Source of the DNA: an uncultured Clostridia bacterium
GTDB taxonomy: Bacteria > Bacillota > Clostridia > Christensenellales > Borkfalkiaceae
Direction: 5' to 3'
Assembly: GCA_944346885.1 (NCBI GenBank)
Contig: CALVMR010000014.1
Coordinates: 62,001-126,000 of the forward strand
Length of the DNA stretch: 64,000 nucleotides
The notes beneath the pieces are model-generated. The model searched no databases, was not told the origin of the DNA, and was given only the letters and a program-made list of their open reading frames with translations. Below are positions 1 to 64,000 of the stretch, one piece after another (positions within the stretch are counted from its first letter, which is position 1; each line of letters opens with the position of its first letter). The translations under genes and the position numbers were made by a program.

Positions 1-179
1 CCGCCAACAAAAAGTCTGCTTTGGCAAAGCGTTTGAACGCGGCAAAAGCGGCGGCGGGAGTCGCTGCTCCCGCGGCGGAAGCAGCCCCTGCGGCGGTGGA
101 AGAAGCGCCCGCAGCGGCGGAAGCCCCTGCGGAAAAACCCAAGAGGACGCGCAAAAAGAAGGAAGCGGACGCGGAGTGA
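1..179 (+). CDS. rpsT: 30S ribosomal protein bS20, C-terminal part (start outside window)
   Basis: The reading frame is open from the window edge to a TGA at 177-179. Its first visible residues (ANKKSALAKRLNA) match the end of bS20, where the family has a final helix of the type NKKSxLAKxLN. bS20 binds 16S rRNA early in small-subunit assembly. The usual protein stops about here, but this frame continues for roughly 45 residues of Ala/Pro/Glu followed by a basic KRTRKKK stretch and an acidic end. The assignment rests on a short segment, so another small basic ribosomal or nucleoid protein is possible. Confidence 0.6.
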   Translation, partial: ANKKSALAKRLNAAKAAAGVAAPAAEAAPAAVEEAPAAAEAPAEKPKRTRKKKEADAE

Positions 180-253
180 TCCCCTCCCTTTTCCGCGGTC
201 TACCTCGACGGAGCGCGGCGTGCCGTATCCCGTTTTAACCGTATAGAATCGAG

Positions 254-285
254 AAAAAGCGCCGGGTTCTCCGACGCTTTTTTGC
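254..285 (+). terminator. Intrinsic terminator after the partial rpsT-like gene
   Basis: The arms AAAAAGCG and CGCTTTTT enclose an inner CGG/CCG pair, and a T run follows. It lies 75 bases after the stop codon. Confidence 0.7.
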
Positions 286-403
286 GTGCCGAACGGCCGG
301 CGGCACGCCGTGCAGCACTCATAGAAACACTTTGCGGCAACAAAAAGGGCGGCACAAACCGCCCAAACCGAAAAACGGCGAAACTTTTAAAAAAGCGCCC
401 GAA

Positions 404-447
404 ACGGCGGCGGGGCATCCGATACGGATGCCCCGCCGCCGTTTTTT
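404..447. terminator. Bidirectional terminator between convergent genes
   Basis: A perfect 18-bp stem (404-421 with 425-442, loop ATA) is followed by T6 on the plus strand. On the minus strand a T run follows a few bases further on, at about 388-394. It serves the end of the polyamine operon (minus) and any read-through from the left (plus). Confidence 0.85.
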
Positions 448-467
448 GCTTCTCGTCTGCTTATCGT

Positions 468-1577
468 TTACAGGCGCCCTTTAAAATCTTCGTACCCGAA
501 AGAGCGCAGCGTACACAGTTCACCGTTTTCCCGCCGCAGCACGATGGACGGCAGCGGCATTCCGTTGAACGTGTTCGTTTTGACCATCGTATACAGCGCC
601 ATATCCTCAAAAACGAGGGTATCGCCCGCCTTTACCGGAGCATCGAAAGAATAATCGCCGATCACGTCTCCCGCCAAACAGGTACCGCCCGCAAGGCGGT
701 ACGCATGCGCCTTTTCCCCCGCGGCGCCCGCGCCTTGCAGCGGCGGGCGGTACGGTATTTCCAGCACGTCCGGCATGTGGCACGCCGCCGAACAGTCCAG
801 CACCGCTATATCGACGCCGTTGTGCACGACGTCTACGACCGAAGTGACAAAGTACCCCGCATCGAGCACGACCGCTTCGCCCGGTTCCAGATAAACCTGC
901 ACGCCGTAACGCTCCGAAAGAGCGCGCACCGTGTGAACGAGCAATTCCCGATCATAATCGGCGCGGGTGATGTGATGCCCCCCGCCGAGGTTGAGCCACT
1001 TCATTTTCGGCAGATACGCGCCGAACTTTTCTTCGAGCGCGACAACGGTCACCGCGAGCGCGTCCGCATTTTGTTCGCACAGCGTGTGCATATGCAGCCC
1101 GTCCAACAGCGGCAGCACGGCAGAGTCGAACTCTCCCGCCGTTACGCCGAGGCGGGAGCCGGGCGCGCACGGATCGTAGATCGCATGCCCCTCCTGCGTG
1201 GAACGCTCCGGGTTGACGCGCAGCCCGACGCTCTTGCCCGCCGCCTTGGCGCGCGCGCCGAACGCTTTGAGCTGCGCACAGGAATTGAATACGATATGAT
1301 CCGCGTACGTTAAGAGTTCTTCAAACTCGTCCGCGCGGTAGGCGGGCGAAAAAACATGCGTCTCCCCGCCCATCTCTTCAAAGCCGAGGCGCGCCTCGTA
1401 CAGCCCGCTCGCCGCAGATCCGTCCAAATATTTGCGGATGAGCGGATAGGTCTTGTATGCGGAATACGCCTTTTGCGCAAGCAGGATCTTGCAGCCCGCC
1501 CGCTTCTTCACATCGGCGAGGACGCGAAGGTTCGCATGCAGTTTTGCCTCGTCGATAAGATAATACGGCGTGCGCAT
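468..1577 (-). CDS. nspC: Carboxynorspermidine/carboxyspermidine decarboxylase
   Basis: This PLP enzyme of the alanine-racemase/group IV decarboxylase fold decarboxylates carboxy(nor)spermidine, the last step of the aspartate-semialdehyde route to spermidine or norspermidine. It has 369 residues, the normal size. The PLP lysine is K36 in LLAQKAYS, and the glycine-rich GGGHH and EPGEA motifs bind phosphate and substrate. The ATG at 1577 was chosen over an upstream in-frame start because the family begins at MRTPYYLIDE and the ATG lies one base after the stop of the dehydrogenase gene. It is the last gene of the polyamine operon. The exact product (spermidine or norspermidine) cannot be told from sequence. 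Confidence 0.93.
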   Translation of the reverse strand: MRTPYYLIDEAKLHANLRVLADVKKRAGCKILLAQKAYSAYKTYPLIRKYLDGSAASGLYEARLGFEEMGGETHVFSPAYRADEFEELLTYADHIVFNSCAQLKAFGARAKAAGKSVGLRVNPERSTQEGHAIYDPCAPGSRLGVTAGEFDSAVLPLLDGLHMHTLCEQNADALAVTVVALEEKFGAYLPKMKWLNLGGGHHITRADYDRELLVHTVRALSERYGVQVYLEPGEAVVLDAGYFVTSVVDVVHNGVDIAVLDCSAACHMPDVLEIPYRPPLQGAGAAGEKAHAYRLAGGTCLAGDVIGDYSFDAPVKAGDTLVFEDMALYTMVKTNTFNGMPLPSIVLRRENGELCTLRSFGYEDFKGRL

Positions 1578-1578
1578 G

Positions 1579-2838
1579 TCAATCCACCAATATGGGGTCT
1601 TCCACGATCTTCCACGGCAGCCCGTTTTCGTTGAGCGCCTCCATGAACGGGTCGGGGTCGAACTCTTCGGGGGTATACACCCCCTTTTTGTTCCACTTGC
1701 CCGTAACAAGCATCATGGCGCCGATCATGGCGGGCACACCCGTCGTATACGAGATCGCCTGCGACTCCACTTCGCGGTAGCACTCCTGATGGTCGCATAC
1801 ATTGTAAATATACGCCGTTTTGCGCTTGCCGTCCTTCACCCCGGTAAAGATACAGCCGATGTTCGTTTTGCCGACGGTGCGCGGACCCAGCGAAGCGGGA
1901 TCGGGCAGCAGCGCCTTCAAAAACTGGATGGGCACGATTTCCTTCCCTTCAAAGTTTACGGGCGTTGTGGAGAGCATGCCGACGTTTTCCAAGCACTTCA
2001 TGTGCGTGAGGTAGCTCTGCCCGAAGGTCATAAAGAAGCGGATGCGCTTTACGCCTTTGATGTTTTTGGCGAGCGATTCGATCTCCTCGTGGTGCAAGAG
2101 GTACATATCCTTTTCCCCCACGCCGTCGAAAGAATAGGTGCGGTGAATGCTCATCGCGGGCACCTCGACCCACCTGCCGTTTTCCCAATACGAACCGGGG
2201 GCAGACACTTCGCGCAAATTGATCTCCGGGTTGAAGTTTGTGGCAAAGGGATAGCCGTGGTCGCCGCCGTTGCAATCCAAAATATCGATGGTTTCGATGG
2301 CGTCGAACAAGTGCTTTTGCGCATAAGCGCAAAACACCTGCGTCACGCCGGGGTCGAACCCCGAACCGAGCAGCGCCGTAAGCCCCGCCGCCTTATATTT
2401 TTCCCCGTACGCCCACTGCCAAGAATAATCGAAGTAGGCGGAAAACCCCTCTTCCTTGCAGCGCTTTTCGTATTTTGCGCGCCATACGGGGTCATCGGTG
2501 TTTTCCGGCTCGTAGTTCGCGGTATCCAAATAATCGACGCCGCAAGCGAGGCAGGCGTCCATAACGGCGAGATCTTGATACGGCAGCGCGATGTTCATCA
2601 CGAGATCGGGCTTCACCCGACGGATGAGCGCAATAACCTCTTCAGGGTCGTCCGCGTTCACCTGCGCCGTGGTGATCTTTGTCGCCGTTTTCCCTTCCAG
2701 CTTCGCTTTGAGCGCGTCGCACTTGGAAAGGGTGCGGCTGGCGATACACAATTCGGAAAACACATCGCTGTGCATGCAGCACTTGCGGATGGCAACGGAA
2801 GCAACGCCGCCGCAGCCGATGACCAATACGTTTGCCAT
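1579..2838 (-). CDS. Carboxy(nor)spermidine dehydrogenase (saccharopine-dehydrogenase family)
   Basis: The enzyme condenses aspartate semialdehyde with putrescine or diaminopropane and reduces the Schiff base with NAD(P)H to carboxy(nor)spermidine, the substrate of NspC. At 419 residues it is full length. The N-terminal Rossmann motif is GCGGVAS (residues 8-14), followed by the family segments LDTANYEPE and GSGFDPGVTQVF. The upstream sequence contains AGGAG and AGGAT about 10 bases before the ATG. Immediate coupling to nspC and membership of a polyamine operon separate it from lysine-pathway saccharopine dehydrogenases. The literature calls this gene casdh or CANSDH. Confidence 0.9.
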   Translation of the reverse strand: MANVLVIGCGGVASVAIRKCCMHSDVFSELCIASRTLSKCDALKAKLEGKTATKITTAQVNADDPEEVIALIRRVKPDLVMNIALPYQDLAVMDACLACGVDYLDTANYEPENTDDPVWRAKYEKRCKEEGFSAYFDYSWQWAYGEKYKAAGLTALLGSGFDPGVTQVFCAYAQKHLFDAIETIDILDCNGGDHGYPFATNFNPEINLREVSAPGSYWENGRWVEVPAMSIHRTYSFDGVGEKDMYLLHHEEIESLAKNIKGVKRIRFFMTFGQSYLTHMKCLENVGMLSTTPVNFEGKEIVPIQFLKALLPDPASLGPRTVGKTNIGCIFTGVKDGKRKTAYIYNVCDHQECYREVESQAISYTTGVPAMIGAMMLVTGKWNKKGVYTPEEFDPDPFMEALNENGLPWKIVEDPILVD

Positions 2839-2889
2839 GATCCTGTTTCTCCTGTTTTGAATTTTTCAAAAAACGCCTCGCCCGTCGGC

Positions 2890-3744
2890 TTACCGCCGCA
2901 GCGCAAGCAGCATTTCCCGCACGATCTTGCAGGCGACTGCCGTGGAAACGCCGCTCGCGTCGTAATGCGGGCTGAGTTCGTTCACGTCCAGCGCGACCAC
3001 GTCCGCCGCCGCACAGACGAGCTGCGCCGCGCGGCGCAGCTGCTCAAACGTGACGCCCCCCGCCTCCGGCGTGCCCGTACCCGGAAACACGGAAGGATCG
3101 AGCACGTCTAAATCGAGCGTAAAATAGACGGGCTTGCCCGAAAAGGCTTTCAGCACCTCTTCCAATCCGTCAAACCCGAAGGGATGCAGCAACGTGTGCG
3201 CCTTCCCCCACGCAAATTCTTCGCGCAGCCCCGAACGGATGCCGAACTGCGCGATGCGCCCGTCCCCCACCAACTCGTGGCAGCGGCGCAGCACGCATGC
3301 ATGCGAGAGTTTTACGCCGAGGTAATCGTCACGCAGGTCCGCGTGCGCGTCAAAGTGCACAATGCAAAGCTGCGGATATTTTTTGACCGCCGCCCGCACC
3401 GCGCCGAGGGTGACGAGGTGTTCGCCGCCGAGCAAAAACGGACGCTTTCCGTCCCGCAGGATCTGCGCCGCACGCTCTTCGATGCCGCAAAGCGCCCCTT
3501 CGGTATCCCCGAAGGGCAGTTCGAGGTCGCCGAGGTCGGCAACGGCGCACTCTTCCAGATCCCTGTCTTGGTACGGGCTGTACGTTTCGATGCCGTACGA
3601 TTCGCGGCGGATGGCGTTGCTTCCGAACCGCGTGCCGGGGCGGTACGAAGTAGTACCGTCGAACGGCGCCCCGAACAAAACGGTATCCGCCTCTTCGTAC
3701 GGCGTATCACAGGCGAGAAAAGCGTCAATCTGCATGTTCGACAT
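2890..3744 (-). CDS. speB: Agmatinase
   Basis: A binuclear manganese ureohydrolase that splits agmatine to putrescine and urea. The metal ligands are visible: H109 in GGEH, D132/H134/D136 in DAHAD, and D211/D213 in DLDVLDPS. It has 284 residues. The ATG at 3744 has GGAGGAG ten bases upstream and overlaps the end of speE by 20 bases, so translation is probably coupled. Some bacteria use SpeB-like enzymes on N1-aminopropylagmatine instead, so the order of aminopropyl transfer and urea removal is open. Confidence 0.9.
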   Translation of the reverse strand: MSNMQIDAFLACDTPYEEADTVLFGAPFDGTTSYRPGTRFGSNAIRRESYGIETYSPYQDRDLEECAVADLGDLELPFGDTEGALCGIEERAAQILRDGKRPFLLGGEHLVTLGAVRAAVKKYPQLCIVHFDAHADLRDDYLGVKLSHACVLRRCHELVGDGRIAQFGIRSGLREEFAWGKAHTLLHPFGFDGLEEVLKAFSGKPVYFTLDLDVLDPSVFPGTGTPEAGGVTFEQLRRAAQLVCAAADVVALDVNELSPHYDASGVSTAVACKIVREMLLALRR

Positions 3745-4585
3745 CGCTCAAAAGCTCCTCCACATACGCGGGGATATAAAACGCCCCCTTGTGCAGCGTG
3801 GTCGTATAATAGCGGCATTTGATGCCGCGGGCATTCCAGCGCGCCTCGTTCAAATCGCGCAGAGGGTGGTATTTTTTGGAGGCAAACCCGAACAGCCAGT
3901 GCCCCGAAGGATAGGTGGGGATGTGCGCCTGGTAGACGCGGCTGATGGGAAAGGATTCTACGATGCGTTTGTGCGCACGCTGGCAGGCGAGCGCATCCTC
4001 GGCGTAAAAAGGGCTCTCGTGCTGGTTGACCATGATCCCGTCCTCTTTGAGCGCCTTGTAGCAGTTACCGTAAAATTCACGGGTGAACAAGCCCTCGCCG
4101 GGGCCGAACGGGTCGGTGGAATCGACGACGATCAGATCGTACTCGTTTTTGCACGAGCGCACAAAGCGCAGCCCGTCTTTATAATGCACGGTGACGCGCT
4201 CATCGCTCAGCCCGCTCGTAAGCGAAGGAAAATACTCGCGGCAAACTTCCACGACTTGCCGGTCGATCTCAACGAGGTCGATGCTTTCAATATCGTCGTA
4301 ACGCACCAGCTCCCGCACCACGCCGCCGTCGCCGCCGCCGATCACGAGCACCCGCTTCACGTTCGGATGCACCGCCATGGGAACGTGCGCGATCATCTCA
4401 TGGTAAATAAACTCGTCCTTTTGGGTGAGCATCATATACCCGTCCAGCACGAGAAACCTGCCGAATTCGGGGCTGTCGAACACGTCGATGCGCTGCAAAT
4501 CGCTCGACCCGCTGTACAGCTGCCTGTCCACACGGATAGAAAGCTTTACGTTTTTCGTGTGCCGTTCGGAAAACCAAAATTCCAT
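3725..4585 (-). CDS. speE: Spermidine synthase (polyamine aminopropyltransferase)
   Basis: It transfers the aminopropyl group of decarboxylated SAM to putrescine (or agmatine), giving spermidine and methylthioadenosine. It has 286 residues. The Rossmann motif VLVIGGGDGGVVRE and the acidic active-site segment VVDSTDPFGPGEGL are diagnostic. The ATG at 4585 was chosen because GAGGG precedes it by about 7 bases and the family starts at this point; an ATG 13 codons upstream lacks this support. Its amine acceptor cannot be read from sequence, and a second spermidine route is encoded in the same operon. Confidence 0.92.
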   Translation of the reverse strand: MEFWFSERHTKNVKLSIRVDRQLYSGSSDLQRIDVFDSPEFGRFLVLDGYMMLTQKDEFIYHEMIAHVPMAVHPNVKRVLVIGGGDGGVVRELVRYDDIESIDLVEIDRQVVEVCREYFPSLTSGLSDERVTVHYKDGLRFVRSCKNEYDLIVVDSTDPFGPGEGLFTREFYGNCYKALKEDGIMVNQHESPFYAEDALACQRAHKRIVESFPISRVYQAHIPTYPSGHWLFGFASKKYHPLRDLNEARWNARGIKCRYYTTTLHKGAFYIPAYVEELLSDVEHAD

Positions 4586-4645
4586 AACTACCCTCTGCTT
4601 CAAAAGCCCATTCCGAAAATTCATTCAAAGCCGCCGCCCTGCCCG

Positions 4646-6091
4646 TCAGATCACGTTCAGCCGTTCGATCTCCGCATCTTCGGGTCCTGTCATTTGGCAG
4701 CCTTTCGCCTTTGCGTATTCGATGTAATCCAAAATGCGGCGCGTGATGCGCTCTCCCGGCGCCAAAATGGGGATGCCGGGCGGATAGCACATGACAAATT
4801 CGCTGCAAATACGCCCCTCCGTTTGCCGCAGCGGCAAGGAAGTTTTCTCGGCGTAAAAGGCGTCTTGCGGAGACATGGCGACGATGGGCTCGATGTACTC
4901 CTGCTTCATCAGCCCCGCCTTGCTCTTTTTGTACCGCCGCCGTATCTCCGAAAGCGCGCTTACCAGCCGTTCGACGTCGCGCTCCCGATCTCCGATCGAA
5001 AGATAGGCGAGGATGTTGCCGAGGTCGCCGAATTCGATCTGGATATCGTATTCGTCGCGCAAAAGGTCGTACACCTCAATGCCCGCCAGCCCCACGTCTA
5101 ACGTGTTGACGGAGAGCTTTGTTTCGTCGAAGTCGAAAATGCTGTCTCCGTTGACAAGCTCTCTGCCGAACGCATAATAATCGCCGATCTCGTTGATCTC
5201 GCCGCGGGAGTAGCGGGCAAGCTCTGCAACGCCCGCAAACGCCTCCCTTCCGCGCAGAGCAAGGTTGCGGCGGGAGATATCCAGCGAGGAGAGCAGCAGG
5301 TACGAGGCGCTCGTCGTCTGCGTCAGGTTGATGATCTGCCGCACATACCCCTCCTGCATCGAAGGGCCGATCAGCAAGACCGAACTCTGCGTCAAACTCC
5401 CTCCCGATTTGTGCATCGATACCGCCGCCATATCCGCGCCCGCTTTCATGGCGGAGACGGGCATCCCCTCGCCGAAATAAAAATGCGTGCCGTGTGCCTC
5501 GTCTGCCAAACAGAGCATGCCCGCGCCGTGCGCGATGCGCACGATCTCGGCAAGGTCGGAACAGATGCCGTAATAGGTCGGGTTGTTGACGAGGATCGCC
5601 TTCGCGTCAGGGTGTTCGGCAACGGCGCGGCGCACCGCATCCGTACGCATGCCGAGCGAAATGCCGAGGTCGTCGTCGCATTCGGGATCGACGTACACGG
5701 GCACGGCGCCGTTCAAAACCATCGCCGTCATCACGCTCCTGTGCACGTTGCGGGGCAAAATGATCTTTTCGCCGCGCTTTGCAACGGCAAGGATCATGCT
5801 CTGCACGGCAGACGTTGTGCCGCCCACCATGAGAAACGCCCACGCCGCGCCGAACGCCTCCGCCGTCAGCCGCTCCGCGTCGCGGATGACGGAAACGGGA
5901 TGGCAGAGGTTATCCAAACACTTCATGGAATTTACGTCCAGCCCGACGCACTTTTCGCCGAGCAGCGCGCAAAGTTCGGGGTTCCCCCTGCCGCGCTTAT
6001 GCCCCGGCACGTCGAAGGGCACGAGACGCATGCGCTGCATCTCCTGCAACGCTTCGTAAATGGGCGCCCGCTTTTGCGTCAATTCCTTCAT
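4646..6091 (-). CDS. speA: Arginine decarboxylase, PLP fold-type I
   Basis: This member of the Orn/Lys/Arg decarboxylase family converts arginine to agmatine, which SpeB then cleaves. At 481 residues it is close to Bacillus SpeA and much shorter than the inducible acid-response enzymes, because it lacks their N-terminal wing domain. PLP binding is shown by D197/H200 (LADEAH) and the Schiff-base lysine K228 in SMHKSGGSL. GGGAGAGG precedes the ATG. Lysine as substrate cannot be excluded, but the adjacent agmatinase favours arginine. Confidence 0.88.
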   Translation of the reverse strand: MKELTQKRAPIYEALQEMQRMRLVPFDVPGHKRGRGNPELCALLGEKCVGLDVNSMKCLDNLCHPVSVIRDAERLTAEAFGAAWAFLMVGGTTSAVQSMILAVAKRGEKIILPRNVHRSVMTAMVLNGAVPVYVDPECDDDLGISLGMRTDAVRRAVAEHPDAKAILVNNPTYYGICSDLAEIVRIAHGAGMLCLADEAHGTHFYFGEGMPVSAMKAGADMAAVSMHKSGGSLTQSSVLLIGPSMQEGYVRQIINLTQTTSASYLLLSSLDISRRNLALRGREAFAGVAELARYSRGEINEIGDYYAFGRELVNGDSIFDFDETKLSVNTLDVGLAGIEVYDLLRDEYDIQIEFGDLGNILAYLSIGDRERDVERLVSALSEIRRRYKKSKAGLMKQEYIEPIVAMSPQDAFYAEKTSLPLRQTEGRICSEFVMCYPPGIPILAPGERITRRILDYIEYAKAKGCQMTGPEDAEIERLNVI

Positions 6092-6109
6092 CGCCTCTCC
6101 CGCTCTCCG

Positions 6110-6868
6110 TCAAAAAATATTTTTGTTGCTGAAAATTTCGATCATTTCGCGGCGCAGATTGCCCGTCATCTCCAACCGCTGCTTGGGCGGCAGCTCGTAA
6201 GCGTCCGTCTTGAACAGATAATTTTGCAGATCGATCTCTTTGACCATCATGCGGGTATGAAAGAGGTTCGCCGCGTACACGTTGATATCCATCGCATCGT
6301 AGCGCAGCAGCGTTTCGGGGTCGATGTAATCTTGAATGGAGCGGATCTTATGGTCGAGGAACAGTTTGTGCCCGTTCACGTCCCGCGTAAATCCGCGCAC
6401 TTTGTAATCCAGCGTGATGATATCCGAATCGAAAGACCCGATCAGATAATCGAGCGTGGAGAGCGGCGTGATCTCGCCGCAGGTCGCCACGTCGATATCC
6501 ACGCGGAAGGTGGCAAGGCAGGTTTCGGGATGGTATTCGGGATAGGTGTGCACCGTAACATGGCTCTTGTCCAAATGCGCCAGCTGCGTTGTTCCCGCAG
6601 GGATCATGGAGCCCTCCGCTATGAGGATGGTGACAGAGGCGCCCTGCGGCTCGTAATCCTGCTTGGCAATGTTGAGCACCTTTGCGCCGATCATATCCGT
6701 TAGCGTCGTCAAAATATTCGTAAGGCGCTCGCTGTTGTACTGCCCGTCAATGTACGCAATGTAATCGCGCTGTTCGCGCGGGCTTTTGGCATAGCACACA
6801 TCGTAAATATTGAAGCTCAAAGACTTCGTAAGATTGTTGAACCCGTACAGATTGAGCTTTTCTCCCAT
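6110..6868 (-). CDS. speD: S-adenosylmethionine decarboxylase proenzyme, E. coli type
   Basis: It makes decarboxylated SAM for SpeE. The proenzyme cleaves itself at K101-S102 in the segment LDKSHVTVHTYPE, and the serine becomes the pyruvoyl cofactor. Resemblance to E. coli SpeD runs over the whole length (GFNNLTKSLSF, ARQDYEPQGAS-like segment, VRGFTRD). At 252 residues it is slightly shorter than the E. coli enzyme because a loop before the cleavage site is missing. This class differs from the small SpeH enzymes common in Bacillota. The ATG at 6868 has GGGAGG eight bases upstream. It is the first gene of the operon and lies behind an attenuator-like leader. Confidence 0.93.
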   Translation of the reverse strand: MGEKLNLYGFNNLTKSLSFNIYDVCYAKSPREQRDYIAYIDGQYNSERLTNILTTLTDMIGAKVLNIAKQDYEPQGASVTILIAEGSMIPAGTTQLAHLDKSHVTVHTYPEYHPETCLATFRVDIDVATCGEITPLSTLDYLIGSFDSDIITLDYKVRGFTRDVNGHKLFLDHKIRSIQDYIDPETLLRYDAMDINVYAANLFHTRMMVKEIDLQNYLFKTDAYELPPKQRLEMTGNLRREMIEIFSNKNIF

Positions 6869-7181
6869 GGTAAAAACCTCCCGCAAACGCAAAAAGAGCG
6901 GCATGCCTTACGCATACCGCTTTGAACAATCACACAAGCTCCCCCGACGCACGGCAGGGCAAGCCCGAAACAGAGTCTATATAGCAAATACCTTACTTTT
7001 ACTACTCTTATTGATCGATTTACAAGCGTGCCGCAAGGCACCGGTTATCAAGTAACCAACTTATAAGATCGGGCATCGCCCGGATCACAATAAGGCAACG
7101 AAAGCCGTTGCGCCGAAGCCGCCGTAAACGGCAACGGATAAAATATTTGCATGGATACTCTGTTTCGCGCATCACATGGTA
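6869..7181 (-). promoter_or_regulatory. Structured leader of the polyamine operon, candidate attenuator
   Basis: About 310 bases separate the predicted transcription start from speD. Reading down the minus strand there are several hairpins: CCGTTG/CAACGG, GGTTA/TAACC, GTGCC/GGCAC and AGAGT/ACTCT. A terminator hairpin lies at 6889-6921, just before the ribosome-binding site. I see none of the conserved cores of the SAM, guanidine, lysine, glycine, THF, preQ1 or T-box classes. The layout suggests transcription attenuation by a polyamine- or SAM-related signal, but this is inference. Confidence 0.55.
6889..6921 (-). terminator. Terminator in the speD leader
   Basis: A ten-base-pair stem (6897-6906 with 6912-6921, one G-T pair, loop of five) is followed on the minus strand by CTTTTTG. 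It ends about 21 bases upstream of the speD ATG, the position expected of an attenuator. Confidence 0.7.
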
Positions 7182-7186
7182 GCACT

Positions 7187-7215
7187 ATTGTACCCGAAAT
7201 CGCCGCCTTTGTCAA
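7187..7215 (-). promoter_or_regulatory. Sigma-A promoter of the polyamine operon
   Basis: On the minus strand TTGACA (7210-7215) is followed after exactly 17 bases by TACAAT (7187-7192). Confidence 0.88.
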
Positions 7216-7565
7216 CGGTTTTGCACCACCCTTTCGCCCGCGCGGGCGCACGCACGCGTTTTTTTAACGTTTTTGCACAAACTTTTGTGCGCACAAAAAA
7301 ATCCGACCCCGCACCCGCGCCACCGCGGCGGCAACAGCGCCGCAAAAAAACCGCCGCGGCGAAAAAGCACTGCGCCGCCGAGCAAAAACAAACCATGCCG
7401 CATGCAGCGGTACCGCCGCAAAAAAACCGCCGCGGCAAACGCCTGCGCCCTTTTCGGCGGCAGACGGATAAGCGGCGGGCGAAGAAAAAGCCGCAGCGCC
7501 CGCCCAAAGCATTTGACGCAACAGGCGGCGATGCGGTATACTGAAAAAAAACAGCGGAGGAAGAC
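7216..7565. other. GC-rich spacer without a gene
   Basis: No supported coding frame is present. The stretch holds two copies of GCAAAAAAACCGCCGCGGC (near 7341 and 7420) and other C/G/A-rich simple sequence. The only visible gene signal is the ribosome-binding site of the next plus-strand gene at its right end. Confidence 0.5.
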
Positions 7566-8426
7566 ATGAAGCAACTAGCGATCATCGGCGGCGGCCCCGC
7601 CGGGATCTCCGCCGCACTGTACGCGGTGCGCGGCGGCGCCGAAGTGACCGTTTTCGCAAAAGACGGCGGCGCGCTGGAAAAGGCGGATCGCATCCAAAAT
7701 TATTACGGCTTCGAACACGGCGTCGCCGCCAAAGAATTGATCGCCGCGGGCGTCCGCCAGGCGCAGCACCTCGGCGCCGCGGTAAAGCACGCCGAAGTGT
7801 TCGGCGTCGAATTTGCCGAGGGCGGCTTCCGCATCAAAACCGCAGACGGAGCCTTTGACGCAGGCGCCGTTATCATCGCCTGCGGAACGGCAAGGAACGC
7901 GCCCCCGATCAAAAACCTGCAAACCTTTGAGGGGGCGGGCGTAAGTTACTGCGCGATCTGCGACGCATTTTTTTACCGCGGCAAAAAAGTTGCCGTCGTC
8001 GGCAGCGGCGCCTACGCCCGCAGCGAATACGCGGAACTGAAAAACGTTGTAAAGGACGTGACCGTACTCACCGACGGCGGCGGCGCATTGGACGGGATTC
8101 CCTGCAACACAAAAAAAATCGCCGCGTTCGAAGGCGAACATAAGCTGGAATCGATCGTTTTTGCGGACGGCTCGCGGGAAAATTTTGACGGCGCTTTCAT
8201 CGCCTGCGGATCGGCGGGCGCCTTTGAACTCGCAAAAAAAGTCGGCTTGGAGATCGGCGGAGGCAAACTTCTCGTCAACGAAAAGAGAGAGACGAATGTG
8301 CCCGGCATTTACGCCGCGGGAGACTGCACCCCCGGCTTGCAGCAGATCGCCAAAGCGGTTTGCGACGGCATGACGGCAGGCACCGAAGCATTGAAATATT
8401 TAAAGGCGCAAGACCTAAAACCCTAA
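7566..8426 (+). CDS. Thioredoxin-reductase-like flavoprotein
   Basis: This flavin pyridine-nucleotide/disulfide oxidoreductase has 286 residues, slightly short for TrxB. It has the N-terminal FAD motif IGGGPAGISAA, a redox-active CxxC (C129/C132 in YCAICD) and the C-terminal FAD motif GIYAAGD. The second nucleotide domain has GSGAYA, but the HRRxxxRA element by which TrxB reads the NADPH phosphate is missing; the segment reads VLTDGGG. This resembles clostridial reductases that use ferredoxin or another donor. GGAGGA precedes the ATG. No thioredoxin gene is adjacent. Confidence 0.8.
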   Translation: MKQLAIIGGGPAGISAALYAVRGGAEVTVFAKDGGALEKADRIQNYYGFEHGVAAKELIAAGVRQAQHLGAAVKHAEVFGVEFAEGGFRIKTADGAFDAGAVIIACGTARNAPPIKNLQTFEGAGVSYCAICDAFFYRGKKVAVVGSGAYARSEYAELKNVVKDVTVLTDGGGALDGIPCNTKKIAAFEGEHKLESIVFADGSRENFDGAFIACGSAGAFELAKKVGLEIGGGKLLVNEKRETNVPGIYAAGDCTPGLQQIAKAVCDGMTAGTEALKYLKAQDLKP

Positions 8427-8466
8427 AACAAAAGCGAAAACGGCATCGAGCAAAAAAGCGAAAGAA

Positions 8467-8510
8467 AAAAAAGGGGCAAAGGCGATTTTTCGTCGTCTTT
8501 GCCCCTTTTA
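8467..8510. terminator. Bidirectional terminator between the flavoprotein and pflA genes
   Basis: The arms AAAAGGGGCAAAG and CTTTGCCCCTTTT enclose an AT-rich loop, with T or A runs on both sides. Confidence 0.85.
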
Positions 8511-8533
8511 TGTTGCACATAATACTATGCATT
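8509..8533 (-). repeat. AGTACT-core intergenic repeat, copy A
   Basis: This is one of six copies of a repeat of about 25 bases. On the minus strand it starts with the TAG stop codon of pflA and reads GCATAGTATTATGTGCAACA, a diverged form of the palindrome GCATAGTACTATGC. Confidence 0.6.
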
Positions 8534-9406
8534 TTTTGAAAAAATCTCGGATACGATCTTGTTTGCACGGGCGATATCCTCATCCTCACATTCGCGTACG
8601 GCGGCATAGGGAAAGGGTATTTTTAATGCCTTATACTTATCCCCGCACAGCTTTCGGAAAGGCAAAAAGCGAACGCCGCCCTGCGGAAAATGTTTTTTCA
8701 CCAACCGCGCAAGCGCGCGCAGCGCTTCCTCCCCGTCGTTTTTCCCCGGAACGAGCACATTGGTGACCCGCGGTACCCGCCCTTGCCTTCCGCACGCCGC
8801 AAAAAACGCATCGTACGAAGAGAGGTCTTGCGAGGTTTGGTTTTTTACGTCACAGATGATCTCCCCCGCCGCGATCAGCTCTTCGTCGCAGATCTGCCCG
8901 TTCGTTTCAAACGCAACGCGGATACCCCGCCCCCGCAGCAATTTTGCCAACGCGAGCGAAAACTTTTTTTGCAAAAAGGACTCCCCGCCCGAAAGGGTGA
9001 CGCCACCGCGGCGGAAATACGGCTTATACCGCTCCATACGCGCGGCAAGGGCGCCCGCCGTGACCGCCTCCCCGCTCTTGTACAGCGTTTCGGGGTTGTG
9101 GCAAAACGGGCAGCGCAAATTGCAGCCCGCATAGAACACGACGCAGCGCAGCCCCGCCCCGTCTACCCCGGAACCGCAGTAAACGGAATCAATGTACCCG
9201 ACCGTATCGGCGCCGCCCGCGGCGGCATCAGGGGTATCCGACGCCGACACCGAAGCGGGATCGCACGCGGCGGCATCGGGGGGACCCGACGCCGACACCG
9301 AAGCGGGATCGCACGCGGCGGCAACAGAGACATCCGTCGCCGCCGACGCCGCCGAAGCAAAATCGCCCGCTAAAAAGCTGTTTTTGTCACACATAGTACT
9401 CTGCAT
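8525..9406 (-). CDS. pflA: Pyruvate formate-lyase activating enzyme with a repetitive N-terminal extension
   Basis: This radical SAM enzyme installs the glycyl radical on PflB, encoded just upstream. The cluster-binding C95/C99/C102 lie in AGCNLRCPFC, and the usual PflA start (VGYIDSV) and the GGVTLSGGE segment are present. Residues 1-67 precede the normal start and are Ala/Ser/Asp/Pro-rich; the 48-base DNA repeat gives ACDPASVSAS twice. The valine at the normal start is GTC, so no internal start exists there and the extension must be translated. No convincing ribosome-binding site precedes the ATGs at 9406 or 9394, and the first of these lies inside a copy of the AGTACT repeat. Confidence 0.88.
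   Translation of the reverse strand: MQSTMCDKNSFLAGDFASAASAATDVSVAAACDPASVSASGPPDAAACDPASVSASDTPDAAAGGADTVGYIDSVYCGSGVDGAGLRCVVFYAGCNLRCPFCHNPETLYKSGEAVTAGALAARMERYKPYFRRGGVTLSGGESFLQKKFSLALAKLLRGRGIRVAFETNGQICDEELIAAGEIICDVKNQTSQDLSSYDAFFAACGRQGRVPRVTNVLVPGKNDGEEALRALARLVKKHFPQGGVRFLPFRKLCGDKYKALKIPFPYAAVRECEDEDIARANKIVSEIFSKNA
9225..9323 (-). repeat. 48-base tandem repeat inside pflA
   Basis: The 36-base segments starting at 9240 and 9288 are identical, and partial similarity extends to the left. The period of 48 keeps the reading frame. Confidence 0.85.
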
Positions 9407-9408
9407 TT
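9385..9408 (-). repeat. AGTACT-core intergenic repeat, copy B
   Basis: On the minus strand it reads ATGCAGAGTACTATGTGTGA and overlaps the first codons of pflA in the 32-base pflB-pflA gap. Confidence 0.65.
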
Positions 9409-9438
9409 TACCGTAATGCGCGTTTTTCGCAGAAAAAT

Positions 9439-11655
9439 TTACATTCTGCCGTGGTATGTACGCTTGATCACTTCCAACTGATGCGCCTTGGAGAGCTTAT
9501 GAAAGTTCACCGCATAACCCGATACGCGGATGGTAACGCTAGGATACAGTTCGGGATGTTCCATTGCGGCAATAAGTTTGCTCCGGTCAAACACGTTCAC
9601 GTTGAGGTGGTGCGCCCCCTGCCCGAAGTAGCCGTCCAGCATATCCGCAAGGTTTTCCGCCCGATCCTCTTCGTTTTCCCCCAGCGCGGAAGGAACGATG
9701 GAAAAGGTATTGGAAATGCCGTCTCGGCAGCAATCGTACGAGAGTTTGGCAACCGAATTGAGCGAAGCGAGCGCACCGCTCGTATCCCGCTCGTGCATGG
9801 GGTTCGCCCCCGGCGCAAACGGCTCGCCCGCCGCCCTCCCGTCCGGCGTGGCGCCCGTCTTTTTGCCGTATGCCACATTCGACGTAATGGTCAAAACGGA
9901 GAGCGTATGCTTTGCCCCGCGGTACGCGGGCGTTTTTTTCAGCTCGTTTGAAAACTCTTTCACAAGGTCTGCCGCAATGGCGTCCACGCGGTCGTCGTCG
10001 TTTCCGTATTTGGGGAAATCCCCCTCTCTCGTAAACCCCGTGATCAAACCGTTTTCGCCGTATACGGGCGTCACCTTTGCGTACTTGATGGCAGAGAGCG
10101 AATCGGTAACGACCGAAAGCCCCGCCACGCCGCAAGCCAAAAAGCGTTCTACATCGGTATCGTGCAGCGCCATCTGGATCTTTTCATAGGCGTACTTGTC
10201 GTGCATGAAATGGATGACGTTGAGCGTATTCACATACAGGCGGCACAGCCAAGCCATATATTTGCTATATGCACCGCGCACCTTTTCGTAATCGAGCACG
10301 CCCGTAAAGCGCTCCCCCTCCGGCGCGATCTGCAATCCGCTCTTTTCGTCTCTTCCGCCGTTGAGCGTGAGCAGCAGCAATTTGGCAAGATTGCAGCGCG
10401 CCCCGAAAAACTGCATCTGTTTTCCGATCTTCATCGCCGAAACACAGCAGGCGATGCCGTAATCGTCCCCGTACACGGGGCGCATCAGGTCGTCGTTTTC
10501 GTATTGAATGGAGTCGGTATCCACCGAAACCTTAGCGCAGAATTTTTTAAAGGCTTCGGGCAGGCGCTCGGACCAAAGTACCGTAAGGTTCGGCTCCGGC
10601 GCGGCGCCCAAATTGTACAGCGTATGCAAAATACGGTAAGAAGTTTTTGTTACGAGCGTTCTGCCGTCCTCTCCCATGCCGCCGATGCTCTCCGTCGTCC
10701 ACGTGGGGTCTCCGCCGAACATTTCGTTGTATTCGGGAGTGCGCAGCTGGCGGGTGATACGGCATTTGATGACAAAATCGTCGATCAGCTCCTGCGCGCC
10801 GCTCTCGGTAAGCACGCCGTTTGCGATATCCCGTTCGAGATAAATATCGAAAAAGGTGGAGACCCTGCCCAAACTCATCGCCGCCCCGTTTTGCTCCTTG
10901 ATGGCGGCAAGGTAGGCAAAATACGTCCACTGGATCGCCTCTTTCGCGTTCTGCGCGGGCGCGGAAATATCGACGCCGTACAACAGCGCCATCTCTTTGA
11001 GCTTCTTCAAAAAGTCGATCTGTTTGTACAGCTCTTCGAGGATTCGGATGTTTTGTTCGTCCATCGGCAGCGCGCCGCGTTCGCGCTTGTCCTTTTGCTT
11101 CTCTTCAATGAGTTTATCCACCCCGTAGAGAGCGACGCGGCGGTAATCGCCGATGATCCTGCCCCGCCCGTACGCGTCCGGAAGTCCCGTCAATAGCCCC
11201 GCGTGGCGTACCGCCTTCATCTCGTCGGTGTACACATGGAACACGGCGTCGTTGTGGGTGGTCTTATAGCTGAACTCCGTTTCCACGATATCCGAAAGTT
11301 TGTAGCCGTACGCTTCGCACGCCTGCCGCGCCATGCGGATCCCGCCGAAGGGATTTACGCCGCGCTTTAAAGGCGCATCCGTCTGCAAGCCGACGATGAT
11401 CTCGTTTTCACGGTCGATATATCCCGCGGGATAGGTCAACAGCGAGGAGACGCGCTCGGTATCCACATCCAGCACGCCGCCCTTTTCCGTTTCCGCCCGC
11501 AGCAGCGCGTTGACCTTTTCCATCAGCTTAACGGTGCGCTCCGTCGGCGGAGCCAAAAACTCCGCCCCGCCCTCGTACGGGGTGTAATTCGTTTGAATAA
11601 AGTTTCGCACGTCGATCGCTTCCTGATAATGCCCTTTGCGAAATTCCGTTTGCAT
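9439..11655 (-). CDS. pflB: Formate C-acetyltransferase (pyruvate formate-lyase)
   Basis: This glycyl-radical enzyme converts pyruvate and CoA to acetyl-CoA and formate in anaerobic fermentation. The paired catalytic cysteines are in GIACCVSAM and the radical glycine is in RVSGYAVNF near the C terminus. It has 738 residues, normal for PflB. The ATG at 11655 is preceded by GGAGGT at good distance; an upstream in-frame start would run through the riboswitch and is rejected. It is co-transcribed with pflA and controlled by the upstream ZTP riboswitch. Confidence 0.95.
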
Positions 11656-11679
11656 ACCGCTACCTCCACAAAAATCCGA

Positions 11680-11790
11680 TAAAAAAACCTGCGCAGCCGC
11701 ATACGTTTGCAGTTGCCCAGGTGGCCGGCGGTGCCGCTTTCCGCTCCCCCGCAGTTCCCTGCTTATCCACCAGTTGCGAAAAGCCCTCTG
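11680..11790 (-). promoter_or_regulatory. ZTP (pfl motif) riboswitch with terminator
   Basis: Minus-strand blocks in the ZTP consensus order are ACTGGTGG, then GGGGGAGCG, then CCACCTGGGCAACTG. They are followed by a hairpin ending in CAGG and a T7 run (about 11682-11709), so the switch acts on transcription of pflB. ZTP signals 10-formyl-THF shortage, and Pfl makes the formate needed to refill that pool. The family was originally named after pfl genes. Confidence 0.87.
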
Positions 11791-11795
11791 CTGTG

Positions 11796-11811
11796 ACACA
11801 ATATCTTGTGT
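11796..11811. promoter_or_regulatory. Palindrome in the pflB leader, possible operator
   Basis: ACACAATATCTTGTGT has six-base arms around four bases. It lies about 20-35 bases after the predicted start of transcription, where a repressor would block elongation. The regulator is unknown. Confidence 0.4.
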
Positions 11812-11837
11812 TTGCACAGATTTTTTATTCTGTATTT

Positions 11838-11866
11838 AGTATATCGAATCCACACCGCAAAGTCAA
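11838..11866 (-). promoter_or_regulatory. Promoter of pflB-pflA
   Basis: On the minus strand TTGACT (11861-11866) is followed after 17 bases by TATACT (11838-11843). Confidence 0.85.
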
Positions 11867-11975
11867 GGGAATCACACAAAAAAGTTAAAATATTTTGCGC
11901 GGAAACCACGCCGAAAACGGCGGGGCTTGCAGCCAAAGCAAACACCGCTTTTGCCGCCGCGCACGGCGGGCGCAT

Positions 11976-12115
11976 CGCGCAAAACGCTATACCCGCCGCA
12001 CCGTTTGCCCATACGCAAAAGTGCTGCCGCAAACCACGCCCGCACGCCCCCGTGCAAAACGCTATATCCGCCGCACCATACGCCCGTACAAAAGCGCCGC
12101 CGCAAAATCGCGGCG
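11976..12115. repeat. Two degenerate copies of a repeat of about 60 bases
   Basis: GCAAAACGCTATA followed by CCGCCGCACC and an AAAAG-GC-GCCGCAAA end occurs near 11979 and again near 12054 with scattered differences. There is no supported gene from 11867 to 12135. The end of the second copy forms the ddh terminator. Confidence 0.55.
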
Positions 12116-12121
12116 GCGCCG
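12093..12121 (-). terminator. Terminator after ddh
   Basis: The arms GCGCCGCCGC and GCGGCGGCGC enclose a six-base loop. TTTTG follows on the minus strand. Confidence 0.8.
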
Positions 12122-12135
12122 AGGCATACAAACGC

Positions 12136-13113
12136 TCAAAGCATTGTTTTGCGCAGCAGCTCTTCGCCGAGGGGCGAAAGATATTTCGGCGCCACGTCGA
12201 ACACCGTAACGGCACCCGTTTTTCCCTCTCCGCGCAGGCGGTACACCGCGCGCGCACAGGAAACGAGCACCCCGGAAGTAAATTCCGGATTGGATTCGAG
12301 TTTGAGCGAAAATTCCATGAGGTATTTGTGCCCCGCCGCCGAATTTCCCGCGCGCAGCACAAACCCGCCGTGCGGGATGCCGCCGTGCTTTTCCTGCAAT
12401 TCTTGTTCGGAAATAAAATGCACCGTCGTATCGTAATCGGCAAAGTAATCGGGCATCTGTTTGATCTCGCGTTCGATGCGGGCAAGATCGGCGCCCTCTT
12501 CGGCAACGACATAGCACTCGCGCGTATGCTTTTCACGAGTGGAAAGCTGCGGATTTTCCCCGCGGCGCACCCGTTCCAAAGCGCTCTCCACGGGCACGGT
12601 ATACTGCCGCGCGTCTTTCACTCCCGCCACGCGGCGGATGGCGTCGCTGTGCCCTTGGCTGACCCCTTTTCCCCAAAAGGTATAGGCGTCTCCCGTGCCC
12701 GGAAGCGCCGTAAAATAGGCGCGCGCCAGCGAAAACAGCCCCGGATCCCAGCCGACGCTCATCATGCCGAGATGCCCCGCCTCTTTCCCCGTCGCGTCCA
12801 GCGCCGCAAAATACGCGGGGATCTTGGCGTGCGTATCAAAGCTATCCACCGTATCGAACAGACGGATCGCCTGCACGGACTGCACGGGCAGATCGGTGGC
12901 GCTGCCGCCGCACAGGATCAATACGTCGATCTTGCCGACGTAGGAAGCCAGCGCGTCCGCAGGTTCTACGCGAACGGGCAGCACCGTTTTTACGGTCTGC
13001 GGGTCTCGGCGGGTGAATACCGCCACCACTTCCATATCCTCACACAGCGAAGCGGCGTACTGCACGCCCCTGCCCAAATTGCCATAGCCGAAAATTCCAA
13101 GCCTGATCTTCAT
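12136..13113 (-). CDS. ddh: Meso-diaminopimelate dehydrogenase
   Basis: It makes meso-diaminopimelate from tetrahydrodipicolinate in a single NADPH-dependent amination, for peptidoglycan and lysine. The NADP motif GYGNLGRG (residues 9-16) and the family segments SVGWDPGLFSLAR and GKGVSQGHSDAIRR are clear. It has 325 residues, the standard length. GAGGT precedes the ATG by about 8 bases. No other lysine-pathway gene is nearby, and it appears to stand alone between two terminators. Confidence 0.93.
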   Translation of the reverse strand: MKIRLGIFGYGNLGRGVQYAASLCEDMEVVAVFTRRDPQTVKTVLPVRVEPADALASYVGKIDVLILCGGSATDLPVQSVQAIRLFDTVDSFDTHAKIPAYFAALDATGKEAGHLGMMSVGWDPGLFSLARAYFTALPGTGDAYTFWGKGVSQGHSDAIRRVAGVKDARQYTVPVESALERVRRGENPQLSTREKHTRECYVVAEEGADLARIEREIKQMPDYFADYDTTVHFISEQELQEKHGGIPHGGFVLRAGNSAAGHKYLMEFSLKLESNPEFTSGVLVSCARAVYRLRGEGKTGAVTVFDVAPKYLSPLGEELLRKTML

Positions 13114-13160
13114 AACAATACCTCATATGGGAAAAGATAATTTTCAAAAACCGCAGGAAA

Positions 13161-13184
13161 AGCCGCGCCCGAACGGGCGCGGCA
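13161..13184 (-). terminator. Terminator after the YfcE-type gene
   Basis: GCCGCGCCC and GGGCGCGGC enclose a four-base loop. TTTT follows on the minus strand. Confidence 0.75.
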
Positions 13185-13205
13185 CAGCCGACGCGGACCG
13201 ATCGG

Positions 13206-13742
13206 TCACAGCGGCTCTTTTGCCAGCACCTTGCCGTCCAGCCCTTTCAGCGTGACAACGCCGTCCTCCATCACCAGATAGGCGCGCGCCGTGCCCTCCT
13301 TCGGCAGCGAAACCGAACCGGGGTTTGCAACGAGCACGCCGCCCGCGCGCTTTATAAAACTCGTGTGGTAATGCCCGTAAAAAAAGCCGTCGCCGCAGTT
13401 TTTGGGGAGATACGCCTCGCAGAACCGGTCTCCGTGCTGCAAAAGCACCCTCTTCTCCCCCGAAACAAGCACCGCTTCCGCAACAAATTCAAATTCGGAA
13501 ATGAGGGTATCCACGTCGCTGTCGCAATTCCCCTTTACGACGAGCAGGCGGTCCGCAAGCCCGTTCAAGACCTGCGCCACCTGCATGGGCGCGTATTCTT
13601 CGGGGAAGGGATTGCGCGGCCCGTGGTTGTAAATATCGCCGAGCAAAACGAGCAGGTCCGCCCGCTCTTCCGCAAATTTTTGCGCAAGCACCCGCGCATA
13701 ATATGCCGAACCGTGCAAATCGGATGCGATCATGTATTTCAT
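13206..13742 (-). CDS. YfcE-type metallophosphoesterase
   Basis: This calcineurin-like phosphodiesterase has 178 residues, close to E. coli YfcE. Metal and active-site motifs run in order: SDLHGS (D-x-H), GDIYNHG, KGNCDSD (N of GNCD), LQHGD and GHYH. The ATG at 13742 was chosen because GGAGAG precedes it and it places the first strand (MKYMIASDLHG) at the N terminus. It follows galM by 35 bases and is probably co-transcribed with it. The natural substrate is unknown. Confidence 0.88.
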   Translation of the reverse strand: MKYMIASDLHGSAYYARVLAQKFAEERADLLVLLGDIYNHGPRNPFPEEYAPMQVAQVLNGLADRLLVVKGNCDSDVDTLISEFEFVAEAVLVSGEKRVLLQHGDRFCEAYLPKNCGDGFFYGHYHTSFIKRAGGVLVANPGSVSLPKEGTARAYLVMEDGVVTLKGLDGKVLAKEPL

Positions 13743-13777
13743 GCAAGCTCTCCTTCCCGCCGCGGCGGGGCGCGCAT

Positions 13778-14827
13778 TCAACGCACGCCGAATTTATACG
13801 CCGTCGTAAAATGATACACTTTGTTGCGTTCGTAGATCGCGTCGCCGAGCGCGGCATAGGCGGGCACGTTGACGGCGTTGGGGATAAACTGCGTTTCCAA
13901 ACAGAAGCCGTAATTGCGGTTGTAGTATCCGCCCTTGCCCTGCTGCGCCAGCCCGTTGCCCGTATACAGCTGCACGGCGGGTTTATCGGTAAACACCTCC
14001 ATCACGATGCCGCTGCGTTCGCTCACCGCCTCCGCGATCTTTTCGTACGCGCCCTGTTTTTTGTCGAGCACATAGTTCACGTCGTAGCCGTTTTGAATGA
14101 CGATATCCGGGTCGCTCGTATCGGCAATGCGCTCGCCGATGCGGTGCGGCTTGCGGAAATCGAAGGGCGTGCCTTCCACGTTTTTAAATTCGCCGTGCGG
14201 AATGAGCGTATCGTCCGTAGGCGTATAGCGGCTCGCCGCGATCTGCAAAAACGTATCCCGCACGTTACCGCTGCCCGCGCCGTCTAAGTTGAAATAGGCG
14301 TGGTTGGTAAGGTTGATCGCCGTTTTGCTGTCTGCGATCGCCGCGTATTCGATCTTCAATTCCCCGCCCGAAAGGGTATAGCGCACTTCGGTGCGCAGCG
14401 TGCCCGGATAATTTTCCTCCCCCTCCGGGCTGACGAGCGAAAGCGCGAGCGTATTGCCGTCTCCGCCCTCGAAAACATACCCCCAGATCTTGCGGTTGAA
14501 CCCCTCTTTGCCGCCGTGCAGATGGTTGCCGCGGTCGTTGCAATACAGGGCATACTCCGTGCCGTCGATAACGAGCCTGCCCTTTTCGATGCGGTTGCCG
14601 ACCCGCCCGATCAGCGCGCCGAGGTAACCGCCGTTGTTTTCGTAGCCCGCCACGTCGTCGTAACCGAGCACAACGTCGCGCTGCACGCCCTCGCGGTCCG
14701 CGATCTTCAAAGACTGGATGATCCCGCCGTAATTGAGGATGGTCGCCTCGTTTTTTCCGTCGGTAAGGCGGAACGCGCGCACCTCGCGCCCGTCTGCGGT
14801 CCTGCCGAATATGCTCGTCTGAATCAT
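13778..14827 (-). CDS. galM: Aldose 1-epimerase
   Basis: It interconverts alpha and beta anomers of galactose and related sugars. It has 349 residues. Family segments include LNYGGIIQSL, GYDDVAGYENN, the substrate histidine region GNHLHGGKEGF, NLTNHAYFNL and a C-terminal ETQFIPNAVN-like segment carrying the catalytic glutamate. The ATG at 14827 has GGAGG upstream; an in-frame start 12 codons earlier lies closer to the preceding terminator and has no such site. No other galactose gene is adjacent. Confidence 0.93.
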   Translation of the reverse strand: MIQTSIFGRTADGREVRAFRLTDGKNEATILNYGGIIQSLKIADREGVQRDVVLGYDDVAGYENNGGYLGALIGRVGNRIEKGRLVIDGTEYALYCNDRGNHLHGGKEGFNRKIWGYVFEGGDGNTLALSLVSPEGEENYPGTLRTEVRYTLSGGELKIEYAAIADSKTAINLTNHAYFNLDGAGSGNVRDTFLQIAASRYTPTDDTLIPHGEFKNVEGTPFDFRKPHRIGERIADTSDPDIVIQNGYDVNYVLDKKQGAYEKIAEAVSERSGIVMEVFTDKPAVQLYTGNGLAQQGKGGYYNRNYGFCLETQFIPNAVNVPAYAALGDAIYERNKVYHFTTAYKFGVR

Positions 14828-14861
14828 GTCGAATCCTCCGTCGAATTTATGCCGTTCCCGC

Positions 14862-14891
14862 AAAAAATAAGGGAGAACGCCTGTTCTCCCC
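14862..14891 (-). terminator. Terminator after the trpB-like gene
   Basis: GGGAGAAC and GTTCTCCC enclose a four-base loop (14871-14890). On the minus strand TTATTTTTTG follows. Confidence 0.85.
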
Positions 14892-14932
14892 TATTATACC
14901 ATTAAAAAATAACGTTGTAAATTGTTTTCAAA

Positions 14933-16315
14933 TTATTTGTTCTGCGGAATATCGGGGATGGAGGCAAAGCCCTTGGCAAGCGCCGCGTCGTCGGGCACGG
15001 AATCGGTCATCGTGCCGTCGTTGAACTGCTTGTACGCCGCCATATCGAAATAGCCCGTGCCCGTAAGCCCGAAGAGGATCTTTTTCTTCCGGCCCGTTTT
15101 TTTGCACTCGACCGCCTCGTTGATCGCCGCCAAAATGGCGTGGCTGGATTCGGGCGCGGGCAGGATGCCCTCGGTACGCGCAAAGTACTCCGCCGCTTCA
15201 AACACTTTTGTCTGCTCCACCGAAACGGCGCGCATCAGCCCGTCGTGGTAGAGTTTGGATACGATGGGGCTCATGCCGTGGTAACGCAGCCCGCCCGCAT
15301 GGCTTGCCGAAGGCATAAAGCCGCAGCCAAGGGTGTACATGCGCGCAAGCGGCGTCGTTTTGGCGCTGTCGCAAAAATCGTACACATACTTGCCGCGGGT
15401 GAGCGAAGGGCAGCTGGCAGGTTCGACGCCGATAAAATCGATATCGTTTTTGCCCGCGATCTTCTCCCCCATAAAGGGCGCGATCAGCCCGCCGTAATTG
15501 GAACCGCCGCCGACGCAGCCGATCACCGTATCGACCTGCACGCCGTATTTATCCAGCGCCGCCTTGCTCTCCAACCCGATGACGGACTGGTGCAGCACAA
15601 CGTGGTCGAGCACGCTGCCCAGCACATAGCGGCAGGAATCGGAATTTACGGCTTTTTCCACCGCCTCGGAGATGGCGCAGCCCAGCGAGCCGCCCGTTCC
15701 GGGGAACTCGGCAAGGATCTTCCTGCCCGCGTTGGTCGTTTCCGACGGCGAAGGCACGACCTTGGCGCCGTATGTGCGCATGACCTCCTTGCGGTACGGC
15801 TTTTGTTCGCTGGAAACTTTGACCATATATACGATCAAGTCAAGCCCGTAATAGGCGGAAGCCATCGCCAACGCGGTGCCCCACTGCCCGGCGCCCGTTT
15901 CGGTCGTGATCGATTTTAACCCCTGCTTTTTGGCATAGTACGCCTGCGCCGCGGCGGAATTGAGCTTGTGCGACCCGGAGGTGTTGTTTCCCTCGAATTT
16001 ATAATAAATTTCGGCGGGGGTGCCGAGCGCTTTTTCCAAGCAATACGCGCGCACCAAGGGCGCGGGGCGGTACATCTTGTAAAAATCGCGGATGCCTTCC
16101 GGAATATCGATATAAAGATCGGTGAAGTTGAGCTCTTGGTCGATGCACTCATCGCAGAACACGGCGCGCAGGTCTTCCTTGGTGCAGGGTTTGCCCGTCG
16201 CCGGATTGAGGAAAGGATCGTGCTTTTCCTTCATCGCCGCATTCAGATTGTACCACTGTTTGGGGATCTCGGTTTCGGACAGATAGATCTTGTACGGTAC
16301 GTTTTGTGCAGACAT
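14933..16315 (-). CDS. TrpB-like pyridoxal-phosphate tryptophan synthase beta (TrpB2 type)
   Basis: It has 460 residues, longer than TrpB1, with the TrpB2-type N-terminal region. The PLP lysine is K117 in SGSHKLNSA, followed by TETGAGQWG and the phosphate loop GCVGGGSNYGG. It can make tryptophan from indole and serine; no trpA or other trp gene is present, so indole salvage is plausible. GGGAGGA precedes the ATG. The ATG at 16315 was chosen over an upstream one that would lie in the T-box terminator. Transcription is controlled by a Trp T-box. Confidence 0.92.
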   Translation of the reverse strand: MSAQNVPYKIYLSETEIPKQWYNLNAAMKEKHDPFLNPATGKPCTKEDLRAVFCDECIDQELNFTDLYIDIPEGIRDFYKMYRPAPLVRAYCLEKALGTPAEIYYKFEGNNTSGSHKLNSAAAQAYYAKKQGLKSITTETGAGQWGTALAMASAYYGLDLIVYMVKVSSEQKPYRKEVMRTYGAKVVPSPSETTNAGRKILAEFPGTGGSLGCAISEAVEKAVNSDSCRYVLGSVLDHVVLHQSVIGLESKAALDKYGVQVDTVIGCVGGGSNYGGLIAPFMGEKIAGKNDIDFIGVEPASCPSLTRGKYVYDFCDSAKTTPLARMYTLGCGFMPSASHAGGLRYHGMSPIVSKLYHDGLMRAVSVEQTKVFEAAEYFARTEGILPAPESSHAILAAINEAVECKKTGRKKKILFGLTGTGYFDMAAYKQFNDGTMTDSVPDDAALAKGFASIPDIPQNK

Positions 16316-16333
16316 GAAAGTTTCCTCCCGGTA

Positions 16334-16598
16334 ATGATTTTTATGACAAAAAACACGATCCTTTCGTTTGGGACGAAATGACCGTGTTGCCACCCAAATT
16401 CACAGCGCGAACGCTGCCTCGTTGCGGGTACTACCATACCCTCTCCCTGTAACGCGAGAGACGCGTCAGGCACTACTCGGCAACCTTTTCGCACCCGCCC
16501 TCGGTAATCCATTCGCCTGCGCCGCATCGCCCCCATCCCACCGCCGGGAGCTCTCTGTGCATACGGTGATGCAAGTTACTTCTTTACGTCATCGGTTT
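16334..16598 (-). promoter_or_regulatory. T-box leader, tryptophan specificity
   Basis: The T-box core TTTGGGTGGCAACACGG lies at 16382-16398 and is followed by a terminator ending in GTGTTTTTTG. A Stem I distal segment GGCGGTGGGA and an AGTAA element are visible. The likely specifier is TGG (plus strand 16509-16511) within GAATGGA. The base after TGG in the acceptor-pairing element is C, matching a G discriminator as in tRNA-Trp. Uncharged tRNA-Trp should allow read-through into the TrpB-like gene. Confidence 0.87.
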
Positions 16599-16603
16599 GG
16601 CAC

Positions 16604-16632
16604 ATAATAGCACACCGCAAAACGCTTGTCAA
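16604..16632 (-). promoter_or_regulatory. Promoter of the T-box transcript
   Basis: On the minus strand TTGACA (16627-16632) is followed after 17 bases by TATTAT (16604-16609). Confidence 0.88.
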
Positions 16633-16944
16633 GTATTTTTTTAAAAATTTTTTGAAAAATTTTTTCAGGCACGCCCACGGCGCTTTTGCTTTTTTCGGCT
16701 TCTTATTTTACGCGCGCGAACGGCTGTTTTTGCAAAAAAACGCGCGCCATCCGGAAAAATATTTAACTGCCGCCCCGCGGCGGCGCTATGACGGCTGCCT
16801 CAAAAATATTTGGCGCGACACCGTGGCGGCATTCGCGGACGCAGCAAAAGCGTTTGGCGAAGAAGCACCGCGGCGGCTGCCGCCCCGCGCACAGCCGCGC
16901 GCCTGCATGAAAGGCGGCAAGATACGCAAACTGCGGATACGACC
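16633..16944. other. Spacer between divergent genes
   Basis: It holds A/T runs next to the T-box promoter, then GC-rich sequence. No supported gene or clear promoter for the plus-strand deacetylase gene is visible. Confidence 0.4.
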
Positions 16945-17625
16945 ATGAAGCAACTAAGCGCTCTGCTGCTCGTTGCCCTGCTCGCGGCGTGCCTGCTCGG
17001 CAACATGCCTTCCGAACCCCGCGCAAAGGAGCAATGCGAAAAAGAAATTTTTTTGACCTTTGACGACGGACCGACCGATTCGGTAACACCACTCGTTTTA
17101 GACGTTTTACGGCGCGAAGGGGTAAAAGCGACCTTTTTTCTCATCGGAAGGCAGATCCGCGGGCGGGAACACATCGTCCGCCGCATCGCGGCGGACGGGC
17201 ACGCCATCGGCATCCATACCTATTCGCACCGCTACAACGAGATCTACGCCTCACCGAAGGCGCTGCGGGAGGATATTTTGCATTGCCGCCAAGCGATCCG
17301 CCTGGCACTGCCGCACTATACCCCGCGCGTATACCGCTTTCCCGGCGGCTCGTTCGGCAGGGCGGACGCCCTGCGCCGCACCGTAAAAGGCTGCGGGCTG
17401 CGCGCTTACGATTGGAACGCCGCCACGGGCGACGCGCTGCATAGCGGCAGCCCCGCCGACGTGCAGCTGCGCAACGCTCTGCAAAGCGCGGGAACGCGGA
17501 CGCGCGTCATCCTGTTGCAGCACGACGGCGTGGGGCAGCGCGTGACGGCGGAATGCCTGCCCGCCATCATCGCGCACTTTCGCGCCGAAGGGTTTGTGTT
17601 CAAAACATTGGAAGAAGACCGATAA
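16945..17625 (+). CDS. Polysaccharide deacetylase (NodB domain), probable lipoprotein
   Basis: This family removes acetyl groups from cell-wall or exopolysaccharide amino sugars. Residues 1-20 form a signal sequence ending in LLAAC, a good lipobox. The NodB motifs follow: LTFDDGPT (catalytic and metal Asp), the metal histidines in HTYSH, and RFPGGS. It has 226 residues. The ATG at 16945 was chosen because it starts the signal sequence; a recognisable ribosome-binding site is absent. Whether it acts on peptidoglycan or another polymer cannot be told. Confidence 0.87.
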   Translation: MKQLSALLLVALLAACLLGNMPSEPRAKEQCEKEIFLTFDDGPTDSVTPLVLDVLRREGVKATFFLIGRQIRGREHIVRRIAADGHAIGIHTYSHRYNEIYASPKALREDILHCRQAIRLALPHYTPRVYRFPGGSFGRADALRRTVKGCGLRAYDWNAATGDALHSGSPADVQLRNALQSAGTRTRVILLQHDGVGQRVTAECLPAIIAHFRAEGFVFKTLEEDR

Positions 17626-17629
17626 AAAA

Positions 17630-17664
17630 GAGAAAAGAGAGAACAAGCCTCGTTCCCTCTTTTT
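17630..17664. terminator. Terminator between convergent deacetylase and pyrD genes
   Basis: GAGAGAAC and GTTCCCTC, with one mismatch, are followed by T6 on the plus strand. A T-rich run follows on the minus strand. Confidence 0.6.
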
Positions 17665-17670
17665 TCAATT

Positions 17671-17695
17671 TATGCGACGCAGAGTACTGTGCAAA
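17671..17695 (-). repeat. AGTACT-core intergenic repeat, copy C
   Basis: On the minus strand it follows the pyrD stop codon directly and reads TGCACAGTACTCTGCGTCGC, followed by ATAAA. Confidence 0.65.
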
Positions 17696-18610
17696 TTACC
17701 CGTTAAGACGCAGTGTACCGCGGATCTCCTGCAAATTTTTGACGCCGTGGCGATCCATCCAGCTATGGAGCCCCTCTACGATACGGGGCATCGCCAGCGT
17801 ATCCGTAAAGTTGGCGGTGCCGACCTGCACGGCGGCGGCGCCCGCAATGATAAACTCCAACGCATCCTCCGCACAAGTGATCCCGCCCATGCCGATCACG
17901 GGGATCGTAACGGCATTGCACGCTTCAAACACCATACGCACGGCGATCGGGCGAATGCCCGCGCCGGACACCCCGCCCGTGTTGTTGGCAAGCAACGGCC
18001 GCCTGCGTTCGATATCGACGACCATGCCCGTCAACGTATTGATGAGCGAAACGCAATCCGCCCCGCCTTCCTGCGCCGCGGCAGCGTTTGCCGCAATACT
18101 CTCCACATTGGGAGAAAGTTTTACAATGAGCGGCGTACGGCAAAGCGCCGCCTTTGCGGCGCGCGTCACCTCCTTCACGCTCTCCGGGCGAACGCCGAAC
18201 GCCATGCCGCCGCATTTTACGTTCGGGCAGGAGATGTTCAGCTCAATCAGATCTACCTCCCCGTCCAGCCGCGCGCAGATGGCGGCATAGTCGTCAATGG
18301 TACGCCCCGCAACGTTGGCGAGAATGGCGATATTTTTTTTACGCAAAAACGGAAGATCGTCCCGCAAAAACACTTCCACTCCGGGATTTTGCAACCCGAC
18401 CGCATTGAGGATGACGCCGTACCCCTCCGCAATGCGCGGCGTGGGATTCCCCAAACGCGGTTCCAGCGTCAGCCCCTTGGTGCTGATCCCGCCCAAAACG
18501 CCGATGTCGTATAACGCATCGAACTCCTGCCCGAAGCCGAACGTGCCGCTCGCCGCAATGACGGGGTTTTTCAGCGATACGCCGCACAAAGAAACGCGCA
18601 GATCCGCCAT
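17696..18610 (-). CDS. pyrD: Dihydroorotate dehydrogenase 1B, catalytic subunit
   Basis: It oxidises dihydroorotate to orotate and passes electrons through PyrK to NAD. At 304 residues it lacks the membrane anchor of class 2. The FMN-site segments ISTKGLT, ELNISCPNVK (catalytic cysteine) and IGMGGI, and the phosphate-binding end AGAAAVQVGTA, are present. The ATG overlaps the pyrK stop by one base (TGATG). It is the last gene of the pyr operon. Confidence 0.95.
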   Translation of the reverse strand: MADLRVSLCGVSLKNPVIAASGTFGFGQEFDALYDIGVLGGISTKGLTLEPRLGNPTPRIAEGYGVILNAVGLQNPGVEVFLRDDLPFLRKKNIAILANVAGRTIDDYAAICARLDGEVDLIELNISCPNVKCGGMAFGVRPESVKEVTRAAKAALCRTPLIVKLSPNVESIAANAAAAQEGGADCVSLINTLTGMVVDIERRRPLLANNTGGVSGAGIRPIAVRMVFEACNAVTIPVIGMGGITCAEDALEFIIAGAAAVQVGTANFTDTLAMPRIVEGLHSWMDRHGVKNLQEIRGTLRLNG

Positions 18611-19479
18611 CAGAGTTTCACCTCCCCGATCGAAAATACAGGTCCGTCCTTGCACACGCGGGCATGTTCGCCGCCTTCCGTATCGCACACGCACACAAGG
18701 CACGCGCCGATGCCGCAGCCCATGCGCTCTTCCAACGATACATAACAGGGAACGCGCAGCCCGCGCTCGGCAAGCCCCGCTTTGAGTACGCGCAGCATGG
18801 GCAGCGGTCCGCAAGCCAAAATAACATCCGGTTTTGCCCGCTCCGCGTCTTCAAAAAACGCCGCGACCGCATTCATCCGCCGAAAAGCCTGCCCGCCCTC
18901 GTCTTTCCGATCCGCCGGCAAAGACCGTTCGGCGTCCGCCGAGACCCGCAGCCCGCCGAACCGCTCCGACGCGATGAACGCGCCGTAAGAGCCGTCGTCC
19001 GTTACGATCGCGCAGCAAGCCGAAAGCGCCTTAAACGCCTCTTCCGCGCAGACCGCGGCTTTGTTGCGAAACCCGATATACGAGTAAAACTGCCTGCCGC
19101 TCCCCTTGTACGCGTGCAGCACCGAGAGCATGGGGAATACCCCGACCCCGCCGCCGATGAGCGCGACCCTCTGTTCGTTTTCGCGCAGCACAAACCCGTT
19201 GCCGAGCGGCAAAACGCAGGAGAGCATATCCCCCGCCCGCCGTTGCGCAAGCAAGCGCGTGCCCGCCCCCTTGATCTGGTAGCAGACGGTAACGGTATTT
19301 TCGCTGTACTCGCAAATGGCGATGGGGCGGCGCAAAAGGTGTGCCCCGTCTCCCACCGAGAGGTTTACGAACCTGCCGCAGCGAAGCCCTTCCACCGCTT
19401 CCGGAAGCAAAAACGTAAGGCGGTTAACGCCTGCCGCAACAGGCACGTTTTCCAGCACTTTGGCCCGTAACTCTTTCAT
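18610..19479 (-). CDS. pyrK: Dihydroorotate dehydrogenase electron-transfer subunit
   Basis: It partners PyrD in the class 1B enzyme and carries FAD and a [2Fe-2S] cluster to NAD. It has 289 residues. The FAD-binding LLRRPIAIC (RxP[IL]) segment and the NAD fold GGGVGVFPML are visible. The cluster cysteines are in CGIGACLVC, with a fourth further on (HARVCKDGP). A 30-residue stretch rich in Arg/Asp/Gly around residue 205 is longer than usual and may be an insertion. The ATG at 19479 has GAGGA upstream. Confidence 0.93.
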   Translation of the reverse strand: MKELRAKVLENVPVAAGVNRLTFLLPEAVEGLRCGRFVNLSVGDGAHLLRRPIAICEYSENTVTVCYQIKGAGTRLLAQRRAGDMLSCVLPLGNGFVLRENEQRVALIGGGVGVFPMLSVLHAYKGSGRQFYSYIGFRNKAAVCAEEAFKALSACCAIVTDDGSYGAFIASERFGGLRVSADAERSLPADRKDEGGQAFRRMNAVAAFFEDAERAKPDVILACGPLPMLRVLKAGLAERGLRVPCYVSLEERMGCGIGACLVCVCDTEGGEHARVCKDGPVFSIGEVKL

Positions 19480-19499
19480 TTTATCCTCGTTTTTTGATT

Positions 19500-19525
19500 T
19501 ATGCGACACATATTACTATGCAGAT
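19500..19525 (-). repeat. AGTACT-core intergenic repeat, copy D
   Basis: It lies in the 62-base pyrF-pyrK gap and on the minus strand reads TGCATAGTAATATGTGTCGC, followed by ATAAA. Confidence 0.65.
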
Positions 19526-19541
19526 TTCAAAAAGCGCCGCT

Positions 19542-20450
19542 TTAACCTTTGATTGCGGCGTTTAGATCTTCTTTCATTGCAAGGCAGGCAGCCCGCGCCG
19601 CCTCGTCGAATGCAAGCCCTTTGTAGCGCTCGTTTTTGTACGCGCAGAGGATCCCGCGCGAAGAATTGACGATGCCGCCCGTTCCGTCCGCCTTGAAGCA
19701 CACCTTTAAATCGGCAGCCGTACCGCCCTGCGCCCCATAACCGGGGATCAGGAAAAAGGTATGCGGCATCTCTCTGCGCAGGATCTCCGCCTGCGCGGGA
19801 TGCGTTGCGCCCACCACCGCGCCGACGCAGGAATAGCCGCAGGCGCCGATGCATTCGCTGCCCCATTCTTCGACAAGCTGCCCCATGTATTCGTATACCG
19901 TTTTCCCGTTTTCCAGCTTTCTGTCTTGCAATTCGCCGCTGGACTTATTGGAAGTTTTTACCAGAACGAAAATGCCCTTTTCGCCCTGTACGCAGCGGTT
20001 CAAAAAGGGACGGATGCCGTCCGAACCGAGGTAGCCGTTCACCGTAAGGAAATCCGAATCGAAGGCGCGCATGCTCTCCGCCCCGATCGCCGTTTCGCCG
20101 AGGAACGCTTTGGCATAGCACTCGGCGGTGGCGCCGATGTCGTTGCGCTTGGCGTCGGTAATGACGAGCAGACCCTTTTCCTTTGCGTACCGCAGCGTTT
20201 CGGAAAAGGCGCGCAGACCCTCCACGCCGTACATTTCGTAATACGCGATCTGCACTTTCACCGCAGGGACTACGTCCGCTACGGCGTCCACCACTTTTTT
20301 GTTGAACGCCAGCACCGCCCGCGCGGCGCCCGCCGCATCCGAAACGCCCGCGCGCATGCCGTCCGGCAGGTAGTCAAAACTCGTATCCAGCCCGACGACG
20401 GTCGGGTTGTCTTTTTCCGCAATTTTTTCGATCAAGGTATCGACGATCAT
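19542..20450 (-). CDS. pyrF: Orotidine 5'-phosphate decarboxylase, type 2
   Basis: It decarboxylates OMP to UMP. At 302 residues it belongs to the longer PyrF type. The catalytic Asp-Lys-Asp centre is in DAKRNDIG, and the phosphate loop is the IVNSSRGI segment near the C terminus. The ATG overlaps the pyrE stop by four bases, so the two are translationally coupled. Confidence 0.94.
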   Translation of the reverse strand: MIVDTLIEKIAEKDNPTVVGLDTSFDYLPDGMRAGVSDAAGAARAVLAFNKKVVDAVADVVPAVKVQIAYYEMYGVEGLRAFSETLRYAKEKGLLVITDAKRNDIGATAECYAKAFLGETAIGAESMRAFDSDFLTVNGYLGSDGIRPFLNRCVQGEKGIFVLVKTSNKSSGELQDRKLENGKTVYEYMGQLVEEWGSECIGACGYSCVGAVVGATHPAQAEILRREMPHTFFLIPGYGAQGGTAADLKVCFKADGTGGIVNSSRGILCAYKNERYKGLAFDEAARAACLAMKEDLNAAIKG

Positions 20451-21115
20451 CGCAAAGCCTCCGCCGCGCCGTACTGCGCGAGATAGTTTTTAATGGCAGG
20501 TACGTGCTCTTTGCCCGCGATAACGCCCTCTTCGAGCGCGGCAACGATATCGAGCACGTTGACGATGGAATACACTTTTACGCCCTCCTCCTCGTACGCC
20601 TGCTGCACCGCAGACCGATCGCTGCCGAGCGCCTTTTCCATCCTGTCTACGGTGATGACCATGCCCGCGATGCGAAGATCCGCCGCGCCGCGCAGCTTGG
20701 GCAGCACCTCTTTGAGCGCCTTGCCGCTGGTCATCACGTCCTCGATGATGATCACGCGGTCCCCGTCCGAAAGCGGCTTCCCCACAAACATGCCGCCCTC
20801 GCCATGGTCTTTGACCTCTTTGCGGTCAAAGCAGTATCCGACTTCCTGCCCGTATTTTTCATACAGCGCGATGGACGCGCTTACCGAAAGCGGGATCCCC
20901 TTGTAGGCGGGGCCGAACAGCGTATCCGCTTCCAGCCCGTGTTCACGAATACAATCCGCATAGAATCCGCCCAGCTTTTTGAGCTGCGCGCCCGTCTTGT
21001 ATTCGCCCGCATTCAAAAAGTACGGCGCCACGCGCCCGCTTTTTAAAGTAAAGGTGCCGAATTTCAGCACGCCGCATTCCGCCAAAAAGCGGATGAACTC
21101 CTGCTTGTATGTCAT
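20447..21115 (-). CDS. pyrE: Orotate phosphoribosyltransferase
   Basis: It joins orotate and PRPP to OMP. It has 222 residues. The PRPP-binding motif is IIEDVMTSGKAL, and the catalytic loop DRKEVKDHGEGG is present. AAGGAGG precedes the ATG at 21115. A short upstream ATG in the same frame lies inside the ribosome-binding region and was rejected. Confidence 0.95.
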   Translation of the reverse strand: MTYKQEFIRFLAECGVLKFGTFTLKSGRVAPYFLNAGEYKTGAQLKKLGGFYADCIREHGLEADTLFGPAYKGIPLSVSASIALYEKYGQEVGYCFDRKEVKDHGEGGMFVGKPLSDGDRVIIIEDVMTSGKALKEVLPKLRGAADLRIAGMVITVDRMEKALGSDRSAVQQAYEEEGVKVYSIVNVLDIVAALEEGVIAGKEHVPAIKNYLAQYGAAEALR

Positions 21116-21137
21116 GCTTTCCTCCTTTTTGCGCAAT

Positions 21138-21162
21138 TATGCGCCGCATGGTACTCTGCAAA
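21138..21162 (-). repeat. AGTACT-core intergenic repeat, copy E
   Basis: It lies in the 55-base pyrC-pyrE gap, just before the pyrE ribosome-binding site. On the minus strand it reads GCAGAGTACCATGCGGCGCA, followed by TAA. Confidence 0.65.
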
Positions 21163-21170
21163 CGACGAAA

Positions 21171-22451
21171 TTATTGCTTTTTGTTGCTGAATTTTACCGC
21201 TCCGTCTACGATCGTATATTTTACCCTGCCGTACACCTCTCGCCCTGCAAACGGCGTGTTTTTCCCCTTGGAAACAAATTCCGACGGGTCGATGACAAAC
21301 TTTTCTTGCAGATCGGCAAGCATCAGATCCGCCGCCGCGCCCTCTTCGAGCACCCCGCCTTCCAAACCGAGGATGCGCGCGGGAGCGGCGCTCATCTTTT
21401 CCGCAAGCTGTTCTATGCGCAGCACGCCGCCGCGCACCAGCGCCGTATACGAGAGAGCGAAGGATGTTTCCAGCCCGCTGATGCCGAACGCCGCAAGGTT
21501 GTACTCCACATTCTTTTCGTCCGCATGGTGCGGCGCATGGTCGGTAACGATACAGTCCAGCGTGCCGTCCGCCAGCCCCGCCTTGACCGCCTCCACGTCC
21601 GCCTGCTCGCGCAGCGGCGGGTTTACTTTGGTATTGGCGTCAAACGAAGCGATCGCATCGTCGGTCAGCGTAAAATAGTGCGGGCACGTTTCGGCAGTGA
21701 CGCGCACGCCGCGCGCCTTCGCCTCCCGCAAAAGCTGCACCGCGCCGCGCGTGGAAACATGGCAGATGTGCGCCCGCAGCCCCAGCGTTTCCGCCAAAAG
21801 GATGACGCGCGCCACGTCCACCTCTTCGGCGGCGCGCGGAATCCCTTTCAGCCCGGCAAGCGTGCTGTTGTAGCCTTCGTTGACGACGCCGCCGTCGGCA
21901 AGCGCCTTATCCTCGCAATGGGAGAGCGTAAGCGTCCCGAACCCCGAAGCGTACTCCATCGCCAAGCGCAGGATACGCGAATCGGAGACGGGCTTTCCGT
22001 CGTCGCTGAACGCCACGGCGCCCGCGTCTTTCATCTTTCCCATCTCGGCAAGGCTCTCGCCCCGTTCCCCGACCGTCATGGCGCCGACGGGGCGCACTTT
22101 GCACAGCCCGACTTCCCTGCCGCGCTGTACGATGTAGGAGACGATCGCCGCATTGTCGCACACGGGCGAAGTATTCGGCATACAGCAAACCTGCGTAAAT
22201 CCGCCGCGGACCGCTGCCGCCGAACCGCTTGCAATATCCTCTTTGTATTCAAACCCCGGTTCGCGCAGGTGCACATGCAAATCGATGAGCCCCGGAAAAA
22301 CATGCAGCCCCGCCGCGTCCAAAACCTGCGCTCCCGCCGCGGAAAGCCCCTGCCCGATCTGCGCGATCTTTCCGTTTTCCACTAAAATATCGCACGCCGC
22401 GCATCCCTGCGGCAGCACCGCCGTGCCGCCTTTGATCAACAGCTTTTTCAT
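21171..22451 (-). CDS. pyrC: Dihydroorotase, class I
   Basis: This zinc amidohydrolase cyclises carbamoyl aspartate to dihydroorotate. It has 426 residues. Metal and substrate motifs run in order: DLHVHLREPG, the His of SHCED, AETCPHYF and the catalytic Asp in IVTDHAPHH. The ATG at 22451 overlaps the pyrB stop by four bases and is preceded by GGGAGGAG. Confidence 0.95.
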   Translation of the reverse strand: MKKLLIKGGTAVLPQGCAACDILVENGKIAQIGQGLSAAGAQVLDAAGLHVFPGLIDLHVHLREPGFEYKEDIASGSAAAVRGGFTQVCCMPNTSPVCDNAAIVSYIVQRGREVGLCKVRPVGAMTVGERGESLAEMGKMKDAGAVAFSDDGKPVSDSRILRLAMEYASGFGTLTLSHCEDKALADGGVVNEGYNSTLAGLKGIPRAAEEVDVARVILLAETLGLRAHICHVSTRGAVQLLREAKARGVRVTAETCPHYFTLTDDAIASFDANTKVNPPLREQADVEAVKAGLADGTLDCIVTDHAPHHADEKNVEYNLAAFGISGLETSFALSYTALVRGGVLRIEQLAEKMSAAPARILGLEGGVLEEGAAADLMLADLQEKFVIDPSEFVSKGKNTPFAGREVYGRVKYTIVDGAVKFSNKKQ

Positions 22452-23380
22452 GCTCTTTCTCCTCCCTGCCTGTTCTTGCACAGCAAAAACAGCAGCGCCA
22501 TGCGCACCGCCACGCCGTTCAAGACCTGTTCTTCGATGCGGCTTGTTTCCCCGTCGATGACGGCGGAAGTAAATTCCACGCCGCGGTTGACCGGACCCGG
22601 ATGCATGACGATGCAATCTTTGTCGGCACCTTTCAGATCCCCCTCCCCGACGCCGTAATACTTGTTGTATTCGGAAAGCGAAGGGAACAGCCCGCCCTGC
22701 ATGCGTTCGAGCTGGATACGCAGCCCCATCACCACATGCGCGCCGGCGACCGCCTCTTCGCGCGAGCGGGCGACCTTTGCGCCCAGCCGTTCAATGCCCT
22801 GCGGCATCATTGTGGCGGGGGCGAACATCGTTACCTCCGCCCCCAGCTTTGTAAGCCCGAACAAATTGCTCTTTGCCACGCGCGAATGCAGGATATCGCC
22901 GAGGATGGCGACCTTTAACCCCTTAAAGGAACCGAATTTTTCGCGCATGGTGTAAAAGTCGAGCAGCGCCTGCGTGGGATGCTCGTTCATCCCGTCGCCG
23001 CCGTTGATGACGGACGCCTTTACGTTGCGCGCCAAAAGATGGGGCGCGCCGCCCATCGGGTGGCGGATGACGATGACGTCGTTTTTCATCGCGTCCAGCG
23101 TTCTGCCCGTATCGATCAGCGTCTCCCCTTTCTGCACCGAAGAGGAAGAAGCGGATACGTTCACCGTTCCCGCGCCGAGATATTTTGCCGCCAGCTCAAA
23201 CGAGCAGCGGGTGCGGGTACTGTTTTCGTAAAAGAGCGTCGTGACCGTACGCCCCTGCAAGTGCGGCAGTTTTTTGAGGTTCTGCGTAAGCAGCTTTTTC
23301 ATGCCGACCGCCGTATCGAGGATCGCCGCAATATCTTCGGCGGAAGCATCGTACAGCCCCAAAAGATCTTTTCCCAACAT
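22448..23380 (-). CDS. pyrB: Aspartate carbamoyltransferase catalytic subunit
   Basis: It makes carbamoyl aspartate, the first committed step to UMP. It has 310 residues. The carbamoyl-phosphate motif YENSTRTRCSF and the second-half segment HPGPVNRGVE are diagnostic. No pyrI follows, so it is of the unregulated Bacillus kind. The ATG at 23380 has GAAGGAG upstream; the longer frame upstream is a shadow of pyrR and of the repeated spacer. Confidence 0.95.
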   Translation of the reverse strand: MLGKDLLGLYDASAEDIAAILDTAVGMKKLLTQNLKKLPHLQGRTVTTLFYENSTRTRCSFELAAKYLGAGTVNVSASSSSVQKGETLIDTGRTLDAMKNDVIVIRHPMGGAPHLLARNVKASVINGGDGMNEHPTQALLDFYTMREKFGSFKGLKVAILGDILHSRVAKSNLFGLTKLGAEVTMFAPATMMPQGIERLGAKVARSREEAVAGAHVVMGLRIQLERMQGGLFPSLSEYNKYYGVGEGDLKGADKDCIVMHPGPVNRGVEFTSAVIDGETSRIEEQVLNGVAVRMALLFLLCKNRQGGERA

Positions 23381-23402
23381 GGTTTCTCCTTCCCCGCGGC
23401 AT

Positions 23403-23482
23403 GCGCGCGGGAGCTTTCCTCTTTGACACGGCAGCCTCCCGCACCGCAGCGGGAGCTTTCCTCTTTGACACGGCAGCCCCGC
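23403..23482 (-). repeat. Two near-identical hairpins in the pyrR-pyrB gap
   Basis: A 28-base unit occurs at 23409-23436 and 23451-23478 (period 42) with almost no change. On the minus strand each copy is framed by GCGGGAG-type and CTCCCGC arms and carries CAAAGAGGAAAGC. It lies between pyrR and pyrB, so it could be an RNA regulatory pair. It does not exactly match the PyrR binding-loop consensus. Confidence 0.6.
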
Positions 23483-23501
23483 GGCTGCCGCGCCTGCGCG
23501 G

Positions 23502-24038
23502 TCATTTCTTTGCCGTGGTGATGGCAAGCGAATCCTCTCCCTCCAATTCTTTGAGCCGCAAATCGATGTACTCATGGCGGGAGGTGGGGATGTTTTTTCC
23601 GACAAAATCCGCCCCGACGGGCATTTCCCGCCCGCCGCGGTCCACCAACACCAGCAGCCGCACCGAAGCGGGCCGCCCAAGGTCGAAGATCGCCTCGATC
23701 GCCGCGCGCACTGTTCTACCGGTGTGCAGCACGTCGTCGCAGAGCACCACGTGCTTTCCGCCGATGGAAAACCCGATGTCGTTGCGGCGGGCGTCCGGCA
23801 CAAAATAGCCGCTCACCAGATCGTCACGGTACAAGCCGATATCGATGCCGGCACAGGGCACGCGCGCCCCGTAAAAGCGCTCGATGAGCGCGCGCACGCG
23901 CTCCGCCACCGCTTCGCCGCGGCGTTTTACGCCGAGCAGGCACAGCCCCTGCGTCCCTTTGTTTTTTTCCACCACCTCATGCGAAAGGCGGATAAGCGAA
24001 CGGGCGATCGCCGCCTCGTCCATCAAAAGATTTCCCAT
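23502..24038 (-). CDS. pyrR: PyrR, pyr mRNA-binding attenuation protein / uracil phosphoribosyltransferase
   Basis: It binds pyr leader RNA when UMP is abundant and favours termination; it also has weak uracil phosphoribosyltransferase activity. It has 178 residues. The PRPP motif is LCDDVLHTGRT, and the segments LLGVKRRG and GIDIGLYRDD match PyrR. An ATG five codons downstream (24023) is also possible. As the first gene of the operon it fits autoregulation. No carA or carB follows, so carbamoyl phosphate synthase must lie elsewhere. Confidence 0.9.
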   Translation of the reverse strand: MGNLLMDEAAIARSLIRLSHEVVEKNKGTQGLCLLGVKRRGEAVAERVRALIERFYGARVPCAGIDIGLYRDDLVSGYFVPDARRNDIGFSIGGKHVVLCDDVLHTGRTVRAAIEAIFDLGRPASVRLLVLVDRGGREMPVGADFVGKNIPTSRHEYIDLRLKELEGEDSLAITTAKK

Positions 24039-24046
24039 ACAGACCC

Positions 24047-24090
24047 CGTAAAAAAACACGCCTGCGCGGAAATGCGCGGGCGCGTTCATA
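24047..24090 (-). terminator. Attenuator terminator in the pyr operon leader
   Basis: On the minus strand CGCGCCCGCGC pairs with GCGCAGGCGTG around a short loop, followed by T7. It lies just upstream of pyrR, as expected for PyrR-controlled attenuation. I could not identify the PyrR binding loop with confidence. Confidence 0.7.
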
Positions 24091-24185
24091 CACGAAAATA
24101 AAAAGATGACCGATTGCGAGATCTTCGTATGTTTCGGATAAGGACTTCGCGGCATCTCCGTACCGTATGTTAAAGTCTTTTCTGT

Positions 24186-24214
24186 ATTATAACACGTTCG
24201 GGCAAAGAAGTAAA
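24186..24214 (-). promoter_or_regulatory. Promoter of the pyr operon
   Basis: On the minus strand TTTACT (24209-24214) is followed after 17 bases by TATAAT (24186-24191). Confidence 0.8.
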
Positions 24215-24232
24215 GTGTTCGCCCGAAAAAAA

Positions 24233-24943
24233 CTACACTTCCAACAAAAGTACGGGGTCAAAGCCGAGCAGATCGCAAGAGGTAAGGCAATATTCGACGC
24301 CGCCGCGCCGAACGCGGAACGGATACGCCCCCGCGTTTCCGTGCAGATGCCCGTACACCGCCAGATCCGCGCCGCTCTCTTCAAACAATTCCGTAAACAG
24401 CGAATCTTCCCGCTTGGCATTGAAGGGCGGGTAATGGATCATGCACACGAGCTTGTCCCCCTCCCGCCGCAGCTGCCGCGCAGCGGCGAGCGCGAGGCGA
24501 AACCGCTCCGCTTCGCGCTTATAGATCTTTTCATCCTCCGCGGTGTATTCGGCACAGCCTGGGCAGACCCAGCCGCGCGAACCGCACACCACAAGCCCGT
24601 CAAAGCGCACGGCGTCGTTTTGCAAAAAACAGAAAGAGGGATCGGGCGCGCTGCGGCGAAGGGCGGTAATGCCCGACCACCAATAGTCGTGATTGCCGCG
24701 GATAAAGACCTTTTTGCCGGGAAGACCGCAGAGCCGCGCCAGATCGCTCAGCCCGTCGGAGAGCGCCATCGCCCAGCTGGTATCGCCCGCGATGAGCACG
24801 GCGTCCTCTTCCCCCACCTTGCTCAGCCAGTTCTCCTTGATCTTTTCAAAGTGCCCCGCCCAATTCCCGCCGAAGATATCCATCGGCTTATCCTGGTTCC
24901 CCGGCAGGTGCAGATCGCTTACCGCAAAAACTTTCATGCGCAC
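24233..24943 (-). CDS. Calcineurin-like metallophosphoesterase
   Basis: This 236-residue protein has the full metal-site series: VSDLHL (D-x-H), AGDTSWA, RGNHDYWW (GNHD), IHYPPF and GHLHG. It resembles cytosolic phosphoesterases of about 230 residues found in many Clostridia, whose substrates are not established. It ends just upstream of the pyr promoter and is not obviously part of an operon. Confidence 0.85.
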   Translation of the reverse strand: MRMKVFAVSDLHLPGNQDKPMDIFGGNWAGHFEKIKENWLSKVGEEDAVLIAGDTSWAMALSDGLSDLARLCGLPGKKVFIRGNHDYWWSGITALRRSAPDPSFCFLQNDAVRFDGLVVCGSRGWVCPGCAEYTAEDEKIYKREAERFRLALAAARQLRREGDKLVCMIHYPPFNAKREDSLFTELFEESGADLAVYGHLHGNAGAYPFRVRRGGVEYCLTSCDLLGFDPVLLLEV

Positions 24944-25035
24944 CGATTTCCGTTCTTTTTGATTATTTTACCATAAAATCCGTCCGTTTGAAAGCGTTTG
25001 ACCCCGCCTCGGCGCAATTTCCCGCCGATTTCCCG

Positions 25036-25160
25036 CCGACGCATCAACGGCACTTGCGCCGCGCGCCGCCATCGTGTTTGCAAAAACCGCGCCGAGACAG
25101 CCATCGCGTTTGCAAAAAACCGCGCCGCATACCGTTACGGCATTTGCGCCGCGCGCCGCA
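25036..25160. repeat. Degenerate direct repeats downstream of the small zinc-ribbon gene
   Basis: GTTTGCAAAAAACCGCGCCG and a close variant occur near 25076 and 25107. CGGCACTTGCGCCGCGCGCC has a variant near 25138. The last copy overlaps the C-terminal codons of the small minus-strand protein. Confidence 0.5.
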
Positions 25161-25326
25161 CCCCCGCGCCCGCGCGGCACGCCGCCTTGCGCACGAGGTA
25201 ATTTTCCATATCGCACAGCGCCAAGCTCTCGCGGCAGCACTCGCACAGCGCGCCGCCCTCGCGCACGTCTGCATATCCGCCGCACACGGCGCACCGCGGC
25301 TGTTCCTTCTTTGTTTCTTTTACCAT
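25135..25326 (-). CDS. Small zinc-ribbon-like protein
   Basis: This 63-residue protein has two CxxC pairs (CAVCGG and CECC) spaced like a zinc ribbon, followed by a charged helix. GGGAGGAG lies three bases before the ATG at 25326, closer than usual. The last residues are encoded by repeat DNA. I do not recognise a family. It is plausible rather than certain. Confidence 0.5.
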   Translation of the reverse strand: MVKETKKEQPRCAVCGGYADVREGGALCECCRESLALCDMENYLVRKAACRAGAGVRRAAQMP

Positions 25327-25343
25327 GGTCTCCTCCCGCAAAA

Positions 25344-25376
25344 CAAAAAAGCCGATAAATGCTACCGGCTTTTTGC
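25344..25376 (-). terminator. Terminator after the 225-residue protein gene
   Basis: AAAGCCG and CGGCTTTTTT form a stem on the minus strand around an AT-rich loop. Confidence 0.75.
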
Positions 25377-25401
25377 TGGATCATCGCAAAGCTGCGCCGC
25401 G

Positions 25402-26079
25402 CTATCTGTTACAGCCGTTTCCGCATCCGCCGCAGCCGCTGTTGCCCTGCGGATAAAGCGGCAGTTCAAAAAAGCCCGCGCAGATCTCCTGCGTATACTC
25501 CTGTGCGGGCGGAATGGCGCAATACCCGTAGGTGGGCACGAGCAGATCGACGTTGATCACGATCTTCAACACGACCGTGATGCACATATCCGCCGTAAAG
25601 GTATTGTCTTCCGCGTTGAACGTGCCCTCCGGCGCGACCGCACTGACGACGCACTGCACCTCATAGGGCACGATGGAAGGCTGCGGCACAAAGAGGATGA
25701 CATCCTCGCTGACCGTTACCGAAGAGCTCGCCTTGCCCTCAACGCCGTTCGCATCGGTATACACCACCTCGACGGGGATATTCACCGTGGCTTGCACGCG
25801 CGCGCAGTTTTCCTTATCGGGCAGGCGGTCCACCTGAAAAGCCGTGACCGTACCGACCGACGTGGTACTGCGAGCGCTGATAAACGTAAGCGGATATGTA
25901 GGAGATGCGGGCGTAGGATCGGTAAGGGCGAGCACCATGCCGTCGCTCTGCCCCTGTTTTATGCAGGCATCGAATACCCGCTGCGCCTGCAAGCAGACCT
26001 TTTCGTTGAGCCCGCTTGCGGGGTTCCCGCTGATGGGACCGGGGCATTTATCTGTCTGAAAATTCGAAAAAAACGACAT
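25402..26079 (-). CDS. Conserved-looking protein with a Gly/Cys-rich C terminus
   Basis: This 225-residue protein has no signal sequence. The N-terminal part contains EKVCLQAQRVFDACIKQ; the centre is beta-rich with many Val/Thr residues, and the end is GCGGCGNGC. Such a tail and layout recall clostridial proteins of the spore coat or outer layers, but I cannot name a family. A LysM protein gene follows upstream in the same direction, which fits a surface or spore-coat role. Confidence 0.6.
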   Translation of the reverse strand: MSFFSNFQTDKCPGPISGNPASGLNEKVCLQAQRVFDACIKQGQSDGMVLALTDPTPASPTYPLTFISARSTTSVGTVTAFQVDRLPDKENCARVQATVNIPVEVVYTDANGVEGKASSSVTVSEDVILFVPQPSIVPYEVQCVVSAVAPEGTFNAEDNTFTADMCITVVLKIVINVDLLVPTYGYCAIPPAQEYTQEICAGFFELPLYPQGNSGCGGCGNGCNR

Positions 26080-26331
26080 TCTTGACCTCCGTTCGTTAAA
26101 ACTTGGGGAGCGCTCTCCCCCTATGATCCAATATATGACCCCGCCTCTTCTCTTTGTGACAGCCGCGGGCTTTCAAGCGTGCCGCAGGAAGCGGCATACC
26201 GCAAAAAACAGCAGACGGCAGCGGGCTTTCAAGCGCGCCGCATGCGGCGCACGATTTCTGCCCGAAGCGGGAACGCGCCCCGCACGCAAGCAGCTGCGTC
26301 CGCCGCCCGACGAAAGGAGCCGCGCCCGCCG
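26080..26331. other. Spacer with a repeated segment
   Basis: GGGCTTTCAAGCG followed by GCCGCA occurs near 26168 and again near 26223. No gene is supported. Confidence 0.4.
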
Positions 26332-26655
26332 CTAACGCGCCTCCTGCGGATCGGCAAGGAGCACCGTTTGCGTCGGATACACATATGCGCAGGCATTGCG
26401 CGCGCAAAACTCCTCTTCGCTCTGCCCGTATTTTTTGCACAGCGAAGTGAGCGTTTCTCCGGGGCGCACAACGTGCGTTTTTCCCGCCGCGGGCAGGAGC
26501 AGCAGCGCGCCCGGCGGCGGAAATCCGCCGCCGCATTGCGCGGCAACCAGCGTTTGCGGCAGAGAAAACTTTGCGCAGACCGAAGCGAGCGTATCCCCCT
26601 CCCGCACGCGGTACAAACCGAACGGGTTTTTTCCGCTTTCCCGCAACCGACACAT
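26332..26655 (-). CDS. Small protein with two LysM domains
   Basis: This 107-residue protein consists of two LysM-like units: YRVREGDTLASVCAKF with its partner half ending LLLLPA, and HVVRPGETLTSLCKKYG with its partner half ending TVLLAD. LysM binds peptidoglycan or other N-acetylglucosamine polymers. No signal sequence is present, as in several spore-coat LysM proteins. The ATG at 26655 has GGAGGG seven bases upstream; the ATG two codons earlier is too close to it. Confidence 0.8.
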   Translation of the reverse strand: MCRLRESGKNPFGLYRVREGDTLASVCAKFSLPQTLVAAQCGGGFPPPGALLLLPAAGKTHVVRPGETLTSLCKKYGQSEEEFCARNACAYVYPTQTVLLADPQEAR

Positions 26656-27014
26656 AGGCATCCCTCCGCCGTTTTTGTATTATATGAACGAGCGGCGCAA
26701 ATATGCCCGTCTCTCCAAAAAATACCGTCCCGCGCCCCTTTGCACCGCCTTGCAGCGCTTTGCCTCGCCACTCTTTGCACCGCCGTACTCCCTCGCAACG
26801 TTCCGCACGCGCCCCTTTGTACCGCCTTGCCCTTGCAGTGCTTTGCCCGTGCCGCCGTACCGCCGATACGCTGCCCCGTACCGCCTCCCGCGGCACGGCA
26901 TAATCGCCCAACCCGCGGGATATACATAGGTAGAACGCTCTTTGCAAAGAGCGGAAAAACGCGCGCCCCGCGATTTCCGCGCGGGCATACGGCAAAATTC
27001 GGCGAGGTACCTCT
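26656..27014. repeat. Spacer built of degenerate GC-rich repeats
   Basis: The segment CGCCCCTTTG, one base, ACCGCCTTG and then GCTTTGCC occurs near 26733 and near 26811, with further fragments of TACCGCC and CTTTGCC between. No gene is supported. The ribosome-binding site GAGGT for the next gene is at the right end. Confidence 0.5.
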
Positions 27015-28559
27015 TTGAACCAATCCGCGCTCTACAAAACGGCAGTGTATGTGACGGCTTTTTCGGTCGCCGAAAAATTTTTCGGGTTCGTGTACCGCAT
27101 CGTTCTTTCGCGCACGCTCGGTCCCGAAGGAATGGGACTGTACCAAACGGCACTCTCCGTGTTTGCCGTTTTGGCAACGGCGGCAGCTTCCGGGATCCCG
27201 CTCACCGTATCCCGCCTGATCACAAAGTACCGCGCCAAACACAACAAAAACGCGCAGCACTCCGTCGTGACGGCGGCGCTGCTCGCCGCGCTCTGCTTTT
27301 CCGTTCCCGTATTCTGCCTGCTCTTTTTCGGGCATTCTCTATTCGATTTTTTATTCACGGACAGCCGCTGCATGAGCATCCTGTTGGTGCTGCTCCCCTC
27401 TTTGACCTTCAATTCGGTATATTCGGTGCTGCGCGGCGCCCTGTGGGGAAACAAAAAGTTTTTGCCGTATTGCGTGATCGACCTCGCCGAAGAGCTGTGC
27501 ATGATCGGCTGCGGCGTACTGCTCGTAACGCAGATGACGAGCGTATTCGACGGCGCGCGGCGGGTGGCGCTTGCCGTCGTGCTCTCCTATCTGCTCTCCT
27601 TTTCGATGGCGGCGGCGTACTACTTTTTCAAGGGCGGAAAACTGCGCTCTCCGCGCGGGCAGCTGCGCCCGCTGCTCTCCTCCGCCCTGCCCTTGACGGG
27701 GATGCGCACCTCCAACGCACTGGTGAACACGCTCATTTCGCTTTTGCTCCCCGCGCGGCTGATCGCCGCGGGCATGAGCCGCGAAACGGCGATGAGCGCG
27801 ATCGGCACGGCGATGGGCATGAGCATGCCCGTCCTCGGCATCCCTGCCACGCTGATCGGCGCCCTTGCGCTGGTCATGGTGCCAGAGCTTGCCGAAAATT
27901 ACTACAAACACGAGCACGCAAAACTGCGCGCGAACATCGAACGCGCGATCAAGATCACCGTGCTCATCACCTGCCTCTTGCTGCCGCCGCTGTTTGCGCT
28001 GGGCGAAGACGTCGGGCTGATCCTGTTCGGCAACCGGCTCAGCGGCGAGATCGTCCGAAATTGCTGCATCATCCTGCTGCCGATGGGCGTATCCATGATC
28101 ACGACGAGCATTTTAAACTCGATCGGCTACGAAAAAAGGACCTTCCTCTACTTTTTTGCGGGCGCGGCGGTAACCTTGCTGTGCGTTTGGCTGCTGCCCC
28201 GCTTTTGCGGGATCTACTCCGTCGTCATCGGCATCGGCGCCAGTTCCTGCGTGACGGCAGTTTTAAATTTACGGCTGATCGCCAAAACGGGGCGGGATAA
28301 GATCCACTATAAAAAATACACGCTGCTGGCTGCCGCAAGCATGTTTCCCGCGGCGGCGTTCGCCCTCATGCTACGCAACACCCTTGCCGCCCTCCTCCCC
28401 GCCGTGCCCGCGGCGATCGTGTGCGGGGTGATCGTTTTGGCGGCGGAAGCGCTGTTTGTGCTTGTGCTCGGCCTTGCCCGAACGAGCTGGCTGCGGCTGT
28501 TCGCAAAAGCGGGAAAAAAGAAAAAAGCGCCTCCCTTACGGGAAGCGCGCAGGCGCTGA
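27015..28559 (+). CDS. SpoVB/MurJ-like polysaccharide flippase
   Basis: This 514-residue protein has about 14 predicted membrane segments, of the MVF branch of the MOP superfamily. The N terminus (ALYKTAVYVTAFSVAEKFFGFVYRIVLSRTLGPEGMGLYQ) is characteristic of stage V sporulation protein B. Such proteins flip lipid-linked cell-wall precursors, in SpoVB for the spore cortex. The start is a TTG with GAGGT six bases upstream. A basic tail ends the protein. Relatives also occur in non-sporulating Clostridia, so sporulation is not proven. Confidence 0.85.
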   Translation: MNQSALYKTAVYVTAFSVAEKFFGFVYRIVLSRTLGPEGMGLYQTALSVFAVLATAAASGIPLTVSRLITKYRAKHNKNAQHSVVTAALLAALCFSVPVFCLLFFGHSLFDFLFTDSRCMSILLVLLPSLTFNSVYSVLRGALWGNKKFLPYCVIDLAEELCMIGCGVLLVTQMTSVFDGARRVALAVVLSYLLSFSMAAAYYFFKGGKLRSPRGQLRPLLSSALPLTGMRTSNALVNTLISLLLPARLIAAGMSRETAMSAIGTAMGMSMPVLGIPATLIGALALVMVPELAENYYKHEHAKLRANIERAIKITVLITCLLLPPLFALGEDVGLILFGNRLSGEIVRNCCIILLPMGVSMITTSILNSIGYEKRTFLYFFAGAAVTLLCVWLLPRFCGIYSVVIGIGASSCVTAVLNLRLIAKTGRDKIHYKKYTLLAAASMFPAAAFALMLRNTLAALLPAVPAAIVCGVIVLAAEALFVLVLGLARTSWLRLFAKAGKKKKAPPLREARRR

Positions 28560-28561
28560 AC

Positions 28562-28588
28562 GGCACGGGCGGCAAGCCGCCCGTGCGC
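28562..28588 (+). terminator. Hairpin after the SpoVB-like gene
   Basis: GCACGGGCGGC and GCCGCCCGTGC form a perfect 11-bp stem with a two-base loop. No T run follows, so termination would be imperfect. Confidence 0.5.
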
Positions 28589-28791
28589 CATAAACCGATA
28601 AAGATAAAACGCGGCCGCCCGCCGTTGCGATCGCCGCGGCAGCGGCAAAATGCGGGCACGATCGGGATACAAGCGAACCTAAGCCCAACGCCGCAAGGCA
28701 CACCGCTTCACGGGAAAAAGCGGAATGCGCCATCGGCAGAACGCGCCGTTTTGCGCCCGAACCGCATACAGGCGCATGCGGCAGGCGAAAG

Positions 28792-29451
28792 TTACGACGC
28801 TTTGGGTTCGGGCTGCCGCTCTTTTTGTTCCTTTTGCTTTTGCGGCGCGCTGAGCTCCGCCTTAAAAAAGCCGAACAGACGGGTGGTGACAAAGATCACG
28901 AGCACCACCGCACAGACGCCCACATTGACGCCGAACACGATCGTTTGAAACGCGAGCCTGCCGCCCAGCCACACCCAAAACACCGTTTTGATCGTTCCGT
29001 TCCAAATAAAGAGATACAAATACCAGTAATTGACGAGGGAATTGAGAAAGCAAGTGATGAGCACATAGGAGAGCACGAAAAAGATGCCCGCCTTTAAAAA
29101 CACGCCCTTACGCCCGTACAGCGGCAGTTTGCGAACAAACCCCGCAAACAGCCCCGTAAAACCGAGCGTCAGCCCGAACAGCCAATACACATCCTGCGGG
29201 AGAAGCAAAAAGCCGATCGCATCTCCCAAAAAACCAGCTAAAAAGCCGGGCAGCGGACCGAGCAGGAACCCCGCAAAAAAACAGACGAAATAGGTAAACG
29301 TGATCTTGTTCGACGGCGTTACGTTGATCTCGACCAGCGAATTCGTGACCACGCCCAGCGCAATAAAGACGGCGATGTACGCGATCTTTTTCGCAAGAGA
29401 CAGGGAAAGGAAATACTTGGTGAAAAACCAACCTGAGACCTTTGCGAGCAT
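28792..29451 (-). CDS. folT: Folate-type ECF transporter S component
   Basis: This 219-residue membrane protein has about six helices. The segment YFVCFFAGFLLGPLPGFLAG followed by a GDAIGFLLLPQDVY stretch matches the folate family of energy-coupling-factor substrate-binding subunits. The THF riboswitch upstream supports folate as the substrate. It would work with shared EcfA/A'/T proteins encoded elsewhere. The C-terminal 30 residues are Lys/Gln/Glu-rich and unusual. GGAGG lies nine bases before the ATG. Confidence 0.88.
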   Translation of the reverse strand: MLAKVSGWFFTKYFLSLSLAKKIAYIAVFIALGVVTNSLVEINVTPSNKITFTYFVCFFAGFLLGPLPGFLAGFLGDAIGFLLLPQDVYWLFGLTLGFTGLFAGFVRKLPLYGRKGVFLKAGIFFVLSYVLITCFLNSLVNYWYLYLFIWNGTIKTVFWVWLGGRLAFQTIVFGVNVGVCAVVLVIFVTTRLFGFFKAELSAPQKQKEQKERQPEPKAS

Positions 29452-29517
29452 AGAAAAAAACCTCCGGAAAAAATCCTGCGAGGTCCGTGGAAAAGGGGCG
29501 CAAAAAAAACGCGCTCA

Positions 29518-29617
29518 TCTTGCAACGGACGCTCCTCGGCACCGCAGGGAAACACCCTTTCGTTTGCGAACAACGTCCCGTTTCGCAACACTTAACGCGC
29601 CTCGGATACTCTGCATT
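29518..29617 (-). promoter_or_regulatory. Tetrahydrofolate riboswitch
   Basis: Minus-strand blocks match the THF-I class in order: GAGTA, GCGTTAAGTGT, GGGACGTTG, ACGAAAGG, GCGGTGCC and AGCGTCC. The P2 arms are CCGAGGC and GCCGAGG, which pair with a tandem G-A in the centre. The downstream leader offers alternative pairings with the ribosome-binding site region. THF excess should reduce folate uptake. Confidence 0.87.
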
Positions 29618-29626
29618 TGTATTTTT

Positions 29627-29655
29627 ATTGTACAACCGTTTTTGAAAAATAGCAA
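29627..29655 (-). promoter_or_regulatory. Promoter of folT
   Basis: On the minus strand TTGCTA (29650-29655) is followed after 17 bases by TACAAT (29627-29632), placing the start of transcription just before the riboswitch. Confidence 0.85.
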
Positions 29656-29838
29656 GCGTTTGCGCCCGCCGCGGCGCATTTTTTTTGCGCGCTTTTTGCG
29701 TAATTTTTTTGCATGCATTTTGCGCGGGCTTTTTGCGCGATCTTAGCGTGTTTTTTGCGCGGGCTTTCTTAAATTTTCCGCAGCCCGCGCGCAGCCTTTG
29801 CCGCACATACTTTTTTTGCCGTGCGGCATACTCTTGGC

Positions 29839-30531
29839 ATGGGTTTGATCTTTATCCGCACGGCGATCGTGTTTTTTGCGCTGCTCTTGGTCATGCGGCT
29901 GATGGGAAAACGGCAGATCGGGGAAATGCAGCCCTTTGAACTGGTGATCACGCTGCTGATCGCCGAACTTGCCTGCATCCCCATGGCGGATACTTCCATC
30001 CCCCTCCTGTACGGCATCGTATCGATTTTGACCATTTTTTTGCTGCACCAGCTGATACTGCTGCTCGATTTGAAAGTAAAGCCGCTAAAACGCCTCATCG
30101 GCGGAAAGCCCTCCCTCGTCATCAATAAAAACGGCATCGACGTTTCCGAATTGGAACGAAACCATTTGGACGTGACCGACCTCATCGAATCCATGCGTTC
30201 GCAGGGTTACTTTTCCCTAGACGAAGTAGACTACGCCCTGTACGAAGCGAACGGGCAATTTACCGCCATGCCGCGCGAAAACGCGGAAAAGGAACAAAAA
30301 GCGTCGCTGCCCGTTCTCATCGTAGACGACGGAAAATACGACAAACACAACCTGCAACTTACAAAAACATGCGAAGCGTTTTTTAACGAAGTGCTGCACA
30401 GCCACGGCATAAAAAAACTGAAAAAAGTTTTCGTGCTGACGCTGGACGGAACGGGCAAGATCTACTTGCAGCTGCGCGGAGAAAAGTTTTGCACCTTCCG
30501 CGTCTCCCTCCCGGAGGGCAGCGCATGGTAA
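29839..30531 (+). CDS. YetF-type membrane protein (DUF421)
   Basis: This 230-residue protein has three N-terminal membrane helices with the family signature RLMGKRQIGEMQPFELVITL. A cytosolic alpha/beta part follows (PSLVINKNGID, LRSQGYFSLDEVDYA-like). The function of the YetF/YcaP family is not well established; Bacillus members affect spore germination and membrane properties. The ATG at 29839 was chosen over a GTG six codons earlier; neither has a good ribosome-binding site. It overlaps the next gene by seven bases. Confidence 0.85.
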   Translation: MGLIFIRTAIVFFALLLVMRLMGKRQIGEMQPFELVITLLIAELACIPMADTSIPLLYGIVSILTIFLLHQLILLLDLKVKPLKRLIGGKPSLVINKNGIDVSELERNHLDVTDLIESMRSQGYFSLDEVDYALYEANGQFTAMPRENAEKEQKASLPVLIVDDGKYDKHNLQLTKTCEAFFNEVLHSHGIKKLKKVFVLTLDGTGKIYLQLRGEKFCTFRVSLPEGSAW

Positions 30532-30902
30532 AAACCGTACTTTCCGTACTCCTGACCTTTGCACTGCTCGCCGGAGCGGCGATCTTTGAAACCGTATATG
30601 TGACCGCGCAGTTTGCCGAAGTGCGGCAGGCACTGCAAACGCTGGAAGGCAAGGTGCGGGAAGAAACGGCGGTGCCCGACGATTCGCAGGCGGTGCAAAC
30701 GCTTTGGGAAAATAAAAAGAAAAACCTGCACGCCGTGATCCCGCACGGCGATATCTCCTACATCGACTACTGGCTGGGCGAAGCGGACGGCTGCATCGAA
30801 GCGGGTTTGTATGAGGACGCGCTTGCAAAAATCGAAGTGCTGCTCGTGATCTGCCGCCAGATCCCGCAAACGTATGCGATCACCTTTGAAAACATCTTTT
30901 AA
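30525..30902 (+). CDS. DUF4363-type small membrane-anchored protein
   Basis: This 125-residue protein has one N-terminal membrane helix (VLSVLLTFALLAGAAIFE) and a helical extracytoplasmic part. The order YetF then DUF4363 with overlapping ends is a recurring clostridial arrangement, and size and layout fit. GGAGGG precedes the ATG at 30525. Its function is unknown. Confidence 0.75.
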   Translation: MVKTVLSVLLTFALLAGAAIFETVYVTAQFAEVRQALQTLEGKVREETAVPDDSQAVQTLWENKKKNLHAVIPHGDISYIDYWLGEADGCIEAGLYEDALAKIEVLLVICRQIPQTYAITFENIF

Positions 30903-30987
30903 AACGCGCGCCTCGCCAAACGAGGAAAAACAGAGAAGGGAGAAGCAAAGCAAGCGCAGGCGCCCCGTTTTGCGAAAAAGCGGTGTT

Positions 30988-31012
30988 TATGCGCCGCATA
31001 GTACTATGCATT
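30988..31012 (-). repeat. AGTACT-core intergenic repeat, copy F
   Basis: This is the most symmetrical copy: GCATAGTACTATGC is a perfect palindrome and it is followed by GGCGCATAA on the minus strand. It lies downstream of the uvrA terminator. Confidence 0.7.
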
Positions 31013-31017
31013 CATGA

Positions 31018-31047
31018 AAAAAGCACGCTCAGCGCGTGCTTTTTTGT
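31018..31047. terminator. Terminator after uvrA
   Basis: AAAAAAGCACGC and GCGTGCTTTTTT form a symmetrical stem, usable in both directions. Confidence 0.88.
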
Positions 31048-31050
31048 GTT

Positions 31051-33873
31051 TTATTGCGAGGAAAGGATCCGTTTTAAAAACTGCCCCGTAAAGCTGCGTT
31101 TGCACCGCGCCACCTCTTCGGGAGCCCCCTCCGCAACGATGGTGCCGCCGCCGTCTCCCCCTTCGGGTCCCAAGTCGATGATGTGGTCGGCGATCTTGAT
31201 GACGTCGAGGTTGTGTTCGATGACAACGATGGTGTTGCCCGCCCCGCGCAGCCGCTGCAAGATGCGCACAAGTTTCTCCACGTCGTAACTGTGCAGCCCC
31301 GTCGTCGGCTCGTCCAAGATATAACAGGTTTTGCCCGTGGAGCGTTTGGAAAGCTCTGTTGCCAGCTTTACGCGCTGCGCCTCCCCGCCCGAAAGGGTGG
31401 TTGCGCTCTGCCCAAGCTTGATATAGCCCAGCCCCACGTCGTTGATCGTTTTCAGCTTATTGTACACCGAGGGCACGGGCTTGAAAAACTCGCACGCCTC
31501 TTCAATGGTCATATCCAACACTTCATAGATGTTTTTCCCTTTATAGCGCACTTCCAGCGTTTCGCGGTTGTAACGCTTGCCCCCGCACACTTCGCAGGGT
31601 ACAAAGATATCCGGCAAAAAATGCATCTCGATCTTGATGATACCGTCTCCGAAGCAATGCTCGCAGCGCCCGCCCGCAACGTTGAAGGAAAACCTGCCCG
31701 CCTTGTACCCGCGCTCCCGCGCGTCGGGAGTCGCCGCAAACAGCTCGCGGATCATGGTAAACACACCCGTATACGTGGCGGGATTGGAGCGCGGCGTTCT
31801 GCCGATGGGAGATTGGTCGATGGCGATCACCTTATCGAAGTGTTCCACCCCTTCGCAGCCGTCGTATTTGCCGAGCGGCAGATGCGCGCCGTTCAGCGCA
31901 TTGGCAAGGCAGGGATAGACGATCTCGTTGACCAGCGAGCTTTTCCCCGACCCCGAAACGCCCGTTACCGCCGTGATCAGCCCGACGGGAATGCGCACGT
32001 CAATGCCCTTTAAATTGTTTTGCCTGCACCCGCGCAGCGTGAGCCACCGCCCGTCCGGCACGCGGCGCACGGGCGGAACTTCGATCTTCCGCCTCCCCGC
32101 AAGGAAATCCCCCGTGACGGAGCGCGGCTGCGCCATGATCTCCTCCGCCGTACCGCAGGCGACCACCTCGCCGCCGTGCACCCCCGCCATGGGACCGATA
32201 TCCACGATATAGTCGGCGGCGCGCATGGTATCCTCGTCGTGTTCGACCACGATGAGCGTGTTGCCGAGATCGCGCAGATCTTTGAGGGTGTTCAAAAGTT
32301 TTTCGTTGTCGCGCTGGTGCAGCCCGATGCTCGGTTCGTCCAAAATATACAGCACGCCCGTCAGCCCGCTGCCGATCTGCGTGGCGAGGCGGATGCGCTG
32401 CGCCTCCCCGCCCGAAAGGGTGCCCGCGCTGCGCGCAAGGTTCAAATACGCAAGCCCGACGTTTTTTAAAAAGTTCAGCCGCGCGCGGATCTCCTTCAAA
32501 ATGACGTCCGCAATGCGGTGCTCCGCCTCCCGCAGCGAAAGCCCGTCGAAAAACGCAAGCAGGTCGGTGACGGAAAACTCGCACAGGTCCGCAATGTTTT
32601 TTCCGCCGATATAGACGGAGAGCGCCTCTTTTTTAAGCCGCTTTCCGCCGCACACGGGGCAAGGGAGCTGCGTGATGTACTTTTCGATCTCCCCTTTCAC
32701 TCCCTCGCTCTCGGTGTTTTGGTAGCGACGGGTAAGCGAATTGACGAACCCTTCCCATGCGATCTGATAGGTGCCGTGAAAGTTGTACGCGTCGTACTGC
32801 ATGGGGATCTTTTCTCCGCCCGACCCGTACATGAGGATGGCGTACTGCTCTTTGGGCAGGTCCTTGACGGGCGTATCCATATCGATGCCGTAATGCTTTG
32901 CGACCGCCTGCACATACATGTTGTTGGTCTGCCGGCTCTCCAAAAACCAGCCGCCCACATCGATCGCCCCCTCGCGCAGCGTCTTGTTTTTATCGGGGCA
33001 GATGAGCGCCTCGTCCACGACCTGTTTAAAGCCCAGCCCCGAACATTCGGGGCAGGCGCCGTACGGCGTATTGAAGGAAAAGAGGCGCGGCTCAATCTCT
33101 TCGATGCTGATGCCGCAGTCCGGGCAGGCGTACTTGACCGAATACAGCTCCTCCGCCCCGTCGCAGTCGATGACGACCAGCCCGTCCGCAAGGCGGAGCG
33201 CCGCCTCCAAACTGTCGGTGAGCCGCTTCAAGACCCCCTCTTTGACGACCAGCCTGTCCACCACAACGGAGATGTTGTGCTTCACGTTTTTATCGAGGCG
33301 GATCTCCTCCTGCAAATCGTACACGATGCCGTCGATCTTGACCCTTCCGTAGCCGCTCTTGCGGTACGATTCGAGATTTTTGGCGTATTCCCCTTTCCGC
33401 CCGCGCACAACGGGCGCGTTGACGAGGATCTTGCTCCCTTCGGGCAGCGCCATCACTTTGTCGGCGATCTCGTCCACCGTTTGGCGGCGGATCTCCCGCC
33501 CGCACTTGGGGCAATGCGGAACGCCGACGCGCGCGAACAAAAGGCGCAGGTAATCGTAAATTTCGGTGACGGTGCCCACCGTGGAACGCGGGTTGTGCGA
33601 AGTCGTTTTCTGATCGATGGAAATGGCGGGCGAAAGACCTTCGATAAACTCCACGTCCGGCTTTTCCATCTGCCCCAAAAACTGGCGCGCATAGGAAGAG
33701 AGGCTCTCCACGTAGCGGCGCTGCCCCTCCGCAAAGACGGTATCGAAGGCGAGCGTGGATTTTCCGCTGCCCGAAACCCCCGTAAAGACGACGAGCTTAT
33801 CCCGCGGGATGTGCACGTCGATGTTTTTTAAATTGTTTTCCTTGGCGCCCTTTACAAAAATTTCGTCTTTCAT
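31051..33873 (-). CDS. uvrA: UvrABC system protein A
   Basis: This DNA-damage sensor is an ATPase of the nucleotide excision repair complex. It has 940 residues, the normal length. Two ATP-binding halves are visible, with Walker [12 protein letters not shown] and [11 protein letters not shown], signatures [12 protein letters not shown] and [12 protein letters not shown], and zinc-binding CPKCG/CPDCG and CEHCFGDG modules. It follows the methyltransferase gene by nine bases and is the last gene of the uvrB unit. Confidence 0.97.
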
Positions 33874-33882
33874 TTTCTTGCT

Positions 33883-34632
33883 TTACCTTGACCCGATTTT
33901 ACCGATATATACCTGTGTGAGCTGCGAATAAGACACGGTACCGCCCGACGCATGTTCCCGAAAAATTTCGCGCAGACCCGCGATATACTCTGCACGCTTC
34001 GGTTCACCCTCCCGCGGCGCATACGATGACGACAAATGTCTGCCGATAAACGCATTCTCATCCAACAAAAGGTCGTTGCCGAACTCTTCCGTTTTCATCT
34101 CTCCGCCGAAAAAAGCGGCGATGCGTTCCTGCTCCATTCCCCCGCAGAAGCCGCAAAAAGAAGAACAAACCGCTCTGTTCAGCTCCGCAACCGCCTCGTG
34201 CAAAGGCGATTTGCGACGCACGTTATAGGCGATGACGACGCAGCCGCCCGGTTTCAGGATACGCGCGCATTCGGCGCGGAACCGTTCGGCGTCGAACCAA
34301 TGAAACGCCTGCGCTACCGTGACCGCGTATACAGCCCCGTCGGGCAAACCCGTAGTTTCCGCACTGCCGCGCACCGATACGAACCCGCCGCATGAAGCCA
34401 AACGCGCTTCCGCCTCCGCCCGCATATCGTCGTTCGGTTCGACGGCGTACACGGTGCAGCCCCTTCGGAGCAGTCCCTCCGTGAAAATGCCCGTTCCCGA
34501 TCCGACATCGGCGACAGCCTGCCCCGCAAACCCATAGTCCGAACACAATCGGTCAAACGCCCCCTCCGCATAGCAGGGGCGTGAAGCGGCGTAAACGCCC
34601 GCAATACCGGTAAATTTTTCAGCATTGTTCAT
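33883..34632 (-). CDS. Class I SAM-dependent methyltransferase
   Basis: This 249-residue protein has the SAM motif [16 protein letters not shown] (motif I), AVEPNDDM (post-I), and FHWFDAERF and [14 protein letters not shown] (later motifs), typical of the Methyltransf_11 group acting on small molecules. Its position between uvrB and uvrA is unusual, since these are normally adjacent; a link with repair is not shown. The ATG at 34632 has AAGGGAAA upstream. Confidence 0.8.
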
Positions 34633-34657
34633 AAATTTCCCTTTTCGCGCACGCACC

Positions 34658-36622
34658 CTACCGTTTGAGGAGCCTGCGCCGCAAGAGATTGATCGTATCG
34701 CGGATCTCGATCGCCTTTTCAAAATCCAGCTGGTTGGAAGCCACCTTCATCAACGCTTTGAGCTTTTCGATCTCGTCGGGGATATCCTCCGCACGGATCT
34801 TGTCGGCGGGTACCGCCTGCTTTTTCTGCGTGATGCCGATGGTGCTTTTGATCTCTTTGACGATCGTCTTCGGGGTGATGCCGTGCTCTTTGTTGTACGC
34901 CTGCTGCGCCTTGCGGCGGCGGTTGGTTTCGTCGATGGCGCGCCGCATGCTGCCCGTTACCGTATCCGCGTACATGATAACTTTGCCCTCGGCGTTGCGC
35001 GCCGCCCTGCCGATGGTTTGAATGAGCGACGTATCGCTGCGCAAAAAGCCCTCTTTATCCGCGTCGAGGATGGCGACCAGCTTTACTTCGGGCATATCCA
35101 GCCCCTCGCGCAAGAGGTTGATGCCGCACAGCACGTCAAACTCGCCGCCGCGCAGCCCGTTCACGATGTCGATGCGCTCCAACGTATCGATATCGCTGTG
35201 CATGTAGCGCACTTTGACGCCGTTTTCCTTCAAATAGTCGGTCAAATTTTCCGCCATGCGCTTGGTCAGGGTGGTCACGAGCGTTCTGCCGCCCCCCTCC
35301 GTCACGCGCCGGATCTCGGAGAGCAAATCGTCGATCTGCCCTTTGACGGGGCGCACCTCCACTTCCGGGTCCAAAAGCCCCGTCGGGCGAATGATCTGCT
35401 CCACGACCTGCCCCGCCTGCGAAAGTTCGTATTCGGCGGGCGTTGCCGAAACGCAGATCATCTGCGGCACGCGCGCGTCAAACTCTTCAAAGGTAAGGGG
35501 GCGGTTGTCGTACGCGGAGCGCATGCGGAACCCGTAGTTGACGAGGTTGGTCTTGCGCGACAGGTCTCCGTGGTACATGGCGCGGATCTGCGGGATGGTC
35601 ATGTGGCTCTCGTCGATGAACACGAGAAAATTATCCGGGAAATAATCGAGCAACGTAAACGAAGGCTCACCCGGCGCTCTGCCGTCGAAATAGCGGCTGT
35701 AATTCTCCACCCCGCTGCAATACCCGATCTCGCGCATCATTTCAAGGTCATAGCGGGTGCGCTGTTCGAGGCGCTGCGCTTCGAGCAGCTTGCCTTCGTC
35801 ACGGAACGCCTTGACCTCGTCGTTGAGGTCTCGTTCGATGGCGGCAAGGGCGCTCGCCATTTTGGCGCTGCCCACCGCGTAATGGCTGGCGGGGAAAATG
35901 CAAATGTGTTTGAGTTCCGCCGTCACCTTTCCCGTGACCGCCTCCACCTCGCACAGCCTATCCACTTCGTCGCCGAAAAATTCGACGCGGATGGCAACTT
36001 CCGAGCTGCCCGCGGGAAAAACTTCCACCGTATCCCCCCGCACGCGAAAGGAAGAGCGCGTAAAATCGACGTCTTTGCGCTCGTACTGCAACTCGATGAG
36101 ACGGCGGATGAGCGCGTCCCGCTCCAACACGTCGCCGGGGCGCAGAGAGATCGCAAGGTCAAAATACTCTTCTGGCGCGCCCAACCCGTAGATGCAGGAG
36201 ACGGACGCAACGACCAAAACGTCGCTGCGCTCGCCGAGCGACGCCGTGGCGGAATTTCTCAGTTTATCGATCTCGTCGTTGACCGACATATCCTTTTCGA
36301 TGTAGGTATCCGTGCTCGGAATATAGCTTTCCGGCTGGTAATAATCGTAATAACTGACGAAGTACTCCACGCGGTTGTGCGGAAAAAATTCGCGGAATTC
36401 GTTGCACAGCTGCGCCGCAAGCGTCTTGTTGTGCGCGATCACGAGCGTCGGACGGTTGATGTTTTTGATGACGTTTGCCATCGTAAACGTTTTGCCGCTG
36501 CCCGTAACGCCGACAAGCACCTGCGTACGGATGCCGTCCTCTACTCCTTCGGTCAGTTTTTCGATCGCCTGCGGCTGGTCTCCCGTGGGGCTGTACGGCG
36601 ATACAAGTTCAAATTTTTCCAT
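34658..36622 (-). CDS. uvrB: UvrABC system protein B
   Basis: This damage-verification helicase-like subunit has 654 residues. Walker A is [10 protein letters not shown], the beta-hairpin region is [12 protein letters not shown], helicase motifs include [11 protein letters not shown] and [17 protein letters not shown], and a C-terminal UVR domain ends the protein. The ATG at 36622 is the family start; its ribosome-binding site is weak. Control by LexA is possible (palindrome at 36631-36648). Confidence 0.96.
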
Positions 36623-36630
36623 GCAAATAC

Positions 36631-36648
36631 GCGGAACTTCCGTTCCGC
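36631..36648. promoter_or_regulatory. Possible LexA operator in the uvrB leader
   Basis: GCGGAACTTCCGTTCCGC is a palindrome with the GAAC-N4-GTTC core of Gram-positive LexA boxes. The flanks fit the consensus only partly. Confidence 0.45.
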
Positions 36649-36686
36649 TCCCTTTTACAAACAAACGTTTGCTTTCTTTTCCTGCT

Positions 36687-36715
36687 ATTATAGCGCAAAA
36701 CAAAAAAATTGTCAA
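36687..36715 (-). promoter_or_regulatory. Promoter of uvrB
   Basis: On the minus strand TTGACA (36710-36715) is followed after 17 bases by TATAAT (36687-36692), a perfect consensus. Confidence 0.9.
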
Positions 36716-36804
36716 CGGAACAGCGGAAAAAATACGGGCGGCGGCACGAAAAAAGCGCGCGGCAAAAGCACCGAGGGCGGTGCGTCGGTTTCCTCAACGC
36801 CGCC

Positions 36805-37164
36805 TCATGCAAAAATCGCGCGCAGCAAAAGCCCCACCAAAAACGCCACGACGGCGCCCGCCGCGGAGAGAGCGATCTTGAACGCCGCCCCGCGGCGCGC
36901 CTGCTGCGCCTCGCGCCGAAACGCCTCGCCGCTCCTTTGCAGGGTGATCACATACATGCGCTCCCCCTTCCGCTCGGAAAGCACCAGATCGAAATAGCCG
37001 TCCAGCTCCAAAGACTGCAAAATGTTTTCCAGCGATTCCGCCGTGTACCCGTGCCGCCGCGGCAGCATGTTCAGGATCTCAAAGGCGCTCACGAGGCAGC
37101 ACTCCCGCTCTCCGCACAGCCTGTACACGGCGCGCATGATCTCCCCTTCCTTTCTGCTGAGCAT
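36805..37164 (-). CDS. Winged-helix-like protein with a C-terminal membrane helix (second of a pair)
   Basis: In this 119-residue protein, residues 1-80 look like a small winged-helix fold: helices up to LPRRHGYTAESLENILQSLE, then DGYFDLVLSERKGERMYVITL as the wing. A linker is followed by a membrane helix at the end (SAAGAVVAFLVGLLLRAIF). The ATG at 37164 follows the previous gene by seven bases. It resembles its neighbour in layout. I do not recognise a named family. Confidence 0.65.
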   Translation of the reverse strand: MLSRKEGEIMRAVYRLCGERECCLVSAFEILNMLPRRHGYTAESLENILQSLELDGYFDLVLSERKGERMYVITLQRSGEAFRREAQQARRGAAFKIALSAAGAVVAFLVGLLLRAIFA

Positions 37165-37171
37165 CGCCACC

Positions 37172-37522
37172 TCAAAACAGCAGGGCGGCAAACAGCGCGG
37201 CAAGCGCCCCGCCCGCAAACGCGCCCGCAAAGGGCAGCAGCGCCGCACGCAGCCGCATGCCGCGGCGGCGCACCCGTGCCCCGCCGCACGCCTCCGCCCT
37301 GCCCTTGGGCAAGAGCGCCGCGCAATAGGTATCGCCGCTGCTGTACCGCAGGCTGATGTAACCGTTTTCCTCCAAAAAGAGAAGTGCCGCCCCTACGCCG
37401 CCCGCATCCGCTTTGCAGCGCTCCGGAAGCGCTTTTGCGATCTCCGCCGCGTCCAGCACAAAATATCCCTCTCCCTGCCCGCCGAGCTGACGCAAAACGG
37501 CGGCGGCAAGCCTGTTTTGCAT
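37172..37522 (-). CDS. Winged-helix-like protein with a C-terminal membrane helix (first of a pair)
   Basis: This 116-residue protein has the same plan as the following gene: a helical N terminus, ENGYISLRYSSGDTYCAALLPKG as a wing-like hairpin, a basic linker, and a C-terminal membrane segment rich in Ala/Phe. GGGGAGG precedes the ATG at 37522. Tail-anchored winged-helix proteins could link DNA or protein binding to the membrane, but this is inference. Confidence 0.65.
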   Translation of the reverse strand: MQNRLAAAVLRQLGGQGEGYFVLDAAEIAKALPERCKADAGGVGAALLFLEENGYISLRYSSGDTYCAALLPKGRAEACGGARVRRRGMRLRAALLPFAGAFAGGALAALFAALLF

Positions 37523-37614
37523 GCAAACCTCCCCGCACAAAGCCCTTACTCTTTATCTTTGCGGATTTTCAAACTTTCATGCAAAAAAATTTTCCGCAGG
37601 GATAAAAAAGCGCT

Positions 37615-37642
37615 TTGTAATTTGCGGCGCATGTGGTAAAAT
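37615..37642 (+). promoter_or_regulatory. Possible promoter of the acyl-CoA synthetase gene
   Basis: TTGTAA (37615-37620) is followed after 16 bases by TAAAAT (37637-37642). Confidence 0.5.
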
Positions 37643-37689
37643 AAGTGGAGATCATATTGCGCCCGTACGGGCGGAGGAATCCTTTACTT

Positions 37690-39363
37690 ATGAATCTGCT
37701 GGACCGATACACAAACGCGCTCTCTTTCCGAGACTATGACGACTTTTACCGGAATTTTAAGATCACCGCGCCCGAAAACTTTAACTTCGCCTATGATATC
37801 GTAGACGAATACGCGCGGCTCGACCCCGAAAAGCGCGCCCTCGTTTGGTGCGACGACCTGGGCGAGGAACGCATTTTTACATTCGGCGATATCAGCAGGA
37901 TCTCCGACCAAACGGCAAACTACTTCCTCTCCCTCGGCATCGGCAAGGGAGACCGCGTGCTCGTCATTTTGCAGCGCCGCCACGAATATTGGACGACGCT
38001 GATGGCGCTTTCCAAGATCGGCGCGGTCGGCATCCCCGCTACGCACATGCTGATGGAAAAAGACCTTGTGTACCGCATGCAGAAAGCGAGCGTCAAAATG
38101 GTCGTTGCCGTCAGCGAAGACGAGCTGTGCGACAACATTTTGAAAGCGGCAAAGCAAGTTCCCTGTGTAAAACACCTTGCCTCCGTCGGCAAGCGCGAAG
38201 GGTTCCGCGATTTTTGCGCCGAAACGGCGGCGCAGCCGAGCGCACTGCCCGCCCTGCCCTACCGCGGCGAGCGCAGCGTCGAAGATATTTTGCTCCTCTA
38301 TTTCACCTCCGGCACGACGGGCATGCCCAAAATGGTGTGCCTGAGCCAGCGCTATACGCTCGGCCACATCGTTACGGCGCGCTTTTGGCACAACTGCGAG
38401 GACGGCGGGCTGCACTTTACCCTTGCCGAAACGGGCTGGGCAAAGGCAAGCTGGGGAAAGCTGTTCGGGCAATGGGCGTGCGGCTCAGCGCTGTTCGTGT
38501 ACGATTTTCACGGAAAATTCGAGCCGGACGACCTGATGAACCACATCGCAAAATACAAGATCACGACGTTCTGCGCGCCGCCGACCGTGTACCGCTTTAT
38601 GATCAAGACCGATCTTTCCAAATACGACCTTTCGAGCATCCGCTTTATGCTGACGGCGGGCGAGGCGCTCAACCCGGAGATCTACCGCCAGATCGTGCAA
38701 AAAACGGGGCACAAGATCTACGAAGGGTTCGGGCAGACGGAGACGACCGTTGTGTGCGCCACTTTTCCGGGGCTCGTGGATATCCGCCCCGGCTCGATGG
38801 GAAAGCCCTCTCCCCTGTACGACGTGCAGCTCTTGGACGACGACGGAAACCCCGTGGAAACGGGAGCGGGCGAGATCTGCATCCGCCTGCGCAGCGAACA
38901 GCAGGGGCTGTTCAGCGGCTATTACAACGACCCGGAGCTCACTTCCACGGTGATCTACGACGGGTATTACCACCTCGGCGACCTTGCCTACCGCGACACG
39001 GACGGCTATTATTGGTTCGTTGGAAGAAAAGACGATATCATCAAGAGCTCCGGCTACCGCATCGGACCCTTTGAAGTGGAGAGCGCGCTGATGGAGCACC
39101 CCGCCGTACTCGAATGCGCCATCACGGGCGTACCGGATACACAGGGCGTGCGCGGGCAGTTGGTAAAGGCGACCATCGTTCTTGCCAACGGTTACGAGGC
39201 GAGCGAAGAGTTGGTCAAGGAGCTGCAAAACCATGTAAAAAAGACGACGGCGCCGTACAAGTATCCGCGCGTCGTAGAGTTTGTAAAAGAGCTGCCCAAA
39301 ACCATCAGCGGCAAGATCCGCCGCGTCGTGATCCGCAAAGACGACGAGCATAAATTCGATTGA
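37690..39363 (+). CDS. AMP-forming acyl-CoA synthetase
   Basis: This ANL-superfamily enzyme activates a carboxylic acid with ATP and CoA. It has 557 residues. The phosphate loop YFTSGTTGMPKM, the A5 segment YEGFGQTETT, the A8 hinge region DDIIKSSGYRIGPFEVE and the catalytic lysine region PKTISGKIRR are complete. The proportions fit medium-chain or branched acyl-CoA synthetases (AcsM-like) rather than acetyl-CoA synthetase, which is about 100 residues longer. The ATG at 37690 has GGAGG 12 bases upstream, a little far. The substrate is not known. Confidence 0.87.
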   Translation: MNLLDRYTNALSFRDYDDFYRNFKITAPENFNFAYDIVDEYARLDPEKRALVWCDDLGEERIFTFGDISRISDQTANYFLSLGIGKGDRVLVILQRRHEYWTTLMALSKIGAVGIPATHMLMEKDLVYRMQKASVKMVVAVSEDELCDNILKAAKQVPCVKHLASVGKREGFRDFCAETAAQPSALPALPYRGERSVEDILLLYFTSGTTGMPKMVCLSQRYTLGHIVTARFWHNCEDGGLHFTLAETGWAKASWGKLFGQWACGSALFVYDFHGKFEPDDLMNHIAKYKITTFCAPPTVYRFMIKTDLSKYDLSSIRFMLTAGEALNPEIYRQIVQKTGHKIYEGFGQTETTVVCATFPGLVDIRPGSMGKPSPLYDVQLLDDDGNPVETGAGEICIRLRSEQQGLFSGYYNDPELTSTVIYDGYYHLGDLAYRDTDGYYWFVGRKDDIIKSSGYRIGPFEVESALMEHPAVLECAITGVPDTQGVRGQLVKATIVLANGYEASEELVKELQNHVKKTTAPYKYPRVVEFVKELPKTISGKIRRVVIRKDDEHKFD

Positions 39364-39378
39364 ATCCCCTCTATCAAA

Positions 39379-39410
39379 AAAACGGCAGGCTAAACGCGCC
39401 TGCCGTTTTT
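39379..39410 (+). terminator. Terminator after the acyl-CoA synthetase gene
   Basis: ACGGCAGGC and GCCTGCCGT form a stem followed by TTTTT. Confidence 0.85.
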
Positions 39411-39418
39411 GCACCCAA

Positions 39419-39452
39419 AAGCGGCGCCCGCGCGTGCGGGCGCCGCTTTTAT
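39419..39452 (-). terminator. Terminator after the mreB-like gene
   Basis: AAGCGGCGCCCGC and GCGGGCGCCGCTT form a stem, with TTTTGG following on the minus strand. Confidence 0.75.
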
Positions 39453-39463
39453 CTTCCGCCGAT

Positions 39464-40462
39464 TTAATATTCGATGCGCACCGCTTCGAGCACCTCTTCG
39501 TCTCCGATCGTTCTGCCGCCGCCGAGCACGACCGCCATCTGCGGCTCTTCGGCAATGGTCACGTCCATTTGCAGGGCGCGCGAAAAATAATCGTCCATCC
39601 CGATGATGCGCGCCGTTCCGCCCGAAAGAAAGATCCCGTTGTGCCAGATCGCCGCGGAAACCTCGGCGGGAAGTTTTGCCGTTACCAGCGCCGTGTATTC
39701 GATAACTTTATCCGCAAACAGCTTGATGCAGCCGTAGATATCTTCCGAAGAGACGGAGATCGAACGGGGCCTGCCCTCCGCAATGTCGCGCCCGTTGACG
39801 ATCATGCGCTCGCTGTCGCTCTCATACAGGCTGCCGACGGTCATTTTTAACTTTTCGCTGGTCTGCAACCCAATCTTCAACCCGAACTTTTCGGCTATGC
39901 AGTCAATGATCTGGCTGTCGATATTGCCGCCGCCGATGTTCAGCCCGATGCCCGCGATCACGCCGTCCAGCGAAAAGGCGGCGATGTTCGTGCTGCCGCC
40001 GCCCATATCGACGACAAAGGCGGGTTCGGTTTCGCTCAGCGGCATATTTTGCCCCAGCGCGGAGAGAAAAGGCACCTCAACAAAACTGACCGTACGGATG
40101 CCGCACGCCGCGGCGAGAGCGTAATACTTATCCAGCAATTCGTTTTTGGCGCCGCAGGGCACCGAAAAGAGCACCTCCGCCCTGCGCGCGCGGGCGCGCG
40201 TGACGCCTGCTTTCTCCAAAAAATACGAGAGCATGACCGCCGCCATTTCGCCGTTGACGATATCCGCTTCAAAAACGGGAAAAACGATGGTCGTATACTC
40301 CGCCGTTTTTCCGATGAGCTTTTTCGCCTCTTCGCCGATCGCTTTGACCGTGCCGTGCACGGCGGAGACCGCAACGCAGCTCGGCTCTGCCAGCACGACG
40401 CCGCTGCCGATGCGGAAAATTTTTGTTACCGATGAACCCAGATCAATGGCTAATTTTATCAT
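39464..40462 (-). CDS. MreB/Mbl-type bacterial actin
   Basis: This 332-residue actin-fold ATPase has phosphate-1 LAIDLGSSVTKIF, phosphate-2 VVDMGGGSTNIAAF, GIGLNIGGGNID, and the adenosine motif FLSGGTARIIGMD. MreB filaments guide side-wall synthesis. No mreC or mreD follows; instead it follows maf with a four-base overlap. Sequence differences from typical MreB (for example GSSVTK at the start) suggest a paralogue such as an Mbl- or MreBH-like protein. Confidence 0.85.
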   Translation of the reverse strand: MIKLAIDLGSSVTKIFRIGSGVVLAEPSCVAVSAVHGTVKAIGEEAKKLIGKTAEYTTIVFPVFEADIVNGEMAAVMLSYFLEKAGVTRARARRAEVLFSVPCGAKNELLDKYYALAAACGIRTVSFVEVPFLSALGQNMPLSETEPAFVVDMGGGSTNIAAFSLDGVIAGIGLNIGGGNIDSQIIDCIAEKFGLKIGLQTSEKLKMTVGSLYESDSERMIVNGRDIAEGRPRSISVSSEDIYGCIKLFADKVIEYTALVTAKLPAEVSAAIWHNGIFLSGGTARIIGMDDYFSRALQMDVTIAEEPQMAVVLGGGRTIGDEEVLEAVRIEY

Positions 40463-41019
40463 TGCAGTATCCCGATCTCTTTCAGCGCCTGCCCCACTTC
40501 TTCCTGCGGCAGGCCGATGATGTTGGTAAGGCTCCCCGTGTAGCTCTCTACCGGCGAAGGCACGTCCTGAATGCCGTAGCTGCCCGCCTTATCCAGCGGA
40601 GCGCCGCTCGCCGTATACGCCTCGATGAACGCGGCGCCGAGCGTTTTAAAACGCACCCCCGAACGGCACACGCCGCTGCGGCTGCCCGCGGGAGAGAGCA
40701 GGCACCAGCCCGTGTACACTTCGTGCTCCCGCCCCGAAAGGCTGCCGAGCGTGGCGCGGGCATCCGCCGCGTCCTTCGGCTTGCCGAGCGCGCGCCCGCC
40801 AAACCAAACGACGGTATCCGCCGCCAGCACCGCCGCATCGGGGAACCGCGAAAACACGTCCTCCGCCTTGCGCCGCGCCAAGCGGGCGACCAGCTGTTCG
40901 GGCAAAAGCCCCTCCTCCGTTTGTTCTCCGCACCGCGGAGGCTGTACCGAAAAGGAGGATAGCAGCCGCGAAAGGATCTCCCTGCGCCGCGGCGAAGCGC
41001 TTGCCAGTATCACACGCAT
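40459..41019 (-). CDS. maf: Maf-family nucleotide pyrophosphatase
   Basis: This 186-residue house-cleaning enzyme hydrolyses non-canonical or pyrimidine nucleoside triphosphates. Family motifs are LASASPRRREIL at the N terminus, AADTVV and GKPKDAADA. The C-terminal segment AGSYGIQDVPSPVE and IGLP complete the fold. Its stop overlaps the mreB-like ATG by four bases (ATGA), a pairing of maf with shape genes that is known in other Gram-positives. Confidence 0.92.
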   Translation of the reverse strand: MRVILASASPRRREILSRLLSSFSVQPPRCGEQTEEGLLPEQLVARLARRKAEDVFSRFPDAAVLAADTVVWFGGRALGKPKDAADARATLGSLSGREHEVYTGWCLLSPAGSRSGVCRSGVRFKTLGAAFIEAYTASGAPLDKAGSYGIQDVPSPVESYTGSLTNIIGLPQEEVGQALKEIGILQ

Positions 41020-41035
41020 GCCGTTTTTCCGAAAG

Positions 41036-41062
41036 ATAGCCGCAAAAAAATTTTGCGGCTAC
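41036..41062. terminator. Terminator between ppx/gppA and maf
   Basis: TAGCCGCAAAA and TTTTGCGGCTA form a symmetrical stem with T runs within the arms. Confidence 0.7.
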
Positions 41063-41070
41063 CCGTGTTT

Positions 41071-42585
41071 TTAAAGGATCTCAAGGTTTTTGCGGAAGGA
41101 TTTGCGGAATTCCGTATTGGCGTTCATCGCGTCACGGATCTCCAACGACGCATCCCCTTCCACCTCCGTCTTCATGATGACGGAATCGCCGAGCACGTCG
41201 CAGTTGATGCCCTTGACCGTACCCGCGCAGCCGCGGTCTAAGCTCTCCGCGATGCGCAGCATCACGCCCAGCTTGCGCACCGCTTCCAGATCCTCCTCCT
41301 GCACGATGTCCTTATATTTGACCCAATCGGCGGGAGAGATATCCTCCTTTTTGTGGCAGCCCGCCACAAACGCCGCCAACACCACCTCGCGGTGGGTGAT
41401 GCCGTACAGCGTGGAATTGAGGATCATGTAGCAGCTGTGCTTTTGATGGTTGTAATATTTGATGCGGTTGCCGCAGTCGTGCAAGGTTGCCGCAACCTTC
41501 AAAATTTTCAGATACTGCCGCGGGAATTTGTGCAGCACGCGCAGCTGTTTGAACAGCTGCACCGAAAGATTGACGACGTGCTCCACATGCTTTTCGTCGC
41601 ACTCGTAATAACGCACAAGCCCGGTCAAACTGTATCCGAGGATATCCGAAATGGGCTTTTCGAGCGTGACGGGAACGGCTTGGTTGAACATGATCCCCTC
41701 ACGCAGCCCCATCCCGCTGATGGTAAAGGATTCGAACTTCATATACCGCGTAAACGCCTTTACGACGGCGAGCGCGGCGGGCAGGATATCCGCCCGCGCG
41801 GAAGAGATCCCCTTGATCTTCTTTTTGCGGTCAAGGTCGAGCACCTTGATCATGTCGTAAATGGAATCGAAATCCTCCACGGGAATGGCGTAGTTGTGCA
41901 CGGTATCGAGCGGATATTTGCGCACCATTTTGCTGATCTTGAAAATGTTGCGGAACGAACCGCCCACGCCGATCATCTGCACGTCCGGATCGACGTCTTT
42001 GAGCCATTCGATGGAAGAGAGCTGTTCGGTAAAAAACTCTTCGATCTTTTCCGTCTGCTCCTCCGGGGAGAGCCCGTCGTTTTTAAAGAGGTCCGTCAGC
42101 GTGACCGCGCCGAAAGGCAGCGCCACGCAGCCGAGCATGTTCCTGCGGTTGTAATAAATGATCTTCGTGCTGCCGCCGCCGATCTCCAAAATGACGCCCT
42201 TGGGGATATCCATGGAGTTGATGACGCCGCGGTAAACGAGCGTAGATTCTTCATCCTCGCTGAGCACCTTTACTTTGATGCCGCAGGTAGCTTGGATCTC
42301 ATCCAAAAAGCTGCGCTGGTTTTTGGCGCGGCGGACGGCGGCGGTCGCCACGGCGATCACCCTGTCTACCCTGCTTGCGTCGCAGAGTTTTTTGAACATT
42401 TTCAGCGTTTTTATCGTTTCGGCAACGCGCTGCGGCTTCAAAAAGCCGTCCCGCTCCATATCCTGCCCAAGCCGTACGCTCTCCTTTAATTCGTCCACGA
42501 CCATAAAATGCCCTTCTCCGAAGAGCTCCACGATCACGAGCCGTGCCGAATTCGAGCCTAAATCGATAATGCCGATCTTTTCCAC
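41071..42585 (-). CDS. Exopolyphosphatase / pppGpp phosphohydrolase with HD domain
   Basis: In this 504-residue protein an actin-like Ppx/GppA domain (residues 1 to about 300) has IGIIDLGSNSARLV, ILEIGGGSTKI and GVGGSFRN. A C-terminal HD domain follows, with VAATLHDCGNRI and a second histidine region (ITHREVVLAAFVAG). It degrades polyphosphate or pppGpp. The distinction between Ppx and GppA activity cannot be made from sequence. Confidence 0.88.
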   Translation of the reverse strand: MEKIGIIDLGSNSARLVIVELFGEGHFMVVDELKESVRLGQDMERDGFLKPQRVAETIKTLKMFKKLCDASRVDRVIAVATAAVRRAKNQRSFLDEIQATCGIKVKVLSEDEESTLVYRGVINSMDIPKGVILEIGGGSTKIIYYNRRNMLGCVALPFGAVTLTDLFKNDGLSPEEQTEKIEEFFTEQLSSIEWLKDVDPDVQMIGVGGSFRNIFKISKMVRKYPLDTVHNYAIPVEDFDSIYDMIKVLDLDRKKKIKGISSARADILPAALAVVKAFTRYMKFESFTISGMGLREGIMFNQAVPVTLEKPISDILGYSLTGLVRYYECDEKHVEHVVNLSVQLFKQLRVLHKFPRQYLKILKVAATLHDCGNRIKYYNHQKHSCYMILNSTLYGITHREVVLAAFVAGCHKKEDISPADWVKYKDIVQEEDLEAVRKLGVMLRIAESLDRGCAGTVKGINCDVLGDSVIMKTEVEGDASLEIRDAMNANTEFRKSFRKNLEIL

Positions 42586-42857
42586 TGTGCCACCTCAGCT
42601 GTCCGTAAAGAAATGTGTATGTGCCATCGGGGCCGTTCCGTTTTTGCCTGCTTGTTTTGCCGAAAAACTTACTATGACCCAAATTAACCACGTTTATTAT
42701 ACCATCGAATTTTCCGTTTGTATAGGGCTTTTTTAAATTTTTGTGCAAAAATTTTTTTCCTTTGCGGCAAAACGCGCCGTTTTGTACGTTTAAAACAACG
42801 TTTGCGTCAATTATTAACTTTTTTTATAAAAATATGCGCATTTATTTCCGAAAAATG
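42586..42857. other. Leader and promoter region of ppx/gppA
   Basis: A minus-strand TATAAT lies at 42696-42701; the matching -35 element is weak. The rest is A/T-rich. No gene is supported. Confidence 0.4.
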
Positions 42858-42897
42858 CAAAAAACAGGGTGTGCAAAGTGCACAACCCTGCTCCTTT
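42858..42897 (-). terminator. Terminator after the rnf operon
   Basis: On the minus strand CAGGGTTGTGC pairs with GCACACCCTG, followed by TTTTTTG. Confidence 0.85.
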
Positions 42898-42922
42898 AAA
42901 CGACTTTTTCCGCCGCCCGCGC

Positions 42923-43717
42923 CTACATTTCGCGGATGCATTTGCGCGGGCAGACGGCAACGCATTTTTTGCAGCCGACGCACTTGGAATAATCGATCGC
43001 GGGGAGCGCGCCCTGCATGGCGATGGCGCCCGCGGGGCAGTTTTTCGCGCACAGCCCGCAGCCGATACAGCCGCGCGCGCACAGCTCCGTGACCTCCTTC
43101 CCCTTTCCGTGGTTGGAACAGGCGATATAAACGGCGGCGCGGCGCGGGATGAGTTCGATGATCTTTTTCGGGCAGTTTGCAACACACGCCCCGCAGGCGA
43201 TGCATTTTTGCTTATCGGCGACGGCATAGCCGCCGTCTCGCACTTCGATCGCCCCGTACGCGCATACGTCGGCGCAGCTGTTTTTGCCGATGCACCCGAC
43301 GGGGCATGCCTTGACCCCGCCCGCCAAAAGTTCGCAGGCGGCGCAGCTGCCGTACCCCTGGTATGCGTACTTGTTGTAACAGCCGTTCCCGCCGTTGCAG
43401 TGCACGACCGCCACGAGGTCCTCCCCCGCTTCGCCGCCGCCGAGCAAATCGGCGATCTGCTGTTTGTTTGCCGCGGGCGTCGCCTTGCAGTCGGAAAGCT
43501 GCGCCTCGCCCTTTACGAGCGCGGCGGCAAACTGCGCGCAGCCGGCATAGCCGCATCCGCCGCAGTTGGAGTTTGCCAGCAGTTTTTCCACCTTTTCCGC
43601 ACGCTCGTCCTTTTTGACGGCGAAGGCATTCGACACAACGACCAGCACAACGCCGAACAAAACGGCGAGCGCGGTCATGATGCCGCCCGCAAGCAAAACG
43701 ATCTCTGCCGTAGTCAT
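42923..43717 (-). CDS. rnfB: Rnf complex subunit B (iron-sulfur)
   Basis: This is the ferredoxin-facing subunit of the ion-pumping ferredoxin:NAD oxidoreductase. In 264 residues it has an N-terminal membrane helix, then the CGGCGYAGC cluster motif, and four-iron cluster motifs of the type CIACGACVANCP, CIGCGLCAKNCP and CVGCKKCVAVCP. The ATG at 43717 places the membrane helix at the N terminus and has GGGGTGAG upstream. It is the last gene of the operon. Confidence 0.95.
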   Translation of the reverse strand: MTTAEIVLLAGGIMTALAVLFGVVLVVVSNAFAVKKDERAEKVEKLLANSNCGGCGYAGCAQFAAALVKGEAQLSDCKATPAANKQQIADLLGGGEAGEDLVAVVHCNGGNGCYNKYAYQGYGSCAACELLAGGVKACPVGCIGKNSCADVCAYGAIEVRDGGYAVADKQKCIACGACVANCPKKIIELIPRRAAVYIACSNHGKGKEVTELCARGCIGCGLCAKNCPAGAIAMQGALPAIDYSKCVGCKKCVAVCPRKCIREM

Positions 43718-43721
43718 ACGC

Positions 43722-44336
43722 TCACCCCGCCAAAATGCCCGAAAAGCCGGCAAACGCCATCGCCATGATCGCCGCCGTGATCAGCGTGATCGGAAACCCC
43801 TTGAAACACTTGGGGATATCCGCCCCGTCCGTCTTCATCCGCACGCCCGCAAGCAGCACGATCGCCAGCAAAAACCCGACGCCCGTCGCCAGCGAAAACG
43901 CGAACGTGTACAAAAAATCAAAACTTTGGTATACGACGGCGCTGTTCGCCGCGCCGAGGATGGCGCAGTTTGTGGTGATGAGCGGCAGATAGATGCCCAG
44001 CGCGCTGTACAGCGTGGGAGAAAAGCGCTTTAAAACGATCTCCAACACCTGCACCAAACTTGCGATGACCAAAATAAATGCCATCGTATACAGAAAATCG
44101 ATTTTGAGCGGCAGCAAAACATAGTTGTACACCAGCCAGCAAAACACCGAAGAGATCGCCAACACGAAGATGACGGCAAACCCCATGCCCGCCGCGCCCG
44201 ACATTTTTTTGGAGACGCCGAGGAAGGGGCAGATCCCCTGGTACTGCGCCAAAACGATGTTGTTGGAAATGACGGCGGAAAACAGGATGGCGGCAACGGA
44301 GACCGCGGCGCCCGCCGCGCCGAGTTCGACGATCAT
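43722..44336 (-). CDS. rnfA: Rnf complex subunit A
   Basis: This 204-residue membrane protein has six helices. The segments AVISNNIVLAQYQGICPFLG and ITTNCAILGA carry the half-membrane cysteines that hold a [2Fe-2S] cluster between RnfA and RnfE. It overlaps the rnfE stop by four bases. Confidence 0.95.
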   Translation of the reverse strand: MIVELGAAGAAVSVAAILFSAVISNNIVLAQYQGICPFLGVSKKMSGAAGMGFAVIFVLAISSVFCWLVYNYVLLPLKIDFLYTMAFILVIASLVQVLEIVLKRFSPTLYSALGIYLPLITTNCAILGAANSAVVYQSFDFLYTFAFSLATGVGFLLAIVLLAGVRMKTDGADIPKCFKGFPITLITAAIMAMAFAGFSGILAG

Positions 44337-44995
44337 TTCGCCACCTCCTCCGCCCCTTCCCGCACGAGCGGGAGCGACTGTTCCGCCCGCTTAGCGCGCG
44401 CGTTCCATTTCTGCACCAAAAAATTGAACAGCGCCATCAGGCACCCGAACACGATAAACCCGAAAACGCTTGCGGCTGTCGCGTCCATGACCGGAAAGCC
44501 GGGGATGGCAAACCCCGCAAAGGCGCCGCCCGCCAAAAATTCACGCACGATGCCGATCAGGCACAGCGCGCAGGTGAACCCCACGCCCATTGAAACCCCG
44601 TCGAGCATGCTGTACAGCGGCTTGTTGCAGGCGGCATAGCTCTCCGCCCGCGCCAAGATGATGCAGTTTACGACGATGAGGTCGATGAACGTGCCGATCG
44701 ACGTATACAGGTCCGGCAAAAACCGGCGCATGACCATCTGCACGATGGTGACGAAGGTGGAAACGATGACGATGTAACAGGGAATGCGCACCCGTTCCGG
44801 GATGACGCGGCGCAGCAAACTGATGAACAGGTTTGAAAAAACGAGCACAAACATCGTGGCAACGCCCATTGCAAACGAATTGAACAGGCTCGACGTTGTG
44901 GCTATGGTCGGGCAGGTGCCCAGCACCAATACGAACGTCGGATTGTTGCGCAACAGCCCGCCCAGCGCCGTTTCCTTGATCTTTGCCTTATCCAT
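44333..44995 (-). CDS. rnfE: Rnf complex subunit E
   Basis: This 220-residue membrane protein is homologous to RnfA in inverted topology, with NPTFVLVLGTCPTIATTSS and IVVNCIILARAES carrying the conserved cysteines. The ATG at 44995 overlaps the rnfG stop; the longer upstream frame is a shadow. Confidence 0.95.
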   Translation of the reverse strand: MDKAKIKETALGGLLRNNPTFVLVLGTCPTIATTSSLFNSFAMGVATMFVLVFSNLFISLLRRVIPERVRIPCYIVIVSTFVTIVQMVMRRFLPDLYTSIGTFIDLIVVNCIILARAESYAACNKPLYSMLDGVSMGVGFTCALCLIGIVREFLAGGAFAGFAIPGFPVMDATAASVFGFIVFGCLMALFNFLVQKWNARAKRAEQSLPLVREGAEEVAK

Positions 44996-45566
44996 TTGCT
45001 CCCTCCGCCAAGTATTCGCGGTAGTACCCCGCCGCCGCGCCGATCGCGGCGGTAACGGCGTTCGAACTGCGCGTGGCGCCCGAAACATAGTCTACGCCCG
45101 AACCGCTCAACAATTCCTCTACCGGCACGTTCAAAAACTGTGCATAAAAGCCGCTCGCTTCCAGCTGCCCCAAAAACGTTTCGCCATTTTCGCCCACAGT
45201 GATCTTCGCAACGGCGCCCCCTTCGATGTACACATACAGCTGCACGTCGCCGCGGTAGCCGCCCTCGCCCCGCACGCAAAACGCATGCGTGCTCCCGTCG
45301 TCGGAGAGGGCGTACACGTCCACGTGCCCCGTCATGGTGCGCGACCCTGCGGTGACGGTGTAATCCGTTTCCCTCCCCTCCCCCGGATCCCGCTCCGGGA
45401 TGGTAAAGGTCAGCTCCGTATCCTGCGCAAACCTTGCGTACGCCTCCGTGCGCGGATCCACCCGCGTCAGGGTATACACCGCGCCGAGCAGCAGCCCGCA
45501 CACGAGCGCGATGGCGGCAAGCACGCCGATACTCTGCAACACAGCCCTTGTTTTTGCCTTATCCAT
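44988..45566 (-). CDS. rnfG: Rnf complex subunit G (FMN-binding)
   Basis: This 192-residue protein has an N-terminal membrane helix and an extracytoplasmic FMN-binding domain. The flavinylation motif is DYVSGATRSS, whose threonine would carry covalent FMN attached by ApbE. It overlaps rnfD and rnfE at both ends by eight bases. Confidence 0.94.
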   Translation of the reverse strand: MDKAKTRAVLQSIGVLAAIALVCGLLLGAVYTLTRVDPRTEAYARFAQDTELTFTIPERDPGEGRETDYTVTAGSRTMTGHVDVYALSDDGSTHAFCVRGEGGYRGDVQLYVYIEGGAVAKITVGENGETFLGQLEASGFYAQFLNVPVEELLSGSGVDYVSGATRSSNAVTAAIGAAAGYYREYLAEGANG

Positions 45567-47352
45567 TGCCCGCCTCCGCGTATTCCGCCTCGTAAAAACA
45601 TTCCAAGACCATCTCCCGCAGCACCGTGTTCGTAGCCGTTGCCGACGTATTCGAATCGGTGGAGAGGTCGGAGAGATTCAAAACCTGCGCGTGCGTTTTG
45701 CCGATAAAGAGTGAAAGCTCCGCCACGTATCCCTTCGTGCTTTGGGTAACGGGCTCGATCGTTTGCACTTTGCCCTCTTCCATATCGAGGATCACCGTGT
45801 ATGCGAGCGGCTGCGTATAATCGAACAACGCAAGATACGCCGCGCCCTCTACCGAAAAGGTGTAAACGGCTCCGTCCGCCTCCCGCGCCTTGACGTACCG
45901 CGGCGCATATTCATAGGGCGCCGTGTTTAGGGCGAGCAGCGTATAGCACTCCAAAATCATCTCCCGCAGCGCCTTGTTCGTGATCGTTGCCGACGTATTC
46001 ACGTCGGCGGAAAGATCTTGCAGACCGCGGATCTCCCGTTCGTTTTTGTTCAGGAACAAGGCAAGCTCCGCCACATATCCCATCGTGCTTTGCTGCACGG
46101 GAACGATCGCGCGGACGACGCGGCTCTCTTCCGCGCCGATGGTCACGATATAGCCGAGGGGCTGTTTGTACCCGCCGATATCCGCCGTGCCCGCAACGTC
46201 GAAGCGGTACCCCTCCTCCGTCTGCCGAAAGCTCCTTACGTATGCGGGCGTATACTCGTCCGCACGCGGATGCAGCACCGCCAAAACGGGCGCCGCAACG
46301 GCGAGCGCGAGCGCCATGGCAAGGCAGAGGGCGCGCATCGCCCACTTCATGGCCTGCGGCTTTTGCCTGCCGCGCTTCGTGCACTGCCCGAAGCGCACGG
46401 GAAGAATGAATTTATCCAACAGCGGCACGAGCAGGTTCATGATGAGGATGGCGAGCGACGTGCCCTCCGGATAGCTTCCGAAAGCGCGGATGAGCATGGT
46501 AAAGACGCCCAGCCCTACCCCGTACAGAATGCGGTTGTACTTCCACTTCGGCGAGGTGGCGTAATCGGTAGCCATGAAAACGGACCCGAACAGCATGCCG
46601 CCCGAAAGCAGTTGCAGCAAGATCTCGGACGCGTCTCCGTAGCAGATCAGCGTCATCACCGCCGCCGAAAGCAGGTACGAGAGCGGGATCCGCCAGTCGA
46701 TGACCCGCCGCACGGTGAGGTATACGAAGCCCGCCAAAACGGCAAGCGCGCATGTTTCGCCGATGCTGCCGCCCGTATAGCCGAACAGCAGTTGCAGCAC
46801 CCAGCCCCAATACCCGCGCACGCCGAGAAAAACGGGCGCAAACACCGCCGTGCCGCCGCCCAGATAGGTCGCCGAAGAGGATACGTCTACGGCGAGCATG
46901 TTGCCCGCCACGTCCGCGCCGATCCAATTCGTCATCACGCCGCTGTACGCCAAGAGCAAAAAGACGCGCGCCGCCCCCGCGGGGTTCGCAAAATTTTTGC
47001 CCAGCCCGCCGAAGAGCATTTTGACCAGAACGATGGCAAACGCCCCGCCGATGAGGGGGATATACCACGGGGCGCGCGGGGGCAGGTTCAGCCCCAAGAT
47101 CAGCCCCGTTACGAGCGCGGAAAGATCGAAGGTGAACGGCTTGCGCCGCACGAGGTTGCACAGCTGTTCGCAGGCAAAACACGCCGCCATGCACAGCACG
47201 ACGAGCAGCAAAGACCACAGCCCGTAGAACAGCACGCCCGCTACAAGGCAGGGCGCAAGCGCAATGAGCACGTCCGCCATCAGGCGGCGTGTGGTGCTCC
47301 GCCCCTTAACATGCGGAGAGGCGGATACGTTGTATGCGGATATTTCTGCCAT
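45559..47352 (-). CDS. rnfD: Rnf complex subunit D with two fused RnfG-like domains
   Basis: This 597-residue protein is far longer than usual RnfD (about 310-350). Residues 1-320 are the RnfD membrane domain, with VDVSSSAT (156-162) at the expected flavin site. An additional membrane helix follows at about 337-360, then two similar domains of about 105 residues. These carry DVNTSATIT (450-458) and DSNTSATAT (566-574), close to the ApbE motif DxxSGATxS but with Ser for Gly. The frame is intact and continuous. Overlaps with rnfC (TGATG) and rnfG support the gene limits. Confidence 0.92.
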   Translation of the reverse strand: MAEISAYNVSASPHVKGRSTTRRLMADVLIALAPCLVAGVLFYGLWSLLLVVLCMAACFACEQLCNLVRRKPFTFDLSALVTGLILGLNLPPRAPWYIPLIGGAFAIVLVKMLFGGLGKNFANPAGAARVFLLLAYSGVMTNWIGADVAGNMLAVDVSSSATYLGGGTAVFAPVFLGVRGYWGWVLQLLFGYTGGSIGETCALAVLAGFVYLTVRRVIDWRIPLSYLLSAAVMTLICYGDASEILLQLLSGGMLFGSVFMATDYATSPKWKYNRILYGVGLGVFTMLIRAFGSYPEGTSLAILIMNLLVPLLDKFILPVRFGQCTKRGRQKPQAMKWAMRALCLAMALALAVAAPVLAVLHPRADEYTPAYVRSFRQTEEGYRFDVAGTADIGGYKQPLGYIVTIGAEESRVVRAIVPVQQSTMGYVAELALFLNKNEREIRGLQDLSADVNTSATITNKALREMILECYTLLALNTAPYEYAPRYVKAREADGAVYTFSVEGAAYLALFDYTQPLAYTVILDMEEGKVQTIEPVTQSTKGYVAELSLFIGKTHAQVLNLSDLSTDSNTSATATNTVLREMVLECFYEAEYAEAGNG

Positions 47353-48635
47353 CAGACCCCTCTCTCGCGGATGATCTTTTTTGCGAGCGTAACACTCTGC
47401 GCCAGCCGCCGCCCAGCCGGGCAAACATAGGTGCAGCAGCCGCACCCGATGCAGGAAGCGGCGCCGAAGCGCTTTGCTTCCCCGTACTTTTTGGCGAGCA
47501 ACGCCTCTTCGATAAAGACGGGCGAAAGCCCCATCGGGCACGCCTGCACGCACTTTCCGCAGCCGATGCAAACCGAGCTTTCCTGCGCGTCTGCCTCCTT
47601 TTCAGAGAGAAAGAGCAGCGCAGACGTGGTTTTTGCGGTGCAGATTTTCAGCGAAAACACCGCCTCACCCATCATCGGTCCGCCGCAGACGATGCGCCCG
47701 CACTCCTCGTGCCCGCCGCAAAATTCGGCAATCTCGCGCAGGCGGGTGCCGTTTTTTACCCAGAGATTGGCGGGGCGGTCCACGGCGCCGCCGCTGATTG
47801 TCATCACCCGCTCGTAACAGGGCTCGTTTTGCTCCACCGCCGCCCAAATCGCATAGGCGGTATGCACGTTGACGACCAGCACCCCGACGTCGGCGGGAAG
47901 TTTCCCCTCCGGCACAACGCGCCCCGTACAGCCGTAAATGAGCTGCTTTTCGGCACCCTGCGGGTAACGGGTGCGGAGGGGCTTTACCTCCTCCCCCGCC
48001 GCGCACAGCGGCGCAAGCGCCGCGATCGCCTCCGGCTTGTTTTTTTCGACGCCGATCAGCAGGCGGCTCGCCCCGCACGCGATGCACGCCAGCCTCGCGC
48101 CCCGCAGCACCTGTTCGGCGTGTTCGCACAGCAGCCTGTCGTCGCATGTGATATACGGCTCGCACTCTGCCGCGTTCACGAGGAGGATATCCGCCCTGCC
48201 CCGCACGTTCAGCTTTGCCGCCGTGGGAAAGCCCGCGCCACCCATGCCGACGATGCCCGCCTCCGCAATGCGGCCGAGCACGCTCTCCCGCGTGCGGTCG
48301 CAAAGCGGCGCGAGCGCAACGTGCTCGTCCGAAAAATCGTTCAAAATATGGATGTGCTCTTTCTTTTTCCCCGCGGGAGAAATGTGCGTGACAATGCCCT
48401 GCACCGTGCCCGCAACGGGAGAAAAGACATTGGCGGAAAGCCCTTCCGCCGCCCTGCCGATGAGCTGCCCGCGCAAAACGCGCTCCCCCGCCTGCACGGC
48501 AGGAAGGGCGGGCGCGCCGATGTGCTGTGACAGCGGCACCCAAACTTCCCGCACCGGCGGCATCCGCCCGATCGCGCAGCCTCGGCTGTATTGCTTGCAC
48601 CCCGCAGGGTGTATGCCTCCTGCAAACCTTGCCAA
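47352..48635 (-). CDS. rnfC: Rnf complex subunit C (NADH-binding)
   Basis: This 427-residue subunit contains FMN, NADH and iron-sulfur sites. Visible motifs are FAGGIHP at the N terminus, the flavin/NADH loop GMGGAGFPTAAK, and two [4Fe-4S] motifs CIGCGKCVQACP and CIGCGCCTYVCP. The start is probably the TTG at 48635, which has GGAGG five bases upstream and begins at the family start; the GTG 13 codons earlier lacks this support. It is the first gene of the rnfCDGEAB operon. Confidence 0.93.
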   Translation of the reverse strand: MARFAGGIHPAGCKQYSRGCAIGRMPPVREVWVPLSQHIGAPALPAVQAGERVLRGQLIGRAAEGLSANVFSPVAGTVQGIVTHISPAGKKKEHIHILNDFSDEHVALAPLCDRTRESVLGRIAEAGIVGMGGAGFPTAAKLNVRGRADILLVNAAECEPYITCDDRLLCEHAEQVLRGARLACIACGASRLLIGVEKNKPEAIAALAPLCAAGEEVKPLRTRYPQGAEKQLIYGCTGRVVPEGKLPADVGVLVVNVHTAYAIWAAVEQNEPCYERVMTISGGAVDRPANLWVKNGTRLREIAEFCGGHEECGRIVCGGPMMGEAVFSLKICTAKTTSALLFLSEKEADAQESSVCIGCGKCVQACPMGLSPVFIEEALLAKKYGEAKRFGAASCIGCGCCTYVCPAGRRLAQSVTLAKKIIRERGV

Positions 48636-48685
48636 AAAAACCTCCGACGGGCGATCGCACCGCTCCGCCCGCACTTGTTTTTTTT

Positions 48686-48714
48686 ATTCTACCATATTTT
48701 GCCCTTTCTGTAAA
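48686..48714 (-). promoter_or_regulatory. Promoter of the rnf operon
   Basis: On the minus strand TTTACA (48709-48714) is followed after 17 bases by TAGAAT (48686-48691). Confidence 0.8.
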
Positions 48715-48734
48715 GGATCGAACAAAAGTATTTT

Positions 48735-48890
48735 TCCGCCGCGCAAGGCTTTCATACAGAGCCGCCGCGCATGGCTGCCGTACAGAGCCGCCGCGCAAAG
48801 TTGCCGCACGCCGCTTTCCTGTTCGCTGTTTTGCCGCCGCACGTAACTTTACTGTTCGCTGTTTTGCTGTTTCCTGCCGCTTTGCTGCCC
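48735..48890. repeat. Short degenerate repeats downstream of the TauE genes
   Basis: ACAGAGCCGCCGCGCA occurs twice (near 48756 and 48782) with a G/T variant between. ACTGTTCGCTGTTTTGC and a CCTG variant occur near 48817 and 48850. The second block encodes the Gln-rich tail of the adjacent protein. Confidence 0.55.
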
Positions 48891-49274
48891 GCCCGCCTGC
48901 TGCCCGCCGCGCAGCTGCCGCACCCCCGAAGCCAGCTGGTACAGCGAAAGAAGGCACAGAAAAACGCCGAAGCCGACGCGCAGCGCCCCGCCGGGGATCC
49001 CCTGCACAAACAGCCCGCCGAGCACCGAAAGCAGCGTGGCGGGCACGATTGTCCAGAGCACGCCCCGCGTATCCAGCAGCCCGTTTTTTGCGTGCACCCG
49101 CAAAGAGACCGCCGCCATCGGCAGAAACGTAAGCAGGTTTACAGACTGCGCCATGTGCTGCGGCACGCCGCAGAGCACCGTAAGGATGGGGATGAGCACG
49201 CAGCCGCCGCCCATGCCCATTCCGCCCAAAACACCGCCTGCAAGCCCCGCGCAAAAATAGACGAGAAATCGCAT
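48849..49274 (-). CDS. TauE/SafE-family half protein (second)
   Basis: In this 141-residue protein four predicted membrane helices contain GGVLGGMGMGGGCVLIPIL, the TauE repeat signature. TauE proteins normally have two such repeats in about 250 residues; here each half is a separate gene. The C-terminal 20 residues are Gln/Gly-rich and come from repeat DNA. Exported substrates of the family are sulfite, sulfonates or related anions; this one is unknown. Confidence 0.82.
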   Translation of the reverse strand: MRFLVYFCAGLAGGVLGGMGMGGGCVLIPILTVLCGVPQHMAQSVNLLTFLPMAAVSLRVHAKNGLLDTRGVLWTIVPATLLSVLGGLFVQGIPGGALRVGFGVFLCLLSLYQLASGVRQLRGGQQAGGQQSGRKQQNSEQ

Positions 49275-49284
49275 CGTTCCCTCC

Positions 49285-49644
49285 CTATACGATCATCCGC
49301 ACGCCCGCCGCAAACATGACGGCGGCAAACACGAGCGTAGCGCTTGCGGGCGTGATGGAGCCGAGCAGCCGCGCCCCCGCCGCTCCGCCCGCAAGCACGC
49401 CGATCCCCACGGCGAGGAACAGCTCCGCATCGAACCAGCCGCCGCACAGATAGACGACGGCGCTGGCAAAGCAGACGGGCAGGATGATGAGGATCGCCGT
49501 CGCGTGCGCGGCGAGCGGCTGCCGCCCGTTCGCCTGCAACAGCGGCACAACGAGCATGCCGCCCCCTCCGCCGAAAATGCCGTTCACCGCCCCCGTAAAG
49601 ATCCCGGCGGCGCTCATTTTAGCCGCCTGCGCAACCCCTTTCAT
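49285..49644 (-). CDS. TauE/SafE-family half protein (first)
   Basis: This 119-residue protein has four predicted membrane helices with GAVNGIFGGGGGMLVVPLL, the same signature as its partner 10 bases downstream. GGAGGGAG precedes the ATG at 49644. The two halves probably assemble into one permease. Confidence 0.82.
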   Translation of the reverse strand: MKGVAQAAKMSAAGIFTGAVNGIFGGGGGMLVVPLLQANGRQPLAAHATAILIILPVCFASAVVYLCGGWFDAELFLAVGIGVLAGGAAGARLLGSITPASATLVFAAVMFAAGVRMIV

Positions 49645-49792
49645 CTCTCCCTCCGCACGGGCGCGCCGCCCGCACGGTTTAGTTTGCGCCCGCGCGGAAA
49701 AATCATGAGCGCGGGCAAAAAGCGCAAAAAGGAGCCGCCCGCGCCCCGCGTGCAAAAAGAAATCCTGAATTTTCATCGATTTTTTACTGTTA

Positions 49793-49820
49793 TTGCTTGC
49801 TTTTACGCGCCTTTTATATT
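49793..49820 (+). promoter_or_regulatory. Possible promoter of the large surface protein gene
   Basis: TTGCTT (49793-49798) is followed after 16 bases by TATATT (49815-49820). Confidence 0.45.
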
Positions 49821-49884
49821 AAAATAAGATGGTACGATTTGCAGAAGATGCAATTTCTATTTTTCTACTCAAAAGGTGTTTTGT

Positions 49885-52800
49885 ATGGCAAAAAGTAAAC
49901 GTTCCGGAAAGCTGAGGTTCTTGACCCTGCTGCTCTCTCTCCTGATGGTATTCTCCTTCGGCGCCGTTGCGGTCGCATGCGCCACGGACGATACGTCGGA
50001 GGACGACAGCACGACCGAATCCCGCACGGACACACAGACCTTTTCCAACGCGGATTTCGAATTTTTTACGGACAGCGACGGCAGCTACCTGATCGGCAGC
50101 GCCAGCAACTGGTCGAGTTCTACCGTTTCCAACGGCAGCACCTCCCCCTCTACCTCCCCCAAAACGGGGATCGTAGACACGCAGAGCCGCAGCCTCCCCT
50201 TTGACGAAGCGTCTTGGGCGGAGTACGTTGCCGACCCCGAAAACGAGACCTTCGATTGGAGCGGCTTCTACTACGCCTTTAAAGATTATGTTTATTACGA
50301 CGGGTTGGACGAAGAGGACGATGCGGACGAGCTGGAAGACGCGGAGTACTTTACGGACATCGACAACTACTACGACGTGCCCGGCTACGACCTATTCGCC
50401 GCATGGCTGCAAACGGAGGACGGCAAAGCCGCGCTGGAAAACGCCGGGTTTGCCGAGGACGATTTCAGCGATTCGGATAAGGACGACCTCTTGAACGAGG
50501 CACTTGCCGAAAAATACATCGAATTTATCCGCGGCGTCAACCCCGGCACGCACTGGGCGGACGAAACCAACGCCGACGAGCTGGACGAAGAAAACGGCAC
50601 GCACGTTTTGATGCTGCACAACTACCGCACCAACGACAACGGTACGGCGATGCGGTATGCCTCCACTTCCATCACCCTGCAAGCGGGCACGGCGGCTTCC
50701 GTTTCCCTGTGGGTGAAAACGTACGGGCTCACCTATAACAACAATACCCCGATCACGACGAACAACCGCGGCGCCTTTATCGAGATCGCCAACTCCGTCG
50801 GCGGCACCTCGCAGGACCCGCTCACCGTGCGCAACATCAACACGCAGCTGCAAAACCCCGACGGGGAAAACAACGGCTGGATGGAATACACATTCTACCT
50901 GCGCGCCTCTTCCTATGCGAGCACCACGTTCACGGTCAACCTCGGACTCGGCAGACAGGCGCCCGGCACCACGCAGAACGTTTACGAATATGTGCAGGGC
51001 TACGCCTTCTTTGACGACCTCACCTACAACGTATTCAAAGCGAGCGATTGGGACGCCATCGTCGACGGCAGCTATTCGGCGGATCTGAACGGAGACGGCG
51101 AAGAAGAGACGACGGCGGCAGTCGGCAGCGGTCAAACCTACAAATTCGACTCCTCCACCCTCGACGACAGCGCGATCTTCAACGCGCAGACGGCGACAAA
51201 CAACGTGTTTGCGCTCGATCTGGACGAGCTGACCAATGCAAGCGGCACAAGCGTTTTGACCGCCGTTGACATCTCTTCCGCAGCGCCCGCCCTCACAAAG
51301 GACGACAAGGGCAACACCGTCGAATACCTTGCGGGCGGCTCCGCGCTGATCGGAACCAACGACGCGGCGCTCTCCGGAAAAGTTACGGCAGAGGCGATCA
51401 CGGGGACGGGATCGCAATACGCCAAACCCGTTCAAGACAGCTTTGCAAACTTCTCTTCTCTCCCCTTCGGCACGGGCAGCATTTTGATGCTGTACAGCGG
51501 CAAAGGCGCGCCTTACACCGCCGCCGTGGAGGACGAGGGCACGTTCACCGTACACAAAGACGAAACGCTGATGGTCTCCTTCTGGGTCAAGACCTCCGAA
51601 CTGCAAGGCGGCACGGGCGCCACGGTAAAGCTGCTCGACGCGGAGAACGAATCGACGATCGGCGCCGTGGATACGACCACGCTGGCAACGGTGGACATCA
51701 AGGACGACTATAACAAGACGGAAGACATCTTCGACGGATGGCAGTTCTGCGCCTTTTACGTGACGACGGAGGAGGACGAGCTGAGCTTCTCGCTGGAATT
51801 CTCCTTCGGGCAGACGCCCGCTTCCTTTGCGGATACCGCGATCTCTTCCTATGTGCCGGGCTTTGCGGCGTTTGCGGACCTGCGCACCTACCGCATGACC
51901 GAGGAGCAAGCCGCCCTTGCCGCAACGGGCACTTACGCCCTCAGCGTTACGCTCTCCGGCGACGAATACAGCGGCGCGCCTTCTTTTGACAGCCCCGCCA
52001 CCAACGACAAGTCTCTCGAAACGGGTATCGCCGCCCCCGCAAACTATACGGGCGTATACGGCGGCAGCTACCATGTGGGCGGCACCAGCCAAGACGCGGA
52101 CGTGAACGCGCAAAATTCTTTGGCTTCCGCAGGGCTTTTGAGCAAAAAACACTTTGCTTCTTACAAAAACGACGCACAAAACAGCGCGTGGATCGGCGTG
52201 CTGGACGACTTCTTTACCTCCGTCTCTTCCGCGCTGACGGATAGCGTATGGGCGGAGATCTTCGGCGACAGCGAACAGCCGCTGCTCATCGCGCAGACGG
52301 TGCGCAATTCGTACGGATACATTGCAAACAGCAACTCCACCATCTCCGCCGACGCCGAATCGCTGACGCAGATCGTGGTCCGCGTGAAGCTCTCCCCCGG
52401 CGCGAGCGCGTACGTGTACCTCATCGACACCGCCGTGCCCGACGAAGACGAAACGGACGCCAAGCTGTATGCGGATACGCTGCACCACGAAACGGGCATC
52501 TCCTACCGCTACGACGAAGACGGCAACCTCGTCAACCTCGACCCCGACGACGAAGAGTACGACCGCCGCGACAATATCCTGCTCTACTACCAGGATAACG
52601 GGCTGTGGGCAAAGACGCGCAGCTACACCGGCAGCGAATATTACGCCAACCTCGCCAACTACGAAACGGACAAGGACGGCAACAAGACAGATAAAAACGG
52701 AAACATCGTTTATTACGCACACGACGGCGCTTTCTACCGCTATTACGATGAAGATACGAACCTCTATGAAGTTGCGGTAAAAGACTTTACCGAAGCGGGC

Positions 52801-53832
52801 ATCGACCTGACCGGCGCGCAGCTGCAAGGCGTTTCCGACAAGATGCTCTACCAAAAGGTGGAGAACACGACGGACAGGGTTTCGGGTTGGATCTATATCC
52901 GCTTCTTCATCGCGGCGGGCGACGAAAGCAAAACGTACCGCCTCGAACTGTGGTCGGGCGACCGCCAAGCGGTCAACACCGACAACACCGCCGCGGCAAA
53001 CTTTGTCATCTTTGACACGGTGGAATACGGCGAAGTAGAACAGGAAACGTACGTCTCCTCCCGCCTTACCGCCCTTGCCAAAGAGCTCGGCTATACCGAC
53101 GCCGAAGCGCTGCAAGAGGCATACGAAAGCGACCCCGCCGCGTTCATGAACGGGATCGCAAAGAAGCAGGACGGCAGCGATTACACGAACAGTTTGGCAA
53201 CGCCGTCGCTCGTGTACTACCGCTACTCGCTGTACGACGATGCGGATTACGCCTCCTACGACGGCAGCCGCACGGATGCGGAAGACCCCTATTCCGGGTA
53301 CGACCCCGCTTCGTATGAAAACGAAGTCGCCTACCTGCAATATGCCTACACCGAAAAGTACGGCGTCACCTACTACGATACCTTTGTGAACTTTGCGGCA
53401 AACGAAGTCACCGTTTCCGCCGCAGCCGACGACGACACGACGACCGACGACGACACGGACGATTCGCCCGATTACAACATTTGGCTGCTCGTCTCCTCCA
53501 TCCTGCTCGCCGCAGCTCTCATTCTCACGCTGCTCACGCTGCTGCTGCGCAAACTGCTCTCCGGCATGAAGCGCAAGAGCGAGGAAAAAGCATCGCCCGC
53601 GTACAGCAACAAGCGCAGCATCTATATCCGCAAGCTCCGCCGCGAAGAGGCTGAAAACGAGGAAGCCGAAGACGAGGACGACGAAGAGCTGTTCACGGAC
53701 GAAGAGCTGTACAACGAAACCGAGGAAGACGCGGAAAGCGCCGAAGAAGACGCGCCGAGCGAAGAAACACCGAGCGAAGACGCGCCCGACGAAAACGCCG
53801 AAGGCGAAAACGGCGGCGACAAAACCGAGTGA
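49885..53832 (+). CDS. Large acidic surface protein with signal peptide and C-terminal anchor
   Basis: In this 1315-residue protein, residues 10-33 form a signal sequence ending in AVAVAC, possibly a lipobox. The exported part is very rich in Asp/Glu/Thr/Ser/Tyr. Three segments look alike and resemble beta-sandwich (carbohydrate-binding type) units, each ending in a phrase like YAFFDDLTYN, FAAFADLRTY or FVIFDTVEY. A membrane helix (WLLVSSILLAAALILTLL) and a basic stop are followed by a cytosolic tail of about 90 residues, nearly all Glu/Asp/Ser. AAAGGTG precedes the ATG at 49885. I recognise no enzyme motif; binding or adhesion is a guess. Confidence 0.8.
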   Translation: MAKSKRSGKLRFLTLLLSLLMVFSFGAVAVACATDDTSEDDSTTESRTDTQTFSNADFEFFTDSDGSYLIGSASNWSSSTVSNGSTSPSTSPKTGIVDTQSRSLPFDEASWAEYVADPENETFDWSGFYYAFKDYVYYDGLDEEDDADELEDAEYFTDIDNYYDVPGYDLFAAWLQTEDGKAALENAGFAEDDFSDSDKDDLLNEALAEKYIEFIRGVNPGTHWADETNADELDEENGTHVLMLHNYRTNDNGTAMRYASTSITLQAGTAASVSLWVKTYGLTYNNNTPITTNNRGAFIEIANSVGGTSQDPLTVRNINTQLQNPDGENNGWMEYTFYLRASSYASTTFTVNLGLGRQAPGTTQNVYEYVQGYAFFDDLTYNVFKASDWDAIVDGSYSADLNGDGEEETTAAVGSGQTYKFDSSTLDDSAIFNAQTATNNVFALDLDELTNASGTSVLTAVDISSAAPALTKDDKGNTVEYLAGGSALIGTNDAALSGKVTAEAITGTGSQYAKPVQDSFANFSSLPFGTGSILMLYSGKGAPYTAAVEDEGTFTVHKDETLMVSFWVKTSELQGGTGATVKLLDAENESTIGAVDTTTLATVDIKDDYNKTEDIFDGWQFCAFYVTTEEDELSFSLEFSFGQTPASFADTAISSYVPGFAAFADLRTYRMTEEQAALAATGTYALSVTLSGDEYSGAPSFDSPATNDKSLETGIAAPANYTGVYGGSYHVGGTSQDADVNAQNSLASAGLLSKKHFASYKNDAQNSAWIGVLDDFFTSVSSALTDSVWAEIFGDSEQPLLIAQTVRNSYGYIANSNSTISADAESLTQIVVRVKLSPGASAYVYLIDTAVPDEDETDAKLYADTLHHETGISYRYDEDGNLVNLDPDDEEYDRRDNILLYYQDNGLWAKTRSYTGSEYYANLANYETDKDGNKTDKNGNIVYYAHDGAFYRYYDEDTNLYEVAVKDFTEAGIDLTGAQLQGVSDKMLYQKVENTTDRVSGWIYIRFFIAAGDESKTYRLELWSGDRQAVNTDNTAAANFVIFDTVEYGEVEQETYVSSRLTALAKELGYTDAEALQEAYESDPAAFMNGIAKKQDGSDYTNSLATPSLVYYRYSLYDDADYASYDGSRTDAEDPYSGYDPASYENEVAYLQYAYTEKYGVTYYDTFVNFAANEVTVSAAADDDTTTDDDTDDSPDYNIWLLVSSILLAAALILTLLTLLLRKLLSGMKRKSEEKASPAYSNKRSIYIRKLRREEAENEEAEDEDDEELFTDEELYNETEEDAESAEEDAPSEETPSEDAPDENAEGENGGDKTE

Positions 53833-53854
53833 TCCTAAGCAATGACCAAACGAG

Positions 53855-53892
53855 CAAGCGGCGGCCCCGAACGGGACCGCCGCTTTTTCTTA
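53855..53892. terminator. Terminator between the surface protein and RsmF-like genes
   Basis: GCGGCGGCCCC and GGGACCGCCGC form a stem followed by TTTTTCTT on the plus strand. Confidence 0.82.
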
Positions 53893-53937
53893 CCCAAGCG
53901 CCGCACTTTGTTTTGAAAAGTCATCCGAACAAAAAAT

Positions 53938-55230
53938 TTATTCCGCCAAAGCGTTCCCCGTACGGCGCAAACCCTTCGGGAGATGGTTTTTGAGCACGCC
54001 GCCCGCACTCTTTGCCAAACCGAGCGCATACCCGCCGTACGTTACGGCGCACCAGCCGTTTGGAAGGGACGCAGGGAGCGTTTCTCCCGCAAAGTACCTT
54101 GCCGCCTGTTCCGCATCCAAGGCGGCGCAGCGGCAAAACGGGCAGGCGGGCGACGCCATCGCCAAGGCGTGCGACGGTTCAAAACGGTCTCCGCGTACCT
54201 CGCCCAGCTTTAAGCCCGCGCGCAGCACACGGACCCCGCGCAGCACAGGCAATTCCTCCGGCAGCGCACAAAGCGCGTCTCCGAAAGACGCGAGCCGCGC
54301 CCATTCGGTGCGCGCGAGCGCATCCGCCGCAAACGCGCGGAAAGCCGAAAGCGCGCGGCGCTCGGCGCCCGCGTTTGCAAGCCTGCCGCGGTACGCCCGC
54401 TCGCCCTCGCTTACAAAACATGCCGCGTAATGCCCCTCGCCGCGGACGCGGTGCGGATACAGTTTTTCCTCGCGGATCAAGCTGAGCTGCGGAAAGGCGC
54501 GCACCAGCCAAGCGGCGTTTTCCTCGTCCTCTTCGGCGGAAAACGTACAGGTAGAATAGACGAGCGTTCCGCCGGGCGCAAGCATCTTTACCGCCGACGC
54601 CAAGATCTTTTTTTGGCGCGCGGCGCACATTTGCACCGTCTCCTCGCTCCATTGCGCGGCAGCCTCTTCCTCTTTGCGCAGCATCCCTTCCCCGGAACAG
54701 GGGGCATCGACCAAGATCTTATCGAAATACCCGCCCAGCTGCTCTGCCAAGCGTTCGGGGTCGGCACAGGTGACGACGGCGTTTTCGATCCCCAAGCGCT
54801 CCACGTTTTGCAGCAGCACCTGCGCGCGGGCGGGAATCTTTTCGTTGAGCACCAAAACCCCGCCGCCACGCATCGCCTGCGCAAGCTGCGTTCCTTTTCC
54901 GCCCGGCGCGCTGCAAAGGTCGAGCACGCGCTCTCCCGCCCGCGCGCCCAGCATGGGCGCGGCGCACATGGCGCTCGGTTCCTGCACATAATACAGCCCC
55001 GCGTCGTGGTAAAAGCTCTGCCCCGGCTTTTGCGCGGCAATATAAAAGCCGTTTTCCTCCCACGGCACCCGTTCGAGCGAAAACGGCGAAAGGGCGCGGA
55101 ACGCCTCCGCCCCGATCTTCAATATATTGACGCGGATCCCGCGCACGGGCGGCTGCGAAAGGCACGCCTCGTACGCGGAAAATTCTTCTCCCAAAAGCGC
55201 GCGCATGCGCGCCGCGTAGCGTTCGTTCAA
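53938..55230 (-). CDS. RsmF-type rRNA cytosine-5 methyltransferase
   Basis: In this 430-residue protein the NOL1/NOP2/Sun core has the SAM segment VLDLCSAPGGKGTQLA, the motif IV cysteine in VDAPCSGEGM and the catalytic cysteine in YSTCTF. The C-terminal part, with a PUA-like region, matches the RsmF/YebU branch that methylates 16S rRNA. The start is probably the TTG at 55230, overlapping the stop of the exonuclease gene (TTGA) and preceded by GGGGGT. Confidence 0.88.
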   Translation of the reverse strand: MNERYAARMRALLGEEFSAYEACLSQPPVRGIRVNILKIGAEAFRALSPFSLERVPWEENGFYIAAQKPGQSFYHDAGLYYVQEPSAMCAAPMLGARAGERVLDLCSAPGGKGTQLAQAMRGGGVLVLNEKIPARAQVLLQNVERLGIENAVVTCADPERLAEQLGGYFDKILVDAPCSGEGMLRKEEEAAAQWSEETVQMCAARQKKILASAVKMLAPGGTLVYSTCTFSAEEDEENAAWLVRAFPQLSLIREEKLYPHRVRGEGHYAACFVSEGERAYRGRLANAGAERRALSAFRAFAADALARTEWARLASFGDALCALPEELPVLRGVRVLRAGLKLGEVRGDRFEPSHALAMASPACPFCRCAALDAEQAARYFAGETLPASLPNGWCAVTYGGYALGLAKSAGGVLKNHLPKGLRRTGNALAE

Positions 55231-56198
55231 CGGCTGACCCCCAGTTCGCTGCAAAGCTGCGCGATCGTGCAGATCTCGCCGATCTGCCCTTCCCTGCGCA
55301 GCTTCTCCGCGCTCTGCGCGCGCGGGCTGTCATCCTCTTCGCCGGCGACAAATACGTTGCAGCCCGAAAGTTTCAGCGAATATTTTCCGCCCCGCTTTAC
55401 GATCTCTTTGACCAGCCCTTTGGCAAAGGGCACATCCTCTTCGATGGAGCGCGAAAAGCTGAACCGCTTCCCTTTCAGCTCGTTGCTCTGCGGGCGGACG
55501 CGGTAGCCGTACACGAAGTCGTTGAATTTTGAACGCCGTTCGCCGCGCTCGCGCTTTTCCCGCCGCTTTTCGGCAAGGTATTCGCTGCGCCGCTGCGAAA
55601 CACAGGCGGAGTACTGCCCGCCCGCGATCTTTCCGAGGCGGACGCCGTACTTTTTCAGCAATTCCTCCACCGAACAGCCGTCGTGCTCGCACATCTCCTG
55701 CGCCACGCGCATGGTCGCGTACGCGTCGTCTGCCGCGCGGTGCGGGGTGTAGTCGATCTCAAAGATTTTTGTCAACGCTTCCAGCCCCGTTTGGCGGTCA
55801 AACGTTTCCGTCATCGCCATATAGATCACCTGCGTATCCGCAAACGAAAAGCGGAACGACGGCAGATGATACCGCCGCGTTTCCAAATTGAGATACTTCA
55901 CGTCGTTCATGGCGGCATGCCCGAACACGAGTTTATCCTCTCCCTCCAAGATCTCTTTGATGCGGGGGTAAAACTTTTTAAAATCGGGCAGTTTGGAAAA
56001 GCTGTCGTAATCGTACGGCAGCACGATCCCGCCGCCGCCGTGATCGGTCAAATGAAATTTTCCGTTCGGGTTAATGCGGATATCTTCCTTTTCAAGGATG
56101 CGAAATTGCTCGTCGGCAATGCAATACCCGAACACGCAGATCTTTGCCACGTTTTTATACACGCAGGCGCATTCGATGTCAAAAAAAACGTACTTCAT
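55227..56198 (-). CDS. DEDDh 3'-5' exonuclease with a possible BRCT-like C terminus
   Basis: In this 323-residue protein the DnaQ-type fold has FFDIECA (first metal Asp/Glu), a FADTQ-type second motif, and HRAADDAYAT (third motif with catalytic His). A charged linker rich in Arg/Glu follows, and the last 90 residues (SLKLSGCNVFVAGEEDD to IGEICTIAQLCSEL) look like a BRCT domain. It could act in repair or RNA turnover; the substrate is unknown. Confidence 0.82.
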   Translation of the reverse strand: MKYVFFDIECACVYKNVAKICVFGYCIADEQFRILEKEDIRINPNGKFHLTDHGGGGIVLPYDYDSFSKLPDFKKFYPRIKEILEGEDKLVFGHAAMNDVKYLNLETRRYHLPSFRFSFADTQVIYMAMTETFDRQTGLEALTKIFEIDYTPHRAADDAYATMRVAQEMCEHDGCSVEELLKKYGVRLGKIAGGQYSACVSQRRSEYLAEKRREKRERGERRSKFNDFVYGYRVRPQSNELKGKRFSFSRSIEEDVPFAKGLVKEIVKRGGKYSLKLSGCNVFVAGEEDDSPRAQSAEKLRREGQIGEICTIAQLCSELGVSR

Positions 56199-56234
56199 TC
56201 CTTTATCGCTGCAAAGTTTTTCTCTTCGGTTACG

Positions 56235-56264
56235 ATTATACCATAAACCGACCCCGTTTGTAAA
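56235..56264 (-). promoter_or_regulatory. Promoter of the exonuclease gene
   Basis: On the minus strand TTTACA (56259-56264) is followed after 18 bases by TATAAT (56235-56240). Confidence 0.75.
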
Positions 56265-56302
56265 GCCCTTTCCCCCTGCTGCGCCCGTCCGAAACAGGCA
56301 GA

Positions 56303-56330
56303 GCGGCGGGCAAGATCTGCCCGCCGCCGC
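56303..56330 (-). terminator. Hairpin after the ferritin-like gene
   Basis: GCGGCGGGCA and TGCCCGCCGC form a perfect 10-bp stem. The following minus-strand sequence lacks a clean T run. Confidence 0.5.
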
Positions 56331-56341
56331 AATGCGTTTGT

Positions 56342-57589
56342 TTACGCACCCTTGATGCGCGCAAGGTCCGCGTTGACCTGCTCGCGCCCGCTCAGCTCGC
56401 GGACGGGGTGCGCCTTTTCCTCAAAGCGATAATCCTTGCCGAATTTTTTGATGGTCTTTTCGATCACGGTATGGCTGGCAAGGCTCTTCACGTTCCCCTG
56501 TACCGCGCGGTTGTACCCGAAGAACCGATAGCCGTCCGGCAGCTCGTTGATATCGGCAAAGCTCTCCGAATGCCCCGTCAGGCGCACGCTTTTGAGCACT
56601 TCGCGGATATAACTCTTTTGCGGCGCAAACTGGATGGGTTCGGGGAAGGCGCCGCCCTCCGGAAAGATCTGCTGCCACACCTTTCCCTCGTACTTTTCCA
56701 TCATCGCCGTTGCAAACTTTAAGTGCGACAGCTCCTCTTCAAAGTGCATCTCCCAGATCGAACGGATCCGCGCGTCCGTTTCGTCCTGCATGCAAGACCA
56801 GTACAGGTAACACTCCGTATATTCGTGCATGACCATGCAGGTGAACATATCCACGGTGGGGTCGGAAAGGCACCCGTACCCCGTAACGTGCTGTTCCTCG
56901 ATCATGGCGATCTCCGAATACAGCTTTCTTCCCAGCTCCGAATCGTAGAGGTTGGCAACGTTGAGGTAGTAATTCATCGTCTGCTGCTCCGCCGCCGTGA
57001 TGATGGCAACGTTCAGGCGCGTAACGGGGTCGTTCAAAAAGTTGTTGATATAAAAATTGACGTCGTCTCCGGGGTGCCGCGCTTCGGAAACGGTGGGCCG
57101 CCCCGGCATGATCTCGGTATACCCGCCGACCAGCTTTTCCGCGTGGATGCCGCGTTCAAAGTCTAAAAGGTCGGCATAGCGGTAGAGATGGTCAAAGTCC
57201 TCCAACAGCGCAAAATCCAGCTGCTTTTTGACGTAACCGTTCTTTTCGCGCTGCGCCAAAATGGCGGTGAGATCGACGGCGAGCTGCTCGTAGCCGATGG
57301 TATGCTCCAAAATGCTCTCGCCGCGCGGCTTTAAACAAGCGATGCGCTTTTGCTGCTGCTGTTCGCCGCGGCGGATGAGCGCCATCCCTCTGCGCACCTC
57401 GTTGTTGGGGCAATGGCGCGTCCAGCGAGAGGTGTTCCAGATCGCCTCAAATTCGGTGCCGTTCATCAAAATGGTGCGCACGCGCGTGTAGGGATCCACC
57501 GTCTCCTTGTCGTACGGTTTTACGTTGATGCTCTTCCAGTTTTTATACGTTCTGTTGATATCTTTTGCGCTCTCTTCAAATGGATTCAT
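56342..57589 (-). CDS. Ferritin-like (di-iron fold) protein of unknown function
   Basis: This 415-residue helical protein has carboxylate-histidine motifs of the di-iron type: SEIAMIEEQHVTGYG (E-x-x-H spacing) and EMHFEEELSHLKFA (E-x-x-H), with further Glu in TAAEQQTMNYY and HEYTECYLYW. This suggests a metal-binding four-helix bundle. AAGGAGG precedes the ATG. The operon has one gene and lies divergent to mtnN. I do not know a characterised homologue, and the catalytic role is open. Confidence 0.75.
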   Translation of the reverse strand: MNPFEESAKDINRTYKNWKSINVKPYDKETVDPYTRVRTILMNGTEFEAIWNTSRWTRHCPNNEVRRGMALIRRGEQQQQKRIACLKPRGESILEHTIGYEQLAVDLTAILAQREKNGYVKKQLDFALLEDFDHLYRYADLLDFERGIHAEKLVGGYTEIMPGRPTVSEARHPGDDVNFYINNFLNDPVTRLNVAIITAAEQQTMNYYLNVANLYDSELGRKLYSEIAMIEEQHVTGYGCLSDPTVDMFTCMVMHEYTECYLYWSCMQDETDARIRSIWEMHFEEELSHLKFATAMMEKYEGKVWQQIFPEGGAFPEPIQFAPQKSYIREVLKSVRLTGHSESFADINELPDGYRFFGYNRAVQGNVKSLASHTVIEKTIKKFGKDYRFEEKAHPVRELSGREQVNADLARIKGA

Positions 57590-57653
57590 GGCGTTCCTCC
57601 TTGCCGAAACTTGAAATTATTATCGACGGAGCCGCCTTTTCTTATTCAAAACA

Positions 57654-57682
57654 TTGCAAAAAAAAGGAATTTTTGCTACAAT
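57654..57682 (+). promoter_or_regulatory. Promoter of mtnN-luxS-ung-apgM
   Basis: TTGCAA (57654-57659) is followed after 17 bases by TACAAT (57677-57682). Confidence 0.85.
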
Positions 57683-57703
57683 AAAAGGAACAGGAGACAC
57701 GCC

Positions 57704-58369
57704 ATGCTGACAGCCGTCGTTGCCATGCAAAAGGAAGCGGATGCGCTTCTTTTGCAAGCCGAAATCACGCGCCGCTATACCCTTTGCGGAAAACAGGTCA
57801 CGGAAGGGAGCGCCTTCGGGCAGCCCTTTGCGCTCGTGCTTTCGGGCGTCGGCAAGAGCAACGCGGCGGCGGCGGCAATGCTTGCCGTGTGCGCGCTCAA
57901 AGCGGAAAGGCTGTTCAACTTCGGTTTGGCGGGCGGCGTTTCGCCGCGGGCGGAGATCGGAAAGGTGCTTGCCGTAGAACGCGCCGTACAATACGACTTT
58001 GACCTGAGCGAGCTCAACAAAACGCCCAAAGGCACCCTCGACGAATACGATTCCCCCTATTTTTCCCTGTTTTGCGAAAGCGCCTTTGAAAAAGCCGTGC
58101 TCGCCACGGGAGACAGGCTGAACGATTCGGAGGCGGACCTGCCGCTGCTGCACGCCCTCGGCGCGGACGTGCGCGACATGGAGGGCGCGGCGCTTGCACA
58201 CGTTGCCCGCTTTACGGGAACGCCGCTTTGCGCGTACAAAGCGGTTTCAAACCGCGCGGGCGCCACAAGCGTGGAAGAATACCTGCAAAACCAGACCAAG
58301 GCGCTCAATGCCCTGCGGCAGGCGATGCCGCAGATCGTACGGGAGGCAGCCCATGCAGCAAAAATGTAA
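57704..58369 (+). CDS. mtnN: Methylthioadenosine/S-adenosylhomocysteine nucleosidase
   Basis: It removes adenine from MTA (a by-product of SpeE) and from SAH. It has 221 residues. Motifs are MQKEADALL, VLSGVGKSNAA, FGLAGGVSP and the catalytic region VRDMEGAALAHV. The ATG at 57704 has AGGAGA upstream; the longer open frame before it overlaps the divergent gene. It is coupled to luxS, with which it detoxifies SAH. Confidence 0.93.
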   Translation: MLTAVVAMQKEADALLLQAEITRRYTLCGKQVTEGSAFGQPFALVLSGVGKSNAAAAAMLAVCALKAERLFNFGLAGGVSPRAEIGKVLAVERAVQYDFDLSELNKTPKGTLDEYDSPYFSLFCESAFEKAVLATGDRLNDSEADLPLLHALGADVRDMEGAALAHVARFTGTPLCAYKAVSNRAGATSVEEYLQNQTKALNALRQAMPQIVREAAHAAKM

Positions 58370-58940
58370 ACAAAACGGCGCAAAAACGGAAAGCCGCGCC
58401 GAAGCGCAAACACCCGCGCAGAGCGCAGCAAAGGTGGAAAGCCGCGCCGAAAGGCGGGATTTTACGATCGCATCCTTCCAAAAAGATCACGACAGGCTGC
58501 AACCCGGTTTTTACTTTTCCACCCTGCAAAAAAACGTTTGCACCTTCGATCTCCGCTTCAAAAAGCCGAACGCGGGCGATTTTTTGGCGCAGGCGGCGCT
58601 GCACAGCATCGAACACATGCTCGCCACGGCACTGCGCGGCGGAACTTACGGCGAGCACATCCTCTATTTCGGCCCGATGGGCTGCCGCACGGGGTTTTAC
58701 CTGCTGACGGAGGGCATGCGCGTTTGTGACGCCCTTACCGCCGTAAAAAACGCGATCGCGGATGCGCTCGGCTATGCCTTTGTACCGGGCGCACAAAAAA
58801 AGGAGTGCGGCAATTATTTGGAACACGACCTGCGCGGCGCAAAAGCAGAACTCTCCTCGTACCTTTCGCTGTTAAACGGGCTTTCCGCGGAGGCGATCGA
58901 ACGGGAAGAGGCGCGCAAAGCGGAAAAGGAGAAAGCATGA
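58353..58940 (+). CDS. luxS: S-ribosylhomocysteine lyase (AI-2 synthesis) with N-terminal extension
   Basis: It cleaves S-ribosylhomocysteine to homocysteine and the autoinducer-2 precursor. Metal ligands H84/H88 are in HSIEHML and C152 in ECGNYLEHD; the catalytic C111 is in PMGCRTGFY. The protein has 195 residues against about 155-160 normally. The additional 35 residues at the start contain two copies of ESRAE, from duplicated DNA. The ATG at 58353 lies inside the end of mtnN with GGGAGG six bases upstream. Confidence 0.93.
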   Translation: MQQKCKQNGAKTESRAEAQTPAQSAAKVESRAERRDFTIASFQKDHDRLQPGFYFSTLQKNVCTFDLRFKKPNAGDFLAQAALHSIEHMLATALRGGTYGEHILYFGPMGCRTGFYLLTEGMRVCDALTAVKNAIADALGYAFVPGAQKKECGNYLEHDLRGAKAELSSYLSLLNGLSAEAIEREEARKAEKEKA

Positions 58941-59617
58941 TCAAGCTCGGCGGCGGATGGGACGAGGCGCTCGCCCCGCTGTTTGCGGACGAACGCTACA
59001 AAAAGATCCGCGAATTTTTAAAACGCGAGTATGCCTGCCACACGGTGTACCCGGATATGTACGACATTTACAACTGCTTCCGCTACACCCCGCTTGCCAA
59101 CGTAAAGGCGGTGCTGCTGGGGCAGGACCCCTATCACAACGAGGGGCAGGCGCACGGGCTGTGCTTTTCGGTTCGGGACGGGATCCCGCAGCCGCCCAGC
59201 CTTGTGAACATTTTCAAAGAGCTGCACGACGATCTCGGCTGCCCCATCCCGAAAACGGGCGATCTGACCAAATGGGCAAAACAGGGCGTGCTGCTGCTGA
59301 ACACGGCGCTGACCGTGCGCGCGCACATGGCAAATTCGCACCGAGACTGCGGCTGGACTTGGTTCACGGACAGCGTTATTTCGCTGCTGAGCGAACAAAA
59401 AGAGCACCTTGTGTTCCTGCTGTGGGGCGGCAACGCGCGTTCGAAAAAGCCGCTCATCGACCGCGGCAAACACCTTGTGCTCGAATGCGCGCACCCCTCC
59501 CCCCTCTCGGCTTACAGCGGATTTTTCGGGTGCAGGCATTTTTCCAAAACCAACGCCTATCTTTCGGAGCACGGCATCGCCCCCATCGATTGGGCGCTTG
59601 CCGATGCGCAAAAATGA
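58937..59617 (+). CDS. ung: Uracil-DNA glycosylase, family 1
   Basis: It removes uracil from DNA. It has 226 residues. The water-activating loop is GQDPYHN (D64) and the leucine loop is HPSPLSAYSGFFGCRHF. The ATG overlaps the luxS stop by four bases. Confidence 0.95.
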   Translation: MIKLGGGWDEALAPLFADERYKKIREFLKREYACHTVYPDMYDIYNCFRYTPLANVKAVLLGQDPYHNEGQAHGLCFSVRDGIPQPPSLVNIFKELHDDLGCPIPKTGDLTKWAKQGVLLLNTALTVRAHMANSHRDCGWTWFTDSVISLLSEQKEHLVFLLWGGNARSKKPLIDRGKHLVLECAHPSPLSAYSGFFGCRHFSKTNAYLSEHGIAPIDWALADAQK

Positions 59618-59627
59618 GGAATCATCC

Positions 59628-60842
59628 ATGAAATACATCATTGTTTTGGGCGACGGCATGGCAGACTACAAGCTCCCCGCCCTCGGCGGCAAAACGCCGC
59701 TGCAATGCGCCGAAAAGCCGACCGTAGACGCCTTGGCAAAACAGGCGGAGATGGGGCTGTGCCGCACCGTGCCGCAGGGATTTAAACCGGGCAGCGACGT
59801 GGCAAACCTCTCCGTGATGGGGTACGACCCGCACGGCTGCTATACGGGAAGGTCGCCGCTGGAAGCCGTTTCCATCGGCATTGCGCTCAAAGATACCGAC
59901 GTAACGCTGCGCTGCAACCTCGTAACGCTATCGGAAGAAGAAGCGTACGAGAGCCGTACCATGCTCGATTACAGCGCGGGAGAAATTTCCTCCGCCGAGG
60001 CAAAAGAACTGATCGCCGCCCTCAAAAAAGAATTTGACGGCGACGCCTTTACGCTGTACGCGGGCGTAAGCTACCGCCACTGTTTGGTTGCGACAAACGG
60101 AAAAACGGGGCACGATTTGACGCCCCCGCACGACATCACGGGCAAGCCGATCCGCGATTTTTTGCCAAAAGGCCCCTGCGCGGCGCAATATCTTGCCATG
60201 ATGAAGCGCTCGGCGCAGATCCTGCAAGACCACCCCGTCAACCGCGCACGCATCGCCGCGGGCAAGCGCCCCGCCAATTCGGTTTGGTTTTGGGGCGAAG
60301 GCACCAAGCCGCAGCTGGAAAATTTTGAACAAAAATTCGGCGTGAAGGGCGGCGTTATTTCGGCGGTCGATCTCGTAAAGGGCATCGGCATTTTGGCAGG
60401 CATGCGCATCCTCGACGTTGCGGGCGCAACGGGGAATTACGATACGAACTTTGCGGGAAAAGCCGAGGCGGCGCTTGCCGCGCTCAACAGCGGGCTTGAC
60501 CTTGTGTACATCCACATGGAGGCGCCCGACGAATGCGGGCACCAAGGCGATATCCCGCACAAGATCTATTCCATCGAACAGATCAGCGAGACCGTGGTAA
60601 AGCGCCTGTGCGAGGGGCTGCACGCGGCGGGAGAGCGGTTCCGCCTGCTCCTGTGCCCCGATCACCCCACCCCCATCGCCGTGCGCACGCACACATCCGA
60701 TCCCGTCCCCTATCTTTTGTACGACAGCGGCGCGCCGCAGGGAAACGGCGCCGCGCGTTACGACGAAGACGCCGCCGCTTCCACGGGCGTTTTTGCCGAA
60801 GCGGGCACCCTGCTCATGCAAAAACTTTTGCAAAAGCAATAA
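59628..60842 (+). CDS. apgM: Cofactor-independent phosphoglycerate mutase, archaeal type
   Basis: This 404-residue alkaline-phosphatase-fold enzyme has the N-terminal metal site VLGDGMADY, the conserved segment SDVANLSVMGYDP, and C-terminal metal motifs HMEAPDECGHQGD and CPDHPTPI. It interconverts 3- and 2-phosphoglycerate; in some bacteria such genes are annotated as homoserine-kinase-like. GAGGA precedes the ATG at 59628. It is the last gene of the unit. Confidence 0.9.
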   Translation: MKYIIVLGDGMADYKLPALGGKTPLQCAEKPTVDALAKQAEMGLCRTVPQGFKPGSDVANLSVMGYDPHGCYTGRSPLEAVSIGIALKDTDVTLRCNLVTLSEEEAYESRTMLDYSAGEISSAEAKELIAALKKEFDGDAFTLYAGVSYRHCLVATNGKTGHDLTPPHDITGKPIRDFLPKGPCAAQYLAMMKRSAQILQDHPVNRARIAAGKRPANSVWFWGEGTKPQLENFEQKFGVKGGVISAVDLVKGIGILAGMRILDVAGATGNYDTNFAGKAEAALAALNSGLDLVYIHMEAPDECGHQGDIPHKIYSIEQISETVVKRLCEGLHAAGERFRLLLCPDHPTPIAVRTHTSDPVPYLLYDSGAPQGNGAARYDEDAAASTGVFAEAGTLLMQKLLQKQ

Positions 60843-60845
60843 AAG

Positions 60846-60960
60846 CACGCCCGCGCGCGAGTTGCCCTGCGCGCGGGTTGCTCAGCGTAAGGTCTGCTCG
60901 GCGCGCGGGTTGCCGATGTACTGTCTGCTTGGCGCGCGGGTTGCCCTGCGCGCGGACGAA
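60846..60960. repeat. Degenerate repeats after apgM
   Basis: GCGCGCGGGTTGCC or close variants occur five times within 115 bases, at uneven spacing (14-37 bases) with CTGCTCGG-type linkers. From 60846 to 61143 no gene is supported. A hairpin with arms GGGCGCCC (about 61054-61081) may act as a weak terminator. Confidence 0.55.
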
Positions 60961-61143
60961 ATCTCTTTGCACAAAAAGACAGAAAAATTCCGCCGTGTTC
61001 GCGGGCAAAACACCGCCGTGCAAAACGCGGGTAAAATTCCGGCAAACAACAAACGGGCGCCCTTTTGCAGTGCGGGCGCCCTCGCTATGCAGGCGGGTGA
61101 AAAGCCGTTCAAAAAATTCAACGGCGCAACCGCTTAAAAACGC

Positions 61144-61172
61144 TTGCTTTTTCTCTGCGGGCATTGTATAAT
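61144..61172 (+). promoter_or_regulatory. Promoter of the tRNA-Gly gene
   Basis: TTGCTT (61144-61149) is followed after 17 bases by TATAAT (61167-61172). Confidence 0.85.
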
Positions 61173-61189
61173 AATATGGCATTTGAGAT

Positions 61190-61264
61190 GCGGGAGTCGC
61201 CTAATGGTATGGCGTCAGCTTCCCAAGCTGATTCCCGCGGGTTCGATTCCCGTCTCCCGCTCCA
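61190..61264 (+). tRNA. tRNA-Gly (anticodon CCC)
   Basis: The acceptor arms are GCGGGAG and CTCCCGC. The anticodon stem TCAGC/GCTGA encloses the loop TTCCCAA, the T arm is CGGGTTCGATTCCCG, and CCA is encoded. It reads GGG codons. It stands alone with its own promoter and terminator. Confidence 0.95.
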
Positions 61265-61267
61265 ACA

Positions 61268-61305
61268 AAAACAGTGCAAAAACCTTGGTTTTGCACTGTT
61301 TTTGC
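61268..61305 (+). terminator. Terminator after tRNA-Gly
   Basis: ACAGTGCAAAA and TTTTGCACTGT form a stem around CCTTGG, followed by TTTT. Confidence 0.88.
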
Positions 61306-61322
61306 TTTTTTACCGTTCCCTA

Positions 61323-61351
61323 TTGACTTTTCCCGAAAAATAGCGTATACT
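61323..61351 (+). promoter_or_regulatory. Promoter of small RNA 1
   Basis: TTGACT (61323-61328) is followed after 17 bases by TATACT (61346-61351). Confidence 0.88.
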
Positions 61352-61357
61352 ATAAGT

Positions 61358-61489
61358 ACCCGAAAGGGTTTTCTCGGCATACGGATGGGTGTAGGCGGCG
61401 CACTCCTTGCAAGTTCCGTATGTACGCTGTGGTTGCGAGCCCGGCAACCGTGGTACGTGCGGGCGGAGCGATCCGTCCGCGCATTTTTT
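61358..61489 (+). ncRNA. Candidate small RNA 1 (about 130 bases)
   Basis: A near-consensus promoter stands immediately upstream and a 9-bp GC-rich terminator with T6 ends it. Inside are ACCC/GGGT, an eight-pair stem CATACGGA/TCCGTATG enclosing a smaller hairpin, and GGTTGC/GCAACC flanked by GTAC/GTAC. No open frame with a ribosome-binding site is present. Its start (GAAAGGGTTTTCTCGGC) resembles that of RNAs 2 and 3, but the rest differs. I cannot match it to a known family such as 6S, SRP or tmRNA. Confidence 0.7.
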
Positions 61490-61500
61490 ATTGAAGCCGC

Positions 61501-61529
61501 TTGACTTCCGTTGCGGAAAATGGTATCAT
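61501..61529 (+). promoter_or_regulatory. Promoter of small RNA 2
   Basis: TTGACT (61501-61506) is followed after 17 bases by TATCAT (61524-61529). Confidence 0.85.
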
Positions 61530-61535
61530 TTCATT

Positions 61536-61637
61536 TGAAAGCGGTTGGCTCGGCGTTCATGCCTCGGAGCTCCACGAAAGGAGACTTTTGTCTGTGGCTG
61601 CTTTCTTTTTTTGCCCCGTTTTTCTGACGGGGCTTTT
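61536..61637 (+). ncRNA. Candidate small RNA 2 (about 100 bases), paralogue of RNA 3
   Basis: The outer stem GAAAGC/GCTTTC ends in a T7 run. Inside are GGCTC/GAGCT with GGC/GCC, then CCAC/GTGG carrying AGAC-TTTT-GTCT above a bulge on the 5' side. A second terminator (GCCCCGT/ACGGGGC, TTTT) follows. RNA 3 has the same plan with paired changes in the stems. Confidence 0.75.
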
Positions 61638-61671
61638 GCATACCCGACAAAAAGACGCCATACAAAACCGC

Positions 61672-61700
61672 TTGACTGCATGTGTAAGATATGCTATACT
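61672..61700 (+). promoter_or_regulatory. Promoter of small RNA 3
   Basis: TTGACT (61672-61677) is followed after 17 bases by TATACT (61695-61700). Confidence 0.88.
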
Positions 61701-61706
61701 CATCAT

Positions 61707-61825
61707 ATAGAAAGTGTTTGGCTCGGCGGCAGCTTTTTGCTTGCAGCCTTGTAGCCCCCACGCAATGAGGCTTTTCGCTCGTGGCACTTTCTTTTTTTTG
61801 TCCCGTTTTTCCGACGGGGCTTTTT
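61707..61825 (+). ncRNA. Candidate small RNA 3 (about 120 bases), paralogue of RNA 2
   Basis: The outer stem GAAAGTG/CACTTTC is followed by T8. Inner stems are GGCT/AGCC with a longer insert hairpin, and CCAC/GTGG carrying GAG/CTC around a TTTT loop. The second terminator (GTCCCGT/ACGGGGC, T5) is nearly the same as in RNA 2. Conserved single-strand blocks are TTGGCTCGGCG and CCACG. Confidence 0.75.
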
Positions 61826-61935
61826 CTTATAAGGCATTGTAACGCGCGAAATTGCGGAAACGCCCGCCCCGCCGCTTGGACAAACGGCATTGTTTGCGCG
61901 CACGCAAAAGCCCTTTTTGCAGCTTTTTCGTGCAT

Positions 61936-61980
61936 GCGAAAGGGGCGCGCCCGCCTTGCGCGGGTGCGCCCCTTTTTGCT
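61936..61980. terminator. Terminator after the foldase-like gene
   Basis: AGGGGCGCGCCCGC and GCGCGGGTGCGCCCCT form a long stem, with T5 on the plus strand. On the minus strand the stem is followed by CTTTCGC, only a short T run, so termination of the foldase-like gene would be weaker in that direction. Confidence 0.65.
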
Positions 61981-61992
61981 CTTTCCGTTTTG

Positions 61993-64000
61993 TCAAGCGT
62001 CGATGGAAGTAAGGTCGCTGTAACGGTTTTTATAGAAGGTCACGCTCTGTTCTTCCAGCAGATCGACCAACTCATTCTGCTTATCCTCTGTGTAAGAAGA
62101 GACAACGGAGGACTTCATGGCACGGTAGAAATAATAGGAAAACGTGCCGTCCTCGTTGCGCTGCGCATACAGGAACCCGTCGTTGGTATCGTCGTCGTCA
62201 TCGGAGTAGTACACCGCGCCGCCCTCATAGGTAAAGGTCACATAGATGAGATGCCAGCCGTAATCGGTCGCCACCACGCAGTACGAACCTCTTCCGTAAT
62301 TTCCGCTTTCATCGGTGATCAGCTTCTGCGCGGCATACTCAAACTCCGGCACGTAGCTGGTCGCTTCCTGAATGGTATCGATGGAATAACCGTAATAGCT
62401 GTTCAGCCCCGCCGTATCCGTGGTGTAGGCAAACATGAGCTCGTTCACCGCCGAAAGCGCCTTGTAAGAAACGTTGCTCTTGACCAGATAATCCGCCGCG
62501 GATACCTCTTTCACGCCCGCAACACTGCCTTCGTAATAGATGGCAAAGGAATAATCTTTATCGGCGAGCAGCGAGGCGATCGCCGTTTCGTCCGAATCAT
62601 ATGCAGCGGCTTTGCTGCCGCTTACCGCCGCGCCCGACACTTTTCCGACATAGGCGTTAAATTCCGCGATAAACGCATCCACGTCCAGTTCGGCGGGCGT
62701 AAGATCGTACGTTTTCGTCTCCTCGTCGTAGCCGTTCACGGTGCCGTTGTACGGGTACAGCCCCGCGTAACGCGCAATGCCCGTGGCAGACTTGGTAAGG
62801 CTGTCTTCAAAGAAGAGATAATCGCTGTTCGCGTCCGTCTTATAATAATCCAGCGCGCTTTCACTCGCGTCGAAGCTGTAATCTTCGCTGCCGTTGAACC
62901 AGCTGCCGCGCTGGTCGGTCGCAAGAATGTGAGAATACAGGCTCTTGCGGTTGGCATAATACGCCGCCGTATCCGTGCCATAGCGCGATTTTATTTCGGC
63001 AAGGCGCATCTCCTGGCTGTCGTTAAAGGGCAGCAGAATGTTGTAGACGAACCCGTACACTTTCTCCGCGGGAGAATAGACCACAAAGGAAGTATCCGAA
63101 ACGCTATCCATCGTGCTCGTAAATTCGCTTGCCGACGTGACCTGCTGGGATGCAACGAGGTCGCTGTACGCCCGTTCCAAAGCCGCCTGCTCGATCGCAT
63201 CGGACATGGTGAGGCTGATCGTGGAAGAGAATTTGGCGATGACCAGCTGTTCCAGCTGCGCTTTCAGCTCGGTGTTATAATAGGCGAGCTGAACGGGGTC
63301 GGAGACGGATTCCTCCTCCTCGACCAAATTGCTCTCGCGTAGATATGTGATAAAGCGGGCGTAGGCAAGGCGGCGCGTTGCGCGGCGAGACCCTTCCAAC
63401 GCCTCGTATTCGCCGCAGTCTGCCTCCTCGTTCAGCCCCGTGTAGATCGCGTAATCGGCGGGATAATAGTACGCCGCCAGCGTGTTCATGCCCGAAGGCG
63501 TAGCGCGCGTCTCTTCGGACGTTTCCGTCTCTTCTTCGCTGATGATCTGCTCTTCGTACGAATCGATGGCGGAATTGATGCCGCTCTTTACGAGGTACTC
63601 CGCGTATGCGATCTCCGCATCGCTCAAAAGATAGGAATACCTGGCGATCGCCGCTTCGTCCGCGGTGAGCCCCTCCGCCCCCACTGCCGCCAAATAGTCG
63701 GCAACGCGCAGCGTTTTATCCATGCGATAGCCGTCGCTTTCGGCGATGTTTTCATAGCCCGCCGCGGCGGCGTCCTGCTCGAACTGCTCAACGTAGTCGC
63801 TGTCTACCGTAACGCTGCCCGCGCTCAGATAGTAGAGCGTGGCGAATTGGGATACGAGTTTGCGGTCGGCAAGCCCGGTCAAAAGCAGCTCGAAGGTCTC
63901 CGCATAGGTGTACCCGGAAGAGATGTAATTGTACCCGTAACTGAGGAAATAGGTCACCAGATCCCGCTTATAGATCTCGTCTGTGGAAACGATCTCGCCC
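61993..64000 (-). CDS. Secreted foldase/surface protein, C-terminal part (start outside window)
   Basis: The frame is open to the window edge, giving at least 669 residues, rich in Asp/Glu/Ser/Tyr/Ala and mainly helical with TRP/SurA-like character. Near the C terminus the segment GRGSYCVVATDYGWHLIYVT resembles the end of a parvulin (PpiC-type) prolyl isomerase domain, where GWH is typical. The composition is close to that of the large acidic protein at 49885-53832. A role in folding exported proteins is plausible but the catalytic core is weakly conserved. Confidence 0.6.
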   Translation of the reverse strand, partial: GEIVSTDEIYKRDLVTYFLSYGYNYISSGYTYAETFELLLTGLADRKLVSQFATLYYLSAGSVTVDSDYVEQFEQDAAAAGYENIAESDGYRMDKTLRVADYLAAVGAEGLTADEAAIARYSYLLSDAEIAYAEYLVKSGINSAIDSYEEQIISEEETETSEETRATPSGMNTLAAYYYPADYAIYTGLNEEADCGEYEALEGSRRATRRLAYARFITYLRESNLVEEEESVSDPVQLAYYNTELKAQLEQLVIAKFSSTISLTMSDAIEQAALERAYSDLVASQQVTSASEFTSTMDSVSDTSFVVYSPAEKVYGFVYNILLPFNDSQEMRLAEIKSRYGTDTAAYYANRKSLYSHILATDQRGSWFNGSEDYSFDASESALDYYKTDANSDYLFFEDSLTKSATGIARYAGLYPYNGTVNGYDEETKTYDLTPAELDVDAFIAEFNAYVGKVSGAAVSGSKAAAYDSDETAIASLLADKDYSFAIYYEGSVAGVKEVSAADYLVKSNVSYKALSAVNELMFAYTTDTAGLNSYYGYSIDTIQEATSYVPEFEYAAQKLITDESGNYGRGSYCVVATDYGWHLIYVTFTYEGGAVYYSDDDDDTNDGFLYAQRNEDGTFSYYFYRAMKSSVVSSYTEDKQNELVDLLEEQSVTFYKNRYSDLTSIDA

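What the first reader, a model, noticed from the sequence alone, without database searches (positions are those of the whole stretch)
61323..61825. Three consecutive promoter-small RNA-terminator cassettes beside tRNA-Gly, two of them structural paralogues
Seen: three TTGACT promoters, each with a 17-base spacer to a good -10, each followed by a structured region of 100-130 bases without a gene and a terminator. RNAs 2 and 3 align over their whole length. Their stems change together: GAAAGC/GCTTTC against GAAAGTG/CACTTTC, AGAC/GTCT against GAG/CTC, and a G-T pair against G-C in the inner stem. Single-stranded TTGGCTCGGCG and CCACG stay fixed. Such compensatory change indicates a selected RNA fold. 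RNA 1 shares only the 5' block. Inference: a multi-copy regulatory or structural RNA family.
Basis: partly seen in the sequence, partly recalled or inferred. Interest (0 to 1): 0.82.

Follow-up and report, generated by a model that had tools for sequence, protein, structure and literature searches.

The report
Orphan RNA partners of filamentous-phage proteins
Two of the three small RNA genes beside this tRNA are stray copies of a folded RNA that filamentous bacterial viruses carry next to a small, very basic protein; the pair travels as a unit and resembles a toxin with an RNA antidote, and no catalogue searched here lists either half.

Summary
The observation largely holds. Three promoter-RNA-terminator cassettes follow tRNA-Gly, and RNAs 2 and 3 share a three-way-junction fold. 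Among 21 distinct homologues, 17 of 24 pairs show changes on both sides (0 of 500 shuffles); wobbles are G-U (24) rather than A-C (3), so the transcript strand folds. TTGGCTCGGCG and CCACG are conserved but largely paired. RNA 1 is a separate family. Rfam has none of them.

The family is patchy (18 of 251 family genomes) and tied to inovirus (filamentous phage) prophages, where it lies convergent to a small basic protein ("KRK"). All 8 genomes with the original KRK family carry the RNA beside it. With a broader profile, 26 of 27 intact KRK-like genes have a promoter-RNA-U-tract just past the stop codon, against about 0.6% of other ORF ends. RNA families follow protein subfamilies (Mantel r 0.82). 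In one genome with two near-identical inoviruses, protein and RNA were swapped together.

At least 15 loci, including window RNAs 2 and 3, carry the RNA without the protein. Close relatives lack the cassettes at this site. Best reading: orphan RNA halves of an inovirus protein-RNA module, probably RNA-antitoxin-like. Toxicity, binding and expression are untested.

The parts
61190..61264 (+). tRNA-Gly (CCC), conserved neighbour in the genus
   Evidence: ARAGORN, synteny in the genus
61323..61351 (+). promoter of RNA 1, TTGACT-17-TATACT
61356..61489 (+). RNA 1 cassette with its terminator (hairpin 61457-61482, then T6); a separate RNA family, homologue in the G136 inovirus
61501..61529 (+). promoter of RNA 2, TTGACT-17-TATCAT
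   Evidence: promoter conserved in homologues
61537..61612 (+). RNA 2: three-way junction; P1 61537-61544/61598-61605 running into a T7 tract, P2 61547-61550/61568-61571, P3 61572-61575/61594-61597; orphan copy of the G136/G530 type
   Evidence: start inferred from the promoter
61613..61637 (+). second terminator of RNA 2; in phages the counterpart overlaps the 3' end of the convergent KRK gene
61672..61700 (+). promoter of RNA 3, TTGACT-17-TATACT
61710..61799 (+). RNA 3: three-way junction; P1 61710-61717/61784-61791 running into a T8 tract, P2 61720-61723/61753-61756, P3 61758-61761/61781-61784; orphan copy of the G095/G572 type
   Evidence: start inferred from the promoter
61800..61825 (+). 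second terminator of RNA 3

Best explanation
RNAs 2 and 3 are orphan copies of a 75-95-nt three-way-junction RNA that is one half of a two-part module carried by filamentous (inovirus) prophages of this bacterial family. The other half is a small, very basic protein ('KRK') encoded convergently, whose stop codon abuts the RNA's terminator. Shown here: the RNA fold, its conserved near-consensus promoter, the near-obligate pairing of protein with RNA, their exchange as a unit, and RNA-only copies. Inferred: the RNA is made constitutively in excess, folds into a closed junction and binds the cognate basic protein in trans to hold it in check, as an RNA antitoxin or inhibitory cofactor. RNA-only copies in host chromosomes and other elements would then act as antidotes or immunity RNAs against incoming phages that carry the pair. 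RNA 1 is an additional cassette, of unknown partner, from the same phage region. Confidence in the module reading alone is about 0.85; the stated figure covers the antitoxin-like mechanism too.
For: Covariation and transcript-strand wobbles. Conserved promoters. All 8 genomes with family-A KRK have the RNA beside it; 26 of 27 intact KRK-like genes have a convergent promoter-RNA-U-tract past the stop, about 0.6% background. RNA and protein families correspond (Mantel r 0.82, 0 of 2000). Protein and RNA swapped together between two near-identical co-resident inoviruses, and shared between two phages with unalignable Zots. At least 15 RNA-only loci; nine orphan-bearing genomes have no KRK-like protein by the wide profile. 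Cassettes absent at this site in close relatives. Precedents: RCd22/AbiF (PMC12373285); antitoxin-like RNA in phage PhiTE (PMC3475682).
Against: No toxicity, binding or expression data. KRK matches no known toxin or any other family. Neighbouring genes are co-inherited, so correspondence alone does not prove interaction. One KRK copy without its basic tail has no RNA beside it (G166). The convergent layout with separate promoters differs from known RNA-antitoxin operons. Some orphan promoters are weaker and one (G234) is not recognisable.
Confidence: 0.5

Rival explanations
1. Phage immunity or copy-control RNA: a constitutive prophage transcript, opposite to the phage structural genes, that represses incoming or co-resident inoviruses by antisense pairing or by binding a replication protein. 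RNA-only copies give the host superinfection immunity; KRK is a neighbour rather than the target.
For: Transcribed opposite to the phage genes, and in G572 and G164 lies just upstream of Rep. Co-resident relatives carry different RNAs in the same slot (G095), and G240 has a solo RNA of one type and a phage RNA of another.
Against: Rep is not next to the RNA in G205 and G155. The tight pairing and co-swapping with KRK is unexplained. Conserved internal loops and paired conserved blocks do not look like an antisense seed.
Confidence: 0.2
2. RNA as an activating or guiding cofactor: RNA and KRK form a ribonucleoprotein whose function needs both, for example in defence or phage regulation.
For: Same pairing and co-swap evidence.
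Against: Many RNA-only copies keep promoter and fold without the protein, which a cofactor alone would not explain.
Confidence: 0.15
3. Host regulatory small RNA family acting by base pairing on mRNAs; phages picked it up.
For: Own promoter and terminator, several copies in one array.
Against: Patchy (18 of 251 genomes), at unrelated chromosomal sites, absent from the syntenic site in close relatives; coupled to a phage protein.
Confidence: 0.08
4. Single-stranded DNA signal: a replication or packaging hairpin of the phage genome rather than an RNA gene.
For: Lies in the intergenic region of ssDNA phages, where Ff phages keep such hairpins; the promoter orientation would suit minus-strand priming (established knowledge of Ff).
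Against: G-U to A-C bias of 24 to 3 on the transcript strand; double-stranded promoter and terminator are conserved; related inoviruses lack it or swap it.
Confidence: 0.04

Closest known systems
AbiF/RCd22 protein-RNA system (type III-like), C. difficile prophage phi027 (PMC12373285)
   Same: Prophage-borne pair of a protein and a structured RNA of about 100 nt from a SigA-type promoter; RNA acts in cis and in trans by direct binding
   Different: RCd22 lies upstream on the same transcript and carries two copies of the abiF motif (RF03085); here the RNA is convergent, with its own promoter, a single junction, and an unrelated protein; no Rfam match
Type III toxin-antitoxin systems: ToxIN, AbiQ, CptIN, TenpIN (PMC5086642)
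   Same: Small protein with an RNA partner on mobile elements; antitoxin-like RNA without toxin known in phage PhiTE (PMC3475682)
   Different: No tandem repeats, no shared promoter, opposite strand, no ToxN relative
Inovirus toxin-antitoxin pairs catalogued by Roux et al. 2019 (PMC6813254)
   Same: Same virus group; accessory pairs shuffled among inoviruses
   Different: All pairs reported there are predicted type II, one type IV; no RNA partner appears in the passages read
Prophage-encoded small RNAs such as DicF and svsR (PMC5069750, PMC12803456; abstracts only)
   Same: Small RNA genes carried by prophages, svsR limiting phage infection
   Different: No coupled convergent protein is described in the abstracts; no sequence relation tested

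Membership tests
Type III toxin-antitoxin system | Antitoxin RNA made of tandem repeats | tested here: not met
   Single junction per RNA in all families examined
Type III toxin-antitoxin system | RNA upstream of toxin gene on one transcript, separated by a terminator | tested here: not met
   RNA is on the opposite strand with its own promoter in 26 of 27 loci
Type III toxin-antitoxin system | Toxin of the ToxN/AbiQ/CptN/TenpN family | tested here: not met
   No match in Pfam, NCBIfam, PADLOC or PDB sequences; fold not tested
Type III toxin-antitoxin system | RNA binds and neutralises a toxic protein | not testable with these tools
   Needs an experiment
AbiF-associated RNA (RF03085) | abiF RNA motif | tested here: not met
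   Rfam scans of the window and 20 homologous loci give no such match
Any described Rfam family | Match at or near the gathering score | tested here: not met
Inovirus origin of the RNA family | Zot-type ATPase, rolling-circle Rep and integration genes beside the RNA | tested here: met
   Zot PF05707 and Rep PF23343 in G144; Rep_1 PF01446 and integrase PF00589 in G205; relatives by tblastn. Not for the window's own copies, which have no phage gene nearby

The most novel reading that the evidence does not exclude
A widespread, unrecognised class of protein-RNA modules in inoviruses: several dissimilar small basic proteins each have their own convergently transcribed junction RNA, exchanged as cognate pairs, and bacterial chromosomes and rival elements accumulate arrays of the RNA halves as antidote or immunity banks.
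Probability: 0.4. Interest if true: 0.88.

Novelty: new variant of a known kind. Interest (0 to 1): 0.72.

Why it matters
Inoviruses are widespread and many of their genes have no known function; the inovirus toxin-antitoxin pairs catalogued so far are protein-based. A protein paired with a convergent structured RNA, swapped as a unit and leaving RNA-only relics in host chromosomes, would be a layout not seen in type III systems. It would explain part of the unannotated inovirus gene pool and give small, testable protein-RNA pairs whose specificity can be read from natural variation. It also warns that small-RNA arrays beside tRNA genes may be remnants of phage modules rather than host regulators.

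Tried and rejected
Known RNA family: Rfam at permissive thresholds gave only chance hits. Vertically inherited host gene: rejected on patchy, scattered distribution and the empty site. RNA gene as the phage attachment site: in G136, G151, G240 contig 1, G572 and G530 the RNA lies inside the phage, and integrases sit beside tRNA genes; no second copy of the tRNA-Gly 3' end was found in the window. Promoter hairpin in ssDNA: inverted repeats around the -35 are seen in only a few loci. Counter-transcribed control of Rep as a general rule: Rep is not next to the RNA in G205 and G155. R3 cassette in named phage or plasmid records, and KRK in named phages: no match. KRK, Zot and Rep in IMG/VR: none confirmed. 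Loose DNA pattern in IMG/VR: no member among the 80 loci held. Exact 5' motif in GTDB genomes: 51 hits, close to chance; the three clostridial ones inspected were coding sequence or unrelated. KRK-like proteins in 128 genomes of the class: none, which shows little.

Full report
WHAT IS THERE. The window carries tRNA-Gly (CCC) at 61190-61264 and its terminator, then three promoter-RNA-terminator cassettes up to 61825, then a convergent gene at 61993-63957. The three promoters are TTGACT with 17-nt spacers, the only promoter-like hits in 2.5 kb. Nothing in the interval matches Rfam.

FAMILY AND FOLD. A DNA search of 151 genomes of the same family found relatives of R2 and R3. A covariance model from R3 and five relatives found the RNA in 18 of 251 family genomes at E below 1e-4, in two genomes of other families of the order, and a refined model found it in four further genomes of one genus. 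The refined model scores 26 loci strongly plus two weak relatives. The fold is a three-way junction: P1 closes the RNA and runs directly into a U-tract; P2 is GGCU/AGCC with internal loops and usually a terminal hairpin; P3 is CCAC/GUGG with a purine-rich 5' bulge. On 21 distinct sequences, 92% of cells pair and 17 of 24 pairs have changes on both sides; no shuffle of 500 reaches this, and slid versions collapse. The alignment was fitted to the model and the sequences are related, so these controls are indicative. Wobbles are 24 G-U against 3 A-C, so the transcript strand is the folded one. A promoter TTGAC-17-TAnnnT is present at nearly every locus, usually with an A-tract upstream. Phage copies score 10-12 of 12 and orphans 9-12; one orphan (G234) shows none, and the G142 copy is cut by its contig end.

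WHERE THE RELATIVES LIE. In G095, G129, G136, G151, G155, G205, G240 (contig 1), G572 and G530 the RNA is convergent with a basic protein of about 140-155 residues (KRK) inside inovirus-type prophages. Pfam confirms Zot (PF05707) and a G2P-type Rep (PF23343) in G144, and Rep_1 (PF01446) and a tyrosine integrase (PF00589) in G205; the other assignments rest on similarity to these. Integrases sit beside tRNA genes in several phages. At other loci, the window included, no phage gene was found nearby. The cassettes R1-R2 have a counterpart in the G136 inovirus, where an R1-like cassette directly precedes an R2-like RNA.

THE MODULE. All 8 of 251 genomes that encode KRK family A have the RNA beside it (in G142 the protein is broken). 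A profile widened with the proteins found at the same place in G144 and in the second inovirus of G095 detects KRK-like proteins in 28 of 251 genomes. Of 18 such loci examined, 17 have a promoter of 9-12 matches on the opposite strand 95-124 nt past the stop, reading into a short RNA that ends in a U-tract by the gene's end. With nine family-A phages this makes 26 of 27 intact genes. The same test on 2365 ORF ends gave 38 positives, 20 of them KRK by profile and several more KRK-like or otherwise linked to such RNAs by eye, leaving roughly 0.6% as background. RNA sequence families follow the protein subfamilies (Mantel r 0.82, 0 of 2000 permutations; r 0.59 among distant pairs), and 22 of 26 RNAs fold with a closing stem against 30% of shuffles. 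Adjacent genes are co-inherited, so two swap cases carry more weight. In G095 two inoviruses have Zot 97% identical, 94% identity over the adjoining 303 bp and a shared RNA promoter (92% over 49 bp), yet protein and RNA body are both replaced. Between G530 and G136 KRK is 86% identical with the same RNA type, while their Zots do not align. Many of the further KRK-like loci also lie by inovirus genes.

ORPHANS. At least 15 loci have the RNA without KRK beside it: R2 and R3 here, G240 contig 12, G557, G080, G009, G185, G170, G192, G203, G215, G529, G234, G520 and G499. The nine orphan-bearing genomes of the 251-genome sample other than G240 (G000, G009, G080, G185, G170, G192, G203, G215, G234) have no KRK-like protein by the wide profile. 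Some orphans keep a few codons of a KRK tail. In the genus, the order phosphoglycerate-mutase-like gene, tRNA-Gly, downstream gene is largely conserved, and the tRNA-to-gene gap is 106 bp in G231 and 260 bp in G176, without cassettes, against 729 bp here. The array was therefore probably gained in this lineage, most likely from an inovirus.

MECHANISM. Shown: a folded transcript-strand RNA, a conserved promoter, near-obligate pairing of protein with RNA, exchange as a unit, and RNA-only copies. Inferred: the RNA binds KRK and holds it in check, and orphan RNAs protect their carriers. This follows the logic of protein-RNA toxin-antitoxin systems: RCd22 neutralises AbiF by direct binding (PMC12373285), and phage PhiTE escapes ToxIN with an antitoxin-like RNA (PMC3475682). 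Defining features of type III systems (tandem repeats, RNA upstream on one transcript, ToxN family; PMC5086642) were tested and not met, so it is not filed as type III. KRK has no convincing relative in Pfam, NCBIfam, PADLOC, PHROGs or PDB sequences. One KRK copy without RNA (G166, basic tail missing) is a counterexample or a broken copy. Immunity or copy control, and an activating cofactor role, remain open.

LIMITS. There are no expression, toxicity or binding data. Many genomes are draft assemblies in many contigs. Transcription starts are inferred from promoters. E-values of the short-calibrated models are rough.

Noticed in passing
L339 (G134), minus strand from about 718; L332 (G530) 4108 onward; L320 (G557) 1748 onward: A second small-protein family (ends ..RHKFFVGKFTKK) has its own convergent RNA (GAGCGTAGSC..GCCAAGCGCAAA); in G557 only the RNA and a protein tail remain beside a family-A orphan RNA.
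   Followed up: partly
L331 and L071 (G095 contigs 3 and 4): Two near-identical inoviruses in one genome differ by a swapped block holding the basic protein and the RNA, with junctions near the protein's start and at the RNA promoter.
   Followed up: yes
L110 (G164) 2093-2260 (-): An element with Rep and a tyrosine integrase carries two tandem RNAs of families A and B without any KRK gene beside them.
   Followed up: partly
RNA families C and D (G056, G048, G074, G180, G229, G245): A hairpin with a UUAAGU-like hexaloop recurs across otherwise dissimilar RNAs and might be a shared recognition element.
   Followed up: no
L342 (G166) 1501-1810: A KRK copy matching that of G056 but lacking the basic tail, with no recognisable RNA cassette behind it; the only exception to the pairing.
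   Followed up: partly
L071 about 310-370 and the promoter of the G240 contig 1 RNA in L112: Inverted repeats flank or include the -35 element in a few loci; possible operator, not conserved.
   Followed up: no
window 29521-29615 (-) and 11708-11787 (-): THF riboswitch and ZMP/ZTP riboswitch matches above gathering score.
   Followed up: no
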